Assembly (NCBI RefSeq): GCF_945873775.1
Contig: NZ_CAMCEC010000001.1
Coordinates: forward strand, 1 to 64,000
Direction of reading: 5' to 3'
DNA: 64,000 nt
From: an uncultured Treponema sp.
GTDB lineage: Bacteria > Spirochaetota > Spirochaetia > Treponematales > Treponemataceae
The translations under genes and the position numbers were made by a program. Of the stretch, positions 1 through 64,000 are shown one piece after another (within the stretch, counting starts at the first letter, position 1; each line of letters begins with the position of its first letter). Under the pieces are notes generated by a model. It saw only the letters and a program-made list of their open reading frames with translations. It did no database searches and was not told where the DNA came from.

Positions 1-988
1 CGTCATAAAGAATTGCAACATCAGTAATCGCGCCGGAAACGCCTAGGTCTGAAACTGTCTTAGGAGAACCTATTGGCTCAAACACAAACGGACCGTCTCC
101 AGAAATCTTTCCATATTGAAAATAGAAATTTGATAAATCTGTATAAGCCAAATATAAACTGCTACCTTGAACAGCAAAAGCCAATCCTATTTTTCCAGAA
201 AAATCAATACCGCTTACTGCATTAATATTATTAACAGAAGAAATTGATGAAGGACTTTTATTCTTTGAAAGGCTAAGAATATCATTATTATAACTAGCAA
301 ACCATAATGCATCTTCAGTAGGATCATAATAGAGAGGATCTGTAAAGTAATATCCAAAATCAGAAATTTCTGCAATTTGCTCCTTTTTAGAATCAGCATC
401 GTATCTATACAAAACTCCAGTTCCATTGTCATTGCTGCTTTTTCCTACACAATACCAATTTGATTTCAAATCTTCCACCGCACCAAAAGGCTCTCCGTAA
501 AAATGACAAATATCAGAATCTTTTTCCGTTATAGAATCTTCTCTATAAAAATTGTATACAGAGCTTTCATACTTCCACAGTATATATCCGCTGTCCAGAA
601 TACTGCTTGCAAAAAGCTTAAGGGCAATTGAGCATTCCGCAGTTTCTCCGGCGGTAACTTTTATAGTCTCGCTTTTTCTTGCAAGAAGAACATCATTCGT
701 GTCATAGGCTTCTACTTGGACTGTGTAAGTGGCTGGCTCAAGCTCGTCAAATACTATGTCCGCCCCCCCCGTCTCGGAAGTTTGAGTTTTTAAGTTTTCG
801 CCGTCCAATAAAAGGGCTACTTTATATGTCTTTGCCTTTTCCTTGCTAAGAGTGTATGCGCCGCGCGAACCGCTTCCCGGAAGAGCAACACGGATTGCGC
901 CGTCTTCTCCAGAAGAGCCTCCCATATTCATGCAGGAAGCAAGCAAAAACAAAAAAGAAACCAGCGCAGTAAAACCAAATTTTCTCAT
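1..988 (-). CDS. Lipoprotein, partial (C-terminus runs off the window edge)
   Basis: Open frame on the minus strand from ATG at 988 (MRKFGFTALVSFLFLLASCMNMGGSSGEDG...) with a lipobox-like LASC and upstream GGAGG. Missing from the ORF track because it is truncated by the window edge; ORF 214..432 is a different, spurious frame. Confidence 0.85.
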   Translation of the reverse strand, partial: MRKFGFTALVSFLFLLASCMNMGGSSGEDGAIRVALPGSGSRGAYTLSKEKAKTYKVALLLDGENLKTQTSETGGADIVFDELEPATYTVQVEAYDTNDVLLARKSETIKVTAGETAECSIALKLFASSILDSGYILWKYESSVYNFYREDSITEKDSDICHFYGEPFGAVEDLKSNWYCVGKSSNDNGTGVLYRYDADSKKEQIAEISDFGYYFTDPLYYDPTEDALWFASYNNDILSLSKNKSPSSISSVNNINAVSGIDFSGKIGLAFAVQGSSLYLAYTDLSNFYFQYGKISGDGPFVFEPIGSPKTVSDLGVSGAITDVAILYD

Positions 989-1110
989 AAAAAACCTCCA
1001 GTGCTTATAAAGATATTATGATTCAAATTCGGACGGAAATCAAGTTTTTTGATTTAAATTACAAAAAAAATGGCCGCACAAAATGCAGCCACTGTCTAAT
1101 AGAAAGTTTT

Positions 1111-1833
1111 TTATAAAATGCAGTTAAGGAATTTCTTTAATCTCTCGGACTTTGGAGAGTCAAAAATCTGCGACGGCGTTCCTTCTTCCGCAACGATTCC
1201 GTCTTCCATAAAAACAACACGGTCAGCAACTTCACGGGCAAATCCCATTTCATGCGTTACAACAACCATTGTCATTCCGCCTTTTGCAAGTTCCTTCATA
1301 ACAGAAAGAACTTCGCCGACCATTTCCGGGTCAAGCGCGCTGGTAGGCTCGTCAAACAGCATGACCTTTGGCGACATTGCAAGGGAACGCACAATCGCAA
1401 TTCTCTGCTTCTGGCCGCCGCTTAAAGTTGAAGGATAAACGTTCGCTTTGTCCGCAAGTCCAATCCGCTCCAAAAGTTCCATCGCTTTTTCATCCGCCTG
1501 ATTTTGAGAAAGAAGCTTGAGCTTAACCGGCGCAAGAGTGATATTTTTTAGAACCGTAAGATGCGGAAAAAGATTAAAATGCTGAAAAACCATTCCCATC
1601 TGGCGGCGCACAAGATTTATATCCGCATTTTTGCTTGTGATGTCGTTTCCTTCAAAAAGAATAGAGCCGGAATCTGGGGTTTCAAGAAGATTAAGACAGC
1701 GCAGAAAAGTGGATTTTCCAGAGCCGGAAGGCCCTATTATTACAACTTTTTCGCCCTGTTTTATTGTCTGCGTTATGCCTTTTAGAACTTTCAGCTCTCC
1801 AAAGCTTATTTTCAAGTCTTTAGTCTCTATCAC
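1111..1833 (-). CDS. Polar amino-acid ABC transporter ATP-binding protein (GlnQ-like)
   Basis: Walker [10 protein letters not shown], signature LSGGQKQR, Walker [15 protein letters not shown]. Likely start is GTG at 1833 ([13 protein letters not shown]) after AAGGA; the ORF-track start at 1944 overlaps the permease gene. Confidence 0.93.
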
Positions 1834-2500
1834 TTTTTGCCATCCTTTTTTCAAGAATCGAAAACAGCTTTGTAAGCCCAAGCGTAAGGCAAAGGTATAT
1901 AAGGGCGCACGAAAGAAGCGGAATCCAGGCGTTGTAAGTTGCATTGCGAATCATGTCGCCGGCTTTTGTAAGATCCATAACAGCAATAAAGCTTGCCACG
2001 GAAGTTTCTTTTATAAGCACAATGAATTCGCTTGTGTAAGTAGGAAGAACTGCTTTTGCAGCCTGCGGAAAAATTATCATTGTAAGAGTCTGCCAGTAGT
2101 TCAGCCCCAAAGAACGACCTGCCTCCATCTGCCCGGAATCCACACCTTGAATTCCAGCACGGAAAATTTCTGTGCAGTAAGCCCCGGAATTTATTCCATA
2201 GGCAAGAGTCGCAACCAGCACACGGTCAAGCCCAAGAGGAGCAAAAACAACAAAGTAGAAAATCATGAGCTGGGTTGCCAAAGGTATTCCGCGGATAACG
2301 GTTGTGTAGATTTCCGCAACTATCCTCAAAACAGGATTCTTTGAAATCTTGAACAGCGCGAACACTGCTCCCAAAATCGTTCCGAGGATAATCGCGACAA
2401 TAGCGATATAAATTGTAACTCCCAGTCCCTGCAGAAGCAAAAGCCACCGCTGCCCGGAAATAAGCGTATCGTAAATTGAATCAAACACAGCCGTCTCCAA
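1820..2500 (-). CDS. Amino-acid ABC transporter permease (HisM/GlnP family)
   Basis: Hydrophobic protein with GxxxTIxxAIxAxxLG and [13 protein letters not shown] motifs typical of His/Glu/Gln permeases; operonic with the ATPase and binding protein. Confidence 0.92.
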
Positions 2501-2503
2501 AAA

Positions 2504-3277
2504 CTACTTGCGGACTATAATAACCTGATTTGAAGTAAAGTACGGCTCAGAAAAATCCACGTTCTTTTTGCGCTCTTCTGTAACGCTCATTCCGGCAGCA
2601 ATAAAGTCAATTGCTCCGCTAGAAAGAGCCGGAATCAGGCTGTCAAAAGACATATCAACAACTTCAAGAGACTGTCCCAAGTCCTTTGCAATTTTCTGTC
2701 CCATTGTAATGTCAAAGCCAACAATTTTTGTTCCTTCTACATATTCAAAAGGAGGAAATGCGGCGTTTGTTCCAAGCTTTACAACTTTTCCAGAAAGAAC
2801 TTCGTCGCTAGGAATTTTTACAACTCCGTCAGTAGGCATAAAGGCGTTAACCAAATCTTCGTATCCGCCGTTAGACTTGAGAGCGGCAATGGTCTTGTTG
2901 ATTGATTCCAAAAGGGAAGCGTTGCCCTTTTTTACAGCGATTGAATATTCTTCCTGCGCAAACTTTGAGTCCACAATCTTGAGTTTTTTGCTGTTGCGGG
3001 AAACAATCTGCTTTGCCGGAAGCTCGTCAAGAACAATAGCGTCAATCTGGCCGTTCATAAGGTCAAGAGCAGCATCCATTCCAGATTTAAAAGAAGAAAG
3101 CTTTGCATTCTTCAAATTTTCCTGAACATAAGTTTCGCCAGTTGTGCCGCCCTGAACGCCGATGCGTTTTCCGTCAAGATCTTCTATTCCTTTGATTTGA
3201 ACAGACTTTTTCTTTGCGCTTACAGGAAGAACCATGCAAGCCGCCAATGCAAATGCCAAAACAACAGCTTTTTTCAT
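2504..3277 (-). CDS. Amino-acid ABC transporter substrate-binding protein
   Basis: Signal peptide and SBP family 3 motifs (GTNAAFPPFEYVEGTKIVGFDI, MSFDSLIPALSSGAIDFIAAGMSVTEER). Confidence 0.93.
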   Translation of the reverse strand: MKKAVVLAFALAACMVLPVSAKKKSVQIKGIEDLDGKRIGVQGGTTGETYVQENLKNAKLSSFKSGMDAALDLMNGQIDAIVLDELPAKQIVSRNSKKLKIVDSKFAQEEYSIAVKKGNASLLESINKTIAALKSNGGYEDLVNAFMPTDGVVKIPSDEVLSGKVVKLGTNAAFPPFEYVEGTKIVGFDITMGQKIAKDLGQSLEVVDMSFDSLIPALSSGAIDFIAAGMSVTEERKKNVDFSEPYFTSNQVIIVRK

Positions 3278-3379
3278 AAAATGCCTCTATTTAAATTAAA
3301 GATTATGTTTCCATATCAAATCTGAAAACTCACATATTCTAGCAGTTTTTCAGTTGATTTTCAATTAAGAGCCGATTTT

Positions 3380-4762
3380 CTAGTGAACAAGGCCGCCCTT
3401 AAATGTGTTTCCGTTCAGACTGTCTATATGCACTTGCACAAATTTTCCGATTAGAGAAACCGGAGCTTCAAATGCAATGCGCTCGTTCTGCTCTGTCTTG
3501 CCCAAAAGCTCATTGGCGTTGTCGCGGCTTATAATGTCGGCAAGAACCTTTATGTTTTTTCCAACCTGCTTTTCCATCACTTTTCTTGTAATTCCAAGCT
3601 GAATGTCTATGATTTTCTGAAGACGCTCTTTTTTTACTTCAAGCGGAATCTGGTTCTGCATTTTTGCGGCGGGAGTTCCTTCACGCGGATTATAATAGTA
3701 CATAAACGCGCTTTCAAATTCCACTTCCTTCATAAGAGAAGCCGCCTGCTCAAAGTCTTCTTCAGTTTCTCCAGGGAAGCCAAGCATGATGTCCGTTGTA
3801 AGCTGAATTTCCGGAATACGCTCTCGCAGTTTTTGAACAAGCAAAAGATATTGTTCGCGTGTATATTTGCGGTTCATGGCTTTTAAAATTGAATTCGAGC
3901 CGTGCTGAACCGCAATGTGAAGTCCGCGGCAAATGCGCTTTTCTTCCGCAATCACATCTATAAGCTCGTCAGAAAAATCCTTGGGATTGCTTGATTCAAA
4001 CCGAATCCATTCAATAGGAGAATTTGTTTGCTCCAAATGGCGGCAGATTGTTTTTAAAAGGTTCGGAAAATTCATTCCGTCTGCGCCCTTGTAAGAATTC
4101 ACGTTCTGCCCCAAAAGCGTTATTTCCTTTACACCGCGGCGGGCAAGCACATCAAGCTCATGCAGAATCTGTTCCACAGGACGGCTCACTTCCCTGCCGC
4201 GCACATAAGGAACAATGCAGTACGAGCAGAAATTGTTGCAGCCGTGCATAATGGGAACAAAGGTTGAAAACGCGCCTTCCTCATACGAAGTTTCCGCAAA
4301 AACGTAGACAGGCTCTTCGTCAGTCTGTATATATTTCTGGCCTTCCTCAACCGCCTGGATTATCTCTCCGAATTTATTTTTTGCAAATGTGCCCACAACA
4401 TAGTCAACGCAAGGCCATTGCTTTTGAAGCGACTTTAAAAGACGTTCAGCCATGCAGCCCATTACAATCAAAGTAAGAGGAACCGCTCCGTTTTTCTGCA
4501 CATATTCCGCGGCAATTTCCATGTTTCTTTTTTTTGCGTCGGGAGCGCACGAACGCACTTTCTTTAGCCCTGAAAAAAATCCTAGCCGCCCGAATATTCT
4601 TTCTTCTGCGGAACCGCGCACAGAGCAAGTGTTTATTACAACAAGGTCGGCAAGCTGAGCGTTTTCAGCCTTTTTCCAGCCGCGTGAAATTAAAATCTGT
4701 TCAACGGAAGCGCTTTCGGCAATGTTCATCTCACAGCCGTAAGTTTCAAAAAAATAAGTCAT
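3380..4762 (-). CDS. miaB: tRNA-2-methylthio-N6-dimethylallyladenosine synthase MiaB
   Basis: N-terminal TYGCEMN, radical SAM CNNFCSYCIVP, GLHIAVQHGSNSILKAMNRKYTREQY, C-terminal TRAM-like region. Confidence 0.95.
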   Translation of the reverse strand: MTYFFETYGCEMNIAESASVEQILISRGWKKAENAQLADLVVINTCSVRGSAEERIFGRLGFFSGLKKVRSCAPDAKKRNMEIAAEYVQKNGAVPLTLIVMGCMAERLLKSLQKQWPCVDYVVGTFAKNKFGEIIQAVEEGQKYIQTDEEPVYVFAETSYEEGAFSTFVPIMHGCNNFCSYCIVPYVRGREVSRPVEQILHELDVLARRGVKEITLLGQNVNSYKGADGMNFPNLLKTICRHLEQTNSPIEWIRFESSNPKDFSDELIDVIAEEKRICRGLHIAVQHGSNSILKAMNRKYTREQYLLLVQKLRERIPEIQLTTDIMLGFPGETEEDFEQAASLMKEVEFESAFMYYYNPREGTPAAKMQNQIPLEVKKERLQKIIDIQLGITRKVMEKQVGKNIKVLADIISRDNANELLGKTEQNERIAFEAPVSLIGKFVQVHIDSLNGNTFKGGLVH

Positions 4763-4816
4763 CTGCTCATTATAAAGAATAAACTGTCATTGCACAATTG
4801 AAAAAGATTGCATTTC

Positions 4817-5031
4817 CAGGGCAAACGCATTATAAATGTATTCAGCATAAAATTGCCTTTCAGACACGGTTTCCTGGTTCAAAATCGCGCAATAATGCGC
4901 TACACGCTGATTGTTGCAAAGTAACTATAGAATTGTCCGCTCATGCGGTCGCAACAATCAGAGTGTTTTTGCCCCAGAAACCGTTCCTTCGCGCAAACTT
5001 TACTTAAATTATTTATAATGCGTTTGCCCTG
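4817..5031. mobile_element. MITE-like non-autonomous element (215 bp) with 21-bp TIRs and a 10-bp target-site duplication
   Basis: Left TIR CAGGGCAAACGCATTATAAAT (4817-4837) is the exact reverse complement of 5011-5031. Flanked by direct repeats ATTGCATTTC (4807-4816 and 5032-5041). Internal inverted repeat CTGATTGTTGC (4907-4917) / GCAACAATCAG (4951-4961). Confidence 0.88.
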
Positions 5032-5128
5032 ATTGCATTTCTACCAAAGCAAAAATACAACAAAAATATGATTTTTAAGTATAAAAAGTATACAATAAAA
5101 CGGTTTTCATAATATTTTTACAAATTGT

Positions 5129-5157
5129 TTGACACAGACTTTTTGTCATTATAAAAT
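5129..5157 (+). promoter_or_regulatory. sigma70-type promoter for the CBM48 protein gene
   Basis: TTGACA (5129-5134) - 17 bp - TAAAAT (5152-5157). Confidence 0.75.
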
Positions 5158-5193
5158 TCGAAGCATAGATTGAAAATAAGGAGGAAATTTCAA

Positions 5194-5553
5194 TTGAAAA
5201 AAATCTTAGCAATGGCAGCCGCAATGGCAATGTTTTCTGCGGCAGTTTTCGCTGATGTGGCTTGCAAAAAGCTCGACAATGGAAAAGTAGAAGTTACATT
5301 CTCATATTCACACCCGAGCGCAAAAAATGTTCTTCTTGCAGGCGACTTTACAAACTGGCAGTCTGGCGCAAAGACAATGAAAAAAGAAGGCGACACTTTT
5401 GTATACAGAAAAGTTGTTTCAGAAAAAAGCGTCCTTACTTACAAGTTCATCATAAACGGAAACTGGATGACAGACAAAAACGCTCCGGCAACAACAGATG
5501 ACGGATTCGGCGGAAAAAACGGTGTTGTAGACGTAAAGACGCTCATAAACTAA
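5194..5553 (+). CDS. Small secreted CBM48 / AMPK-beta-like glycogen-binding domain protein
   Basis: Signal peptide then VLLAGDFTNWQ...GDTFVYRKVV...YKFIINGNWMTD typical of E-set/CBM48. AAGGAGG about 8 nt before TTG at 5194 places the real start inside ORF 5170..5553. Confidence 0.85.
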   Translation: MKKILAMAAAMAMFSAAVFADVACKKLDNGKVEVTFSYSHPSAKNVLLAGDFTNWQSGAKTMKKEGDTFVYRKVVSEKSVLTYKFIINGNWMTDKNAPATTDDGFGGKNGVVDVKTLIN

Positions 5554-5572
5554 AAGCCTAAAACATTGAAAT

Positions 5573-5627
5573 GATTATCAAACGGGTTTCTTTCAGAAAC
5601 ATCGCAGGGTCAAGCCCGATAATGACA
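5573..5627. repeat. Dispersed 55-bp REP-like repeat, copy A
   Basis: gattatcaaacgggtttctttcagaaacatcgcagggtcaagcccgataatgaca matches the reverse complement of 62019-62073 at 53/55 positions. Confidence 0.85.
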
Positions 5628-5672
5628 ATGTTTTAAGTTTTCCCATAATAACATTAAAACCAAAAGCCCTTG

Positions 5673-5708
5673 TGCCGGAGATGCGACAATGCAGTTCCGG
5701 CATTTTTT
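5673..5708 (+). terminator. Rho-independent terminator downstream of the CBM48 gene
   Basis: TGCCGGA (5673-5679) / TCCGGCA (5696-5702) followed by TTTTTT. Confidence 0.75.
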
Positions 5709-6492
5709 ATGCTTCACTAAATTCCGTGTAAGCGTAGGCATTGTGATTGTGAATGCTTTCAAAATTCTTGCATTCCACGCTGAACCAGCTGAAAGGCTTT
5801 TCGCTTTTTGAAAAATTCTTAAGCGCAATGAAAACTTCGCGCACAACATCTTCCACAAAACGAGGATTTTCGTAAGCGTGCTCGGTAACAAACTTTTCGT
5901 CCGGGCGTTTTAAAATGCTGTAAAGTCCGCCGCTTGCACTTTTTTCAACTTCCTCAATCACGTCTTCAATCCAAAACAGGCTTGAATTTTTTAGCTTTAC
6001 AGTAACAATTCCGCGCTGGTTATGCGCACCGTACTGGCTGATTGCCTTTGAGCAAGGACACAATGTTGTAACAGGAATTTTAATTTTTATAAAGAAACTG
6101 CTAGAAGCAGAACTAACCTCCCCCTCGTAAGTGCATTCATAGCACATTATGCTTTCCGCATGGGAAACTGGCGCCTGCTTTTTCATAAAGAAAGGAAATT
6201 CCATTGAGCCGAACGCGCGCTCCGCATCGAGGCTTTTTCTGATTTCCTCAAGCATAAAAAGAAACTGCTTCATTCCAAGATTTTCCCGGTGGCGGTGGAA
6301 AATTTCTATAAAACGCGACATATGTGTTCCCTTGTAATTGTGCGGCAGATTCACAAAAAGATTCACTTTTGCGCACGTTTTCTGAGAGCCTTCCGCCTTG
6401 TCCAAAACCTGAACAGGATAGCTCAAGTCCGTAACGCCAACTTTCTGCAAGGGAATTTCGCGTGTGTCTTTTGAATTCTGAATGTCAATCAT
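5707..6492 (-). CDS. folE2: GTP cyclohydrolase FolE2 (type IB)
   Basis: [29 protein letters not shown]..., [21 protein letters not shown] characteristic of FolE2/MptA. Confidence 0.92.
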
Positions 6493-7369
6493 TTTGAGCC
6501 TTAAAATTTTCCGCGCTTTCCAAAGTATTGAAAATGAGCATTGCGATTGTCATAGGGCCAACTCCGCCCGGAACTGGAGTTATAAAGCCCGCGACTTCTT
6601 TTGCGCCTTCAAAATCAACATCGCCGCAAAGCCTGAATCCGCTTTTCTTTGTGGAATCGGGAATGCGGTTTACGCCCACATCAATTACTGCAGCGCCTTC
6701 TTTTATCATGTCCGCGGTAACTGTGTTCGGACGGCCGGAAGCCACAATCAGAATGTCAGCTTTTTTTGTGTAGTCCGAAAGATTTTTTGTTCCCGTGTGG
6801 CAAATTGTAACAGTTGAATTGAATTCTTTTCTGAGCATCAAAAGAGCCATCGGCTTTCCAACAATGTTGCTGCGTCCAACGACAACGACATTTTTTCCGC
6901 TTGTCTCAATGTTCATTTTCTTCAATAAAACGGTAATTCCGTTTGGAGTGCAAGGAAGAAATCCTTTTTCGCCGGTAACAAGCCTGCCCACATTCACTGG
7001 ATGAAAACCGTCAACGTCTTTTTCTGGACTGATTGAATTTGTAACTTTCTTTTCGTCAATATGCGAAGGAAGCGGAAGCTGAACAAGAATTCCGTGCACA
7101 GTTTTGTCTTCGTTCAGTTTTTGAATCAAGGACAAAATCTCCTGCTCTGTGGTTGACTCTGGAAGCTCTATGCTTCTATCTTCCATTCCGGCTTCGGCAA
7201 GGGCCTTTCTCTTCCCTGAAACATAACTTACGCTCGCAGGATTGTTTCCCACAAGAATAACAGCAAGGCAAGGCGTAACTCCGCTTTTCTTAAGCTCCGA
7301 AACTTTTTTTGCAACATCGGCTTTTACTTCCGCGGCAATTGCTTTTCCGTCTATAATTTTTGCGCTCAT
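6485..7369 (-). CDS. folD: Bifunctional methylenetetrahydrofolate dehydrogenase/cyclohydrolase FolD
   Basis: [61 protein letters not shown]; overlaps folE2 by 8 bp. Confidence 0.95.
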
Positions 7370-7435
7370 CTGTAACCTTCCATTTTTTTGTTTTCTTTTT
7401 TATAAAGCATATGCAGAAATCCAAATGTCGCTAGA

Positions 7436-7484
7436 TTGATAAAATCCTTGAAACCAAGTATAATTGCTTGGCGATATTCAAGGA
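7436..7484 (+). promoter_or_regulatory. sigma70-type promoter with overlapping nested dyad
   Basis: TTGATA (7436-7441) - 17 bp - TATAAT (7459-7464). Dyad TCCTTGA..CCAAG..CTTGG..TTCAAGGA spans 7445-7484 and covers the -10. Confidence 0.6.
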
Positions 7485-7573
7485 AAAATCCATTTGAAAA
7501 CTGCCTAAGCATAATATAAAAAAACAGAACAAATTACCATAGAAGAATTTGCTTTTATGTTAAAGGAAAAATT

Positions 7574-8257
7574 ATGAAACGTTTAATTACGCTTTTGAGC
7601 GTAGGAATTATAGGAATTTACATTTCATCGGCACAGGCTGCGCTTCCAAAGACAACTTTTATGCAAAGCTCTCAGGATGAAAATTCAGGCGATGACAGTG
7701 ATGACGGAGACGAATACACGGAAGACGACATCAGCTTTGATCTTGGAATGAATCTTCCGGGAGACCAATACATAAAAATTGCGCTTGGTCTTTGCCTTCC
7801 GTTGAATTTTCCAGACTTTGAAAGCACCATAAAAGGAGATTCGCAGCTAAAGCTCGGCGGAATTGGTTCTTTAGGCTACCACTACTTTTTAACTTCAAAA
7901 ATGGCAATCGGATTCGATGTAAGCTTTGGATTCAATGTTTCGATTGGAAGCCACGTTTTCAACTATGTTCCATTTATTGCAGCGTTCACCTACCAGCCGG
8001 TTGCAGGAAGATTTGAATTTCCACTCACAATCGGACTTGGATTTGCATGGGAATCTTTCGGCGGAAAAAATTACTTTCCGGGGCTTGTTGTAAAACCGGA
8101 AGCAGGAGCAATGTTCCGCCTTACAGAAAGCTGGTCGCTCGGACTTGAAGCCTCGTATCTTCTTATGCCGCAGTTTTCTTCCTGGTACAATGACAATGCA
8201 GAAAACTTTGCAGGACAGTTTCTTACATTCAGCGTAACGGCAAGATACCATTTCTAA
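7574..8257 (+). CDS. Putative outer-membrane beta-barrel protein
   Basis: Signal peptide, alternating amphipathic strands, C-terminal aromatic VTARYHF. Confidence 0.65.
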   Translation: MKRLITLLSVGIIGIYISSAQAALPKTTFMQSSQDENSGDDSDDGDEYTEDDISFDLGMNLPGDQYIKIALGLCLPLNFPDFESTIKGDSQLKLGGIGSLGYHYFLTSKMAIGFDVSFGFNVSIGSHVFNYVPFIAAFTYQPVAGRFEFPLTIGLGFAWESFGGKNYFPGLVVKPEAGAMFRLTESWSLGLEASYLLMPQFSSWYNDNAENFAGQFLTFSVTARYHF

Positions 8258-8277
8258 TTTTTACAAAAGGAAAACAA

Positions 8278-9474
8278 ATGAAAAAGTCAATTATAAACAG
8301 CATTTTTCTTTGCGCAGCTTTTGCCTGTCTTGTAGGATTTTCTTCCTGCCACGACGACATTTACGGCGCAATCAACAACGAAATAAAACTGAACTCAAGC
8401 GGCTTGCAAGGCGATATGCATTCAATCGTTCACTACAAAAACTACATCTTAACTTGCAACGGAGAAATTTTTTACAAGACAAATAAGCCTTCATCCGAAA
8501 CAGGACTTCACAATGGGCAATGGAATAGCACAACTTCCCCTACTTCAGAAAAAGGCGACAACGGAATTCCTGCCACAACATATTTTCTTGCAACCGACAG
8601 TGAATATCTTTACGCGCTGACTTACATCTGGGTTGAAAATGACGACGGAGAAAACGAGCCAAAGACAGCGACAATTTACGCGACAAATTCAGATCCTGCA
8701 AACGGACTTGTCTGGACAAAAGTTGCAAACATCAGCGGCGGAAACTATTCTTTTGAAAACGCAAAAGTAATATTCGACAATAAATATTTTTCTGTAGCTG
8801 AAGACAATTCAGTTTCAATTGCAAATAGAGAAGCATACGCAAGAATCAGAGCTACATCCGGGAATGCTTACAAACTTTACAAATTGAACGGAAGCGTTGC
8901 CCCTGCAGAAGTTTCTAATCCAACTTTTATCGGCGAATCTGATGCAACGAACGCAATTTCAGCATGTTACTTTAATGGCAGCACTTATTTTTCAAAATAC
9001 TATGGAATGTCTTCCAACGCAAACTGCCTTTATTACACAAAGACTTATACAAGAAGCAACAACGTAAGCACAAACTCAAGTCTTTACTATATAACAGCCT
9101 CAGATGCTACAGAGCAGTCTGTTGACCTTGATGCCGGCGGACTTCTTTCTATTGCCGCTGCAAAAGACTGTATTCTTCTTGGAACATCAAGCGGACTTTC
9201 AAGGGTTAAAATTAATGAAACAACTGGCATTCCAGATGGCGACACTTCAAGCATGAGAAGCAACGGAAATTCTGTAATTTCTGAATATGTGTTCATGGTT
9301 TTTGTTCTTAATCCGAATAAATGTGAAGGTTCTAACAACACAACTTTAGGAACAGATGAGTACGCGGCTTCGACTATTTACGGCTCAATACGCTCAAGTT
9401 CAGATTCCTGGGATGATGCCGGTCTTTACGCTTGGTATCCTGCAAAAGATGAATGGAACCGCGACGGAGACTAG
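8278..9474 (+). CDS. Hypothetical lipoprotein
   Basis: Lipobox-like VGFSSC after a hydrophobic signal; RBS AAGGA. Confidence 0.7.
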   Translation: MKKSIINSIFLCAAFACLVGFSSCHDDIYGAINNEIKLNSSGLQGDMHSIVHYKNYILTCNGEIFYKTNKPSSETGLHNGQWNSTTSPTSEKGDNGIPATTYFLATDSEYLYALTYIWVENDDGENEPKTATIYATNSDPANGLVWTKVANISGGNYSFENAKVIFDNKYFSVAEDNSVSIANREAYARIRATSGNAYKLYKLNGSVAPAEVSNPTFIGESDATNAISACYFNGSTYFSKYYGMSSNANCLYYTKTYTRSNNVSTNSSLYYITASDATEQSVDLDAGGLLSIAAAKDCILLGTSSGLSRVKINETTGIPDGDTSSMRSNGNSVISEYVFMVFVLNPNKCEGSNNTTLGTDEYAASTIYGSIRSSSDSWDDAGLYAWYPAKDEWNRDGD

Positions 9475-9483
9475 CCTGAAAAA

Positions 9484-11907
9484 ATGGATGAGCTTTTTTC
9501 CAACTTAAAAGATTCCCACGAGCCTCTTGCTGCCAGAATGAGGCCCAGAACTCTTGACGAGTACATAGGGCAAGAGCACATCGTAGGCAAAGGAAGACTT
9601 TTAAGAAGGGCGATTGCAGCAGACCAGCTTACATCTGTTATTTTCTACGGGCCTCCAGGAACAGGCAAAACAACACTTGCGCGCGTAATTGCAAACCACA
9701 CAAGTTCAAATTTCATTACGTTGAATGCAGTTCTCACGGGCGTTGCAGATATTAGAAAAGCAATTTCCGATGCAGAAACTCAAAAAAATCTTTATAAAAG
9801 AAAAACAATTTTATTTGTAGACGAAGTTCACCGCTGGAACAAAAGCCAGCAAGACGCTCTTCTTCCCTGGGTAGAAAACGGAACTATAATTTTAATAGGC
9901 GCGACAACAGAAAATCCTTTTTTTGAAGTGAACAAAGCTTTGGTTTCAAGAAGCAGAGTTTTTCAACTCAAGCCGCTTACAAAAACAGATTTGCTCAACG
10001 CCGCAAAACAAACTTTGTCCGACACAGAACGCGGCTATGGAAAATGGAATGTTGAATTTGAAAAAGGCGCACTGGAACATTTAATCGAAACTGCAAACGG
10101 AGACGCAAGAAGCCTTTTAAATGCGCTGGAACTTGCAGTTGAAACAACTCCAAAAAAATGGCCGCCAAGCTTTGGAAGCACAATCTACATTTCAAAAGAA
10201 GCCTGCGAAGAATCAATTCAAAAAAAAGTTGTTCTTTACGACCGCGACGGAGATTACCATTACGACATAATTTCCGCATTTATAAAAAGCCTAAGAGGTC
10301 GAGATCCAGATGCCGCCTGCTACTGGCTTGCAAGAATGGTAAAAGCTGGAGAAGATCCGCATTTTATTTTTCGCCGTATGCTTATTTCAGCTTGCGAAGA
10401 TACAGGGCTTGCAGATCCAAATGCAATTTCAATTGTTGAAAGCTGCGCCGCTGCCTTTGACAGAGTAGGACTTCCTGAAGGCAGATATTTTTTAACACAT
10501 GCGGCTTTATATCTTGCAACTACGCCAAAGTCAAATTCCTCAATGGCATTTTTCGACGCCTTGTCTTCTGTTGAAAAAGAAGATGCTGATGTTCCAAATC
10601 ATTTGCGGGACGCTTCAAGAGATGCGGAAGGATTCGGACACGGAGCTGGCTACCTTTATCCGCACGCTTACAAAGACCACTGGGTTGCCCAGCAATATTT
10701 GCCGGACACTCTTGTTGGAAAAGTTTTCTACACGCCATCAACTCAAGGCTACGAAGCAAAAATCAGAGAAGATATTCTTTCACGTAGGGAAGCACAAATC
10801 GCGTCAATTCTTGAAGATAGCGAAGAAAAAGATTCAGAGCAAATAAACGCAGTTTCTGACTGGTGGAAAGAAGCAGGACATTTTCACGGCTTAAAAAAAA
10901 CTGGAGAAAATCTTACATACACTGCGGAAAATCCAAGAAAAAATTCTGCTCTTGAAAAAAGCGAATCACTTTGGCGGGCAAGACTTGAAACAAACAAGGC
11001 TCAGACTTTGCTTGGAATACGGAACGCAATGACAGATGCCGCCAGCATTTTAAGATTCCACAGATGCCTTGTTGCAAATGCAGATGACGCGCTTCTTTTA
11101 TTCGACCTTATACGAAAAACTCCAGAGGGCTTAGTATGCGGAATATGCAGAACTCCAAACGGAATGCAATCTTTGGCACGCTATGCTTCAACACTTGAAG
11201 AACTAGACCAGCCAAAACTCTGCATAAAAAAAGATACGTTAAGAAATTCGATTGCTGTTTTTGGCGATATAGAATTTGACAGATTTTTTGCCCGTGATAT
11301 TTTTTCCACAAAAGATGACATCGAAGAACTTTGCGTTTCTTTAAGCGACGGATTTTTTGGAACAGAAAAAATAAAGCGCGACATTTCCTTCAGCACAGAA
11401 GAAGTTCAAAACGGAACAAAAGAACTTTTTCCTTTCTTTGAAAAAAATGCGCAAGTTGTAATTTCCCAGAGAATTCCTTGTTCTGGCCAGCATTTGACAA
11501 AGCTGATTGAAGAAACACTTTTTAAAGATAAAACTGAAACTAAAGAAATAAAAAAACTTTTGCAAGAATCTGACCAGGCGGAAAAAGATTTTTTTGAAAA
11601 TATTGCAAACCCGATTTTTTCATGGAATGAAGAAACTGTAAAAAATATTTTTGAGCAAAATAATTTCTCTTGTCTTTACAAGTCCACATTTATTTTAGAA
11701 AAGCGAAAAATCAGCGCACTAGAAACCGAACGTTGGTTTAACGCAGAAAATTCTTCTTACGGAAAATTTATAAAAGACAAACTGGGCAAGGAAAAATTCG
11801 AAAAACTCAAAGAACTTTTTATTCAGGCCGCGGAAAAAAATATTTTCAACTGGAAAACAAAAAATACAATTTTTATAATTTCAGCAAAACAAAAAAATGA
11901 ATCTTAA
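9484..11907 (+). CDS. rarA: RarA/MgsA-like AAA+ ATPase with about 370-aa C-terminal extension
   Basis: [73 protein letters not shown]; RarA core ends near [16 protein letters not shown]. Confidence 0.88.
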
Positions 11908-12631
11908 AACTGGCGAAACAATAGAAAATCTCCATATAAAAACTCTTAGACTGATTCAAGGAAAAAAAGAATTTCGGTTTGGAATTGACGCAGTTCTTTT
12001 AGCTGACTTTGCGCGCACAAAAGGAAAATGCAAAATTTGTGATTTGGGAACAGGAACCGGAATAATTCCGCTTTTAATGTCTGAAAAAAATCCAGAGGCA
12101 AATTTTGACTGCATAGAAATTCAAGAAGAATCAGCAGACATGGCAAGCCGAAGCGTGGAGTTAAACAACCTGCAAGAAAAAATCAAAATATTCTGCGCAG
12201 ACATAAAAGAGCCGTTTAAAGTTTTACAAAAAAATTCTTTTGACGCTGTTGTTTCAAATCCACCCTACATAGAAATTTCAAGCGGAAACACAAACAAAGA
12301 CACGCCCCTTTCCATTGCGCGCCATGAAATTTTCTGCACGCTTGAAGACGTAATAAAAACCTCCTCTGCCCTTTTGAAATCCCACGGAAAATTTTTTCTG
12401 ATTCACAAGCCTTTTCGCCTGCCGCAAATTTTTTCCTTGCTTGAAAAATATAAACTTGCGCCCAAAAGAATGAAACTTGTTTTTCCAAATAAAGAAAAAG
12501 AAGCTTCAATGGTGATGATTGAATCTGAAAAATGCGCAAAGCCTTATTTAAAAATAGAAAGCCCCATAATCGTTTACGGCGAAGATGGAAAATACACAAG
12601 CCAAATTGAAAAAATTTACGGACGAAACTAA
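11897..12631 (+). CDS. tRNA1(Val) adenine-N6-methyltransferase-like protein (TrmN6/YfiC family)
   Basis: FGIDAVLLADFA, CDLGTGTGIIPLLM, VVSNPPYIE motifs. Confidence 0.85.
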   Translation: MNLKTGETIENLHIKTLRLIQGKKEFRFGIDAVLLADFARTKGKCKICDLGTGTGIIPLLMSEKNPEANFDCIEIQEESADMASRSVELNNLQEKIKIFCADIKEPFKVLQKNSFDAVVSNPPYIEISSGNTNKDTPLSIARHEIFCTLEDVIKTSSALLKSHGKFFLIHKPFRLPQIFSLLEKYKLAPKRMKLVFPNKEKEASMVMIESEKCAKPYLKIESPIIVYGEDGKYTSQIEKIYGRN

Positions 12632-12639
12632 AAATCAAA

Positions 12640-13569
12640 ATGAGCTACAGAACACTCAATTCATATTTAAAAGAAAAATTCGGATGCAAAGTTTACAAGC
12701 TTTCACTTTCTACTGGATGCACTTGCCCAAACCGCGACGGAACAAAAGGAACTGGAGGCTGCACATTCTGCTCACAAGGAGGTTCTGGAGATTTTGCGAC
12801 GAAACCAGCTCCAATAGAAATTCAAATTGAAGAAGCAAAAAAAAGAGTTGACTCAAAGTTTCCAAAAAGCATACCGTTTGAAAAAAGAAAATACATTGCG
12901 TACTTTCAGTCTTACACAAATACTTACACAGACAAAAACATTACAATAGAAAAACTCAGAGAAATTTTCTTTGGCGCAATCAGCCGGCCGGAAATTGCCG
13001 CGCTTTCAATTGGAACTCGCCCGGATTGCATTCCAGATGAAATTCTTGAACTTCTCCGTGAACTGAATAAAGTAAAACCAGTCTGGATTGAACTGGGGCT
13101 TCAGACAATCCATGAGCAAACTGCAAAAAAAATAAATCGAGGCTACACGTTAAAGGAATTCGAAAACTGTTTTTACAAATTGAAATCAGCAGGAATCGAA
13201 GTCATTGCGCATATAATTCTCGGACTTCCGGGAGAGTCAAAAGAACTTATGCTTCAGACTGTAAAATATCTTTCCGACTTGAATCCTAGGCTCAACGGAA
13301 TAAAAATTCAGCTTCTGCACATTCTTGAAGGAACAAAAATGGCGCAGGAATACAAGGAAAAGCCTTTTAAACTTTTTGAGCTTGAAGAATACTGCGAATT
13401 TGTCTGCGAGTGCTTAAAAATTCTTCCACCTGAAATCGTAGTCCACAGAATAACAGGCGATGGTCCAAAAAAAATTCTGATTGCTCCGCTTTGGTCCGCG
13501 GATAAAAAAAATGTTTTAAATACATTGAAAAAGAACATAGAACGCTTTATTGACAATAAACTGCAATAG
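12640..13569 (+). CDS. TIGR01212/YhcC-type radical SAM protein
   Basis: CTCPNRDGTKGTGGCTFCSQGGSGDF, YFQSYTNTY, GLQTIHEQTAKKINRGY. Confidence 0.88.
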   Translation: MSYRTLNSYLKEKFGCKVYKLSLSTGCTCPNRDGTKGTGGCTFCSQGGSGDFATKPAPIEIQIEEAKKRVDSKFPKSIPFEKRKYIAYFQSYTNTYTDKNITIEKLREIFFGAISRPEIAALSIGTRPDCIPDEILELLRELNKVKPVWIELGLQTIHEQTAKKINRGYTLKEFENCFYKLKSAGIEVIAHIILGLPGESKELMLQTVKYLSDLNPRLNGIKIQLLHILEGTKMAQEYKEKPFKLFELEEYCEFVCECLKILPPEIVVHRITGDGPKKILIAPLWSADKKNVLNTLKKNIERFIDNKLQ

Positions 13570-13578
13570 GAATAAAAT
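13550..13578 (+). promoter_or_regulatory. sigma70-type promoter of gap
   Basis: TTGACA (13550-13555) - 17 bp - TAAAAT (13573-13578), overlapping the stop of the upstream gene. Confidence 0.7.
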
Positions 13579-13617
13579 AGTTATTATAGAATAATTTATT
13601 CAAGGAGTTAACTTACC

Positions 13618-14685
13618 ATGGTTAAAGTTGCTATTAACGGTTTCGGCCGCATTGGTCGCCTTGCATTCCGCCAGATGTTTGAAGCTGACGGATATGAAGT
13701 AGTTGCTATCAACGATCTTACAAGCCCAAAAATGCTTGCTCACCTTCTTAAATATGATACAGCACAGGGTGGATTCATGGGAAAAATTGGTGAAGGAAAA
13801 CACACAGTTTCTCACATTGATGACGTTCTTGCTGAAGACGGAAAAACTGTAAAAGAACCAGGTGCTATCGTTGTAGACGGAAAGAAAATCACAATCTACA
13901 AGGAAGCTAACGCTGCAAATCTCCCTTGGGGAAAAATCGGTGTTGATGTAGTTCTTGAATGCACAGGTTTCTATGTATCAAAGGCAAAATCACAGGCTCA
14001 CATTGATGCTGGTGCTAAGAAAGTTGTAATTTCAGCTCCTGCTGGAAACGACCTTCCGACAATCGTTTACAATGTAAACCACAAAACTCTTACAAAGAAC
14101 GACAACATCATTTCTGCTGCTTCTTGTACAACAAACTGCTTGGCTCCAATGGCTAAAGCTCTTAACGACTATGCTCCAATCCAGAGCGGAATCATGTCTA
14201 CAATCCACGCTTACACTGGCGACCAGATGATTCTTGACGGTCCACAGCGCAAAGGTGACCTCCGCCGTTCACGCGCAGGTGCTCAGAATATCGTTCCTAA
14301 CTCAACAGGCGCTGCAAAGGCTATCGGCCTTGTAATTCCTGAATTGAACGGAAAATTGATTGGTTCAGCTCAGCGTGTTCCAGTTCCAACAGGATCTACA
14401 ACAATCCTTACAGCTGTAGTTAAGGGCAAAGATGTAACAAAAGAAGCTATCAATGCTGCAATGAAAGCTGCTGCAACAGAATCTTTCGGATACAACGAAG
14501 ACGAAATCGTTTCTTCTGACGTAATCGGAATGAGATTTGGTTCTTTGTTCGATGCAACACAGACAATGGTTTCTAAGATTGCAGATGACCTCTATGAAGT
14601 ACAGGTTGTTTCTTGGTACGACAATGAAAACAGCTACACATCACAGATGGTAAGAACAATCAAATACTTTGCAGAAAACTGCTAA
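13618..14685 (+). CDS. gap: Glyceraldehyde-3-phosphate dehydrogenase
   Basis: [57 protein letters not shown]. Confidence 0.97.
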
Positions 14686-15028
14686 TTATAGCTAGTTTTT
14701 GAAGTGAAAGGGCATTCTGAAATATGGATGTCCTTTTTTGTTTTTAAAGTATTTGATTGTTCTTTCATATTTAATTTGTCGCAAACTCTTCGAGTTATGC
14801 TCCGGCACAATGCTACGCACTTGCTTGCATTGTGGGTTATCACAATCAAATACTTTGCAGAAAACTGCTAATTATAGCTAGTTTCTGTAGTGAAAGGGCA
14901 TTCTGAAAATGGATATCTTTTTTGTTTTTAAAGTATTTGACTGTTCTTTCGTATTTAAATTGTCGCAAACTCTTCGAGTTATGCTCCAGCACAATGCTAT
15001 AAATTTGCTTGCATTATAGAACAGTTAA
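14656..15028 (+). repeat. Tandem duplication, period about 186 bp, covering the 3' end of gap and its terminator
   Basis: ACAATCAAATACTTTGCAGAAAACTGCTAATTATAGCTAGTTT at 14656 recurs at 14842; downstream hairpin, TCGCAAACTCTTCGAGTTATGCTCC and ACAATGCTA segments are also duplicated with a few changes. Confidence 0.9.
14703..14741 (+). terminator. Rho-independent terminator of gap
   Basis: AAAGGGCAT ... ATGTCCTTT stem (one G-U pair) followed by a T-run. Confidence 0.65.
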
Positions 15029-15100
15029 GTATTTTCTTTTGTGCTAAAAAATAGGCAAATCCAGAAAAAATCCTAAATTTGCCTAAAAAAATCAAATTTC

Positions 15101-16123
15101 CTATTTTTTATAATTTTTATACCACTTTGCGAATGCGTCTAAGCCTTGTTCCAAAGTGGTTGCAGGTTTAAAGCCAAAGTCTTTTTCAAGTTCTGTAACA
15201 TCTGCGAATGTCTGGTAAACATCACCTGGCTGCATTGGCAAAAGTTCCTTTTTTCCTGGTTCAGAAATTATATTTTCTTTTATAAGGCAATTTTCAAGGA
15301 TTTCCACAAAGCGCATAAGGCTTTCAGGCTTGCTGTTTCCAATGTTATAAATCTTGTAGAATGCACCGTCGTCTGTAGCCTCTGGAGTTTTTTGCATAAC
15401 TGCACGAACGCCTTTCACAATATCGTCAACAAAAGTAAAATCGCGGTACATATCACCGTTGTTGTAAATCTGAATCGGCTCGCCTTTTACAAGTTTGTTT
15501 GTAAATTTAAAATATGCCATATCAGGGCGTCCCATAGGACCATAAACTGTAAAAAATCTTAAGCCCGTGCATGGAATTTTATACAGTTTTGAATATGCGT
15601 GCGCAAAAAGCTCATTGCTTTTCTTTGTTGCCGCATACAGTGAAACTGGATTATCAACCTTATCTTCTGTTGAATATGGAACTTTTTTGTTTGAACCATA
15701 AACGCTGCTTGAAGAGGCAAAAACCAGATGCTCAACTGGATTGTGCCGACAACATTCAAGGATATTGTAAAAACCTATCATATTTGAATGGATATATGCG
15801 TCAGGATTATCAATTGAATAGCGAACTCCAGCCTGAGCCGCAAGATTTACAACAACAGCTGGCTTATATTTTTCAAAAAGCGAATCCATCAATGATTTGT
15901 CCGCAATATCGCCTTTTACAAATGTAAAATCTTTTTTCAACGCAGAAAGCATATCAAGCCGTTCCTGCTTTAAAGAAACATCGTAATAGTCAGTTATGCA
16001 GTCAATTCCTACAATTTTTATGCTGGAAACATTTTCCAAAAGATTCTTACACAAAAAACTTCCAATAAATCCAGCCGCGCCGGTAACAAAAACAGTTTTA
16101 TTTTCCAAAGAAATATTTGCCAT
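15101..16123 (-). CDS. NAD-dependent epimerase/dehydratase (UDP-glucuronate 4-epimerase-like)
   Basis: FVTGAAGFIGSFLCKNLL, ASSSSVYGSNKKVPYS, YAATKKSNELFAHAY, LRFFTVYGPMGRPDMA. Confidence 0.88.
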   Translation of the reverse strand: MANISLENKTVFVTGAAGFIGSFLCKNLLENVSSIKIVGIDCITDYYDVSLKQERLDMLSALKKDFTFVKGDIADKSLMDSLFEKYKPAVVVNLAAQAGVRYSIDNPDAYIHSNMIGFYNILECCRHNPVEHLVFASSSSVYGSNKKVPYSTEDKVDNPVSLYAATKKSNELFAHAYSKLYKIPCTGLRFFTVYGPMGRPDMAYFKFTNKLVKGEPIQIYNNGDMYRDFTFVDDIVKGVRAVMQKTPEATDDGAFYKIYNIGNSKPESLMRFVEILENCLIKENIISEPGKKELLPMQPGDVYQTFADVTELEKDFGFKPATTLEQGLDAFAKWYKNYKK

Positions 16124-16300
16124 AAAATAAGTATAGAACTTTCAGTTAAAAAAGTATAGAGTTTTTAAATCATGATAAAACCGAAATAATTTTTCTTGCG
16201 GCAGAAAAAAATAAAAAAAACTCGGCTTATTCACAAAATCAATGTAGAACTGCCCTCTTTTTATGCTATAATATTATAAATTCCAATTCATGAGGTTTTT

Positions 16301-17299
16301 ATGACTTACGTCTATGTTCTGGTTTCCGGCAAAAATGACTTATATTACGAGCAGGCTTTGATGTCAACTTATTCTCTGCGGAATCTTATGCCGGACGCAA
16401 ACGTAGTTCTTCTTGTTGACAACAAAACCGAAGATTCAATAAATTCAGATTTCCTAAAACGTGCAGAAATCAAAAAATATGTTTCAAAAATAATTTCTGT
16501 CCAGTTTGATGAAAAAGTTTCCAATGTGGAACGCTCGCGCCTAATAAAAACTTCAATTCCAGAATATGTTGATGATGATTTTTTGTACATCGACTGCGAC
16601 ACAATAATTGCGGATGACCTTTCAGAGATTGAAAAAATTCCGTACAAAACAGCCGGAATTTTAGACGGACACGTAATGCTGAATGAGCATATCCACAAAA
16701 AATACTTTTTGGTGCGCGACAAAAAACTCGGGTTTCATGGAACAGAAGCCGCGGATTGCAATATAAACGGCGGAGTTATTTTTGCCCGAAAATGTGAGGA
16801 ATCAAAAAATCTTTTTAAGTCATGGAACGAAGCGTGGAAATATTCTGCGTATCAAAAACATGATTTTCACGATCAGAGCGCGCTTAACGAGGCTAATTAC
16901 AGAACAGGATTAAAAATGCAGCTGCTGGACGGAGAATGGAACTGTCAGCCAAGCCACGGCGGATTGGCGTTTCTAAAAAATGCAAAAATCATCCATTATT
17001 ATTCCAGCGAATTTTCAGGAAAAAACTACATTCCTTATTACAAACTTGCGGACAAGGAACTTCAAAAACGGATAAAAACTGAAGGAAAAATTCCAGACGA
17101 CATAAAAAAAATGATAGATGACCCGAAATTTCAGTTCAATAAAGTCCACTTGATAAACGACCAAAGAATTGTAAGCATTATGCAAAGCCCGATTATATTC
17201 ACTTTTGCAGACATAAAAGCAAAAATGCCGTGGCTATTTGATTTTATTGAGGCGCAATTCTCTTTTTTAAGGAAAATAGGAAAAAAACTAAAAAAGTAG
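16301..17299 (+). CDS. Glycosyltransferase (GT8-like)
   Basis: DDDFLYIDCDTIIADDLSEI (DxD), DCNINGGVIFAR, DQSALNE. Confidence 0.75.
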   Translation: MTYVYVLVSGKNDLYYEQALMSTYSLRNLMPDANVVLLVDNKTEDSINSDFLKRAEIKKYVSKIISVQFDEKVSNVERSRLIKTSIPEYVDDDFLYIDCDTIIADDLSEIEKIPYKTAGILDGHVMLNEHIHKKYFLVRDKKLGFHGTEAADCNINGGVIFARKCEESKNLFKSWNEAWKYSAYQKHDFHDQSALNEANYRTGLKMQLLDGEWNCQPSHGGLAFLKNAKIIHYYSSEFSGKNYIPYYKLADKELQKRIKTEGKIPDDIKKMIDDPKFQFNKVHLINDQRIVSIMQSPIIFTFADIKAKMPWLFDFIEAQFSFLRKIGKKLKK

Positions 17300-17319
17300 C
17301 AAAACGTCAAGCCAGATTT

Positions 17320-19287
17320 TTATTTGTATCCGTCTGGCTTTTCCATTTCGTCAGAATCTTGTGTTGGCTCATATTTTTTGCGTTTTACAAATCCGCTGTC
17401 AAAATAGAAAGTTACAGCCTTGCATTCGGAGCGGACTTCGTCAATTTCATCGCGCACAAGAATTTTTGCGCCAGGATAAACAGTTCCGCTTGCATTGACA
17501 CAGCCAACAACTTTCAGCTCCCTGTTATGAGCATTGATTTCGTTGATTTCTGTTGTCATTTTTTCGCTTGAATCCATCAAGTCAACACGCTGATTTCTTA
17601 AGTTCGCAAGTGTTTCTTCCTTTTCTTTTGGAAGCGAACGGCGCACTTTTTTCTGGTTTTCCAAAGTTGAAATATTCAAGTCAACTTCTTCAAGCTGCTT
17701 AACAACATTTGACTGCATTTCCTGAAGCTCCTGCAGTCTAAGCTTTGCCTTGGGATCAAAACCAACTTCAAGGATTGTTTCAATTCCGCCGCCAGAAGAG
17801 CCGATGTTCTTTGCTGTAATTTCCTCTGTAGCAAAAAGATGACCACCAATAATAGAAGCACGCTTTCCCTTTAAGAGGATTTTTTTCATCGCAGTAACAT
17901 TGCTATTCATGATATTGTCATTTACAACAACATATTCTTCCGCTGTAACTTTTACATTCTGAAGGAATCTTGCCCAGACTGATTTGCTTGTAATTATCTC
18001 GCCTTCATCGCGGCCCATCACACCTTGAGAAATAACAATATCACCGCCAGCTTCAATATGGCAGTTTCCAACAGAACCGTAAATTTCTATGTTTCCGTCA
18101 GCCTTTATGCTGAATCCGTCTTCAACGTTTCCGCGGCAAACAACAGTTCCCATGTAAGTGATATTTCCTGATTTGATGTTGACGCCTGGAACTTCGTAAA
18201 CTTCTTCAACTGTAATTTTGTCGCCAACCAAAGTTACGTTTCCGTTTTTCTCTGCGATAACAGTGCGTCCGTCTGAATCAAGCTTTGTGTTCTGCCCAAG
18301 AGGAATCGGAATATCTTTTCCGTTTTTTGCTTCAAGATAACGGCCAAGAATAGTTTTTCCGCCCTTTCCGCGCTGAGGAAGAACTTTTACCGCCAAAGGC
18401 TGGCCGACAACAACATTCTGAATAAGGTTAAGCTCCTTAAAGTCAACCTGGCCATTCGCAGTTTCCTTCAGTCTGAGTTTTGTCTTGTCAGTTTCAAATT
18501 TATAATCAATGTACGCGTCAGTGCCGTTGACAGGAAGAATCGCAGTCGCAACTTCGTAAGGCATATTATAAATCGGATTGTCAACAAACGAAATTATTTT
18601 GTCGTCTTCAATTCCGGCGACAACGCCTTGCGTCTTTAAAGCATTCTTTATATTCTCTGCGGAAATTTCAGAGCCGCCTTGAGACGGAGGTGAAACAGTA
18701 ATGGTTGCCTGCATTTCATCCTTGGAAATATCAACAGCCATAACAGCATCTCCTGCCGCAACATGGGTAAATGTACCGGCTTCAACATAACTGTTGTCAG
18801 TGCCTTCTTCCGCAAGTTTCTTTAAAAGCTTTTCATCAAGCGAAGTATTATCCGGCCGCCGGGCTTCATTAATAAGGTCTGACGCGGAAACTGGCGTTCC
18901 AGAGCCTTTTGGCAACGTAACTTTTACAAATATGCGCGAGCCAAACCTATGCACATAGAACATTCCGTCAACTCTTTCATTTTCAGCATTTCTTGCGCTA
19001 GCCTGTTCTCCAGCAAGGGAAGCTGCTTCTTTTTCTTTTTTCTGACGGATTACAGTAGGATTTTCATATACGCGGATTCTCCAAGGCTTTTTCATAAGAC
19101 CAATAATGCCCTGGCTTCCTCTTTCTATAACTTCATATTCAAGGTTGTTTTTTTTTGAATCAAGCTGAACAGCAGCATCATCAAGACACTCATCCAATGT
19201 GTCTGCGCGGACTTCAACAGTGTGAATGTCCTTGTCAAACGCAAGCTGCTTTTCCATGTCTATTCTAAGCTTGTCAAGAGTTACCAT
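17320..19287 (-). CDS. FapA / DUF342 family protein
   Basis: Repeated VKSGNITYMGTVVCRGNVEDGFSIKADGNIEIYGSVGNCHIEAGGDI beta-helix-like segments typical of DUF342, followed by coiled coil. Confidence 0.85.
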   Translation of the reverse strand: MVTLDKLRIDMEKQLAFDKDIHTVEVRADTLDECLDDAAVQLDSKKNNLEYEVIERGSQGIIGLMKKPWRIRVYENPTVIRQKKEKEAASLAGEQASARNAENERVDGMFYVHRFGSRIFVKVTLPKGSGTPVSASDLINEARRPDNTSLDEKLLKKLAEEGTDNSYVEAGTFTHVAAGDAVMAVDISKDEMQATITVSPPSQGGSEISAENIKNALKTQGVVAGIEDDKIISFVDNPIYNMPYEVATAILPVNGTDAYIDYKFETDKTKLRLKETANGQVDFKELNLIQNVVVGQPLAVKVLPQRGKGGKTILGRYLEAKNGKDIPIPLGQNTKLDSDGRTVIAEKNGNVTLVGDKITVEEVYEVPGVNIKSGNITYMGTVVCRGNVEDGFSIKADGNIEIYGSVGNCHIEAGGDIVISQGVMGRDEGEIITSKSVWARFLQNVKVTAEEYVVVNDNIMNSNVTAMKKILLKGKRASIIGGHLFATEEITAKNIGSSGGGIETILEVGFDPKAKLRLQELQEMQSNVVKQLEEVDLNISTLENQKKVRRSLPKEKEETLANLRNQRVDLMDSSEKMTTEINEINAHNRELKVVGCVNASGTVYPGAKILVRDEIDEVRSECKAVTFYFDSGFVKRKKYEPTQDSDEMEKPDGYK

Positions 19288-19295
19288 AAGACCTC

Positions 19296-20093
19296 TTAAA
19301 AAATTCCTTTGCGGACACTTGTAAGTTTTGCACGCAAACGCAAATTCGCCTTTGAATGAAGCTGGCTTATGCGGCTTTCGCTTACATTAAGAACCTGGCC
19401 AATTTCTTTAAAAGACAAATCCTCGTGGTAATAAAGAACAATCACCATTTTTTCATTTTTAGGAAGTTCGTTTATAGCTTGAATTATAACTCTGCGGATT
19501 TCTTCGCGTTCAACAATGACATCAGGATTAAGACTGTTCGGAGCTTCAATGCTGTCCCCAATTGAAACGTGCTCGCTCTCATCCCCAGAATACCAAACAT
19601 CGTTCAGTGAAAGCACACTTGTTCCGCTTACCTTCATAACAGCCGACTGATATTCAGCTTCTGTCATGTTCATGGCTTTTGCAATTTCCGCATCAGAAGC
19701 CGTACGTCCCAGTTTAGACTCAAGCTCAACAATCGTGTCTTCTATCTCGCGGGATTTTTGACGCACAGAACGCGGAACCCAGTCCAATTCCCTAAGCTCA
19801 TCAAAAATTGCGCCTCTTATGCGTGTTGTTGCGTAAGTCTTGAATTTTACGCCTTTGTCAATGTCAAATTTATTTATTGCATCCAAAAGCCCAAACTGTC
19901 CAAAGCCAACAAGGTCGTCAAATTCCACGCTGTCTGGCATTCCTGTAGAAACTCGTCCTGCAACCCATTTTACAAGGGGCATATACTGACGGATTAAACG
20001 GTCTCTTATTGCGACAGATTTGCTTTTTTTATACTCACGCCAAAGTTCGGCTTCTTCGTTTTCATCTAAAATTTGATTTGCCATGTATCCCAC
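19296..20093 (-). CDS. fliA: RNA polymerase sigma-28 factor (FliA/WhiG family)
   Basis: YMPLVKWVAGRVSTGMPDSVEFDDLVGFGQFGLLDAINKFD, ATTRIRGAIFDELRELDWVPRSVRQKSR, LSFKEIGQVLNVSESRISQLHSKA. Start could also be ATG at 20084. Confidence 0.95.
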   Translation of the reverse strand: MGYMANQILDENEEAELWREYKKSKSVAIRDRLIRQYMPLVKWVAGRVSTGMPDSVEFDDLVGFGQFGLLDAINKFDIDKGVKFKTYATTRIRGAIFDELRELDWVPRSVRQKSREIEDTIVELESKLGRTASDAEIAKAMNMTEAEYQSAVMKVSGTSVLSLNDVWYSGDESEHVSIGDSIEAPNSLNPDVIVEREEIRRVIIQAINELPKNEKMVIVLYYHEDLSFKEIGQVLNVSESRISQLHSKANLRLRAKLTSVRKGIF

Positions 20094-20153
20094 ACCCTTG
20101 CTAGAAAACCTTTAGAAGTTTCTTTTCCAAAGATTTTCGTTAATATCCCCATA

Positions 20154-20891
20154 TTACACTTCATCTTTTTTTAGCAATGTCCTTATTGCGCTTGCAATTG
20201 TCTTTGTATCCTGATCTACAGAAACTTTTCCATCTGTAGGCGCAGAAGGAAGTTTTTCAGAAGATTCAGTTTGAGCAAAATCAGAGTCATTTATAACGTC
20301 CCCGTCGTCATCTGATTCACCAGAAAAAACACCAATATCAGGCAAAGCATCTATTTCATGCGACTGGGCAGCTTTTTCAGAAGACGCAGCCGCCACTGGA
20401 TTTTCAGGCTCAGCTTTTTCAGGCGCGCTAGAATCCGCAACAGGAATTGCATTTTCTACAGGCTCATCAGTTGAAGATTCCGCTTTTTGCAAAGAATCAG
20501 CAACAGGGGCATCTTCCGTTTTTTCTTCAAACTTCGAAGCCGTTCCTACAGAGCCGCCGCCATTAAAGAAATTTTTATTTGCGCTCACATCAAAATTTGG
20601 AGCAGCCTCATCTTCTGTAAGATTTTCATCATCTATTGTAATATTCACAACAGAGCCAGCCTTTGAAATCGGCTTTTTTCCAGCCTCGTCCTTTGAATCA
20701 GACAAAGTTTCAACAGAAAGAAATCTTTTATTCAAAAATCCTGCCGCAAATGCCAAAAGCGCAAAAACCACGGCAAAAATAATTCCGCGGAAAGAAGCAA
20801 CAAAAAACCGATGAGTAGAAATAATGCTTATAAGGAAAGACAGAACAAATCCAACACCAGCAGAAGCAGCTACATTTTTTAAATTGAACAT
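20154..20891 (-). CDS. Hypothetical membrane-anchored acidic protein in flagellar operon
   Basis: Two N-terminal hydrophobic segments then a long Asp/Glu/Ser/Ala-rich region; located between flhG and fliA. Confidence 0.7.
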   Translation of the reverse strand: MFNLKNVAASAGVGFVLSFLISIISTHRFFVASFRGIIFAVVFALLAFAAGFLNKRFLSVETLSDSKDEAGKKPISKAGSVVNITIDDENLTEDEAAPNFDVSANKNFFNGGGSVGTASKFEEKTEDAPVADSLQKAESSTDEPVENAIPVADSSAPEKAEPENPVAAASSEKAAQSHEIDALPDIGVFSGESDDDGDVINDSDFAQTESSEKLPSAPTDGKVSVDQDTKTIASAIRTLLKKDEV

Positions 20892-20953
20892 GTTCTTTCC
20901 TCCCGTTTATTATATTCTTATAGATTAAGGCAAAACACCTCTAAGGTCAAGAT

Positions 20954-21829
20954 TTATTTTTTCTTGCCCCCAAGGAACTTTTTAAGGAAGTTTGAAACTC
21001 CTGCATCCGACGGAATATCAGTTTTTTCTATTCTGCCCACAATATGCTTTAGGCACACAGCTGGCTTGGAAGTCGGATTTATAATCATAAAAGGCTTTTG
21101 GCGTATAACGGAAGCCTGAACAACTGGATCATCGTAAACAAACCCAATGTATTCAACTTTGTAATTCAAGAACTGCGCCACAATATTTATAATCAAGTCT
21201 GAAATACGTTTTCCTTCATCAGAAGAATGAACTCTGTTTACAAGAAGCTTTAAATTTATCTGCCTGTGAAGAAGCTCTGTTGTGATTATTTTTATAATTC
21301 CATAGGCATCTGTAATCGCAGTTGGCTCTGGAGTTGTAATTACATAGACTTCATCAGCGGCGGCAAGAAACTGAAGAACATTGTTTGAAATTCCAGCTCC
21401 AGTATCTATTATGATAATGTCAGCATTTGAAAGAGAAGCGAATTCTTTTGCAAAGTAGTCAAGCTCATCATTTGAAAGATTTGCAATTTTAGAAAATCCG
21501 TTTGCGCCTGCAATAAACTTAAAGCCAAATTCCGTGTCCAAAATTATTTCGTTCATTGTTTTTTTGCGGTTTATTACGTGCATAAGATTATACTGAGGAA
21601 CAACGCTCAAAAGAACATTCACATTCGCCATTCCCAAGTCGCCGTCAATAAGTATGACTTTTTTTCCAAGCTGGGAATACGCAATCGCCATATTTACTGC
21701 GATATTAGTTTTTCCAACTCCGCCCTTTCCGCTTGTTATAGCAATTATTCTTGTTTTATGTGGAGCTGCCGGCCTAGCGAAATTATCTTCATTCATAAGA
21801 GCGCGCAATTCTTTTGCCTGTTCTTCCAT
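20954..21829 (-). CDS. flhG: MinD/ParA-like flagellar number regulator FlhG (FleN)
   Basis: ITSGKGGVGKTNIAVNMAIAYSQLGKKVILIDGDLGMANVN. Confidence 0.94.
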   Translation of the reverse strand: MEEQAKELRALMNEDNFARPAAPHKTRIIAITSGKGGVGKTNIAVNMAIAYSQLGKKVILIDGDLGMANVNVLLSVVPQYNLMHVINRKKTMNEIILDTEFGFKFIAGANGFSKIANLSNDELDYFAKEFASLSNADIIIIDTGAGISNNVLQFLAAADEVYVITTPEPTAITDAYGIIKIITTELLHRQINLKLLVNRVHSSDEGKRISDLIINIVAQFLNYKVEYIGFVYDDPVVQASVIRQKPFMIINPTSKPAVCLKHIVGRIEKTDIPSDAGVSNFLKKFLGGKKK

Positions 21830-21864
21830 TTATATTCTCCTGTTGCCCTGATTCAATTTTTAGA

Positions 21865-23208
21865 TTACTCTGCTTCTTTATCGGCAGTTCCGAACTTTTT
21901 TTCAATATGTTCTATATTGATTTTAAATCCTGAAAGATTTTTTAAGAACCATTTTGGATCCGCCCGCTGAATTGTGTTCAATACATCCTGACCTGTCGTA
22001 ATCCAGGACACAGGCTTGTTCTTTTCTGCCAAAACGCTTATTACACGTCCAAACGATGTGGTTTCATCGCATTTTGTAACAATTATGCTTTTAAAATCAA
22101 ATCCTTCATAATTGCGGATTATATTTTCCAAGTCTTTCGCGCTCACTCCTGCCGTAATTGCAAGGTAAACATTTTCGTTTAAATTTTTAACATTTAAAAT
22201 GGTGCGCATTTTTGCTATGTTTTCATAATCATTCGGACTGTAGCCGCTTGTATCAATAAAAATATAGTCAGAATTAGAAACGTAGCTATCGCAAAGAATT
22301 TTCAAATCTTCAGAACTTTCAGCCTTGTCAACATTCACGTTTATAATTTCCGCCCAGCGTTTAAGCTGCTCAATAGCGGCAACACGCATTGTGTCTGTTG
22401 TAATCATGCGGATTCTAGGCGGATACTTGTATTTTTCGCGGTTCTTTTTATAGTCGATTGAAATGCGGGAACTCATCTTTGCAACAGTAGTTGTTTTTCC
22501 AACTCCTGTAGGTCCAACAATTATAATGACTTGCGGCGCAGATTTTTTTTCTTCAAAAGCAATAGGAATGCTCGCACCAATCCAGTCCGCCACACAAGTC
22601 TGAACATAGTCAAAATCATCAAGCTCTTCAAGACTGAATTCATTTTTCATTCGGGAACACATTTTTTTTATGTAAGATTTTGTAAATTCGTTTTCCTCAA
22701 GAAGCTCTTGAATTTTTAAAATTGAAGGATGTTCCTTTTCCGCAGAAGTGGCCTGAACAATTGTCTTCATCTGCTCCTGCATTTCATTTTTAAACTGGTC
22801 AAACTGCTTTGTGAGCTGCCCAATCTGAAGATTGTTTGTAACAGTTGGATTTACTTTTGTTAAAAATTCATCGCGCTTCTGTAAAAAAGAATCCTGATGA
22901 GAATGGATTAGAGGCGAAGAATTTTGAAGCGGAAGTCCGCCTGTTGAAGAAACCCTTGTGTATCCTGTGCTTGCAGGATAGTTGACTTTCCTTGTAAAAG
23001 CAGGCTGATCCAATGAAGAATTTGTAACTTGGTATCTTAAAACAATCTGCTCACGCTGAAAAAAACCAAGAAATCCTGCGGAAAGCCTAGTTTTGCAGCC
23101 AAGCACTTGAAAGTTTGTTCCATATTTATCGTAAAGTTTATCCATGCATTCATCGCGGGAACGACCAGTAATGCTTTGGACATTCGTGTTATGCTCATTG
23201 TCAGCCAT
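21865..23208 (-). CDS. flhF: Flagellar biosynthesis SRP-like GTPase FlhF
   Basis: IIIVGPTGVGKTTTVAKMSSR, ITTDTMRVAAIEQLKRWAEI, TKCDETTSFGRVISVL. Confidence 0.95.
   Translation of the reverse strand: MADNEHNTNVQSITGRSRDECMDKLYDKYGTNFQVLGCKTRLSAGFLGFFQREQIVLRYQVTNSSLDQPAFTRKVNYPASTGYTRVSSTGGLPLQNSSPLIHSHQDSFLQKRDEFLTKVNPTVTNNLQIGQLTKQFDQFKNEMQEQMKTIVQATSAEKEHPSILKIQELLEENEFTKSYIKKMCSRMKNEFSLEELDDFDYVQTCVADWIGASIPIAFEEKKSAPQVIIIVGPTGVGKTTTVAKMSSRISIDYKKNREKYKYPPRIRMITTDTMRVAAIEQLKRWAEIINVNVDKAESSEDLKILCDSYVSNSDYIFIDTSGYSPNDYENIAKMRTILNVKNLNENVYLAITAGVSAKDLENIIRNYEGFDFKSIIVTKCDETTSFGRVISVLAEKNKPVSWITTGQDVLNTIQRADPKWFLKNLSGFKINIEHIEKKFGTADKEAE
21878..21904 (-). promoter_or_regulatory. Candidate sigma-28 promoter upstream of flhG-orf-fliA
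   Basis: Minus strand TGAA - 15 bp - GCCGATAA, one mismatch from TAAA-N15-GCCGATAA; lies in the 3' end of flhF, about 50 bp upstream of flhG. Confidence 0.45.
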
Positions 23209-25327
23209 TTATTTCTCCAAGAGATTCAACTTTTATATTTGGCGAAGCAGCCATCACTTCGTTTATAGACAAAACTATTATTCCCGGCATTTCAAGTTCT
23301 GTAGAAGACTTTACAAGCCGGCGCACTTCGGACGGACACAAAATAACAGGAAGATAATTTCTTTCACGGACAGCAGCAACAGCATTGCTCATTGCGGAAA
23401 TATAATTCCTTGCGTCAACAGGATCAAATGCGACAATAGGACCTTTGCCCGGCATATCGGCTCTGTGGTCAAGAATTTTCTGGGCAAGACTTTGCGAAAG
23501 ATTCAAAACGTGAAGAACTTTATTTTCATCCGCATACTGCTGGCAAATTTGCGCGCCAAGAGCTTCACGCACTTTTTCTGTAAGTGTCCAAGAGTCGCGT
23601 GTAAGTTTTCCGTAGTCTCCCAAAGTTTCAAGTATAACAACCATATTGCGGATGCTGACCTGTTCCTCAAGAAGATTTTTAAGAACAGCTTCGATTTCAC
23701 CGTAAGAGAATCTGTGGTCGCCGGTTGTAACTTCATCAACAACAACAGGATTTGTCTTCTTGATTTCTTCAATAATCGCACTGACACTCTGGCGGCTAAG
23801 AATTTTAGAAGCGTTGCGTCTTATAAGTTCCGTAAGATGAGTTGCAATTATAGTAGGAGCGTCAATCACCGCATAGCCGGCTTTTTCTGCTTCAATGCGT
23901 TTTGAATCAGGAAGCCAGATCGCATCCATTCCAAACGCAGGATCTTTTGTTTTTTCTCCAACAATTTCTCTGTCTTTAGGAACATTTCCTGTGTTCAGGC
24001 ACATAAAATGTCCAAGCTTAAGGCGGCCTCTTCCAGCTTCAATTCCGCGGATTTTAAACGAATATTCTTCCGGAGAAAGCTCCATTTGATCCATAATATG
24101 AATCGGCGGAATAACAAGTCCCAAATCAAGGGCGGCTTCACGGCGGATTCTTTTTACACGCGACATAAGCTCCGCGCCTTTTTCATCGTCAACAAGAGGA
24201 ATAAGCGCATATCCAATTTCAAGTGAAAGCTCATCCAGCTTGACAACAGGAGAAATTTCCTCTGGTCCGCCATTTCCTTTTTGAGGAGAATTTTTCGCCT
24301 GCTCTGCTTCAACTGCCTTCTGCTCTTCTTCTTTTGTTTTTAGGCGGGAAAGCCGAGTTCCAACAAAAATAAACAAAATTCCAATCGGAACAAGAGTTGC
24401 TGTAGCTCCGTTATGGAACGCAAGTCCAAGAGCCGCCAATGTAGCTCCAACAATAACATAAATTGTTCCGTTTGCAGAAAACTGCTCTTTGAGCTGGTCG
24501 GAAAGCAAGTCGCCATCGTTGCTTCCAGTAATCAAAAGTCCTGTTGAAAAAGAAAGCAGCAAAGACGGAAGCTGAGACATAAGTCCGTCGCCAATCGTAA
24601 GCTTCGCATAGCTGTCAAGTGCATCAGTTATAGAAGCTCCCGCCATAGTTCCAGTTACAATTCCTCCGATAAGGTTTACAACTGTAATAAAAATTCCAGC
24701 CTTTACGTTTCCGCTTACAAATTTAGAGGAACCGTCCATTGCAGAATAAAAGTCAATTTCCTGCCTAAGCTGATTAATTTTAAGCTCGCCTTCTTCTTCT
24801 GTAATAGAACCGTTGTTAATCTGATTTTGAATCGTAAACATTTTGTTGTTCATGGCATCCAAAGTAAAACGCGCCGTAACTTCGGAAACACGGTCCGCGC
24901 CTTTTGTGATTACAAGAACCTGAACAACAATCAGAATAATGAAAATTATAAATCCGATTAAAACCTTGTCGCCAGCAACAATGTTAGCAAATGCCTGGAC
25001 CATTTCGCTCTGCCCAGCCATGTGCCCGGAAGTTTTCACCGGATGAACAAGAATATTTCTAGTGGAAGAAATGTTTATTGCAAGACCAAAAATCGTTGTT
25101 ATAAGGACAACCCGCGGAAACGATGTAAAATCCGCAGCACGCTTCATATAGATAACGGTCAAAAGAATTATAAAAGAAAGCGCAAGGTTTATAACCATTG
25201 CAAGATCTATAAAAGCTGTTGGAAGCGGAATAAACATAAACAAAACAACGACGATAATACCTACCGCCAGTGAATTGCGTAAAATAAAATTTAAAATACT
25301 ACCGCTTGAGCCGCGCTTTTCCGCCAT
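23201..25327 (-). CDS. flhA: Flagellar biosynthesis protein FlhA
   Basis: FTSFPRVVLITTIFGLAINISSTRNIL, RFTLDAMNNKMFTIQNQIN, SAMDGSSKFVSGNVKAGIFITVVNLIGG, LPSLLLSFSTGLLITG. Confidence 0.97.
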   Translation of the reverse strand: MAEKRGSSGSILNFILRNSLAVGIIVVVLFMFIPLPTAFIDLAMVINLALSFIILLTVIYMKRAADFTSFPRVVLITTIFGLAINISSTRNILVHPVKTSGHMAGQSEMVQAFANIVAGDKVLIGFIIFIILIVVQVLVITKGADRVSEVTARFTLDAMNNKMFTIQNQINNGSITEEEGELKINQLRQEIDFYSAMDGSSKFVSGNVKAGIFITVVNLIGGIVTGTMAGASITDALDSYAKLTIGDGLMSQLPSLLLSFSTGLLITGSNDGDLLSDQLKEQFSANGTIYVIVGATLAALGLAFHNGATATLVPIGILFIFVGTRLSRLKTKEEEQKAVEAEQAKNSPQKGNGGPEEISPVVKLDELSLEIGYALIPLVDDEKGAELMSRVKRIRREAALDLGLVIPPIHIMDQMELSPEEYSFKIRGIEAGRGRLKLGHFMCLNTGNVPKDREIVGEKTKDPAFGMDAIWLPDSKRIEAEKAGYAVIDAPTIIATHLTELIRRNASKILSRQSVSAIIEEIKKTNPVVVDEVTTGDHRFSYGEIEAVLKNLLEEQVSIRNMVVILETLGDYGKLTRDSWTLTEKVREALGAQICQQYADENKVLHVLNLSQSLAQKILDHRADMPGKGPIVAFDPVDARNYISAMSNAVAAVRERNYLPVILCPSEVRRLVKSSTELEMPGIIVLSINEVMAASPNIKVESLGEING

Positions 25328-25424
25328 CGAGTCCCCACCCTAACTAAAAAGCTTCAAATTTGAAATATAATGTCTTTTTATTCTACTACAAAAAAAGGAT
25401 TTTGAAAACGGCAAAAAGTAACTT

Positions 25425-26525
25425 TTAAGTGGATTTTTTGTTTCTTTCCTTATTCATAAAGCCAACCTGAGCATAAACAGCCGCAATAGCCCGCAAATAA
25501 GATGTAGGAATTATGTCGCCAACTTCAGTATCTGCATAAAGTCCGCGGGCAAGAGGACGGTTTTCGATTATCGGAACATTATTTTCAGCGGCTATTTTTT
25601 TCATTGTCTGCGCTGTATTGTCAGTTCCTTTTGCGGTAATCATCGGCGCGTCTTGCTGCTCTTGCTTCCACTGAAGGGAAACTGCATAATGCGTAGGGTT
25701 TGTAATTACAACATCTGATTCACGCACAGCTTTTGGCATATTTTGTGAAAGCATTTCTTTTTGCGCGGATTCAAGCCTGCCTTTTACTTCCGGGTCGCCT
25801 TCGCTTTCCTTGAATTCCTCTTTTACTTCCTGCTTGGTCATTTTCATCTGCTCTTTAAATTCCCTGCGCTGCATTACATAATCGAACACGCCGATTACAA
25901 TCAAAATAACAGCAGAAACCACAAGCAACTGGGCAACCATTCCAGAAACAGAACGCAAAGCCAAATCAATTCCGCCAGCCTTTAAAAATCCAAGAGTCTT
26001 GGCCAAATCCAGGCGGATAAGAAGAACTGCGACAGCAACAATAATAGCAACTTTTAAAACAGACTTTGCAATATTAAAAAGCCCCATCATAGAAAACAAA
26101 GTCTTTTTAAAGTACTCGCCGAATTTTGGAACAATTTTTGAAAACTTTGGTTCTATTGTTTTTGTTGTAAAAATGAATCCTCTGTTCTGAACTAAATTTA
26201 TTATGACGCCAGCAAGAATTCCTGCAAGCGACAAAGGAAGCACAATCGGAAGAAGATTCCGCAAAAAAATATAATAAAATCTTGCATCGTCAATTTTCTG
26301 GGCAGTTACGTTGTTAAAGTAAAAAATCATCATCTCGCAGATTTTATTATAAAACCAGGGAGCCAGCAAAATAAGAACTGCGACAACAAAAAGGAAAACA
26401 ACAGTTCCATTCAGCTCCTGGCTTCTTGCAATGCGGCCTTCTTTTCTTGCTTTGCGGAGTTTCTGTTCTGAAGCTTCTTCTGTTTTGCCTTCATCTTCCG
26501 CGGCAAACCACTGCAAGTCCATCAC
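25425..26525 (-). CDS. flhB: Flagellar biosynthesis protein FlhB
   Basis: KTEEASEQKLRKARKEGRIARSQELN and autocleavage motif VVITNPTHYAVSLQW. Confidence 0.97.
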   Translation of the reverse strand: MMDLQWFAAEDEGKTEEASEQKLRKARKEGRIARSQELNGTVVFLFVVAVLILLAPWFYNKICEMMIFYFNNVTAQKIDDARFYYIFLRNLLPIVLPLSLAGILAGVIINLVQNRGFIFTTKTIEPKFSKIVPKFGEYFKKTLFSMMGLFNIAKSVLKVAIIVAVAVLLIRLDLAKTLGFLKAGGIDLALRSVSGMVAQLLVVSAVILIVIGVFDYVMQRREFKEQMKMTKQEVKEEFKESEGDPEVKGRLESAQKEMLSQNMPKAVRESDVVITNPTHYAVSLQWKQEQQDAPMITAKGTDNTAQTMKKIAAENNVPIIENRPLARGLYADTEVGDIIPTSYLRAIAAVYAQVGFMNKERNKKST

Positions 26526-27343
26526 TGCCCGCCTCCGCTAAGCCCGATAAAAAGCTTTTCAATTTCAAGAAGTCCGCCTTTAAAGCAGCCTTCAAAAAAT
26601 TCAATGAACTGCGGAACAAGAACAAAAATTAAAAAGTATGCAGTCAACATAAGAACAGGAAATCCTTCCGAAAGCAAATTCATCTGCGGAGCCGCCTTTG
26701 AAAGAATTCCGACCGTAACATTTATCAAAAAAAGAGACGCCATAACAGGCAGCGCAATAATCAGCGCGTCTTTAAAAAGCAATGTAAGCGACTTCATCAT
26801 AAATTCCGCAAGAAACCGCGAATTGTCTACTATTGAAATTGCGCTTATGACTTTAAAGCTTTCAGACATTCCATTTAAAAGCAGCATCTGAAGCCAGTTG
26901 TTCTGCAAAAACACAAGCATCGCCATAAAGTTAAAAAACTGTCCCATAAGCGGATTTTCAACCTGGCTAAGTGAATCGTAAACTTCGCTTGCGCTAAGTC
27001 CCATCTGGAACGCAAAAAATTGTCCGGCTGTGCTGAACGAAGCAAAAATAATCTGCACAAAAAAACCAAGGATTATTCCAATCATCGCTTCTCCGGCAAG
27101 CAGGAAAATATATTCAAGCGAAAAATTTCCTTCAGGTGAAATATAGTTTTTATATGAAGAAAAAATTCCGTCCGCCAAAGAAATCTGCGGAAAAATAAAA
27201 AACGCAATGTAGCCTGCAAGCGCAATTTTTGCAGTTCTAGGAACAGTTCTTGAAGAAAAAAGCGGAAGCGTCATTATCGTGGCAAAGCATCTTACCGCAA
27301 CAAAGAGAAAAACAGGCGCGTCAGAAACAATCCGCTCAAGCAT
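26522..27343 (-). CDS. fliR: Flagellar biosynthesis protein FliR
   Basis: Position and FFAFQMGLSASEVYDSLSQVENPLMGQFFNFMAMLVFL. Confidence 0.95.
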   Translation of the reverse strand: MLERIVSDAPVFLFVAVRCFATIMTLPLFSSRTVPRTAKIALAGYIAFFIFPQISLADGIFSSYKNYISPEGNFSLEYIFLLAGEAMIGIILGFFVQIIFASFSTAGQFFAFQMGLSASEVYDSLSQVENPLMGQFFNFMAMLVFLQNNWLQMLLLNGMSESFKVISAISIVDNSRFLAEFMMKSLTLLFKDALIIALPVMASLFLINVTVGILSKAAPQMNLLSEGFPVLMLTAYFLIFVLVPQFIEFFEGCFKGGLLEIEKLFIGLSGGGQ

Positions 27344-27344
27344 T

Positions 27345-27614
27345 CTATCTTGCCATAGCCGGAATCAAATTAAGAATTCCTCGGAAATACTGAGCCAAAG
27401 AATTAAACATAAATCCGCCAAGCAAAGCAATTACAAAAAGAATCGTAAGAAACTTTGGCAGGAAAGTAAGCGTCTGCTCCTGAATAGAAGTTGTAGCCTG
27501 AAAAATCGCAACGATAAGTCCTACCAAAAGAGCCGCGCCAAGAATAGGAGCGCACATAAGAAAAACCTGCAAAATTCCACCACGAACTAAATTATTAATA
27601 AGATTCAACGACAT
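27345..27614 (-). CDS. fliQ: Flagellar biosynthesis protein FliQ
   Basis: 89 aa, APILGAALLVGLIVAIFQATTSIQEQTLTFLPKFL. Confidence 0.96.
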   Translation of the reverse strand: MSLNLINNLVRGGILQVFLMCAPILGAALLVGLIVAIFQATTSIQEQTLTFLPKFLTILFVIALLGGFMFNSLAQYFRGILNLIPAMAR

Positions 27615-27653
27615 AATTTCCTCCCATTCAAAATCCGAACGTCAAAGATTTTC

Positions 27654-28499
27654 CTAACGCAAGACGCTCACAAAAAGCTGCTGAGTCAAAAGATGCCAGC
27701 CGTCAACAAGAACAAAAAGCATCAGTTTGAACGGCATAGAAATTTGCACTGGCGGAAGCATCATCATTCCCATGCTCATAAGAATACTTGCAACAACCAT
27801 ATCAATTACGATAAACGGAATATATAGAAGAATTCCTATTTTAAATGCGACTGTAAGCTCATGCAGAATATAAGCCGGAATCAAAACATAAGTCGGAACA
27901 TCAGAAGCATTAGCCGGACGCTCAAGGCCAGCCATAGTCATAAAAGTTCTTATGCTGTTTTTGTCGTTTCCCATCTGACGGAACATAAAAATTCTTATAG
28001 GCGACTCTGCCTTTTCAATAGCTTCTGTCAAAGTAATTTCATTGTTCGAAAGCGGCTGAAAAGAATCCGTGTAAATCTGCCTGAATGTCGGCCACATGCA
28101 AAAGAGCGTCATAAAAATTGCAATGCCATTTAGAACTGCGGTCGGTGGAACTTGCTGCAAAGAAAGCGCTCTTTTTATAAAATCAAGGATAATCGAAAAA
28201 CGCAAAAAGCAAGTCATTAAAATAAAAATGCTTGGCGCAAGAGTTAAAAGCGTAAGCAAAAGCAAAAGCTGCACGCTGAACGCAACTTCATTTCCAGAGC
28301 GAGGAGCCGTAGCTGAAAAACTCAAATTCGGAAAGTCCAAGCCCGTTATGCGGCGGTTCATTTCCGTAGTTCCGCTTGAAGAGCCTTCTGGAAAATTATT
28401 CTGGCTTTGCGATGACAATGGAAAAAAGCAGCAAGCGCAAACTAAAAGCGCAACAGCAAACTTAAAAAAACGTTTTTTCAGCAAGAAAAGGCTTTTCAT
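27654..28499 (-). CDS. fliP: Flagellar biosynthesis protein FliP
   Basis: FLRFSIILDFIKRALSLQQVPPTAVLNGIAIFMTLFCMWP, LIPAYILHELTVAFKIGILLYIPFIVIDMVVASILMSMGMMMLPP. Confidence 0.97.
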   Translation of the reverse strand: MKSLFLLKKRFFKFAVALLVCACCFFPLSSQSQNNFPEGSSSGTTEMNRRITGLDFPNLSFSATAPRSGNEVAFSVQLLLLLTLLTLAPSIFILMTCFLRFSIILDFIKRALSLQQVPPTAVLNGIAIFMTLFCMWPTFRQIYTDSFQPLSNNEITLTEAIEKAESPIRIFMFRQMGNDKNSIRTFMTMAGLERPANASDVPTYVLIPAYILHELTVAFKIGILLYIPFIVIDMVVASILMSMGMMMLPPVQISMPFKLMLFVLVDGWHLLTQQLFVSVLR

Positions 28500-29161
28500 T
28501 TTTCTTCTCCGCCAACCATTTTGTCCTTCAAGGAATTTATAAGATCCATTGTGCCTTTGTCATAAGCTGATTTTTTTGCCGCCGGAATATTTTCCTTGGA
28601 TTCTTCTTTTTTTCCTGGCATAAAAAGCTGAAGGATTTCTTCAAATGAACGCGGCTTTTTTGCGTTGCTGTTCATGTCGGCATAGCGGTTCATTGCGTCA
28701 ATGAGATCTTTGTCGTCGATTTCCTTTATAAGCGAAATGGAATTATCTGAAACTCCAAGAATAAACGCCTTGTTCCAAAGACTTACAATTTGAACTGATT
28801 TTCCTTCGCCAAGACTTATAAACGAAACTTTGCGCAAAAAGACATCGTCTTCCACAGCTGGCTCAACGCCCATAGACTTGCGCATAAATTTGAACAAAAA
28901 GTAAATCGCCGCAATTATGATTCCTAAAACAAGAATCATGCGCACAAAAATTCCGATTCCGCCGAAAGAGCCAGAAGAACTAAAAGCGTTTTCATCTGAA
29001 GTCCCAGAATCAGAATTTTCTGAAAAGTCTAATGAAATCTGAGAGTTTTCAATCTGCGCGGAAGTAAGATTTTCGGAAGGAGAAGAAGACTGCTGGGCAA
29101 AAGAAAGTCCAGCGCATAAAGCCAGCAATGCTGCTAAAATTTTTATTTTTGAATAATTCAT
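28496..29161 (-). CDS. fliO: Flagellar biosynthesis protein FliO/FliZ
   Basis: Signal plus one TM, VSFISLGEGKSVQIVSLWNKAFILGVSDNSISLI; position before fliP. Start at 29161 preferred over 29173. Confidence 0.82.
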   Translation of the reverse strand: MNYSKIKILAALLALCAGLSFAQQSSSPSENLTSAQIENSQISLDFSENSDSGTSDENAFSSSGSFGGIGIFVRMILVLGIIIAAIYFLFKFMRKSMGVEPAVEDDVFLRKVSFISLGEGKSVQIVSLWNKAFILGVSDNSISLIKEIDDKDLIDAMNRYADMNSNAKKPRSFEEILQLFMPGKKEESKENIPAAKKSAYDKGTMDLINSLKDKMVGGEEK

Positions 29162-29282
29162 TTTCCCACCCAAAGCAACAAGCCATTTGCGTTATCCCCA
29201 CCGCATTTCAAGCCTGCCGCTTTTATATTCGGCGGAGCTTTTAAACTTCAATGAAATTCAAAAGCCCCTTGCAAATTTATTT

Positions 29283-30515
29283 TCACATAGATGAAGCCAC
29301 GTGTTCAAGAGACGGAAGAATTTCTGTAACACGAACACCGAAGTTTTCATCAATAACTACAACTTCGCCCTTGGCAATAGGCTTGTGGTTTACCAAAATA
29401 TCAACAGGCTCACCGGCAAGCTTGTCAAGCTCGATGATTGTTCCTTCGCCAAGACCCAGAATATCCTTGATTGTTTTCTTGGTGCGGCCAAGTTCGACCG
29501 TCATTTCCATGAAAACATCCATAATCAAGTTGATATTTCCCTGCTCGCCGCCGCCTACAGACTGCGCAAAATTCGGGAACTGCAATGACTGAACATTCGG
29601 AGGAGTCTGCATCTGCATTCCGCCCATCATTGAAGGATTAGGCATCTGCTGCATTCCCATCATATTGCCGCCCATTTGCATACCTCCCATCATCGCAGGA
29701 TTAGGCTGCATCTGCTGCATTCCCATTCCTCCCATCTGCATTCCGCCCATCATTGGCTGCTGAGTAAATCCTGCGGAAGGAGAAGACATCTGCGGAGCTC
29801 CACCCATGGCAGAAGAACTTTCCATTCCAGAATTTGCAGAAGACGCTGGCTGTGAAGCAGGCTTTGAGCCGCCGCCAAGAGCACGCGCCATTCCGTCAGC
29901 AGCAGAACCGCTTACAGCTTCCCACAAGGTAAACTGCTCGCCACCAACAGTAACTGGATATGTAAAGCAAGCAAAAGTTCCCTGAGGCATACGAATCATT
30001 GCCTTTGGCTCTTTTACAGCTTCTGGAGGATTTGTAGCAAGTCCCGGAAGTTTTCCGCCTTTGCTAAGCTCTGTTATTTCCGCGCCTGAATGAGACGAAA
30101 CTACTTCTGAAATCACAGAAAGTCCCATATCATCAAGAGCAGGATTTTCCTCTTTGTTTATATATCCAACAAGCTTTGTTGCAAATTCCGGGGACATAAG
30201 GAAAAGATGGTCTCCGCTTAATCCAGAAGAGAAGTCCGCCATTACAGCAACAGCTTCTTCCGGAAGTTTTGCAAGCAACTGATCCCGTCCAATTGCCTCA
30301 ACAACAGGCGCGCCCGGAACAGTGTCTTTTTCTGTCATATTTTTAATGACATCAGCAAGCTTGTCTTTTATAGTTCCAGCAAAATTCTGCAATGTTGGAA
30401 CATCAATGTCAACCTCTGGAGCAGAATTAAACGAGCCGCCTGAACCAAGTCCGCCGACATCTACGCCGGACAGCAATGCATCGATTTCTTCCTGTGATAT
30501 AGATCCTTCACTCAT
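29283..30515 (-). CDS. fliY: Flagellar motor switch protein FliY (FliN-like C-terminus, CheC-like N-terminus, Met/Gly/Gln-rich linker)
   Basis: SQEEIDALLSG N-terminus; C-terminal MDVFMEMTVELGRTKKTIKDILGLGEGTIIELDKLAGEPVDILVNHKPIAKGEVVVIDENFGVRVTEI. Confidence 0.95.
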   Translation of the reverse strand: MSEGSISQEEIDALLSGVDVGGLGSGGSFNSAPEVDIDVPTLQNFAGTIKDKLADVIKNMTEKDTVPGAPVVEAIGRDQLLAKLPEEAVAVMADFSSGLSGDHLFLMSPEFATKLVGYINKEENPALDDMGLSVISEVVSSHSGAEITELSKGGKLPGLATNPPEAVKEPKAMIRMPQGTFACFTYPVTVGGEQFTLWEAVSGSAADGMARALGGGSKPASQPASSANSGMESSSAMGGAPQMSSPSAGFTQQPMMGGMQMGGMGMQQMQPNPAMMGGMQMGGNMMGMQQMPNPSMMGGMQMQTPPNVQSLQFPNFAQSVGGGEQGNINLIMDVFMEMTVELGRTKKTIKDILGLGEGTIIELDKLAGEPVDILVNHKPIAKGEVVVIDENFGVRVTEILPSLEHVASSM

Positions 30516-31546
30516 AGGTTATCGTCTCCTTCTGGTGTTAATTCTTCAAAATTTTCAGTTTCCTGCTCGTCGATTTTTTCAATAATCTGAACGGCAACCT
30601 TTTTCCCGACAACGCCAGGCTGACAGTAGAATTTCTTCTTGCTGCCCACACTTAATGTAAGCGGCTCTCCAACCTTTATAGTGTTAAGTCTTATAACATC
30701 GCCTGTCCTAAGACTTAGAACATCTCTAATAGGAACATTTATTGACCCGATGTCCGCAACAAGCTCCATCTCAACATCCGCAAGTTTTTCCTTGAGAGTT
30801 CCAAGGTATTGCGTTGTGGAGCTTCTTCTAACTGAACTGAACCAGAAAGAAGATGAAAGTTTCGAAACAATCGGCTCAATCGTTATATAAGGAATACAGA
30901 TATTCATCATACCCGCTTCCTCTCCGATTTTTATTTCCAAAGTAACAAGAATGACCATTTCGCTCGGAGGAACAATTTGTGCAAACTGCGGATTTGTTTC
31001 AATCTGCTGAAGGCGCGGGCGCAAGTCTATAACCTGAGTCCATGCTTCTCTCATGTTCGCCAAAATGCGGACAATGATTCCTTCCATAACAGACTGCTCA
31101 ATATCTGTAAGGTCGCGGTTTACTTTTCCGCCTGTATCTCCAGAGCCGCCAAAAAGACGGTCAATTATTATAAAAGTAATTTCAGGAGCAATTTCAAGAA
31201 CAGCGTTTCCTTTTAAAGGATCCATGTTGATTACAGCCAAAGTTGTAGGAGTTGGAATAGAACGAATGAATTCCTCGTAAGTCAGCTGATCTACAGAAGC
31301 AACATGGACATGAACCAAAGTACGCAGCTGGGCAGAAAGGCTTGTTGTTGTAAGACGCGCAAAAGTTTCGTGCATATTGGAAACCGTGCGAATCTGCTCC
31401 TTTGAAAATTTATCAGGACGGCGGAAGTCGTAGATTTTTATACGCCTGGTATCGGTAACCGGCTTAAATTCATCTGCTTCGCTTTCGCCAGTGCTTATAG
31501 CCTGAAGGAGCTGGTCAATTTCATCCTGTGACAGAACTTCATTCAT
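30512..31546 (-). CDS. fliM: Flagellar motor switch protein FliM
   Basis: VLSQDEIDQLLQAIS, FRRPDKFSKEQIRTVSNMHETFARLTTTSLSAQLR, MNICIPYITIEPIVSKL. Confidence 0.97.
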   Translation of the reverse strand: MNEVLSQDEIDQLLQAISTGESEADEFKPVTDTRRIKIYDFRRPDKFSKEQIRTVSNMHETFARLTTTSLSAQLRTLVHVHVASVDQLTYEEFIRSIPTPTTLAVINMDPLKGNAVLEIAPEITFIIIDRLFGGSGDTGGKVNRDLTDIEQSVMEGIIVRILANMREAWTQVIDLRPRLQQIETNPQFAQIVPPSEMVILVTLEIKIGEEAGMMNICIPYITIEPIVSKLSSSFWFSSVRRSSTTQYLGTLKEKLADVEMELVADIGSINVPIRDVLSLRTGDVIRLNTIKVGEPLTLSVGSKKKFYCQPGVVGKKVAVQIIEKIDEQETENFEELTPEGDDNL

Positions 31547-31569
31547 GTCTCATTCCACCTTTTTTCAGC

Positions 31570-32124
31570 TTACTGCTGAACAACATCCTTTCCTGTAAAA
31601 CGAACATCGCGTATTCTGGAGTTGCTTAAAATATCATCGTTTATCTGGTCACGGATCTGCTGTCTTAGAACTTCCTCATTCTGCGGACGCAAATCTTCAA
31701 CAGTCTGCTCTGAAAAAAATCTTCTCAAAAAGTCAATGATTTCAATACGGCGCTCTGTGATTTCAGTTGAAGCCGCCTTGTCCTCCTTTTTGTAGCCAAG
31801 CGCAATTGTAACGCTCACACTCGCCGGAACAGGATCGCTTGTTGATGTGCGGATCTGATCCAAAGAAGTGTACCAGTCATAAGATTCTCTTTTTACAGTA
31901 TATTCCTCGCTAATTGGAATTGACTGCGAAGGTGTTTTTCCGCCTTTATTTAAAATAGCAGTTGTAACAACTACGATAGTAACAATGAAAATTACAGCAG
32001 CAACACCGATCAAAATAAATTTCAAAAGCTGAGGAAACGCGCCTTTTATTCCGCTCTTTTTTCCTGTTGAAACTTCAGCTCCGATGTCATCGCCCAAGTC
32101 GTCTGCATTGCTTTCGTCTGCCAT
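31570..32124 (-). CDS. fliL: Flagellar basal body-associated protein FliL
   Basis: Single N-terminal TM, ALGYKKEDKAASTEITERRIEIIDFLRRFFSEQTVEDLR. Confidence 0.92.
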   Translation of the reverse strand: MADESNADDLGDDIGAEVSTGKKSGIKGAFPQLLKFILIGVAAVIFIVTIVVVTTAILNKGGKTPSQSIPISEEYTVKRESYDWYTSLDQIRTSTSDPVPASVSVTIALGYKKEDKAASTEITERRIEIIDFLRRFFSEQTVEDLRPQNEEVLRQQIRDQINDDILSNSRIRDVRFTGKDVVQQ

Positions 32125-32214
32125 AAAGTCCTCCCGGATTTTAAAATCTTCTCGTTATTTATATCGGAATTTTTAAATTTTATCTTAGAAGAAATTGAAA
32201 AATAAGCATTTCCA

Positions 32215-32937
32215 CTAAAAATGTCCATCGTCAAGAACAATTACATCTACACGCCGGTTATACGCGCGGCCTTCCGCAGTGTCATTGCTAAGCTTAGGAC
32301 GAGTATCCGCATATCCTGCAATAGAAAACTGCTGCTCATCTACGCCAAAATCCGCAAGATAATGCAGAACATTTGCCGCCCGAGCCGCAGAAAGTTCCCA
32401 GTTGCTAGGATAAATGCTTGAAGCAGGAACAGGCCTGTTGTCCGTATGGCCTTCAATGCGCCATCTTCTGCCGGCAACTTCCGGGGAAGCAAAAAATTTT
32501 GCAAGATTAAGCAAAGTTCCCCTAGCCTCTTCAATGTTAAGTTCCGCGCTGCCTTCCTCAAAAAAAGCATCGGATGCGAGTGAAATTACAAGTCCGCGTT
32601 CATCGCTGGTTATAGTTATTTTGTTTGATTTTACTTCCGGCGCAAAACTGGAAATCGCCTTTTTCATTGCAGGACCTAAAGCGCGGCCTTTTTCTATAGA
32701 AGGAAGAGAACTGACAACGTTTCCTAAGTTGGCAAGGCTTCCGGGACTTACAGAAATTCCACCGCCAGGATTATTATTTGAAAGCGAAGCCTGCAAAGCC
32801 GCCATCTGAACTGCATCTGATTCGGAAGGATCATAAAGCATAACGAAAAAGCAGAGCATGAGAGTAATCATGTCTCCGTAAGTGCCCATCCAGGCGGTTG
32901 ACGGTTTTTCTGGTTCTTTTTTTTCTCTTTTTGCCAT
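32215..32937 (-). CDS. motB: Flagellar motor stator protein MotB
   Basis: TAWMGTYGDMITLMLCFFVMLYD and OmpA domain WRIEGHTDNRPV...NWELSAARAANVLHYL. ATG at 32937 follows GGGGAG. Confidence 0.95.
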   Translation of the reverse strand: MAKREKKEPEKPSTAWMGTYGDMITLMLCFFVMLYDPSESDAVQMAALQASLSNNNPGGGISVSPGSLANLGNVVSSLPSIEKGRALGPAMKKAISSFAPEVKSNKITITSDERGLVISLASDAFFEEGSAELNIEEARGTLLNLAKFFASPEVAGRRWRIEGHTDNRPVPASSIYPSNWELSAARAANVLHYLADFGVDEQQFSIAGYADTRPKLSNDTAEGRAYNRRVDVIVLDDGHF

Positions 32938-32954
32938 TGAAAAACTCCCCAAGC

Positions 32955-33737
32955 CTAGTCTTTCAAGATGTCGGACTCAATTGCCTTGCGGGATTTTGGA
33001 TCCAAATATGTAAGAAGTTTTTGTCCAAGAATACGCGGGTTGTCTCCTGCCTGAATAGAAAGAATTCCTTCCAGAACCATTTCCTTTACATTCATTTCGT
33101 TTCCATTCTGCATAATGAGCTTCTGAGCCAAAGGTCCGAAAAGCCAGTTCGCAAGCATAGAACCATACAAAGTTGTAATAAGAGCAACCGCCATGTTAGG
33201 ACCGAGCGCGCTTTTGTCTTCAAGGTTTCTTAACATACCAATAAGACCAATAACGGTTCCCATCATTCCGTAACCAGGAGCAAAACCTGCCCACTGAATA
33301 ACAACGTTAATCCATGCCATGTGGCGGCTTTCTGCCTGAGCCATTTCATTTTCAAGAATAGAGCGGATTGCGCTTCCGTCGTTTCCGTCTACCATAAGAC
33401 GCAAGCCTTCTTTTAGGAACGGGTCATCAAGGTCGTCAAGCCCTTCTTCAAGAGCAAGAATTCCTTCACGGCGGGCCTTTTCACTAAGGGCAACCATGTT
33501 TTGAACAGTTGTTTTTTCTCCGTAGTCGAAAGTTTTAAAAGCCCTTCCCATAATGCCAAAAAGACCGATAATCTGATTCATAGGGGCGCAAATCCACAAA
33601 GAAAAATAAGATCCGCCAATAGTTACGAAAATTGATGGAATATCTATAATACCCATAATGGATCCGCCGGACGTAAAAACACCAACTGCCATCATTGCAA
33701 GTCCGCCAAAGAATCCTATCAGAGTAGCTAAATCCAT
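32955..33737 (-). CDS. motA: Flagellar motor stator protein MotA
   Basis: MDLATLIGFFGGLAMMAVGVFTSGG..., APGYGMMGTVIGLIGMLRNLEDKSALGPNMAVALITTLYGSMLANWLFGP; GGAGG before ATG at 33737. Confidence 0.96.
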   Translation of the reverse strand: MDLATLIGFFGGLAMMAVGVFTSGGSIMGIIDIPSIFVTIGGSYFSLWICAPMNQIIGLFGIMGRAFKTFDYGEKTTVQNMVALSEKARREGILALEEGLDDLDDPFLKEGLRLMVDGNDGSAIRSILENEMAQAESRHMAWINVVIQWAGFAPGYGMMGTVIGLIGMLRNLEDKSALGPNMAVALITTLYGSMLANWLFGPLAQKLIMQNGNEMNVKEMVLEGILSIQAGDNPRILGQKLLTYLDPKSRKAIESDILKD

Positions 33738-33761
33738 TTTTTCCTCCCGCTCGCGCAAGAA

Positions 33762-33953
33762 TCAAAGTTCCTGCATTCCTATTTTTTTTCTATATATAAC
33801 AATTCGTTCTATGATTTCTTCTGGAGATTCTTTTACAACAATTTTTTTACCTGAAAGAAGAGCAAGCGTAACATCAGGATTTTGTTCCATAGATTCAATC
33901 TGGTGCGGATTGACCCAGTATTTTTTTCCGTTCAGACGCGTTACTTCAATCAT
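33762..33953 (-). CDS. flbD: Flagellar protein FlbD
   Basis: 63 aa: MIEVTRLNGKKYWVNPHQIESMEQNPDVTLALLSGKKIVVKESPEEIIERI. Confidence 0.93.
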   Translation of the reverse strand: MIEVTRLNGKKYWVNPHQIESMEQNPDVTLALLSGKKIVVKESPEEIIERIVIYRKKIGMQEL

Positions 33954-34070
33954 AATATACTATAATGAACTGTAAAATGTGAATCGTCAAGTATTTTAGA
34001 CTATTTTTGACGTAAAAACAAGAGAAAGCAAACTTTTTAATAGTACAAGGCACTAAAGCTGCCAAAGGTT

Positions 34071-34727
34071 TTAGAGGACTTTGCTTCCGTTCGCCATAAG
34101 CTTAAAACGGCAGTCAAAAAATTCCGCGGCTTTTCTGCACATGAGCATTCGTCCTAAAAAAATATCAAAATAGTCGCACATTGTGCAAATGTTTTCATCA
34201 ATCTGAAGATTCAGGGAAATTTGACCTTTTTCATGGTTTATTTTTAAAGTCGAATTTTCAACTGCAAAATTAACGCGGTCGTGTATATCGAATGCGGATT
34301 TTTCCTTTGTTCTTACGCGGTTTCGCCTTACGTCCGTTTTGTCTGCGATTATAAGGGCTGCGGAAACTTTGTCGAATGCTCCGCCTGTTGACTCGTCATG
34401 GTTTGCAATGCACGAAACGATTTCAATTCGGTCTTCGCAAGAGAAATCAAGCTTGCCAAGAATTTCATTTGCCAAAAGTCCGCCGTATTCTGCATGATGC
34501 TTTCTGTTTAGGGCATTTCCAATGTCGTGCATATATCCTGCTATTTTTGCAAGCTCAATCTTTTCTTTTGATTCCCCGAATTCCTGCAAAATAAATCCTG
34601 CCCGCTCAGAAACCAAGCCGCAATGTCCAGGCCCATGATCTGTAAAACCAAGATTTCCCAAAATTTCATTTCCCTTGTTCAAAAACGCATTTATTTCTGT
34701 GTTCTTTTTTATTTCTTCAACTGTCAT
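34071..34727 (-). CDS. HD-domain phosphohydrolase
   Basis: DHGPGHCGLVSERAG ... IAGYMHDIGNALNRKHHAEYGG ... IANHDES ... ADKTDVRRNR. Confidence 0.82.
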   Translation of the reverse strand: MTVEEIKKNTEINAFLNKGNEILGNLGFTDHGPGHCGLVSERAGFILQEFGESKEKIELAKIAGYMHDIGNALNRKHHAEYGGLLANEILGKLDFSCEDRIEIVSCIANHDESTGGAFDKVSAALIIADKTDVRRNRVRTKEKSAFDIHDRVNFAVENSTLKINHEKGQISLNLQIDENICTMCDYFDIFLGRMLMCRKAAEFFDCRFKLMANGSKVL

Positions 34728-34862
34728 ATTATATATATTATAGAAAACATTTGTTAAAAAAGCATTAAATTAAAAATCATTACTTAAAAAATTCAAATAA
34801 TAATCTGTTAGAGGCGCGCAAAAATTCTTGAACTTCCTGCTGAATAATTGTAAATTTCAGCC

Positions 34863-35567
34863 ATGAAAACAAAAATCCTTGTAATTGAAGATGTTCCAGA
34901 AATGGCAGAGTTGATTTGCATGTACTTGAACAACGCGGATTTTGACTCGCTGGCATTTGACACAGCAGAAAAAGCTCTTGAAAAACTAAGCGCAGGATAT
35001 TCGCCTGCTTTGGTAATTTTGGATTTAAATCTTCCCGGAATGAGCGGATTTGACTTTTTAAAGACTTTCAGAAAAAACTACAAAGCCACAATTCCTGTTA
35101 TAATTGTTTCTGCGCGGGATGCAGATGAAGATATAATAGAAGGACTTGGATTTGGTGCGGACGAATTTGTAACAAAGCCATTCAGCCCGAAAGTTCTAGT
35201 TGCAAGAGTTCAGTCCAAGCTCGCGCGGCTTTGCGCAACAGAAGCTTCCGTGGAAGAAACAATAAATTTTGGTCCGTACACGCTTTACTGCAACAGCTGC
35301 ATCCTAAAAAAAGGAACTGAAAAAATTCCGCTTTCCACAAAAGAATATGAAGTTCTTGAATATCTTGTAAAAAACAACAGCAAGCCTGCAACGCCAGAGC
35401 AAGTTTTTAATGCGGTATGGAAAACTCCGTTCGGAGACATGACTGCGGTTGGAGTTTATGTTCAAAGGCTAAGAAGAAAAATCGAGGAAGATCCTGCAAA
35501 CCCAAAGTATATAAAGACAGTTTTTGGACTTGGCTACCAGTTCAGCATGGAAAACAATGAAAATTAA
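34863..35567 (+). CDS. OmpR-family response regulator
   Basis: Receiver domain (VIEDVPEMAELI, LVILDLNLPGMSGFDFL, VTKPFSPKVLVARV) and winged-helix DNA-binding domain (VGVYVQRLRRKIEEDPANPKYIKTVFGLGYQF). Confidence 0.95.
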   Translation: MKTKILVIEDVPEMAELICMYLNNADFDSLAFDTAEKALEKLSAGYSPALVILDLNLPGMSGFDFLKTFRKNYKATIPVIIVSARDADEDIIEGLGFGADEFVTKPFSPKVLVARVQSKLARLCATEASVEETINFGPYTLYCNSCILKKGTEKIPLSTKEYEVLEYLVKNNSKPATPEQVFNAVWKTPFGDMTAVGVYVQRLRRKIEEDPANPKYIKTVFGLGYQFSMENNEN

Positions 35568-36936
35568 AAATCAAATTTCGCTTTTAATCACGGGAATTAT
35601 AATACTTCCAACGCTGTGCATGATTCTTTTTCCGATTTACACATATTACAATTCCCCGCGAAGATTTTTAATGAAAGGCTACAAGGAAATTAGAAAAATA
35701 AACGAGGCGAATCTTTCTGAAAGCGACTGGAACCAGATTCAAAACTACATTGAAAAAATTCCGCCGGAAGTCCAGATTCTGATTTTTTACAACTCAAAAA
35801 TTATTCTTTCTACAATTCCTGAATTAAAAACAGGAAGCACGCACAATCCCAAGGAACTGTTTGATTTTGTGCAGACAACAAATTCTTCTTACGACTATCA
35901 GTTTCAGTCTTTCTTTCTTGAAAACCAGCCGAAAAAAGATGCGCGCGACGGAAGCCACAAAAACAAAGGCTTGATTATAAGCCGATTCGATGCAAAAGAA
36001 AAAAACTCGCTGAAAAGAATTCCAAAATTCATGATGCACATATTTTTTGTAGTGCTTGCTTTTGAATCATTGTCAATCACGGTGATTATTTTAATTGCAA
36101 AGTCAGTTTCAAATTCAATAGAAATAATTCAAAAGGCAACTCAAAAAATTGCAAACGGAGAGCTTGACACAAAGCTTGAAATTTCAGGCAGAAGAAACTC
36201 AAATGAAATTTTGCAGCTCACGGAAGACTTGGAGCGCATGAGAAAAGCATTAAAGGAAAATCTTGAACGCCGCTCGCGCTTTATAATGGGAATAAGCCAC
36301 GACTTGAGAACGCCAGTCGCGCTGATAAAAGGATATTCAGAAGCGGTTTCAGATGGAATTGTAAACAGCATTGACGACATAAAAAAATCGGTTTCAATAA
36401 TAAACACAAAAGCCGGCCAGCTTGAATCAATGATAAATGACTTAATCAACTATGTAAAAATGGACAACATAGAATGGAAAAAAACTTTAAGGCCTGTTGA
36501 GCTGAAATCGTTTTTAAAGGACTTTGCAGCAAACATGGAATGCGCCGCAGAACTGTATAAACGGAAAATTTCAAGTTCAATAGAAATCGATGAGCAGCAA
36601 GTTCTTATGGACAAAAACCTTTTTACGCGGGCTTTGGAAAACATCTACGGAAACGCACTGCGCTACACAAATGACGGAGATTCAATTTCACTTGAAGCAA
36701 AAAAGAATTCACTTGGAAAAACTGAAATTTCAATAAGCGACACTGGAGTTGGAATTCCAGAAGAAGACTTGGAAAAAGTTTTTGAGCTGTTCTTCCGCGC
36801 TTCAAATTCCCGGCGTGAAAACGGAATGGGCATAGGACTTTCTGTAGTCAAGTCAATTATAGACAGCCACGGCTGGAGCATAAATGTAAAATCCAAGCCG
36901 AACCAAGGAACAACATTTACAATAACACTGAACTAA
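35557..36936 (+). CDS. Sensor histidine kinase
   Basis: Two TMs, HAMP-like region, MGISHDLRTPVALIKGYSEAV, NALRYTNDG, DTGVGIPEEDLEKVFELFFR, GMGIGLSVVKSI. ATG at 35557 (MKIKNQISLLITG) overlaps the RR stop. Confidence 0.95.
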   Translation: MKIKNQISLLITGIIILPTLCMILFPIYTYYNSPRRFLMKGYKEIRKINEANLSESDWNQIQNYIEKIPPEVQILIFYNSKIILSTIPELKTGSTHNPKELFDFVQTTNSSYDYQFQSFFLENQPKKDARDGSHKNKGLIISRFDAKEKNSLKRIPKFMMHIFFVVLAFESLSITVIILIAKSVSNSIEIIQKATQKIANGELDTKLEISGRRNSNEILQLTEDLERMRKALKENLERRSRFIMGISHDLRTPVALIKGYSEAVSDGIVNSIDDIKKSVSIINTKAGQLESMINDLINYVKMDNIEWKKTLRPVELKSFLKDFAANMECAAELYKRKISSSIEIDEQQVLMDKNLFTRALENIYGNALRYTNDGDSISLEAKKNSLGKTEISISDTGVGIPEEDLEKVFELFFRASNSRRENGMGIGLSVVKSIIDSHGWSINVKSKPNQGTTFTITLN

Positions 36937-37849
36937 GAAAGCTTGAAATTATTTTCTTTATATTTTCTTTGTCGTCAGCATCCACAATGCAAGCTTCAGG
37001 AATTCCGCGCATAAAAGTGTATTGCTTTTTTGCATAATGGTGGCTGTTGAATTTTATTTTTTCTTTTATCTGCTCCAAGGAAAGACCTTCAATAAAAAAT
37101 TCTCTGTAGCCAATGGCTTTCATCGCGGGAGAATCTTTTGTAAGCCCTGATTTTTTTAAAGCCTCAACTTCCTGCGCAAGTCCTGCTTCAAACATTTTTT
37201 CCACACGCAAATCGATGCGCCTGTAAAGTTCTTCTCTGCTCCGATTTAAAATCAGTATGCAAAATTTATACTGTTTTCTAAGTTCGCATGGAAGAGTGAA
37301 TGAACTTAAAGGCTTTCCGCATGAATAGAAAATTTCAAGGGCGCGGCAAATTCTATATTCGTCATTTATATTTATTTTTTTTGCGCTCACAGGATCTACA
37401 ATTTTAAGTTCTGCATACAGACTTTCTTTTCCTAAATCGGCAAGTTTTTGTTTTATCTGCGCTCTGATTTCAAGGCGGCTTTCTGGAGTTGACGGTGAGC
37501 CTAGCAAAAAATTTCTTATATAAAAACCAGTTCCACCAATCACCAAAGGAATTTTTTTTCTGCTCCAAATTTGCGCGCACAAAGAATCTGCGGAGTCAAG
37601 AAAGTTTCCAAGCCCAAATTGCTCCTGCGGATTTGCAACATCAATAAGATGAAAAGGAATTTCCTGCTGCTCCTCTTTTGTAGGCTTTGCAGTTCCAATA
37701 TCAAGACCTTTGTAAACCGCCTGGCTGTCCGCGCTAATGACTTCGGCTTTTCCTTTAAAAACAAAAGAACTGCTTCTGCCGAACAAGTCTTCAGCCAAAG
37801 CAGTTTTTCCGCAAGCAGTTGGTGCAAAAACAACAATTACTGGAATCAA
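36917..37849 (-). CDS. miaA: tRNA dimethylallyltransferase MiaA
   Basis: FAPTACGKTALAEDLF, SADSQAVYKGLDIGTAKPT, PFHLIDVANPQEQFGLGNF, IGGTGFYI, AIGYREF. Confidence 0.95.
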   Translation of the reverse strand: MIPVIVVFAPTACGKTALAEDLFGRSSSFVFKGKAEVISADSQAVYKGLDIGTAKPTKEEQQEIPFHLIDVANPQEQFGLGNFLDSADSLCAQIWSRKKIPLVIGGTGFYIRNFLLGSPSTPESRLEIRAQIKQKLADLGKESLYAELKIVDPVSAKKININDEYRICRALEIFYSCGKPLSSFTLPCELRKQYKFCILILNRSREELYRRIDLRVEKMFEAGLAQEVEALKKSGLTKDSPAMKAIGYREFFIEGLSLEQIKEKIKFNSHHYAKKQYTFMRGIPEACIVDADDKENIKKIISSFLSSVLL

Positions 37850-37874
37850 TTTTCAATCAATGCAAAAAGCAAAA

Positions 37875-38096
37875 TTAGCGTGCCGGAGCTTCAATAGCGT
37901 ATTTAACTTCGCCTGAAAAAAGCTGACGGGCTGCAAGACTTACAACTTTTCCGTCGTTATCTTCTACAAGCTCAGAAACAGCAGGATCTTCTATCATGGC
38001 AAGTTTTGCAAGCTGATATGCGCGGCGGCTAGCAGCAACAGTAATGGCGTACATTCCGCCTTTGAATTTAGCAAGTTCTTCAAGTGGAAAAATCAT
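37875..38096 (-). CDS. rpoZ: DNA-directed RNA polymerase omega subunit-like protein
   Basis: 73 aa MIFPLEELAKFKGGMYAITVAASRRAYQLAKL...; omega-like (NRYAAVLVAAKRARQL-type core); located next to miaA. Confidence 0.75.
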   Translation of the reverse strand: MIFPLEELAKFKGGMYAITVAASRRAYQLAKLAMIEDPAVSELVEDNDGKVVSLAARQLFSGEVKYAIEAPAR

Positions 38097-38123
38097 AGTT
38101 TACCCCTCACAAAAAGTGAAATA

Positions 38124-38152
38124 ATTATATCAAAAAACGCAGGTGTAGTCAA
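38124..38152 (-). promoter_or_regulatory. sigma70-type promoter of rpoZ-miaA
   Basis: Minus strand TTGACT (38147-38152) - 17 bp - TATAAT (38124-38129). Confidence 0.8.
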
Positions 38153-38157
38153 ACAGA

Positions 38158-38198
38158 AACAAAAAAAGCTGAACAGACGAGGGTTCATCTGTCCAGCT
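38158..38198 (-). terminator. Rho-independent terminator downstream of flgE
   Basis: Minus strand AGCTGgACAGA-loop-TCTGTtCAGCT followed by TTTTTTT. Confidence 0.85.
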
Positions 38199-38263
38199 AA
38201 GGTTGGGTTATGAATTAGAGGTTCTAAAGAAATTACTTTCTAAAGATTCCTAGTTCAACTAAA

Positions 38264-39655
38264 TTAGCGTTTCAAGCCTAAAACAGTTTCAAGCATTGAA
38301 TCTCCGGTTTGAATTGTCTTTGCGTTAGATTCAAATCCGCGCTGAGTTACAATCATGTCTGTGAGCTGCTCTGTAAGGTCAACGTTTGACATTTCCAAAG
38401 TTCCAGAAAGCATGCTTCCTTTTCCCTGAGTTCCGCTTTCGCCGATGTTTGCCATTCCAGAGTTGATTGATTCTGCGTAAGTGTTGTCGCCTTTTTTTTC
38501 AAGACCGCCCTGGTTTGTAAAGCTTGCCATTGCGACTTGTCCGATTGTGCGGACAGAACCATTTGAATAAACGCCTGTAATTATTCCAGACTGGTCAATC
38601 TTAAAGTTGTCAAGATAGCCGAGCTTGTAGCCGTCCTGATAGTTTGCTTTTGTTGTAGATTTTGAAGCAGCCTGAGTAATTGTGTTTTCCATTGAGCCGA
38701 TTGTTCCAAGGTTCAAGTTGAAAGTCTGGCGGTATGGATTTCCGTTCGCATCGGCATTTGAATCAGTAACTGCATAAGAAGCCTGAAGAACGATTTCGCC
38801 CTGAGGGTTAGACTGATTTCCTGCGCTGTCAATTACAGACTGAAGTTTTCCTGTGTTGTCGAAATTCAAAGTGTAAGTATTCTGCACGCCATCTGTTGTT
38901 CCAAAGCCAATTCTTGTCTGTGTAAAATCAGCATTGTCCGGGTCAACATTTACAGTAACTGTCCACTGGTTTGGATCTCCAGGAACTTTTGCAAAATTCA
39001 TCTGAACCTGATGAGCGTTTCCGTAAGTATCATAAATATCAATTTCTGTCTGCCAAGTTCCTTCAATGACCTGATCCGCAGTCGGATTGTCCGGAATTTC
39101 TGGTGTGTTCTTGTTAAGGTTGCAGAAGTATCTTACATTTTCTGTTGCTTTAGGCGGGTCTTTCTGGCCAACTGGAATCACCAAATCTGTAGGAGTTGCG
39201 GAAGAGCGCACAACCTGACGTCCGTTTACTTCTTCTGCCATCCAGCCCTGAACACGAAGTCCGTTAGCAGGATTTACAAGAGTTCCGTTTGAATCTGTTC
39301 CAAAGACACCTGCGCGTGAATAGAAAGTTTCATCTCCGTTTTTAAGAACAAAGAATCCGTTTCCCTGAATAGCAAGGTCGGTTGTGTTTCCTGTTGTCTG
39401 AAGGTTTCCCTGTGTAAAGATTGTGTCAATTGTAGCAACACTCATTCCAAGTCCGACTTCCTTAGGATTTACACCGCCCACTTCTTCTGTAGGACGTGCG
39501 GCACCGTTAATCTGCTGGCTTATCATGTCCTGAAAAGTAGCGCGGCCTTTTTTAAATCCGTAAGTGTTTACATTGGAAATGTTGTTTCCAATTACATCCA
39601 TTCTTGTCTGGTGATTCTGCAAGCCCGAAACGCCTGCATAAAGTGATCTCATCAT
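38264..39655 (-). CDS. flgE: Flagellar hook protein FlgE
   Basis: [45 protein letters not shown]...; C-terminal [41 protein letters not shown]. Confidence 0.97.
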
Positions 39656-39702
39656 AAATTTACCCTCTTATGATTTTTTATACGAGTTCCCCCAACCTGA
39701 AC

Positions 39703-40152
39703 TCATTCTCCGTAAACTGCGGAGATTTGTTTCATGTCATAATACATATTGTTTACGCGCACCTGCGGATTCGCTCCGTAAGTTACGGCTTCAACAACTC
39801 CAGTTGTCTTTGTGTCGCCAAGCGTAATGTCAACAGTTTTTCCGATTGTTCCTACAGCCTGAGAAGAAACAAGCATTGAATTCATTTTGGCAAATTCCTG
39901 ATTCATGTTTGTCATCTGCTCAAGTGAACTGAACTGAGCCATCTGCGCAATGAACTGCGTGTTTTCCATAGGAGAAGTAGGATCCTGATTTGAAAGCTGA
40001 GTAATCAAAAGCTTAAGGAAATCATCCTTTCCCAAGTCGCGCTGAACTTTTCTTCCTTCAATCGTAATTGACTTGTTGAAAGAATCTACCTGCATATTCA
40101 GCTTTGCCATTTCCTGATCGCTAAGCCTTGTATTCAACTGAATTCCGTCCAT
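39703..40152 (-). CDS. flgD: Flagellar hook assembly protein FlgD
   Basis: LGKDDFLKLLITQLSNQDPTSPMENTQFIAQMAQFSSLEQMTNMN. Confidence 0.95.
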   Translation of the reverse strand: MDGIQLNTRLSDQEMAKLNMQVDSFNKSITIEGRKVQRDLGKDDFLKLLITQLSNQDPTSPMENTQFIAQMAQFSSLEQMTNMNQEFAKMNSMLVSSQAVGTIGKTVDITLGDTKTTGVVEAVTYGANPQVRVNNMYYDMKQISAVYGE

Positions 40153-40161
40153 CTTTTACTC

Positions 40162-41550
40162 CTATGCAACAACGCTGATTTTTCTGTCAGAATCCGCGCT
40201 ATATGCAGCTTGCGAAGAAGCCGCTCCTGAAATCTCAGCGGAAGACGCATAATCACCGTAAACTTTGTTAGAAAAGAACTGTTCGCTGCTCTGCTGCCGT
40301 TCTCCCTGCGCAAATGAGCCGGAAGATGTGTCGGCATAGCTAAGACTTAAATTTGCATTTTCAAATCCGCTGTTTTGAAAAGCCTGCTTTAAAGTCTCCA
40401 TATTTTGTTTAAAAGCTTCGAAAGCTTCCTTGCTGTTTACTGTAATCTGCCCTGTAATCACATTATCGGAAAGATGAAGATTTATTTTAACATTTCCTAA
40501 ATTTTCTGGCTTTAAAATCATATTTATTGAGCCGGAATTGTTGTCTTGCAAAACAATGTTTCCAGCGCGGACAAAATCAGGCGCATTAAACTGAATCTGC
40601 TGTGAAAGCATCTGCTGAAAAGTAGATCCGGAAGCTCCTGCGCTCTGGTTATTTGAAGAAAGAATATTCTGCTTTGCAGTTTCAGAAAGTGAAAGCGAAA
40701 GATTCAAGCTGTTGTCTTGCTCTGAATAGTCAGATTTCATTTCAGATTTAAAGTCAGCGATTTTCTGCTCAACGGAACGCTCGTCTGTAACTGTAAAAAT
40801 ATTTTCAAAAAGAGACGGAACTTCTTTTGCGCCATTTTCATCAGAAGAAGAAAGTTCAAGCTTGAAAAAATCAGGTTTCTTTTCGCCGGATTCTGAAGAA
40901 AGCGCAAGCTGTGCAAACTCTGCGGAATTCTGCAAAGCTGCAATTTCATCTGGAACAGACTGCGAAGATTCAAGTTTCAGACTTGCTTCAACACTAGAAA
41001 AATGCTCAGTAAATTTTGTGTTTTCTAAAAACTTTTCAGGCTCGTCAACAGAAAGATTCTGCGCAGCCTGCAAATTCTGCATTTCATTTAATGGAAGAAA
41101 AAAACTACTTTCAGCTGAAAAATCATCAGTTTTGTTTTCCAATGAAAAATCTTCAGAACGCAAAAATGCAAGCTGCTCGCTAGAAGGCAAAGTTTCAGAA
41201 ATAGAATCAGAAGAAAGTTCATTTTGAAAATCCAAGTTAACACAAGATTCTGCCTGAACAGAAGGCTCTTCTTGAACAACCGCAAACGAAGCAAAAACAG
41301 AAGAAGAATTCTGCATTTCTGCGCTGGCTTTTTCTTCTACGGACTTTGCAGCCGGCTCATCAGAAGTCTTTGAAACTTTTTGAACTTTTTCTTTGGAAGG
41401 AGAATTGTCTGCCCGTTCTTTTCTTGAAGCGGATTCCACCATTTCTTTAAATGACGGCTCTCTGTCTTCAGATTTTGCAGTCGGAATTTTCTTTACAGAA
41501 ACATCGCGTTCCTGCTGTGGATTTACAATCTGTAAACTTAATGCCTGCAT
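40162..41550 (-). CDS. fliK: Flagellar hook-length control protein (FliK/Tap1-like)
   Basis: Low-complexity Ser/Glu-rich N-terminus, FliK C-terminal IVLQDNNSGSINMILKPENLGNVKINLHLSDNVITGQITVNSKEAFEAFKQNMETLKQAFQNSGFE. GGAGG before ATG at 41550. Confidence 0.88.
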   Translation of the reverse strand: MQALSLQIVNPQQERDVSVKKIPTAKSEDREPSFKEMVESASRKERADNSPSKEKVQKVSKTSDEPAAKSVEEKASAEMQNSSSVFASFAVVQEEPSVQAESCVNLDFQNELSSDSISETLPSSEQLAFLRSEDFSLENKTDDFSAESSFFLPLNEMQNLQAAQNLSVDEPEKFLENTKFTEHFSSVEASLKLESSQSVPDEIAALQNSAEFAQLALSSESGEKKPDFFKLELSSSDENGAKEVPSLFENIFTVTDERSVEQKIADFKSEMKSDYSEQDNSLNLSLSLSETAKQNILSSNNQSAGASGSTFQQMLSQQIQFNAPDFVRAGNIVLQDNNSGSINMILKPENLGNVKINLHLSDNVITGQITVNSKEAFEAFKQNMETLKQAFQNSGFENANLSLSYADTSSGSFAQGERQQSSEQFFSNKVYGDYASSAEISGAASSQAAYSADSDRKISVVA

Positions 41551-41604
41551 GGGCAACCTCCGGATTCTATAAACACCGGCGCGCCGCATTGACAGGCAAT
41601 CTTG

Positions 41605-42237
41605 CTAATTTATTGAAAGCGGTTTATTTGCCATCTTGCGTGAAATTTCAGCAGCACGTTCGCTAGGCATTAAGGAAAGCCAATATGCGACTGTAGAAGA
41701 TTCACCAGAAGCAGCGGCAATCTCATCGGCACGGCGCAGAACATCAATTACGTCCTGATCATCCATTTCAACAAGAATTCCAACTGCGCTTTTTGGCGGC
41801 ATACCGTTCAAATTAGCAACAATTTGCTCGATGTTTACACTTCTATCATCGTACTTTTTTACTAAATTATTAAATGTTTTTTCGCGTTCAGCCTGAGTTT
41901 TTTCTTTGTCTTCAAGTTCCTGCGCAACCTGGGCATTTGCATCCTCGCGTTCCTTTACTTCCGCCTCTCTTTTTGAAAGCTCCTGCGAACGAATATCAAG
42001 CGCCTCAAGTCTTTTTGCAAAACGGTCGTTGTCAAGGTCAGCCTCAACAAGTTCTTTTGAAGATGAAGCTGAAACAGAAGTCTGCGGAGAAAGCCCGGCT
42101 AATTTAAACAAAGGTGCAAAAGCTCTCTTAGCCTGAATTATTCCCAGATAGTCAAACCAAAGAAGTCCGAACAAAACAAGAACTACAATAAGAATGATGA
42201 GGAGAATTGATTTTCCTAAAACTTTAGCGTTTGACAT
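41605..42237 (-). CDS. flbB: Flagellar protein FlbB (MotE-like coiled-coil protein)
   Basis: N-terminal TM, coiled coil, MgtE-N-like LNGMPPKSAVGILVEMDDQDVIDVLRRADEIAAASGESSTVAYWLSLMPSERAAEISRKM. Confidence 0.8.
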   Translation of the reverse strand: MSNAKVLGKSILLIILIVVLVLFGLLWFDYLGIIQAKRAFAPLFKLAGLSPQTSVSASSSKELVEADLDNDRFAKRLEALDIRSQELSKREAEVKEREDANAQVAQELEDKEKTQAEREKTFNNLVKKYDDRSVNIEQIVANLNGMPPKSAVGILVEMDDQDVIDVLRRADEIAAASGESSTVAYWLSLMPSERAAEISRKMANKPLSIN

Positions 42238-42341
42238 ATATTGCTCCAGTTGATTATCGGACTTTTTTTAGAAAAACCTAAGAAAAACCACGCCCAAAAG
42301 AAACAGAGGAAAAGTTTAAAAGCTTTCCCCCATAAATTTCA

Positions 42342-43631
42342 TTAGAGAAGACCGCCAATCGCAGTGCCAAGAGTAATGTCGTTTTCACGGCTGATTACAT
42401 CAAAGTAAAGTCCGCGTTCTTTTACAAGAAGCTCTTCAAGATAACCAAGAACACGCTGGCGAACTTTATAAGTCTTAAAGAATGAAGTTCCGTTGCAAAG
42501 AATGCACACAGGCTTATCAGCAGTCTTGCCTTCCCCGCTTTTTATTACACAGGCAGACAAAATTGCGGCGGCCATTCTAGCGCAGCGTTCTACAAGAGCG
42601 TCAAGAAGCTGGAACAAAACATCGTAATCATCTTCTTTTGCGCATTCAGCCATAATTGAGCCAAGTTTTGAATTTGTTGAATATGGCGCATGAAGGAACG
42701 AATCCATTTCAATTTGAGTAAGAGAATCAAGCTTGGAAAGTTTTTCTGAAAGTTTTTCTGTAAAAAGATTTTCTTTGCCGGCAGTTGTTACAGCTTCAAA
42801 AGCAATCGGTCCCATATATGCGCCTGAGCAAAGTTTTTCCATAATGCCGATTCCAGGCTTTTCACTTTTTTTATCAAATGAAATATCAAAGTCGCTTCTT
42901 GCAACCTTGTCAAATTTTCCAGACTCGCAGTTTATAATCTGTGTCTTTAAATTTTTGTATTCTGGAGCTGCAGTCTGAATATACGCAGAATTCATTCCAG
43001 TTCCAAGGATGAATCCAACATAAGAAGAATATTTCATTCCTTCATCCGGGTCGGCGGCACCAGCAAGCAAGGCGGAAACCGTGTCATTCAGCATTGAAAC
43101 ATGAAGCTTGTTTTTCCAGCCGTGCTCTTTCAATGCTTTTTCAAGTTCTTTTCCGATATGGGAACCTTCAACTTCAGGAGCTTTTACTTCTTTTGTAAAA
43201 TTAATGAGAACACCGTCTCCGTCTTCCTGAATATCAACCGGGTAAGAAAAGCAAAATCCAATGCTAGAAGACTTATCCTTTAAATGCTCAAGGTTTGATG
43301 CAATCTGATCAAAGAATTCTTTTTTAGAAAGCTCGCGGTCAACGCCAGGCATTCTTGTTTTTTCCATAAAATCAATTGAAGGATTTCCGTTTGAATCAAA
43401 AGTTACAAGGCAAGAACGGAAATTTGTTCCGCCGGCATCAATTACAATGACACTTTTTCCAGCTGTAGCCTGAGACGGAGGATTCGCATAAGTTCTAATC
43501 ATATCCTCGCCAGAAGGACGGCCGCTCAATCCTTCATTCATATCAAAAAGCATGGCTTCAACAACTGAATTAATGTCCTGATGGATGCTGAAATTGTGTC
43601 TGCCCAAAAAGGCTGCAACTTTCCGGTTCAT
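42342..43631 (-). CDS. Eukaryotic-type hexokinase
   Basis: VIVIDAGGTNFRSCLV, IGFCFSYPVDI, MLNDTVSALLAG, GFILGTGMNSAY. Confidence 0.9.
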   Translation of the reverse strand: MNRKVAAFLGRHNFSIHQDINSVVEAMLFDMNEGLSGRPSGEDMIRTYANPPSQATAGKSVIVIDAGGTNFRSCLVTFDSNGNPSIDFMEKTRMPGVDRELSKKEFFDQIASNLEHLKDKSSSIGFCFSYPVDIQEDGDGVLINFTKEVKAPEVEGSHIGKELEKALKEHGWKNKLHVSMLNDTVSALLAGAADPDEGMKYSSYVGFILGTGMNSAYIQTAAPEYKNLKTQIINCESGKFDKVARSDFDISFDKKSEKPGIGIMEKLCSGAYMGPIAFEAVTTAGKENLFTEKLSEKLSKLDSLTQIEMDSFLHAPYSTNSKLGSIMAECAKEDDYDVLFQLLDALVERCARMAAAILSACVIKSGEGKTADKPVCILCNGTSFFKTYKVRQRVLGYLEELLVKERGLYFDVISRENDITLGTAIGGLL

Positions 43632-43673
43632 AAACGAACTCCTTATAAACTTGAAATTAAAAATATTGCTACT

Positions 43674-43702
43674 ATTATAAATATAAAACTAAGAATTATC
43701 AA
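43674..43702 (-). promoter_or_regulatory. sigma70-type promoter of hexokinase gene
   Basis: Minus strand TTGATA (43697-43702) - 17 bp - TATAAT (43674-43679). Confidence 0.7.
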
Positions 43703-43792
43703 TCTGATTTATATGTTCAAAATGGAAATTATCGTATATAATTAATAAAATAAAACTGTTGGTGCAAAAAGTAAAAGCACAAGGGGGACTCT

Positions 43793-45613
43793 ATGAGATT
43801 TACAAATTCCTACAAATTCAAGTTTATCGCATTTATATCATTTTTCATCATTCTCATTTCTGTCATTACCACAATGGTTGCAATGAACAATATAAAGTCA
43901 ACCGCTTTTTCAGTTTTTTCATCGCAGGGAGAATCTTTAGTAAAAAGAGCTTTATACAAAATTGACGTAGACCGATTTGCAGAGCTCGCTGAAACACTTG
44001 ACGAATCGCATCCGTATTATACAGAACTATACAAAGAACTTAGAATCATAAAATCGCAGACACAGTGCAAATTCCTTTACACAATGATTCCAAGCGGCGG
44101 AAACAATTTCACCTATATTGTAGACGGAAGCACAACTCCTGTTGACACAGACAATTTTTCGCCAATCGGAACAGTTGAAGATTTAACAAGCTACGGCGAC
44201 TATCCGCACATTGTATTGCAGGAAAAAGAAATCATAATTTCAAATTTCAAAAAGCAGGAAGGATGGGGCTGGATGCTCACGGCTTATGCGCCAATAATCA
44301 AAGACAGCAAAGCAATCGGATTTGTAGCCTGCGACTTTGACGCTGTTTCAATCATAAAAATAATAAAACGAAGCCAGATGACCATGACAATTTGCTGCCT
44401 CGCCCTTTTTGTAATCTGCGTAGGATTTTTGTGCCTGTGGATTTCTTCATTTTTCAAAAAACTTACATCGGTTTCAGCAAGAATGAACGAAATTGCCGGC
44501 GGAGAAAGCGACCTTACAGCCAGAGTTTTGGAATCAGGCGAAAACGAGCTTACAGAAATTTCAAGAGCCTGCAACAGAATAATTGAAAATCTTCAGAAAA
44601 TGATTATCTCTGAAAAAACAGCCGTTTCAAAATTAAGCGAAAATTCCAATGTGCTTTTAAGCCAGACGCACGAAACAACAAGCCTAATTGAAACAGAAGG
44701 TCAGTTAATAGAAGATATTTACTCAAAGGCGAAAGAGCAGACTGAAAAAACTCAGGAAGCAAACGGAACTATTGACGACGTTGTAAATTCCGTGATTGAA
44801 CTTGACGAAAAAGCAAGAAACCAGCACGTGGCAATTCAAAATTCCACAGACGCCGTTAGCCAAATTACAAAAAACATAGAAGAAATCAACGAAAAAATTT
44901 CTGGAATCAACAGCGAATATGAAAATATCGTTCAAAAATCCAATGACGGAAAACAATGCCAGTCCGAAGTCGCAAAAAAGATTGAAGCTATTCAGGAACT
45001 TGCGACTAAGCTTTTTGAAGCAAACAAAGTGATTTCTGAAATTTCCGCACAGACAAATTTGCTTGCCATGAATGCGGCAATTGAAGCGGCGCACGCAGGT
45101 GAAGCAGGAAAAGGATTCAGCGTAGTTGCAAATGAAATCAGAACGCTTGCAACAAATTCCGCCTCCCAGACAAAATCGATAAAAGAACTTGTTGAAAATA
45201 TTGAGTCAGCTGTAGAACAGATGGTTTCAGCTTCTACAAATTCTACAAAATCATTTGACGCGCTGGAATCAAGCATAAAAAGCATGAACAGCTCAATTCA
45301 AAGCGTATGCGAAAAAATGAACGAGCAGAATTCAGAGTCAAGCAAAATCCAAAGCATGATGCAAATTCTTCATGAAGACTCCGATGCGATTTCAGTTTCG
45401 TCCGGGCAGCTCAAGACAAAAAATTCGCTTCTTGAGGAGCAAGTTTCAATTCTTCAGGAAAAAGCTTCGGAAATTCTTGACAGTTCAAGCACCGCTTCCG
45501 AAAACCTTGACAAGATGAAAAATTTTGCTGGCAAAGTAAATTCACATTCAGAAGAAAACCTTACGCTTTCTGAATCTGTAAAGAAAATTGTTGACAGCTA
45601 CAAAACTGAATAA
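43793..45613 (+). CDS. Methyl-accepting chemotaxis protein
   Basis: Two TMs, HAMP, signalling tip [40 protein letters not shown]. Confidence 0.97.
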
Positions 45614-45641
45614 AAAAAGCTAGTTAAAAAAAGGAATAAAA

Positions 45642-47669
45642 ATGTCTCTTGAAAATGACTTAAAAGACAAGCTCAATCCAGAGCAATACAAAGCTGTGTC
45701 TACAATTGAAGGTCCGATTTTAATAATTGCAGGCGCAGGCTCTGGAAAAACACGCGTAATCACTTACAGAATTGCAAATATGCTTGAAAAAGGAATTCCG
45801 CAAAGCCAAATTCTCGCGCTCACTTTTACAAACAAAGCCGCAAAGGAAATGGAAGAGCGAATAAAAGAGCTTACTGGAAAAAAACTGAACAATCTTACAG
45901 TCAGTACTTTTCATGCGTTTGGAGTGCGCATTCTAAGGCAGGAAATTACAAAGCTTGGATACCGGGAAAATTTTTCAATCTATGACGAAACTGACAAAAA
46001 AGCTCTTATAAAAGAAAGCGGACGTGAGCTGAAATTTTCAGCAGACGCAATGGATCTTTACAAAATAAGCACATTGTTCAGCGATATAAAAACCGGGCGC
46101 AAAAACTGGAATTCAGAAAGCGATATGTACAGAAGCCTTTACGAAGAATATCAGTCGGGACTTAAGCTTTTTAATTCTGTTGACTTTGACGACTTGATTG
46201 TGCTCCCGATAAAACTTTTCAAAGAAAACCCGGAAGTTTTGGAAGCGTACAGAAACAGATTCCGCTATATAATGGTTGACGAATTTCAAGACACAAGCCA
46301 TCAGCAGTACGAAATGATGCATCTTCTTGCAAACAAAAATATCGCGGTTGTTGGAGACGACGACCAAAGCATTTACAGCTGGCGCGGCGCAGATTTTCAG
46401 AATATAATCAACTTTGAAAAAGATTTTCCTGATGTTACAGAAATAAGACTTGAACAAAACTACCGCTCAACTGGCACAATTTTAGCGGCGGCAAACGGAG
46501 TAATAAAACACAACACAAACCGCAAAGACAAAGAGCTTTGGAGCGGAAACGGAAACGGAAAACCAATCGAGCTTTATTCGCCGGAAAACGAAGCCGCAGA
46601 AGCCGACTTTATTGCAGAAGGAATTCTTGGAATCAGCGTAGACGAAAAACGCAACTATGACGACTTTGGAGTTTTAATCCGGGCAAACACACAAAGCCGC
46701 GCAATCGAAGAAGCATTTCTTGAAAACAACATTCCATACACAATGAGCGGAGGCACAAGTTTTTTTGAGCGAAAAGAAATAAAAGACATAATCAGCTATC
46801 TGCGCGTAATTGCAAACCATGACGACGACATAAACCTTTTGCGCATAATAAATACACCGCGGCGTGGAATCGGAAAGGCGGCAATCGAATCAATAAACAA
46901 AGTTGCTTCCACAATGAATTTTTCTCTGTGGGAATCTATTCAGGCAATTTTGTCATCTTCGGAAGAAGAATGTCCTGTAAGTGAAAAAACAAAAGCAGAC
47001 CTTGAAGCCTTTTCAAATATAATAGAAAATTCTAAAAGCATGCTTTCTGGAAAAGGACTTGCAAAAAAAGTACGAGCCTTAGTAGACGAAATAAATTATT
47101 TTGACTATTTGATTTCAGAAAATCCCAAGAGCGAAAAATCCGCAAGATTCAAATACATGAACATCGAAAGCTTAATCAAGAGCATGGAGCAATGGGAAAA
47201 CAATCCAAACTATGACGACACAAGCCTTTACGCATATTTAAACAGAATCACTTTGATTTCGCGGGACGATATGGACGACGAGCAGGACAAAGGCAAAGTG
47301 AACTTAATGACAATCCACGCAAGCAAGGGGCTGGAATTTCCTGTTGTATTTATTGCAGGAGCGGAAGAAGGACTTATGCCCCATGCCCATGCTGTAGAAG
47401 AGGGCGGAGATGCGGCGGTCGAAGAAGAACGTCGGCTTTTTTACGTTGCAGTTACAAGAGCAAGAGACAGGCTTTTAATTTCCTCATGCTCCCACAGAAG
47501 AAAAATGACTTCCACAGTTGAATGCGAGCCAAGCCGTTTTCTTGATGAAATTCCCAAAAATCTTGTTGAATACCACGAGCCTTCAAAAGAAGTTGACGCA
47601 GAAACAGCTCACGAGCTTTTGCAAAATATGCTGAAAAACATGGCAAAACCAAGAGTTCCAAAGATTTAA
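45642..47669 (+). CDS. UvrD/Rep/PcrA-family ATP-dependent DNA helicase
   Basis: LNPEQYKAVSTIEGPILIIAGAGSGKTRVITYRIANML, VDEFQDTSHQQYEMMHLL, VVGDDDQSIYSWRGAD, LMTIHASKGLEFPVVFIAGAEEGLMPH. Confidence 0.96.
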   Translation: MSLENDLKDKLNPEQYKAVSTIEGPILIIAGAGSGKTRVITYRIANMLEKGIPQSQILALTFTNKAAKEMEERIKELTGKKLNNLTVSTFHAFGVRILRQEITKLGYRENFSIYDETDKKALIKESGRELKFSADAMDLYKISTLFSDIKTGRKNWNSESDMYRSLYEEYQSGLKLFNSVDFDDLIVLPIKLFKENPEVLEAYRNRFRYIMVDEFQDTSHQQYEMMHLLANKNIAVVGDDDQSIYSWRGADFQNIINFEKDFPDVTEIRLEQNYRSTGTILAAANGVIKHNTNRKDKELWSGNGNGKPIELYSPENEAAEADFIAEGILGISVDEKRNYDDFGVLIRANTQSRAIEEAFLENNIPYTMSGGTSFFERKEIKDIISYLRVIANHDDDINLLRIINTPRRGIGKAAIESINKVASTMNFSLWESIQAILSSSEEECPVSEKTKADLEAFSNIIENSKSMLSGKGLAKKVRALVDEINYFDYLISENPKSEKSARFKYMNIESLIKSMEQWENNPNYDDTSLYAYLNRITLISRDDMDDEQDKGKVNLMTIHASKGLEFPVVFIAGAEEGLMPHAHAVEEGGDAAVEEERRLFYVAVTRARDRLLISSCSHRRKMTSTVECEPSRFLDEIPKNLVEYHEPSKEVDAETAHELLQNMLKNMAKPRVPKI

Positions 47670-47726
47670 AAGTTCCATGCAAGTTTGATATTTGCAAATG
47701 CAAAGTTCTTGTGCTATAATTAAAAA

Positions 47727-48293
47727 ATGAGAACAATTTTATCGAAAACAGTTTTTACTATTTTAACGGCAGTATGCACGCTGGCATTTTTTTCCTGCGC
47801 AACATCACCTAAGAATTCAGAATTTCTGAAAGTTGAAGACAAGCAGACTCCGCCTCCGATGTTAACAGAACTTCCTGTTATTGAATATTCTGGAATCGGA
47901 ATAAAATACGAAGTTGAATCAATGCTGCTTCATCATTTTCTTGTTGTTCAGGACAAGGATGCAAGCGGACAGTTTGCGGCACGGCTTCTTGATGAGGCGG
48001 CAACTGCAAAACTCAAGGTAAAGTTTCCGGCTGGAACTTACGAATGCCTTATAAAAGAAAAAGCTACAGATTCTGACCACAGCGCATTTTATGTTTATAT
48101 AGACAACACGCCATTCCGTGTTTATCCAAGCAATCCGCCGCTAGGAACTTGGGAGCTAACAACAAGAGCGCCGATTTATTTTACAATCGATGAGCCGCGT
48201 ACAATCTTAATTACAATTCAAGCAAATTCAGAGCAAAAAACTGGAGATGTCGGAATGAACTTGGACTTTATACAATTTGTAAAAAGACAGTAA
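47727..48293 (+). CDS. Hypothetical lipoprotein
   Basis: MRTILSKTVFTILTAVCTLAFFSCATS lipobox. Confidence 0.75.
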   Translation: MRTILSKTVFTILTAVCTLAFFSCATSPKNSEFLKVEDKQTPPPMLTELPVIEYSGIGIKYEVESMLLHHFLVVQDKDASGQFAARLLDEAATAKLKVKFPAGTYECLIKEKATDSDHSAFYVYIDNTPFRVYPSNPPLGTWELTTRAPIYFTIDEPRTILITIQANSEQKTGDVGMNLDFIQFVKRQ

Positions 48294-48310
48294 ACAATAT
48301 TTTTACACAT

Positions 48311-48345
48311 AAAGAAAGCCTCGTTTTCACGAGGCTTTTTCTTTT
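48311..48345. terminator. Bidirectional rho-independent terminator
   Basis: AAGCCTCGT-tttc-ACGAGGCTT with A-run on one side and T-run on the other, between convergent genes. Confidence 0.85.
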
Positions 48346-48353
48346 CTTTAACT

Positions 48354-49469
48354 TTATCTTGACTTGTAGTTAGCGTCTATCCATTTTGTGTATTCGCCGC
48401 TAAGGATATGGTCAACCCATTCTGTATTTTTTAAATACCAGTCAACAGTCGCATTCAAGCCTTCCTCAAAGGTCATCTTGCGCTGCCAGCCAAGCTCAGT
48501 TTTTATTTTTGTGCAGTCAATGGCATAGCGCTTGTCATGTCCCGGACGGTCTTTTACATAAGTGATTGTCTTTTCAATTTCAGAAACAGGCTTTCCAAGT
48601 TTTTCAACTGCAAGCTCAATCACTTTATGAAGAAGGTTTATATTCTGCCATTCATTTTCACCGCCAATATTATATTTTTGACCAGTGCGTCCTTTGTTTA
48701 CAATAAGCCAAACTGCGCGGTTATGATCTTCAACATAAATCCAGTCGCGGATATTGTCGCCTTTGCCATAAACTGGAAGAGCCTTGCCGTCGCGGATATT
48801 GCTAATCATAAGAGGCAAAAGTTTTTCCGGGAACTGATAAGGTCCGTAATTGTTTGTGCAGTTGCTTAAAGTAAGAGGCAAACCGTAAGTATGGAAATAC
48901 GCCATTGCAATATGGTCGGAACTCGCCTTGCTAGAAGAATAAGGAGAGCGAGGATCATAAGGAGTTGTTTCTGTAAAATATCCAGTTTCGCCAAGAGAAC
49001 CGTAAACTTCATCAGTTGAAATATGATGAAAAAGAACATCGTCTCTGAATGTCCCGTCCGGCTTCTTCCAAAAATTGCGAGCAGCATCCAAAAGTGTGAA
49101 AGTTCCCATCACATTTGTTTTTATAAAAGCTTCCGGTCCCAAGATAGAACGGTCAACATGGCTTTCCGCGGCAAAATGAATAATCGTATCAATGTCATAC
49201 TGCTTTAAAATCCGCTCAATTTCCGAACGGTTGCAAATATCCACTTTTTCAAAGAAGTAACGTTTTCCGCCGAATTTTTCTTCAACATCCTTTAACGACT
49301 CAAGATTTCCGGCATAAGTAAGACAGTCAACATTCACAACGTTTCCGCTGAAGTTTGCATCGTTAAAAAGATTTCCATTTGCTGAAGAAAGTCCGAACAA
49401 ATAATGAATAAAATTCGAGCCGATAAAACCAGCTCCGCCAGTTACAAGAATATTTTTTAGTTTGCGCAT
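48354..49469 (-). CDS. rmlB: dTDP-glucose 4,6-dehydratase RmlB
   Basis: ILVTGGAGFIGSNFIHYL, FHHISTDEVYGSLGETGYFTETTPYDPRSPYSSSKASSDH, NCTNNYGPYQFPEKLLP. Start at 49469 preferred. Confidence 0.96.
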   Translation of the reverse strand: MRKLKNILVTGGAGFIGSNFIHYLFGLSSANGNLFNDANFSGNVVNVDCLTYAGNLESLKDVEEKFGGKRYFFEKVDICNRSEIERILKQYDIDTIIHFAAESHVDRSILGPEAFIKTNVMGTFTLLDAARNFWKKPDGTFRDDVLFHHISTDEVYGSLGETGYFTETTPYDPRSPYSSSKASSDHIAMAYFHTYGLPLTLSNCTNNYGPYQFPEKLLPLMISNIRDGKALPVYGKGDNIRDWIYVEDHNRAVWLIVNKGRTGQKYNIGGENEWQNINLLHKVIELAVEKLGKPVSEIEKTITYVKDRPGHDKRYAIDCTKIKTELGWQRKMTFEEGLNATVDWYLKNTEWVDHILSGEYTKWIDANYKSR

Positions 49470-49470
49470 T

Positions 49471-50070
49471 TTATTTTCCCTGCCATTTTCCATTTAAATC
49501 AAAGTAATCCACATCAAAAGAGAATGCCGGATGTTTTTTGTCTTTTTCGCTCAAAAGAGGAGATTCTCCTGCGCCAACAGATTTCCAGTCAACTCCAATT
49601 GAAGAATCATTCCACATCAAGCCGCCTTCATCTTCCGGATGATAAAAGTCCGTGCATTTGTAGGCAAAAACCGCCGAATCAGAAATCACATAAAATCCGT
49701 GGGCAAAACCTTCTGGAATGTAAAACTGATTTTGCTTTTCGCTGTCAAGGACAACTCCGTAGTATTTTCCAAATGAAGCAGAACCTTTACGCAAATCCAC
49801 GGCAACATCAAAAACTTTTCCCTGCAATGAGCGCACAAGTTTTCCCTGAGGATGCTTTGTCTGAAAATGCAGTCCGCGCAAAACGCCTTTTGACGAAGAC
49901 GACTGATTATCCTGCACAAATTTCATTTTTAGTCCAGCCTCAAAAAAATCTTTTTCGCTGTAAGTTTCCAAAAAATATCCGCGGCTATCTCCAAAGACTT
50001 TTGGCTGAATTTCATAAAGTCCTGCAAATTCTGTTCCGTCAGAAGAATAGCATTTTTTAAAGTCGAACAT
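49471..50070 (-). CDS. rmlC: dTDP-4-dehydrorhamnose 3,5-epimerase RmlC
   Basis: FVQDNQSSSSKGVLRGLHFQTKHPQGKLVR, VDLRKGSASFGKYYGVVL, IPEGFAHGFYVISD. Confidence 0.95.
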   Translation of the reverse strand: MFDFKKCYSSDGTEFAGLYEIQPKVFGDSRGYFLETYSEKDFFEAGLKMKFVQDNQSSSSKGVLRGLHFQTKHPQGKLVRSLQGKVFDVAVDLRKGSASFGKYYGVVLDSEKQNQFYIPEGFAHGFYVISDSAVFAYKCTDFYHPEDEGGLMWNDSSIGVDWKSVGAGESPLLSEKDKKHPAFSFDVDYFDLNGKWQGK

Positions 50071-50945
50071 CAGTTTGCTCCTGCGATATATTCAAGATAG
50101 CGGCCGTATTCTGTTTTGTAGCCAGAAGCAAGAGACAAAAGCTCTTCTTTGGAAATCCAACCGTTGCGGAATGCAATTTCTTCAATGCAGCTTACATACA
50201 TTCCTTGGCGTTTTTGAATTGTGGCAATAAAATTGCTTGCTTCCAAAAGCCCGTCGTAAGTTCCAGTATCAAGCCAAGCCATTCCGCGTCCAAGAAGCTC
50301 TACAGAAAGCTGGCCTCTTGAAAGGAATTCGTTGTTTACAGAAGTTATTTCAATTTCTCCACGGGCAGAAGGCTTTACATCAGCGGCGATTTTTACAACA
50401 TCATTTGAATAAAAGTAAAGTCCCGGAACTGCATAGTTTGATTTTGGAACTGAAGGCTTTTCTTCAATTCCAAGGACTTTTCCAGATTTATCGAATTCAA
50501 CAACTCCGTAAGCAGAAGGCTCTTTTACATAATAGCCGAAAATCACACTGCCCTTTCCAGACTCAACAGTTTCTTTTGCGCGCTTTAAAGTTGAAGTAAA
50601 CGACTGACCATAAAAAATGTTGTCGCCAAGAACCAATGCAACACTGTCATCTGCAATAAAATCTTTTCCAATAATAAAAGCATCAGCAAGTCCGCGCGGT
50701 TTTTCCTGAACTTTATATTCAAATTTCATTCCAAGCCAGCTTCCGTCTCCAAAAAGCTCCTTAAATAAAGGCAAATCTCTTGGAGTTGAAATTATAAGAA
50801 CTTCTTTTATTCCCGCAAGCATAAGGCAACTTAACGGATAATAAATCATCGGTTTATCATACAACGGAAGAATCTGCTTTGAAACAGCTTTTGTGATTGG
50901 ATAAAGTCTAGTTCCAGAACCGCCTGCTAAAATAATCCCCTTCAT
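50070..50945 (-). CDS. rmlA: Glucose-1-phosphate thymidylyltransferase RmlA
   Basis: [53 protein letters not shown]. Confidence 0.97.
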
Positions 50946-50962
50946 TTTAAACCTCTAAAAAT

Positions 50963-51826
50963 TTATTTTCCTTCGTCCCATGCTTTTTTTATTAAGGAAA
51001 CAGCATTTTCATCATTCTTAATATTTTCAATTGCATTCAAAAGAAACGCTGTAAAAACAAAAATAAAGAATGCGGCAAAAGTTGCAACTATAATAAATTT
51101 AATTGTTCTTTTACCAGAATCTACTACAGAAGAAAGAAGAATAGGAGCTGAAACAAATTTATCATGGCTGGCTTTAAATGTTTTTATATCTGAAGAAATC
51201 TCAAGACAATTTACAGACACAGAAATAGTTTTTATTTCCGACTTTTTATTTTCTTCTCTCCAAACAACTGGCAAACTCAAATTTCCATATTGCACAATAA
51301 TTTTATCAGCATTTTCTTCCAATGAATTAATTCTTTGCATAGCAGAATCTTCTATATAGGAGTTCGTGCTTTTTAAAAGCTCTAAAATAAAAGCATTTAA
51401 TTCATTTTCTTTTTCAGCAGGAATTTTGCAAAGCAGTGTAATTCGGTCAGAAGCATTAGACGACTGAACAGAAAAAGTTCCTCCAAGTACTGCTTGCTCT
51501 GCGTTTTCAAAAATATGAAAATCTCTTTGGCACTCAGAAATTACAGCAGGATCTTGCATATAATCAACAGCAGATTTAATAACATCATATCCTGTCGCAT
51601 TGAAAACACTAGCAGGCAAACGTTCTGTTTTTAGCGCATAGGAAATCGTAAGTGTTTTTTTATTCAACGAAGGAACAAATTTCGGCAGAACAAAAAGCCA
51701 TGCAAAGGCGGCAAGCGCAACAGCAAGCGTTCCTATAACTACAAGTTTTCTATAGCGGACAAGAACCGCAAACAAGTCAATCAAAGAAATTTCATCTTCA
51801 TTATTATTTTCGTACTGTTCAGTCAT
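50963..51826 (-). CDS. Wzz-like chain-length determinant / polysaccharide co-polymerase
   Basis: N- and C-terminal TMs, EISLIDLFAVLVRYRKLVVIGTLAVALAAF motif typical of Wzz proteins; adjacent to rmlA. Confidence 0.75.
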   Translation of the reverse strand: MTEQYENNNEDEISLIDLFAVLVRYRKLVVIGTLAVALAAFAWLFVLPKFVPSLNKKTLTISYALKTERLPASVFNATGYDVIKSAVDYMQDPAVISECQRDFHIFENAEQAVLGGTFSVQSSNASDRITLLCKIPAEKENELNAFILELLKSTNSYIEDSAMQRINSLEENADKIIVQYGNLSLPVVWREENKKSEIKTISVSVNCLEISSDIKTFKASHDKFVSAPILLSSVVDSGKRTIKFIIVATFAAFFIFVFTAFLLNAIENIKNDENAVSLIKKAWDEGK

Positions 51827-51874
51827 AAGTCTATTCTATTATTTATTATTTCAAAAATCAATAACAATTCAGTT

Positions 51875-53632
51875 TTAGTCAGTCAAACCGCTTTTAGGAA
51901 TTCCAACACGGTTCAAGGGCCAGAATCTAAAGCAGGCTTTTCCAAGCATACGGCTTCTGTTTACATATTGAGGCGCAAGGCTTGTATAGTAAGTTACAGA
52001 CATTGAATCCATTGGCGAAATTGAAATTAAAGTCTGCTCATAGCTATGGCGCATATCAAGAGAATTGTAGCGGTTGTCGCCCATCATAAAATAGCAGTTT
52101 TCTGGAATGTACTGAGCGTTTCCATTCTTGTCATTTGCAGGAAAAACAGGAAGATTTCTTAAATCCATTTCAAGAATGTAAAGGCAAAGTTCCTGAGCCG
52201 CCTTAAGATATTCCATGCGCACAGAATCAGTCTGCCATTTTGAAACAGGAATTTCCGAAGCTAAAAGGCTTGCATTTCTTACAAGAATCCTGCCGAATAA
52301 AAGCTTTGCCATTACATTGAGCCTAAAACTTGATTCCATATATGCGTCGCTTCCAAGCTGATTTAAAATATTATTTTCACGGTGCCAGCTGTTCAGAAAT
52401 GAGTCAACCCAATCGGAGCCTCCTTTTACAGTTAAAAGCGAAATCGTTTCGTTGTTTATATTTGAAAACAAATTATAGACAAATAAATCCCGCGCTGAAA
52501 AAATTTCTTCTATAGATTTGCCTGAATTTTCTTTTGGACGCGCATAACGAGCAAATTCCTTGGAAAGTTTTTCGCATTCAGATTTTGCGCTGTTCAAGTC
52601 AAGAGTTCTGCGCTGCTCTTCAATTTTCAAAGTCGATTCAGCCTGTGATTCAGAAAGAGGAATTGTCTGTATTTTTGACTTTATCTTTGAAGAAAGCGGA
52701 TTCAAATTCCAGGCAGCCCAAGAAGAGTCCTGCTCTACAGGCTTAAATTCCTGATTATCTTTTGTGCGCGAATAAAGAGTTCCGTCAAGCATATAAATCT
52801 GTTCGCCCGGAACTGCGGTTACACGCTTTACAAGAGGGTCGGCTTTTATTTCGCCGTGCTCATCTGTATTTGTCTTTAAAAGCGTAAGGCTGCACATATA
52901 AATAAACTGGCTGAAAAAAGTTTTCACTTCATTTTCACGATCGCTTCCATAATGAGGATTTCTAAAAACAACAATGTCGCCTCTTTTGTATTTTTGAAGA
53001 TACGGAAAACCTGCATTGCTAAGCGGAAATTTCGGGCCGGCAAGAGACTTAAAAACAACAACTCTGTCTTTTATGAGGAAAGTCGGAACCATGCTTTCTG
53101 AAGGAATTTCGTAAAGTTGAAAAATAAAAATATTTAAAAGCATGATTGTAAACACAGCCTGAAAAAGCGCGTCAACCCATTCAAGAATTTCAACGGCAAC
53201 ACGTTTTATTCCCTTTGGCTTTTTGTAAGGATTCGCCTTTAAAAATTCAGCCCAGCCGGAATCAAGAGAGGCAATCCGTTTTTCAGCAAGAAAATACTGT
53301 GCCAAAAGTGAAAGGACAAGAATCACAATCCAGGCAAAAGCGCACAAAAAATCAAAGGCGGCAGGAAATCCAAATTTTCCAGAACGCTGAATAACAAAAG
53401 CCGTTATAAAAACAAAAGGCTCGTACTGAAAAACACGGCGCACAGAATTCAAGCGGCGCACTGATTTATTTTTTACAAGCTCAACGTATGAAGCAAAATA
53501 AAGCAGAACGGTAAAGCCCGCGGAAAGAGGAAATGCCACAGCGGAAATGTCCAAGTGCATATAAAGGCACAGAACAGAAAAAATTGCCGAGCAAATTAAA
53601 TTCAGTTTTATAATCAACGAAAAATTTTTCAT
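51875..53632 (-). CDS. lepB: Signal peptidase I with large insertion
   Basis: IPSESMVPTFLIKDRVVVFK (Ser), YKRGDIVVFRNP, VKRVTAVPGEQIYMLDG (Lys), CYFMMGDNRYNSLDMRHS. Confidence 0.88.
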   Translation of the reverse strand: MKNFSLIIKLNLICSAIFSVLCLYMHLDISAVAFPLSAGFTVLLYFASYVELVKNKSVRRLNSVRRVFQYEPFVFITAFVIQRSGKFGFPAAFDFLCAFAWIVILVLSLLAQYFLAEKRIASLDSGWAEFLKANPYKKPKGIKRVAVEILEWVDALFQAVFTIMLLNIFIFQLYEIPSESMVPTFLIKDRVVVFKSLAGPKFPLSNAGFPYLQKYKRGDIVVFRNPHYGSDRENEVKTFFSQFIYMCSLTLLKTNTDEHGEIKADPLVKRVTAVPGEQIYMLDGTLYSRTKDNQEFKPVEQDSSWAAWNLNPLSSKIKSKIQTIPLSESQAESTLKIEEQRRTLDLNSAKSECEKLSKEFARYARPKENSGKSIEEIFSARDLFVYNLFSNINNETISLLTVKGGSDWVDSFLNSWHRENNILNQLGSDAYMESSFRLNVMAKLLFGRILVRNASLLASEIPVSKWQTDSVRMEYLKAAQELCLYILEMDLRNLPVFPANDKNGNAQYIPENCYFMMGDNRYNSLDMRHSYEQTLISISPMDSMSVTYYTSLAPQYVNRSRMLGKACFRFWPLNRVGIPKSGLTD

Positions 53633-53714
53633 GCAGATATTCTATCACAAAACAAAATCCGTTGCCACAATTTTACTGCATGAAAAATTTATTCAAGCTA
53701 TTTAGAAATAACTT

Positions 53715-54080
53715 TTATTTTTCGTGTTTTTTTAAGGACGCTTCTTTTTCGTTAATTTTTTCTTTCAGCTCGTTTATAGCAGAAAGCTTTTCGGAAACAA
53801 CAAGGGAATCTTTTGAAATTGAAATTCCGTCTTCCGCAAGCTGATCCGCAACAGCCTGTCCAAGCTCCTGATATTTTTTTTCAAGGCGGCTTTTCAGCTG
53901 GACAATATCAATTTTGTTAACGGACTTGTCGCCAAATTCACTTATTGCAGAACCGGCAGTTTTCAATCCTTTTTTAGAAGCTTCAACTCCTTTGTCAAGA
54001 TACTGCTTTAGAGTTTTTGCAAATAGTTTTTTACCAGAAGCAGTTTCTTCCGCTTTTTCTTCATTGATTTCTTCTGACAT
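53715..54080 (-). CDS. Hypothetical coiled-coil protein
   Basis: 121 aa Lys/Glu-rich; AGGCGAAAA RBS-like sequence upstream. Confidence 0.6.
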   Translation of the reverse strand: MSEEINEEKAEETASGKKLFAKTLKQYLDKGVEASKKGLKTAGSAISEFGDKSVNKIDIVQLKSRLEKKYQELGQAVADQLAEDGISISKDSLVVSEKLSAINELKEKINEKEASLKKHEK

Positions 54081-54109
54081 TTTTCGCCTCCGCTTTATTT
54101 CAGTTTATT

Positions 54110-57100
54110 CTATTGTAATTGCCATTCTCCATATTCGTCAATAAGTTCAGTCTTAAAACTAGGCATTGGATGCCAAGAAATTGCAAAAGTTATATACGGA
54201 TGATAGTCATAAGTTTTTGCGCCGCTTCCGTTTGTAACAAGACGAGGTTTAAATGAAATTGAGCCTGTCATGTCCCAGTCATGCAGATTTCTTGTAATGC
54301 TGACTTTTAAAGTCTTGAGCTTGAATCCAGAAGAGCGTCTGTTAAGCTGGCTTGAATCATAAAACTGTCCGTCGCCCCAGAAAGCAAAAGAATTCCATAA
54401 GTCAACAAACATATTTTCTTCGCCGGAAATAACATTGTCGTATTTTGTAAATCTTTGGAAATATCTGAAAATAACATTGTTCTGAGTTTCCGCGCTGAAT
54501 GAAAGTTCAAATGCCTCATGGATTTTAAAAGTCAAAGACGGAACAAATCTAAAATAGCTGTTTGTTGGACGGACGCAGTCATAGACAATTCCAGCAGTAA
54601 GAGAAGGCGCCCAGGTAATCCGATTTTTCCAGTACCTGAATTTTTTTCCGGAAGTTGAATACGCAAGGCTCAAAGTATAAGGAACAAAATCCTTGTCTTC
54701 TTTTGCAACCCAGCCTTCGCTTGAATCAAAATCGTAGCAAGTCGTATACTGCATTATGTATGACAGCTGAAAATCCTTCCAAGAAAAAGAAAGCTTCATT
54801 GAATCCGAACGCCTTTCTTCCATTTCATAGTTGAAGGATTCTGAAAATAAAAGTTTTCCGTTAAAAAATTTCAGCGTGGCGGACTGCTTAAAAGGATTCC
54901 AAACAAAATTGTCAGTGTCTTCGTTTTCCTGTTTTATTCCGACTTCCGCAGAAAGACTCGCATAAGGAAAAGAAAAAGCGGCGTTGAAAGTGTACTCATC
55001 AAGCTGCGGCGGAAGATTTGAAGTCAACGTCAGGGACTGCGAAAAATCATCTGTTTCTTTTGCGGCAAGTTTTGCGCTCACTGTATGGGAAGTTACTGTT
55101 TCTTCATCAGTGAGTTTCATAACCGCGTATTCCCATTCAGGCTTTTCAGCGTCTCCAATAAATTCAGTCTTGATAATTTTTATAGAAGATTTCCATGCAA
55201 TGCTCGAATCCTTGAATATATCAGAATAAGCAAATGGATTTATAGAAAAATTATTGTCATTTACCAAATCCATTTTTTTAGCTTTGTAGTCCGAAAGCTT
55301 TACCGAATTTTTTGAAGTCTCGGATGTATAGCCGTCAAGATTCGGGTGGCTTTGATAAACAGGATTGAATGTAAAATCATTTTTTGAATACACAAACGGA
55401 TTTCTAAATCCCAGCTCGCTTGAAATTGTAGCAGGAACTTTTATCTGATAATAAGTCGAATAAAAATTTCCCCATTCAAAATCAGAAGGCTCAAGAAGCT
55501 CGGAAGAATTGTAGTTGACTTGAGATGTAAACTGCGGAACTATTGAGTAGCCAAGTTTGTATTCAATTCCTTTTACATCAACAATATTTTCTTTTGGTTT
55601 TGGAGCAAGTTCCTGTATTGAAAAAGCAAGCGCATCATCCTTTTCTGATTTTTTTTGAGGCTCATCTTTTACTTCTGGATTTTCTGAAGCGGTTTCTTTT
55701 TCTTTTTGCTTTGGAGTTTTTAACTCTTCTGGAATTTCAAGTTCGATTGGAAACGAAGGCGAATCGAATTTTTCATAAACATTTTCAAACGGATATTTAA
55801 AAATAGTTCCTTCAATTTTTGCTGCGATTTTAAATGGAACAACTTGCGACGGATAAAAGAACGAACGCTCAGGACTGTAAGTTTGCCAATCAGATGCGGA
55901 AGAAGAAAAATCAGAATCAGTCCTGGACTTTGAACTAAATGAAATATCCGACGACAAATTTGTAATGGACAAAGTTGAAATAAACGGCTTTACAAAATCC
56001 GGAAGCGGAACAGAATAAGAAGCATTTGCAGTCCATTCAAATGAAGAAGTCTGAGCAGAAGTATCTTCCGTGTCGTTGTCATCAGTTTTTGTCTGTCCCA
56101 AAAGAAAATTTATCCAGTCAAGATATTCAGAACGTTTTTCAAAGTCTTCTGTAAAAAACGGATCGCTGTAAACTGGCATAGAAAGGCTCAAAGAAAACGG
56201 CTTTTTTATAGAAGCTTTTAAAAGTCCTTTATAGCGGAACGGAGCTTCAACACCAAGAAAATTAGAGTTGTCCTTTTCAATTTTTCCAGCTGAAGAATAA
56301 GGAGTATATTTTCCGCCGGAATAAAAAACTGTATTTGTAAACGCAAGCTGCGCTCCGGCTTCAATAGAAGAAATGTAGTCAGAAGAAGACGGTTTATAAA
56401 CACCAGAAAGTCCAGTCGCAAATCCCATATTCGCATAGTAATCCGCCATGAACTTTAAATAGCTTGAAGCGTCTCCTTTAAAATCTTCATCCAGATTATG
56501 CAGAACAAGCCCTTCCCGCTTTTGCTCTTTTAAAGTTGAAGGACGCATAAAGTTGAATATTCCGGCTGCAAGATTATCATCGGAAGAAGTGTCAGACTCT
56601 TGCAAAGGTTTTCTTCCAAGCAAATAAGTTGTTGTCTGAAAATAATAGCCGAACCGCTCATCATATCCAAACGCTGGGTTAAACAAGAGCTCGTCCTTTG
56701 GATAATAAAAAGCCGGAAGATACAAAACCGGAAATTTTCCAACATAGACAACCGCATTCAAAAACGCAAACTCGCCGCCGGGAAGCAGCCAAATTCTTGA
56801 AGCCTTTACCCGCCAATGAGGATCTTCATCATCGCAAAATGTAAGCGAGGCATTTTTAAAAGCAACAGAGCCAGAAGAATCCCTGCCAAAAATTTCAGAA
56901 GCGACAATCATTGTTGAGCCGGACGGAAGATTCAAAGCTCCGCTTCCTGCATTAAAAATTCTGCCATTGTCAAAAACGCCTTCCAAAGTGCTTGTGTTCA
57001 GCAAAACGGTTGAAGCGGAAATATCCTGTTCATCACCGTTTGTGCCGGATTTAAAAATGCGAACGCTTCCTTTTGCATAAAGCATTTGAGTTGAACGATT

Positions 57101-57346
57101 GAAAGTTACATCGTCAGCTTTTATTTCTGTCTTTGATTTTTCTTTTTCAACAGAAAGCTTTACGTTTCCAGAAAGATGAATTTCATCCTCGCTTGTATTT
57201 TCATTTTTTTTATATTCTGAATAATTTGCGCTTATGATTGTTACAACCGTAACACCGCTTTGAGAAAACGCAGGCTTCAATAAAAAAAACAAAGCAAGCA
57301 AAAAAAGAGCACTTCTTTTTCCGAAAGATGAAAGACAAAAAAACAT
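54110..57346 (-). CDS. LptD/OstA-like outer-membrane protein
   Basis: Signal peptide, OstA-like N-terminus (IHLSGNVKLSVEKEKSKTEIKADDVTFNRSTQMLYAKGSVRIF), LPAFYYPKDELLFNPAFGYDERFGYYFQTT, then a long barrel-like region. Confidence 0.75.
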   Translation of the reverse strand: MFFCLSSFGKRSALFLLALFFLLKPAFSQSGVTVVTIISANYSEYKKNENTSEDEIHLSGNVKLSVEKEKSKTEIKADDVTFNRSTQMLYAKGSVRIFKSGTNGDEQDISASTVLLNTSTLEGVFDNGRIFNAGSGALNLPSGSTMIVASEIFGRDSSGSVAFKNASLTFCDDEDPHWRVKASRIWLLPGGEFAFLNAVVYVGKFPVLYLPAFYYPKDELLFNPAFGYDERFGYYFQTTTYLLGRKPLQESDTSSDDNLAAGIFNFMRPSTLKEQKREGLVLHNLDEDFKGDASSYLKFMADYYANMGFATGLSGVYKPSSSDYISSIEAGAQLAFTNTVFYSGGKYTPYSSAGKIEKDNSNFLGVEAPFRYKGLLKASIKKPFSLSLSMPVYSDPFFTEDFEKRSEYLDWINFLLGQTKTDDNDTEDTSAQTSSFEWTANASYSVPLPDFVKPFISTLSITNLSSDISFSSKSRTDSDFSSSASDWQTYSPERSFFYPSQVVPFKIAAKIEGTIFKYPFENVYEKFDSPSFPIELEIPEELKTPKQKEKETASENPEVKDEPQKKSEKDDALAFSIQELAPKPKENIVDVKGIEYKLGYSIVPQFTSQVNYNSSELLEPSDFEWGNFYSTYYQIKVPATISSELGFRNPFVYSKNDFTFNPVYQSHPNLDGYTSETSKNSVKLSDYKAKKMDLVNDNNFSINPFAYSDIFKDSSIAWKSSIKIIKTEFIGDAEKPEWEYAVMKLTDEETVTSHTVSAKLAAKETDDFSQSLTLTSNLPPQLDEYTFNAAFSFPYASLSAEVGIKQENEDTDNFVWNPFKQSATLKFFNGKLLFSESFNYEMEERRSDSMKLSFSWKDFQLSYIMQYTTCYDFDSSEGWVAKEDKDFVPYTLSLAYSTSGKKFRYWKNRITWAPSLTAGIVYDCVRPTNSYFRFVPSLTFKIHEAFELSFSAETQNNVIFRYFQRFTKYDNVISGEENMFVDLWNSFAFWGDGQFYDSSQLNRRSSGFKLKTLKVSITRNLHDWDMTGSISFKPRLVTNGSGAKTYDYHPYITFAISWHPMPSFKTELIDEYGEWQLQ

Positions 57347-57349
57347 TTT

Positions 57350-60289
57350 TTACAAAAGCCTGTCTCTTTCTTTTTCGCGCTCAAGAAGCTGAGAAACATA
57401 TTTTCCTGTATAGCTTTCTTTTGACTTTGCAACTTCTTCTGGAGTTCCAGTCGCAATAATTGAACCGCCGCCGCTTCCGCCTTCAGGACCAAGATCTATC
57501 AAATAGTCCGCCTGACAGATAACGTCAAGATTGTGCTCAATCATCACAACTGAATTTCCTTTGTCAACAAGTTTTTGAATAACGCTCATAAGCTGCTTTA
57601 TGTCAACAAAGTGAAGTCCCGTTGTAGGCTCATCTAAAATATACAAAGTTTTTCCAGTTGAAGGGCGCGAAAGTTCAGATGCAAGTTTTACACGCTGAGC
57701 TTCTCCTCCACTCAAAGTAAGCGCATTTTGTCCAAGCTGAATATAACCAAGCCCAACGCTTTTTAAAGTTTCAAGTTTTCTTGCAATATGCGGAATTCCA
57801 GAAAAGAAATCAGCGGCTTCTTCAATAGTCATGTCAAGAACATCGCTTATGGATTTTCCCTTGTAAAGAATATCCAAAGTTTCCTGATTGAATCTTTTTC
57901 CGTGGCAGACATCGCATGGAATAAAAACGTCAGGAAGAAAATTCATTTCAATTGTCAAAGTTCCAGCTCCCTGGCAAGCCTCGCATCTTCCGCCTTTTAC
58001 ATTGAAAGAAAAACGTCCGCTCTTGTAGCCCTTTGCCTTTGCTTCTGGAATACTTGCGTAAAGCTCGCGGATTTTATCGAACACGCCAATGTAAGTTACA
58101 GGATTGCTCCGCGGAGTTCTTCCAATTGGGCTTTGGTCTATGCTTATTACTTTGTCAATACTTTCCAAGCCTGAAATTTTCTTATAAGCTCCAACAGGAA
58201 GCTCGCTCTTCATAATTTTATTGCTGATTGCAGGAAACAAAACATCATTCAGCAAAGTTGACTTTCCGCTGCCAGAAACTCCCGTTATGCAAGTAAAAGT
58301 TCCAAGCGGAATTTCAACGCTTACATTTTTCAAGTTGTGCTCTGTAACATTTTGAATTTTTATAAAGTTTCCGTTTCCAGTTCTTCTTTGCTTTGGAATT
58401 TCCATTCTGATTTTTCCTGCAAGATACTGGCCAGTAAGGCTTTCTGGAATTTTCATAACTTCCTGCGGAGTTCCTGCCGCCATGATTTTTCCGCCGTGGA
58501 CACCAGCTCCAGGACCAATGTCAACAAGATAATCCGCGGTAAGCAAAGTCTGCTCGTCATGCTCAACAACAATCACCGTGTTGCCAAGATTTCTAAGATA
58601 CAAAAGAGAATCAATAAGCCGCTGATTATCCCGCTGATGCAGACCAATCGAAGGCTCGTCCAGAATATACATAACCCCGGTAAGACCTGAGCCAATCTGA
58701 GTTGAGAGCCTTATGCGCTGCGCCTCGCCTCCGCTTAAAGTTGCAGCCGAACGCTGAAGCGTAAGATATTCAAGACCAACATTTTTCAAGAACGAAAGGC
58801 GTGATTTTATTTCCTTTAAAATTTGCGCGGAAATCTTTTTTTCTGTTTCAGAAAGCTCTAATTTTTCAAAGAAGTCTATGGTTTCTGTAACAGAAAACTC
58901 GGTCAAGTCCCAGATATTTTTTCCGCCGACAGTAACGCCAAGAGATTCCGGGCGAAGACGTTTTCCATGGCAAGACGCACACTCTTTATGCGACATAAAT
59001 TTTTCAAGAGATTCCCTTGCATTTTCTCCCCAAGCTTCATTGTAGCGGCGGCGCAAATCACCGAAAATTCCAAGCCAAGGACGATTGTAAGAACTTGTTC
59101 CCTCACCGCTTTGCTTTTTGTAAACCCACTTTATGTTTTTCTGCGCGTTTCCGTTCCACAAAAAATCAGTCTGCTTCTTTGTAAGATCCTTCAGCGGAGT
59201 TTCAAGAGTAAAGCCTGCTTCATTTGCAACAGCCTCGAACATCGCATGGTTCCAGGAACTTTCAGGATTGTAAGCCTGAATTCCGTACTCATTAAATGAA
59301 AGTGAAGAATCCGGCGCAATCAAATTTTTGTCGTATTCCATTTTTTCGCCAAGACCAGTACAGTCGGGGCAGGCTCCAAACGGATTGTTAAAAGAGAACA
59401 TCCTAGGCTGAAGCTCTGGAATAGAAATTCCGCAGTCAGGACAGGCATTCTTCTGTGAAAAGAAAACTTCCTCTTCTATAAAATCCGCGGCAGAATCAAC
59501 AGACTTTCCTTTTGCAGAAATCTCATGCACAACATTTTCATAAGCCTCATCAGTCTTATTTACGCGGCGCAAAACAATTATAACACCGTTTGAACTTTGA
59601 AGCGCAGTTTCAACTGAATCGGCAAGACGTTTTCTAATTTCAGGCTTTAAAACTATGCGGTCAACAACGATTTCAATTGTGTGCTTTTTCTGCTTGTCCA
59701 GTTTTATGGAATCTTCAAGCTCAACCATAAGCCCATCAATTCTAGCGCGCGCAAAGCCAGATTTTTTTGCGTCGTCAATAACTTTTTGATGCTCACCTTT
59801 TTTTCCGCGGATAACAGGAGAAAGAATTGTAAGTTTAGTTCCCTGCGACCAAGAAAGAATTGTTTCTATAATCTGGTCAACCGACTGTTCCTTGATTTCC
59901 CGACCGCAATTCGGACAGTGGGGTTTTCCAATTCTTGCATACAGAAGGCGGTAATAGTCATAGATTTCTGTTACAGTTCCAACCGTTGAACGCGGATTTT
60001 TATGGGTTGTCTTTTGCTCAATTGAAATCGCAGGAGAAAGCCCCGTAATCAAATCCACATCAGGCTTGTCCATTCTTCCAAGGAACTGCCTTGCATAGGA
60101 AGAAAGACTTTCCATATATCTGCGCTGGCCTTCAGCAAAAAGAGTATCAAATGCAAGTGATGATTTTCCGCTGCCAGAAAGTCCGCTTATGGCAACAAGT
60201 TTATTGCGCGGAATTTCAACACTGATATTCTTTAAGTTATGCTCGCGCGCACCTTGAATTACAATTTTCTCATCGTTGAATGCGTTCAT
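57350..60289 (-). CDS. uvrA: Excinuclease ABC subunit A
   Basis: [63 protein letters not shown], CxxC zinc motifs, [38 protein letters not shown]. Confidence 0.98.
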
Positions 60290-60350
60290 AGCCCTTTATT
60301 ATAGAAGAAAAGCAGACAAATGAAAATGCCTGCATAAGTTCAAGTCAAAG

Positions 60351-61694
60351 CTAATATTCAGTTCTAGTTATGTTTCTAAGCCACTTTTTGCTCTTATAGA
60401 ACGAGAACACCCAGGGCCACTTTACAAATTCGTCTAGGCACATAAAAAAGTAAACCCATACAACAGGAAGCTTGAATACAAAAGCTGTAAGAATTCCAGC
60501 TGTAATTCCATAGCCCCACATATCGATTGTGTCGCATATTAGACCGAATTTTGTGCATCCGCCCGCGCGGAAGATACCGGCAATAAGAGTTGTGTTAACA
60601 GCAGTTCCCATAACATAGTAGACATTTATAAAAAGCATCTGCTTTAAATAATGCATTGCCAAAGTTGAAAGCGAAGCGTATTTTAGAACAAACGGAATTG
60701 AAATAAATATCAAAAGTCCGCCAAACGCCCCTGTAATAACTGTAACTTTAAGAAATTCCTTTGCACCTTTTTCAGCCTCGTCAATCTTATCCGCGCCAAT
60801 CAAGTTTCCTACAATAATGCCGCCGACCGCAGCAACAGCATAGCAGAACACAGTGGCAAAGTTGCGCACAACACATACAATCGAATTCGCAGCCACAACA
60901 TCAGAGCCAAGCCGCCCCATGATTGCAACGTAAGCAGAAAAAGCCGCGCCCCAGGAAACATCATTCAGCAAGGCAGGCAAAGACATCTTAAAAAAATCCT
61001 TGGCAAGAGAGCTGCTTTTTATAAACATATAGGAAAACTTAAGTTTTATGTCCTTACTCCGGGCCGAAACAATAAAGCACCCTGCAACACAAACAGCCTG
61101 AGAAATGCAAGTAGCAAGAGCAACTCCGCGGATTCCCATTTTTTCAATTCCAAAAAATCCAAAGATAAAAACCGCGTTAAGAATGATGTTCAGGAAAAAT
61201 CCCACACCGTTAAAGAATGTTGCCACCGAAACATGATTCGCGCTTCTAAGCATAGAAAAGTAAGTATTTGAAACCGCCCACAAAAGATAGAACACCCAGA
61301 TTATGCGAAGATATTCCGCGCCTTCTGAAATCAAAACCGGATCAGCCGTATAAACGCGCATAAGTTTTTCCGGGAACAACGATGCGCCAACAGAAAAGGC
61401 AACCGCAACAGCAAGCGAGCATTTAAGCGCAATCCCTTCAATTGCCTCAAGAGCCTTAAAATCTTTTTTACCAAAATACTGAGCCGCAAGAAGAATAGAG
61501 CCCGAGCTTATTCCCGAATAAAACATAAAGACAAGACCAGAGTACTGAGTTGCAAGAGAGCCTGCCGCAATAGCGTCCTGACCTACACTGTTAAGCATTA
61601 TAACATCCACAGAGCCCATCATGGCGGCGAATATATTCTGCAGAATAATAGGAAAAAACATTTTAAGCGAATCTTTGTAAAATTGTTTGTTCAT
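60351..61694 (-). CDS. MATE-family efflux transporter
   Basis: 12-TM-like protein, KMFFPIILQNIFAAMMGSVDVIMLNSVGQDAIAAGSLATQ. Confidence 0.9.
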   Translation of the reverse strand: MNKQFYKDSLKMFFPIILQNIFAAMMGSVDVIMLNSVGQDAIAAGSLATQYSGLVFMFYSGISSGSILLAAQYFGKKDFKALEAIEGIALKCSLAVAVAFSVGASLFPEKLMRVYTADPVLISEGAEYLRIIWVFYLLWAVSNTYFSMLRSANHVSVATFFNGVGFFLNIILNAVFIFGFFGIEKMGIRGVALATCISQAVCVAGCFIVSARSKDIKLKFSYMFIKSSSLAKDFFKMSLPALLNDVSWGAAFSAYVAIMGRLGSDVVAANSIVCVVRNFATVFCYAVAAVGGIIVGNLIGADKIDEAEKGAKEFLKVTVITGAFGGLLIFISIPFVLKYASLSTLAMHYLKQMLFINVYYVMGTAVNTTLIAGIFRAGGCTKFGLICDTIDMWGYGITAGILTAFVFKLPVVWVYFFMCLDEFVKWPWVFSFYKSKKWLRNITRTEY

Positions 61695-61712
61695 AATTTT
61701 CTCCTCTTTACG

Positions 61713-62107
61713 TTATTATCGGACTTGATTCGATAATCAGAAGCATATATATAACACTTGTTTTAATATAATGCAAGACACATAAATCAAACTGAGCAAC
61801 AAAGCGCAAAATTGAGGAAAGGATTATCCAGTCAAACTGGATAATGACAAAAAGCTGGATAGTGGCGGAGAAAGTCAGATAATCGAAATGACAAGTAAAA
61901 AGTGGATAATGACAGAAAAACTAGATAATTGAAATGACAAAAAAATCTATTAGGGGATTGCCGTATCAAGCACGGAAATGACAAAAAAAAACAAGGGATG
62001 TCCTAAAAGAACCTTCTATGTCATTATCGGGCTTGACCCTGCGATGTTTCTGAAAGAAACTCGATTGATAATCTAGGATTGCCGTATCAAGTACGGCAAT
62101 GACAAAC
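61713..62107. repeat. Array of REP-like palindromic units
   Basis: ATTATCGgacttgattCGATAAT (61715-61737), ATTATCCAGtcaaaCTGGATAATGACA (61823-61848), degenerate ...GATAATxxxAATGACA units, GATTGCCGTatcaagcACGGaAATGACA (about 61956-61983), 55-bp copy B (62019-62073), GGATTGCCGTatcaagtACGGCAATGACA (about 62077-62105). Confidence 0.85.
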
Positions 62108-62170
62108 TGCATATCACGACAACGACACTTAGACTTTATTAGACATCCCTGTTATGGTAAAATTTTTAGA

Positions 62171-63106
62171 TTAGTCGGCAAACAATGGTGTTGAAAGATA
62201 GCGGTCTCCAGAATCTGGAAGAAGAGCCACAATAACTTTTCCTTTGTTTTCAGGGCGCTGGGCAAGAATCTTTGCAGCCTTTAGAGCAGCTCCGCTTGAA
62301 ATTCCAACAAGAATTCCTTCTGACCGCGCAAAAGCTTTTCCTTCCGCAAAAGCGTCATCATTTTCTATGGCAATAATCTCGTCATAAATCTTTGTGTCAA
62401 GCGTTTCAGGAACAAATCCTGCGCCGATTCCCTGAATTTTATGAGAGCCGGCAGTTCCTTTTGAAAGAACAGGGCTTGAAGCAGGCTCAACAGCAACAAC
62501 TTTTACAGCAGGATTCTTCGACTTTAGGAATTCACCTACGCCGGAAACAGTTCCACCAGTGCCTACGCCCGCAACGAAAATATCAACTTTTCCATCTGTC
62601 TGGCTCCAAATTTCAGGACCTGTAGTTTCACGGTGCGCTTTAGGATTTGCCGGATTTACAAACTGCCCGAGAATAACAGAGCCTGGAATTGACTCTTTAA
62701 GCTCTTCTGCCTTTGCAATAGCGCCTTTCATTCCTTTAGAACCTTCGGTAAGAACAAGCTCAGCCCCGTAAGCCTTTAAAAGATTGCGGCGTTCAACACT
62801 CATTGTTTCAGGCAAAGTCAAAATAGCCTTGTATCCTTTTGCGGCGGCAACAGCGGCAAGTCCGATTCCTGTGTTTCCAGAAGTAGGTTCAATTATAGAA
62901 GCTCCAGGCTTTAGAATGCCTTTTTTTTCTGCGTCTTCAATCATTGCAAGGGCTATTCTGTCTTTTACGCTTCCGGCCGGATTCAGATATTCCAGCTTTG
63001 CAAGCAGAGTTGCGTTTTCAATACCGCTAGCCTTTGAATAATTGTTGAGCTTTAGAATCGGTGTGTTTCCAATCAGTTCTACTACGCTTTCCTTAATGTC
63101 TGCCAT
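62171..63106 (-). CDS. cysK: Cysteine synthase A
   Basis: [60 protein letters not shown]. Confidence 0.97.
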
Positions 63107-63131
63107 ATCCGGCCTCCTGCTAGTTTATATT

Positions 63132-63193
63132 CCTACTTAAAATATAGGTTTTATGCAATAATACTAACCTTTATTTCCTATCAAGTCAATAGG
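63132..63193 (-). promoter_or_regulatory. cysK promoter with two 17-bp dyads
   Basis: Minus strand TTGACT (63184-63189) - 17 bp - TAGTAT (63161-63166). Dyads CCTATTGACTTGATAGG (63177-63193) and CCTATATTTTAAGTAGG (63132-63148). Confidence 0.7.
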
Positions 63194-63240
63194 GTTTTAT
63201 AATTTATTATTATTTTTTGCCACACGGATTGAATGAAGAG

Positions 63241-63268
63241 TCATTCCTGTGCCTCGACACAGGAATCT
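63241..63268. repeat. REP-like palindrome
   Basis: TCATTCCTGTGcctcgaCACAGGAATCT, same CATT..GAC..AATC layout as the 62-kb array. Confidence 0.65.
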
Positions 63269-63294
63269 GTTGAATATAGAAGCTAATAAGATAT

Positions 63295-63723
63295 TTATAT
63301 TACCCAGTCGCTTACACTTTCAGGCTTTAAAAGGTCGGAAATTTTTACGCTGTATAGATAGTTGGAAATTATAGTGTCCAGTTTTTCCCACATGGGGAGC
63401 GTCTTGCATTCTGCGGAACGTGGACAGGTTTCAGCGTTTTCTTCAAGGCAAGTAACAGGGGCTAAAGTTCCTTCCGTAAGTTTTAGGATTTCTCCAACGG
63501 AATATTCGTCAGCATCTTTTGTAAGCCTGTAGCCGCCTTTTTTTCCGCGCAAGCCTTCTACAAGACCAGCCTTAACCAAAAGAGCCACAATGCTTTCAAG
63601 ATATTTTAGCGACACATCCTGATTCTCAGCAATGACATTCAATGGAACAAACTCGTCCTTTCCGTGCGAACAAAGCTCTATTATAACACGAAGTGCATAA
63701 CGCCCTCTTGTTGAAATCAGCAT
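63295..63723 (-). CDS. Rrf2-family transcriptional regulator (CymR/IscR-like)
   Basis: MLISTRGRYALRVIIELCSHG, KYLESIVALLVKAGLVEGLRGKKGGYRLTKD; three Cys in CLEENAETCPRSAEC. Confidence 0.93.
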   Translation of the reverse strand: MLISTRGRYALRVIIELCSHGKDEFVPLNVIAENQDVSLKYLESIVALLVKAGLVEGLRGKKGGYRLTKDADEYSVGEILKLTEGTLAPVTCLEENAETCPRSAECKTLPMWEKLDTIISNYLYSVKISDLLKPESVSDWVI

Positions 63724-63747
63724 AAACCGTAACCTCTTTTTTATTTT

Positions 63748-63779
63748 CCTATCTTATCACAAGGATTTTTAATTTTCAA
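63748..63779 (-). promoter_or_regulatory. Promoter of the Rrf2 gene with overlapping 17-bp dyad
   Basis: Minus strand TTGAAA (63774-63779) - 17 bp - TAAGAT (63751-63756); CCTTGTGATAAGATAGG at 63748-63764 overlaps the -10. Confidence 0.6.
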
Positions 63780-63832
63780 TGCGATTTTTTTAAGGAAAGA
63801 CATTCTTCCACCTCTTAAATTGCCCTTTAAAT

Positions 63833-63940
63833 ACTGCACTAAATGCCTCCTTATTAGTGCGCTCATCAACACCCATTTAGTGCAGTAATTGCCTCATTAT
63901 TAGCGTACTAATCAACACCTTATTACTGTAGTAATTGCAC
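63833..63940. repeat. Imperfect tandem repeat, period about 46 bp, with 13-bp inverted repeat
   Basis: TGCCTCcTTATTAGtGcgCTcATCAACACCc (63844) is repeated as TGCCTCaTTATTAGcGtaCTaATCAACACCt (63890). ACTGCACTAAATG (63833-63845) / CATTTAGTGCAGT (63874-63886). Confidence 0.75.
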
Positions 63941-64000
63941 TGATAGTATTAGGCAAAATTTGACAGCAAGACTGTCATTGCCGTGCTTGACACTGCAATC

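Follow-up and report, generated by a model that had tools for sequence, protein, structure and literature searches.

Bacterial REP sequences are short. They are tied to REP-associated tyrosine transposases (PMC2817692). The element described here lies in a 64,000-nucleotide stretch of Treponema DNA, referred to below as the window. It is similar to the REP/BIME repeats, being intergenic, palindromic and sometimes arranged as opposed pairs (here L168, L273, L275, L277 and L287). Unlike REP/BIME, the Treponema element has ISAs1-type ends and a 143-nt branched core.

The closest precedent is provided by the SPRITE and BOX repeats of Streptococcus pneumoniae (PMC3049150). SPRITE is a MITE-like repeat that resembles a Rho-independent terminator and is enriched near gene 3′ ends and between convergent genes, and its co-option as a terminator was already proposed by its authors (PMC3049150). 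The core of the Treponema element shares with SPRITE the resemblance to a terminator, the enrichment at gene 3′ ends and convergent sites, and the proposed co-option. SPRITE differs in its simple 18-bp stem and AAAA/TTTT ends, and no target duplication is shown for it, whereas in the Treponema element the RNA is branched with 46 pairs, the transposase family can be named, and duplications, an empty site and retention across species are present. BOX and RUP are like the element in being MITEs with ends, duplications and a conserved predicted RNA structure, and differ from it in structure and host; BOX is also modular (PMC3049150). Hence, the co-option of a MITE as a terminator is not a new idea, as SPRITE demonstrates, and for prokaryotic MITEs in general a function as terminator or riboswitch is ‘conceivable’ in the words of a 2024 review (PMC10969869). 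A catalogue of structured RNA candidates from human microbiomes runs to thousands, some of them in Treponema (PMC8040213). No description of the repeat was found in the literature searched, and an overlap with those candidates is possible. Within this literature the RNA itself, its ISAs1 vehicle and the comparison of copies with and without ends appear to be new. Here one module can be compared with and without transposon ends, sometimes within a single genome.

We suggest, with a probability of roughly two in three, that the element is a MITE with ISAs1-type ends that spreads a structured terminator-like RNA, whose role in termination we infer, and that this RNA has been repeatedly domesticated by its hosts. 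The features of the window copy are collected in Table 1.

Table 1. Layout of the Treponema element and its neighbouring genes, in window coordinates.
Feature	Position	Strand	Remarks
miaB (neighbour)	3380-4762	-	TIGR01574 521.9 bits, cut-off 355.3; start 45 bp from left duplication
Left target-site duplication ATTGCATTTC	4807-4816		single copy at the empty site of relative G084
Left TIR CAGGGCAAACGCATTATAAAT	4817-4837	+	identical 21-mer in 105 GTDB stretches
Left spacer, TIR to core	4838-4853		gives T-rich stretch after the hairpin on the minus strand
Structured core, model R1, 143 nt	4854-4996	- (inferred RNA strand)	R1 match 138.5 bits; covariation; strand evidence
Core layout (R1)	4854-4996		outer stem, internal loop, variable stem, three-way junction, two hairpins
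Small conserved hairpin GCGCAATAATGCGC in core	4887-4900	-	columns 37-50
Main inner stem-loop of core	4902-4966	-	conserved G.A mismatch, internal loop GNAACTAT, terminal hairpin CCGC/GCGG
Right spacer, core to TIR	4997-5010		similar spacers in MITEs from other species
Right TIR	5011-5031	-	exact reverse complement of left TIR
Right target-site duplication ATTGCATTTC	5032-5041
ORF with glycogen-binding AMPK1_CBM/CBM_48 domain (neighbour)	5170-5553	+	PF16561 1.9e-12, PF02922 3.7e-6; divergent from miaB

The element spans 215 bp (4817-5031), well under the 500 bp usual for a MITE; its 21-bp inverted ends are perfect and a 10-bp duplication flanks it. Its longest ORF is only 69 aa and it holds no transposase gene, so the original prediction of a MITE without its own transposase stands, and the duplications and TIRs lie at exactly the coordinates it gave. 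No further match to the 21-bp end was found in the window even with three mismatches, nor in any of 100 shuffles. The DNA of the element folds to −60.2 kcal/mol, against a mean of −25.4 for shuffled sequences (z = −10.0, 0/200 shuffles). The interior had been described as roughly palindromic. This is true, yet its inner 143 nt also form a conserved branched structure, and what was missed is that they are no arbitrary filler: they are a genus-wide structured module, conserved also without transposon ends. The window copy sits between two gene starts, hence it is not positioned 3′ of a gene. The CBM48-domain gene has a consensus-like promoter about 90 bp downstream of the element, and the copy, lying between this gene and the divergent miaB, probably has little effect. 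The outward TATAAT in the element ends was considered as a promoter and set aside: the motif is within the end itself, and the possible −35 boxes are poor by eye.

The genome of the window carries 11 full-length copies of 89–100% identity, plus a 101-bp deletion copy. Exact duplications of 10–12 bp flank 7 of the 11 full-length copies, and in 3 of the 11 they differ by one base. The near relative G084, 94% identical in DNA to the miaB side of the window, has ATTGCATTTC once and no element: its flank reads ...GATTGCATTTC and then TAACAAAGTAAAAAC, the window continuing with TACCAAAGCAAAAATAC after the right duplication, and a separate deletion limits the comparison of the right flank to about 24 bp. 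That deletion has removed the promoter and the start of the CBM48-domain gene beside the empty site (L223, C30, near 15252). Some copies are common to different species, for example L002 of the window genome and L293 in G249; together with the empty site, they mean that the insertions are of different ages. Thus, the proposal that the MITE was moved by a transposase acting in trans gains support from further copies, from autonomous elements with matching ends (L125 and L231, described below) and from the empty site. The copies, ends, duplications and empty site are observed, and mobilisation by an ISAs1-type transposase would account for them.

The exact 21-bp end occurs in 105 stretches of GTDB genomes, with records from Treponema, Bacteroidales, other Bacteroidetes, Verrucomicrobia, Gammaproteobacteria and Dehalococcoidia, and many of these stretches are MITEs of 136–289 bp with 10-bp duplications. 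Two elements with matching ends hold a transposase. L125 (1,201 bp) has a broken transposase gene that matches NF033564, the model of the ISAs1 family. L231 of genome G030 (1,266 bp) encodes an intact transposase of 384 aa between ends within 2 and 1 mismatches; it scores 359.6 bits with NF033564 (cut-off 70) and also matches PF13808 and PF01609. In neither full-length element is a duplication visible any longer. A 439-bp internally deleted derivative of that ISAs1 element, L243, keeps both ends and is the expected intermediate. Since transposases between matching ends score as ISAs1 family, the parent, judged from its sequence, is ISAs1-like and not IS4.

Members of the IS4 family, to which the original prediction had tentatively assigned the element, can have a target duplication of about 10 bp. 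The duplication observed here would thus also suit an IS4-family MITE, but that assignment is refuted by the curated model, which identifies the transposases between matching ends as ISAs1, and we give it virtually no chance of being right. Elements of the ISAs1 family (ISfinder) have target duplications of 8–10 bp and ends of about 14–22 bp, and the MITE copies fit these traits with duplications of mostly 10 bp and ends of 21 bp. No ISAs1 transposase was found in the assembly of the window genome (99.88% complete, 49 contigs). The sole PF01609 transposase of this genome (C13) was examined as a driver and rejected, as it belongs to a different IS without these ends.

The MITE is like the ISAs1 ISs and the MITEs derived from them in its 21-bp ends, in its duplications of about 10 bp and in the deleted intermediate L243. 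It differs in that its interior is no IS remnant: the core model has no match in L125 or L231. Nor was the core found in the fetched loci of other phyla that bear identical ends. Hence, the ends are widespread and the core is restricted to the genus. The Bacteroidales MAG Kf353_bin105 (L056, L057, L076, L085, L108, L114, L124) and Bacteroidetes GWA2_30_7 (L116) carry MITEs of about 145 and 136 bp with identical 21-bp ends and 10-bp duplications, in which the Treponema core is absent. MITEs of several phyla share this one type of ISAs1 end. A variant end, CAGGGCTTCCGCATTATAAA, with three positions exchanged on both ends, is present in the MITEs L205-L207 (G092), L214 and L216; it looks as though the cognate transposase had changed specificity.

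The core stands out from the ends already in a genus-wide DNA search, where nucleotides ~59–187 of the element are more conserved (87–93%) than the ends in some species. The 143-nt module (window 4854-4996) occurs with or without transposon ends among the fetched copies. A consensus of 46 pairs was obtained from 34 diverse copies, and 35 of the 46 pairs have changes on both sides. The paired fraction of cells is 94.6%, compared with 79.4% in shuffles; double-change cells number 227, against 63 for shuffled alignments and at most 33 for slid structures; the covariation score is 0.42 (0.15 in shuffles). The covariance model R1 built for this RNA is new and absent from Rfam 15, and a permissive search of 13 loci to E = 1 returned no Rfam family for the core, apart from one chance hit. 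R1 detects the module in 57 of the 98 genomes sampled from the genus. A closer search of seven genomes gave 40 to 71 copies in each. Across the phylum, 1 of 138 genera has the module.

The mismatches point to the probable RNA strand. In the outer variable stem, on the plus strand, there are 29 A-C mismatches and 2 G-U; seen from the minus strand, an A-C becomes a G-U pair. Folding is more stable for the minus strand in 121 of 123 distinct copies, the mean difference being ~9–10 kcal/mol; these are related copies, so they are not independent observations. One weak pair, at the foot of the last hairpin, runs the opposite way (13 U-G), and it may not be a true pair. Covariation together with the strand asymmetry shows that the core was selected as RNA and on a single strand, namely the minus strand of the window.

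What this RNA does is suggested by where it is found. Copies were assigned to end classes against a null of shuffled flanks, giving 48 with ends, 18 decayed, 66 end-less and 10 unclear; those used for context come from a handful of genomes, supplemented with the best match from other genomes and chosen by match score, with genes taken as simple ORF calls. A gene 3′ end is found no more than 70 nt away from 47 of the 66 end-less copies, but from only 13 of the 66 with intact or decayed ends (p = 3.6e-9, which treats related copies as independent and is therefore too small). The end-less copies typically start 20–35 nt from the stop codon. They occupy convergent 3′/3′ sites in 22 of 65 cases (background gaps: 16 of 124; p = 0.001), and copies with ends occupy divergent 5′/5′ sites in 28 of 45, against a background of 38 of 124 (p = 0.0003), both p values being too small since the copies are related. 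In one genome, G004, two copies with intact or decayed ends are located between gene starts, and most of the end-less ones at gene ends. For the orientation of the copies with ends, the left gene presents its 5′ end in 41 of 47 and the right gene in 32 of 46, and a direct test (12 vs 6) is not significant. A stretch of 7 nt with four or more T follows the hairpin on both strands in 55 of the 66 end-less copies, compared with 30% of one-side control windows; in copies with ends the T-tract is mostly on the minus strand only (36/48 vs 12/48).

The anatomy of a hairpin followed by a T-tract is thus observed, and the core most likely acts as an intrinsic transcription terminator. We propose the following mechanism. 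An ISAs1-type transposase acting in trans would cut and paste a non-autonomous MITE with ISAs1-family ends, producing 10-bp target duplications. Between its ends the MITE would carry the 143-nt module, selected as RNA on the window minus strand. This RNA would be an unusually elaborate intrinsic terminator, with a long stable branched hairpin and a GC-rich closing stem, and then a T-tract. Copies with ends would persist where no transcript is cut, mainly ahead of genes. Copies placed immediately after a gene would be useful terminators, in which the core is kept and the transposon ends decay. A terminator-bearing MITE would be purged from within transcripts, which would leave mobile copies upstream of genes and old ones at gene ends.

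The conservation profile points to a somewhat different possibility. Conservation is 86–97% in the internal loops and 90% in GNAACTAT, compared with 67% in the variable stem, and a plain terminator has no need of conserved loops; thus, the core RNA may do something more specific than termination. It could be a specific functional RNA (protein-binding, ribozyme-like or cis-regulatory), which travels with the MITE and is put to use again at gene ends, perhaps in stabilising or processing 3′ ends, with termination as a by-product of position and T-tracts. The branched architecture with covariation, the strand-specific folding and the preference of codirectional copies for the minus strand along genes (41 vs 18, p = 0.004, which kinship makes too small) are in agreement with such a role. 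However, no Rfam match appears even at E = 1 bar the chance hit, and copy positions and T-tracts suit terminators well, so that we consider this role rather unlikely. We consider it doubtful, though slightly less so, that the core is an undescribed sequence-specific structured RNA, protein-binding or acting on its own transcript, with the ISAs1-type MITE as its vehicle. If true, dozens of gene ends across the genus owe one and the same regulatory RNA to repeated seeding by a mobile element.

The terminator reading, which we prefer, implies that hosts keep the core. End-less copies do occupy identical gene junctions in different species. In 11 pairs of shared junctions, one of them formed by MITEs with ends, the core is 85% identical (1326/1563 columns; pairwise range 73–100%), against 61% of other intergenic bases (431/702). 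At these junctions the ends and spacers decay while the core persists. The core might instead be the filler of an ordinary selfish MITE, conserved only via recent master copies, with the gene-end positions reflecting purging elsewhere and no host use. Recent bursts of identical copies in some genomes (G092) would suit this, as would the published argument (PMC3049150) that convergent regions tolerate insertions, so repeats accumulate there. It is already disfavoured by the retention of the end-less core at orthologous junctions while adjoining intergenic bases diverge, by the compensatory changes in 35 of 46 pairs and by the greater conservation of the core than of the ends across species, and we regard it as very improbable.

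On a tree of 142 cores the end state switches at least 13 times if well-supported branches alone are counted, and 20 times if all are; built on 143 columns only, this tree cannot by itself separate loss from gain of ends. The flanks of end-less copies still bear a weak resemblance to those of MITEs (z = 3.6 on the right, 3.2 on the left), which favours loss of ends over gain. Decay of the ends with retention of the core would, from the tree, have occurred many times, and domestication would have proceeded by loss of ends. The opposite order, in which the end-less repeat is ancestral and ISAs1 ends captured the core one or more times, is compatible with the terminator role, and the MITEs of the window genome do group in a single clade that is nested within end-less copies from other species. 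Nevertheless, to explain at least 13 switches, capture would have had to be precise time after time, with the core set between spaced ends and the size constant near 215 bp, and the residual MITE similarity of the end-less flanks also speaks against capture, which we find improbable. The scale of the covariation, strand asymmetry, context and orthologous retention makes the domestication of a mobile element into 3′-end signals directly testable.

Last, two further arrangements were noted. In the opposed core pairs listed at the outset, the cores are ~200–300 bp apart and both RNA strands point outward. A second, unrelated repeat of ~55 bp is located at 5573-5627 of the window, between the CBM48-domain gene and the next, convergent gene; the genome has ~30 copies of it that reach 40 bp or more, along with shorter matches of 20 bp, and the relative G084 has many copies.
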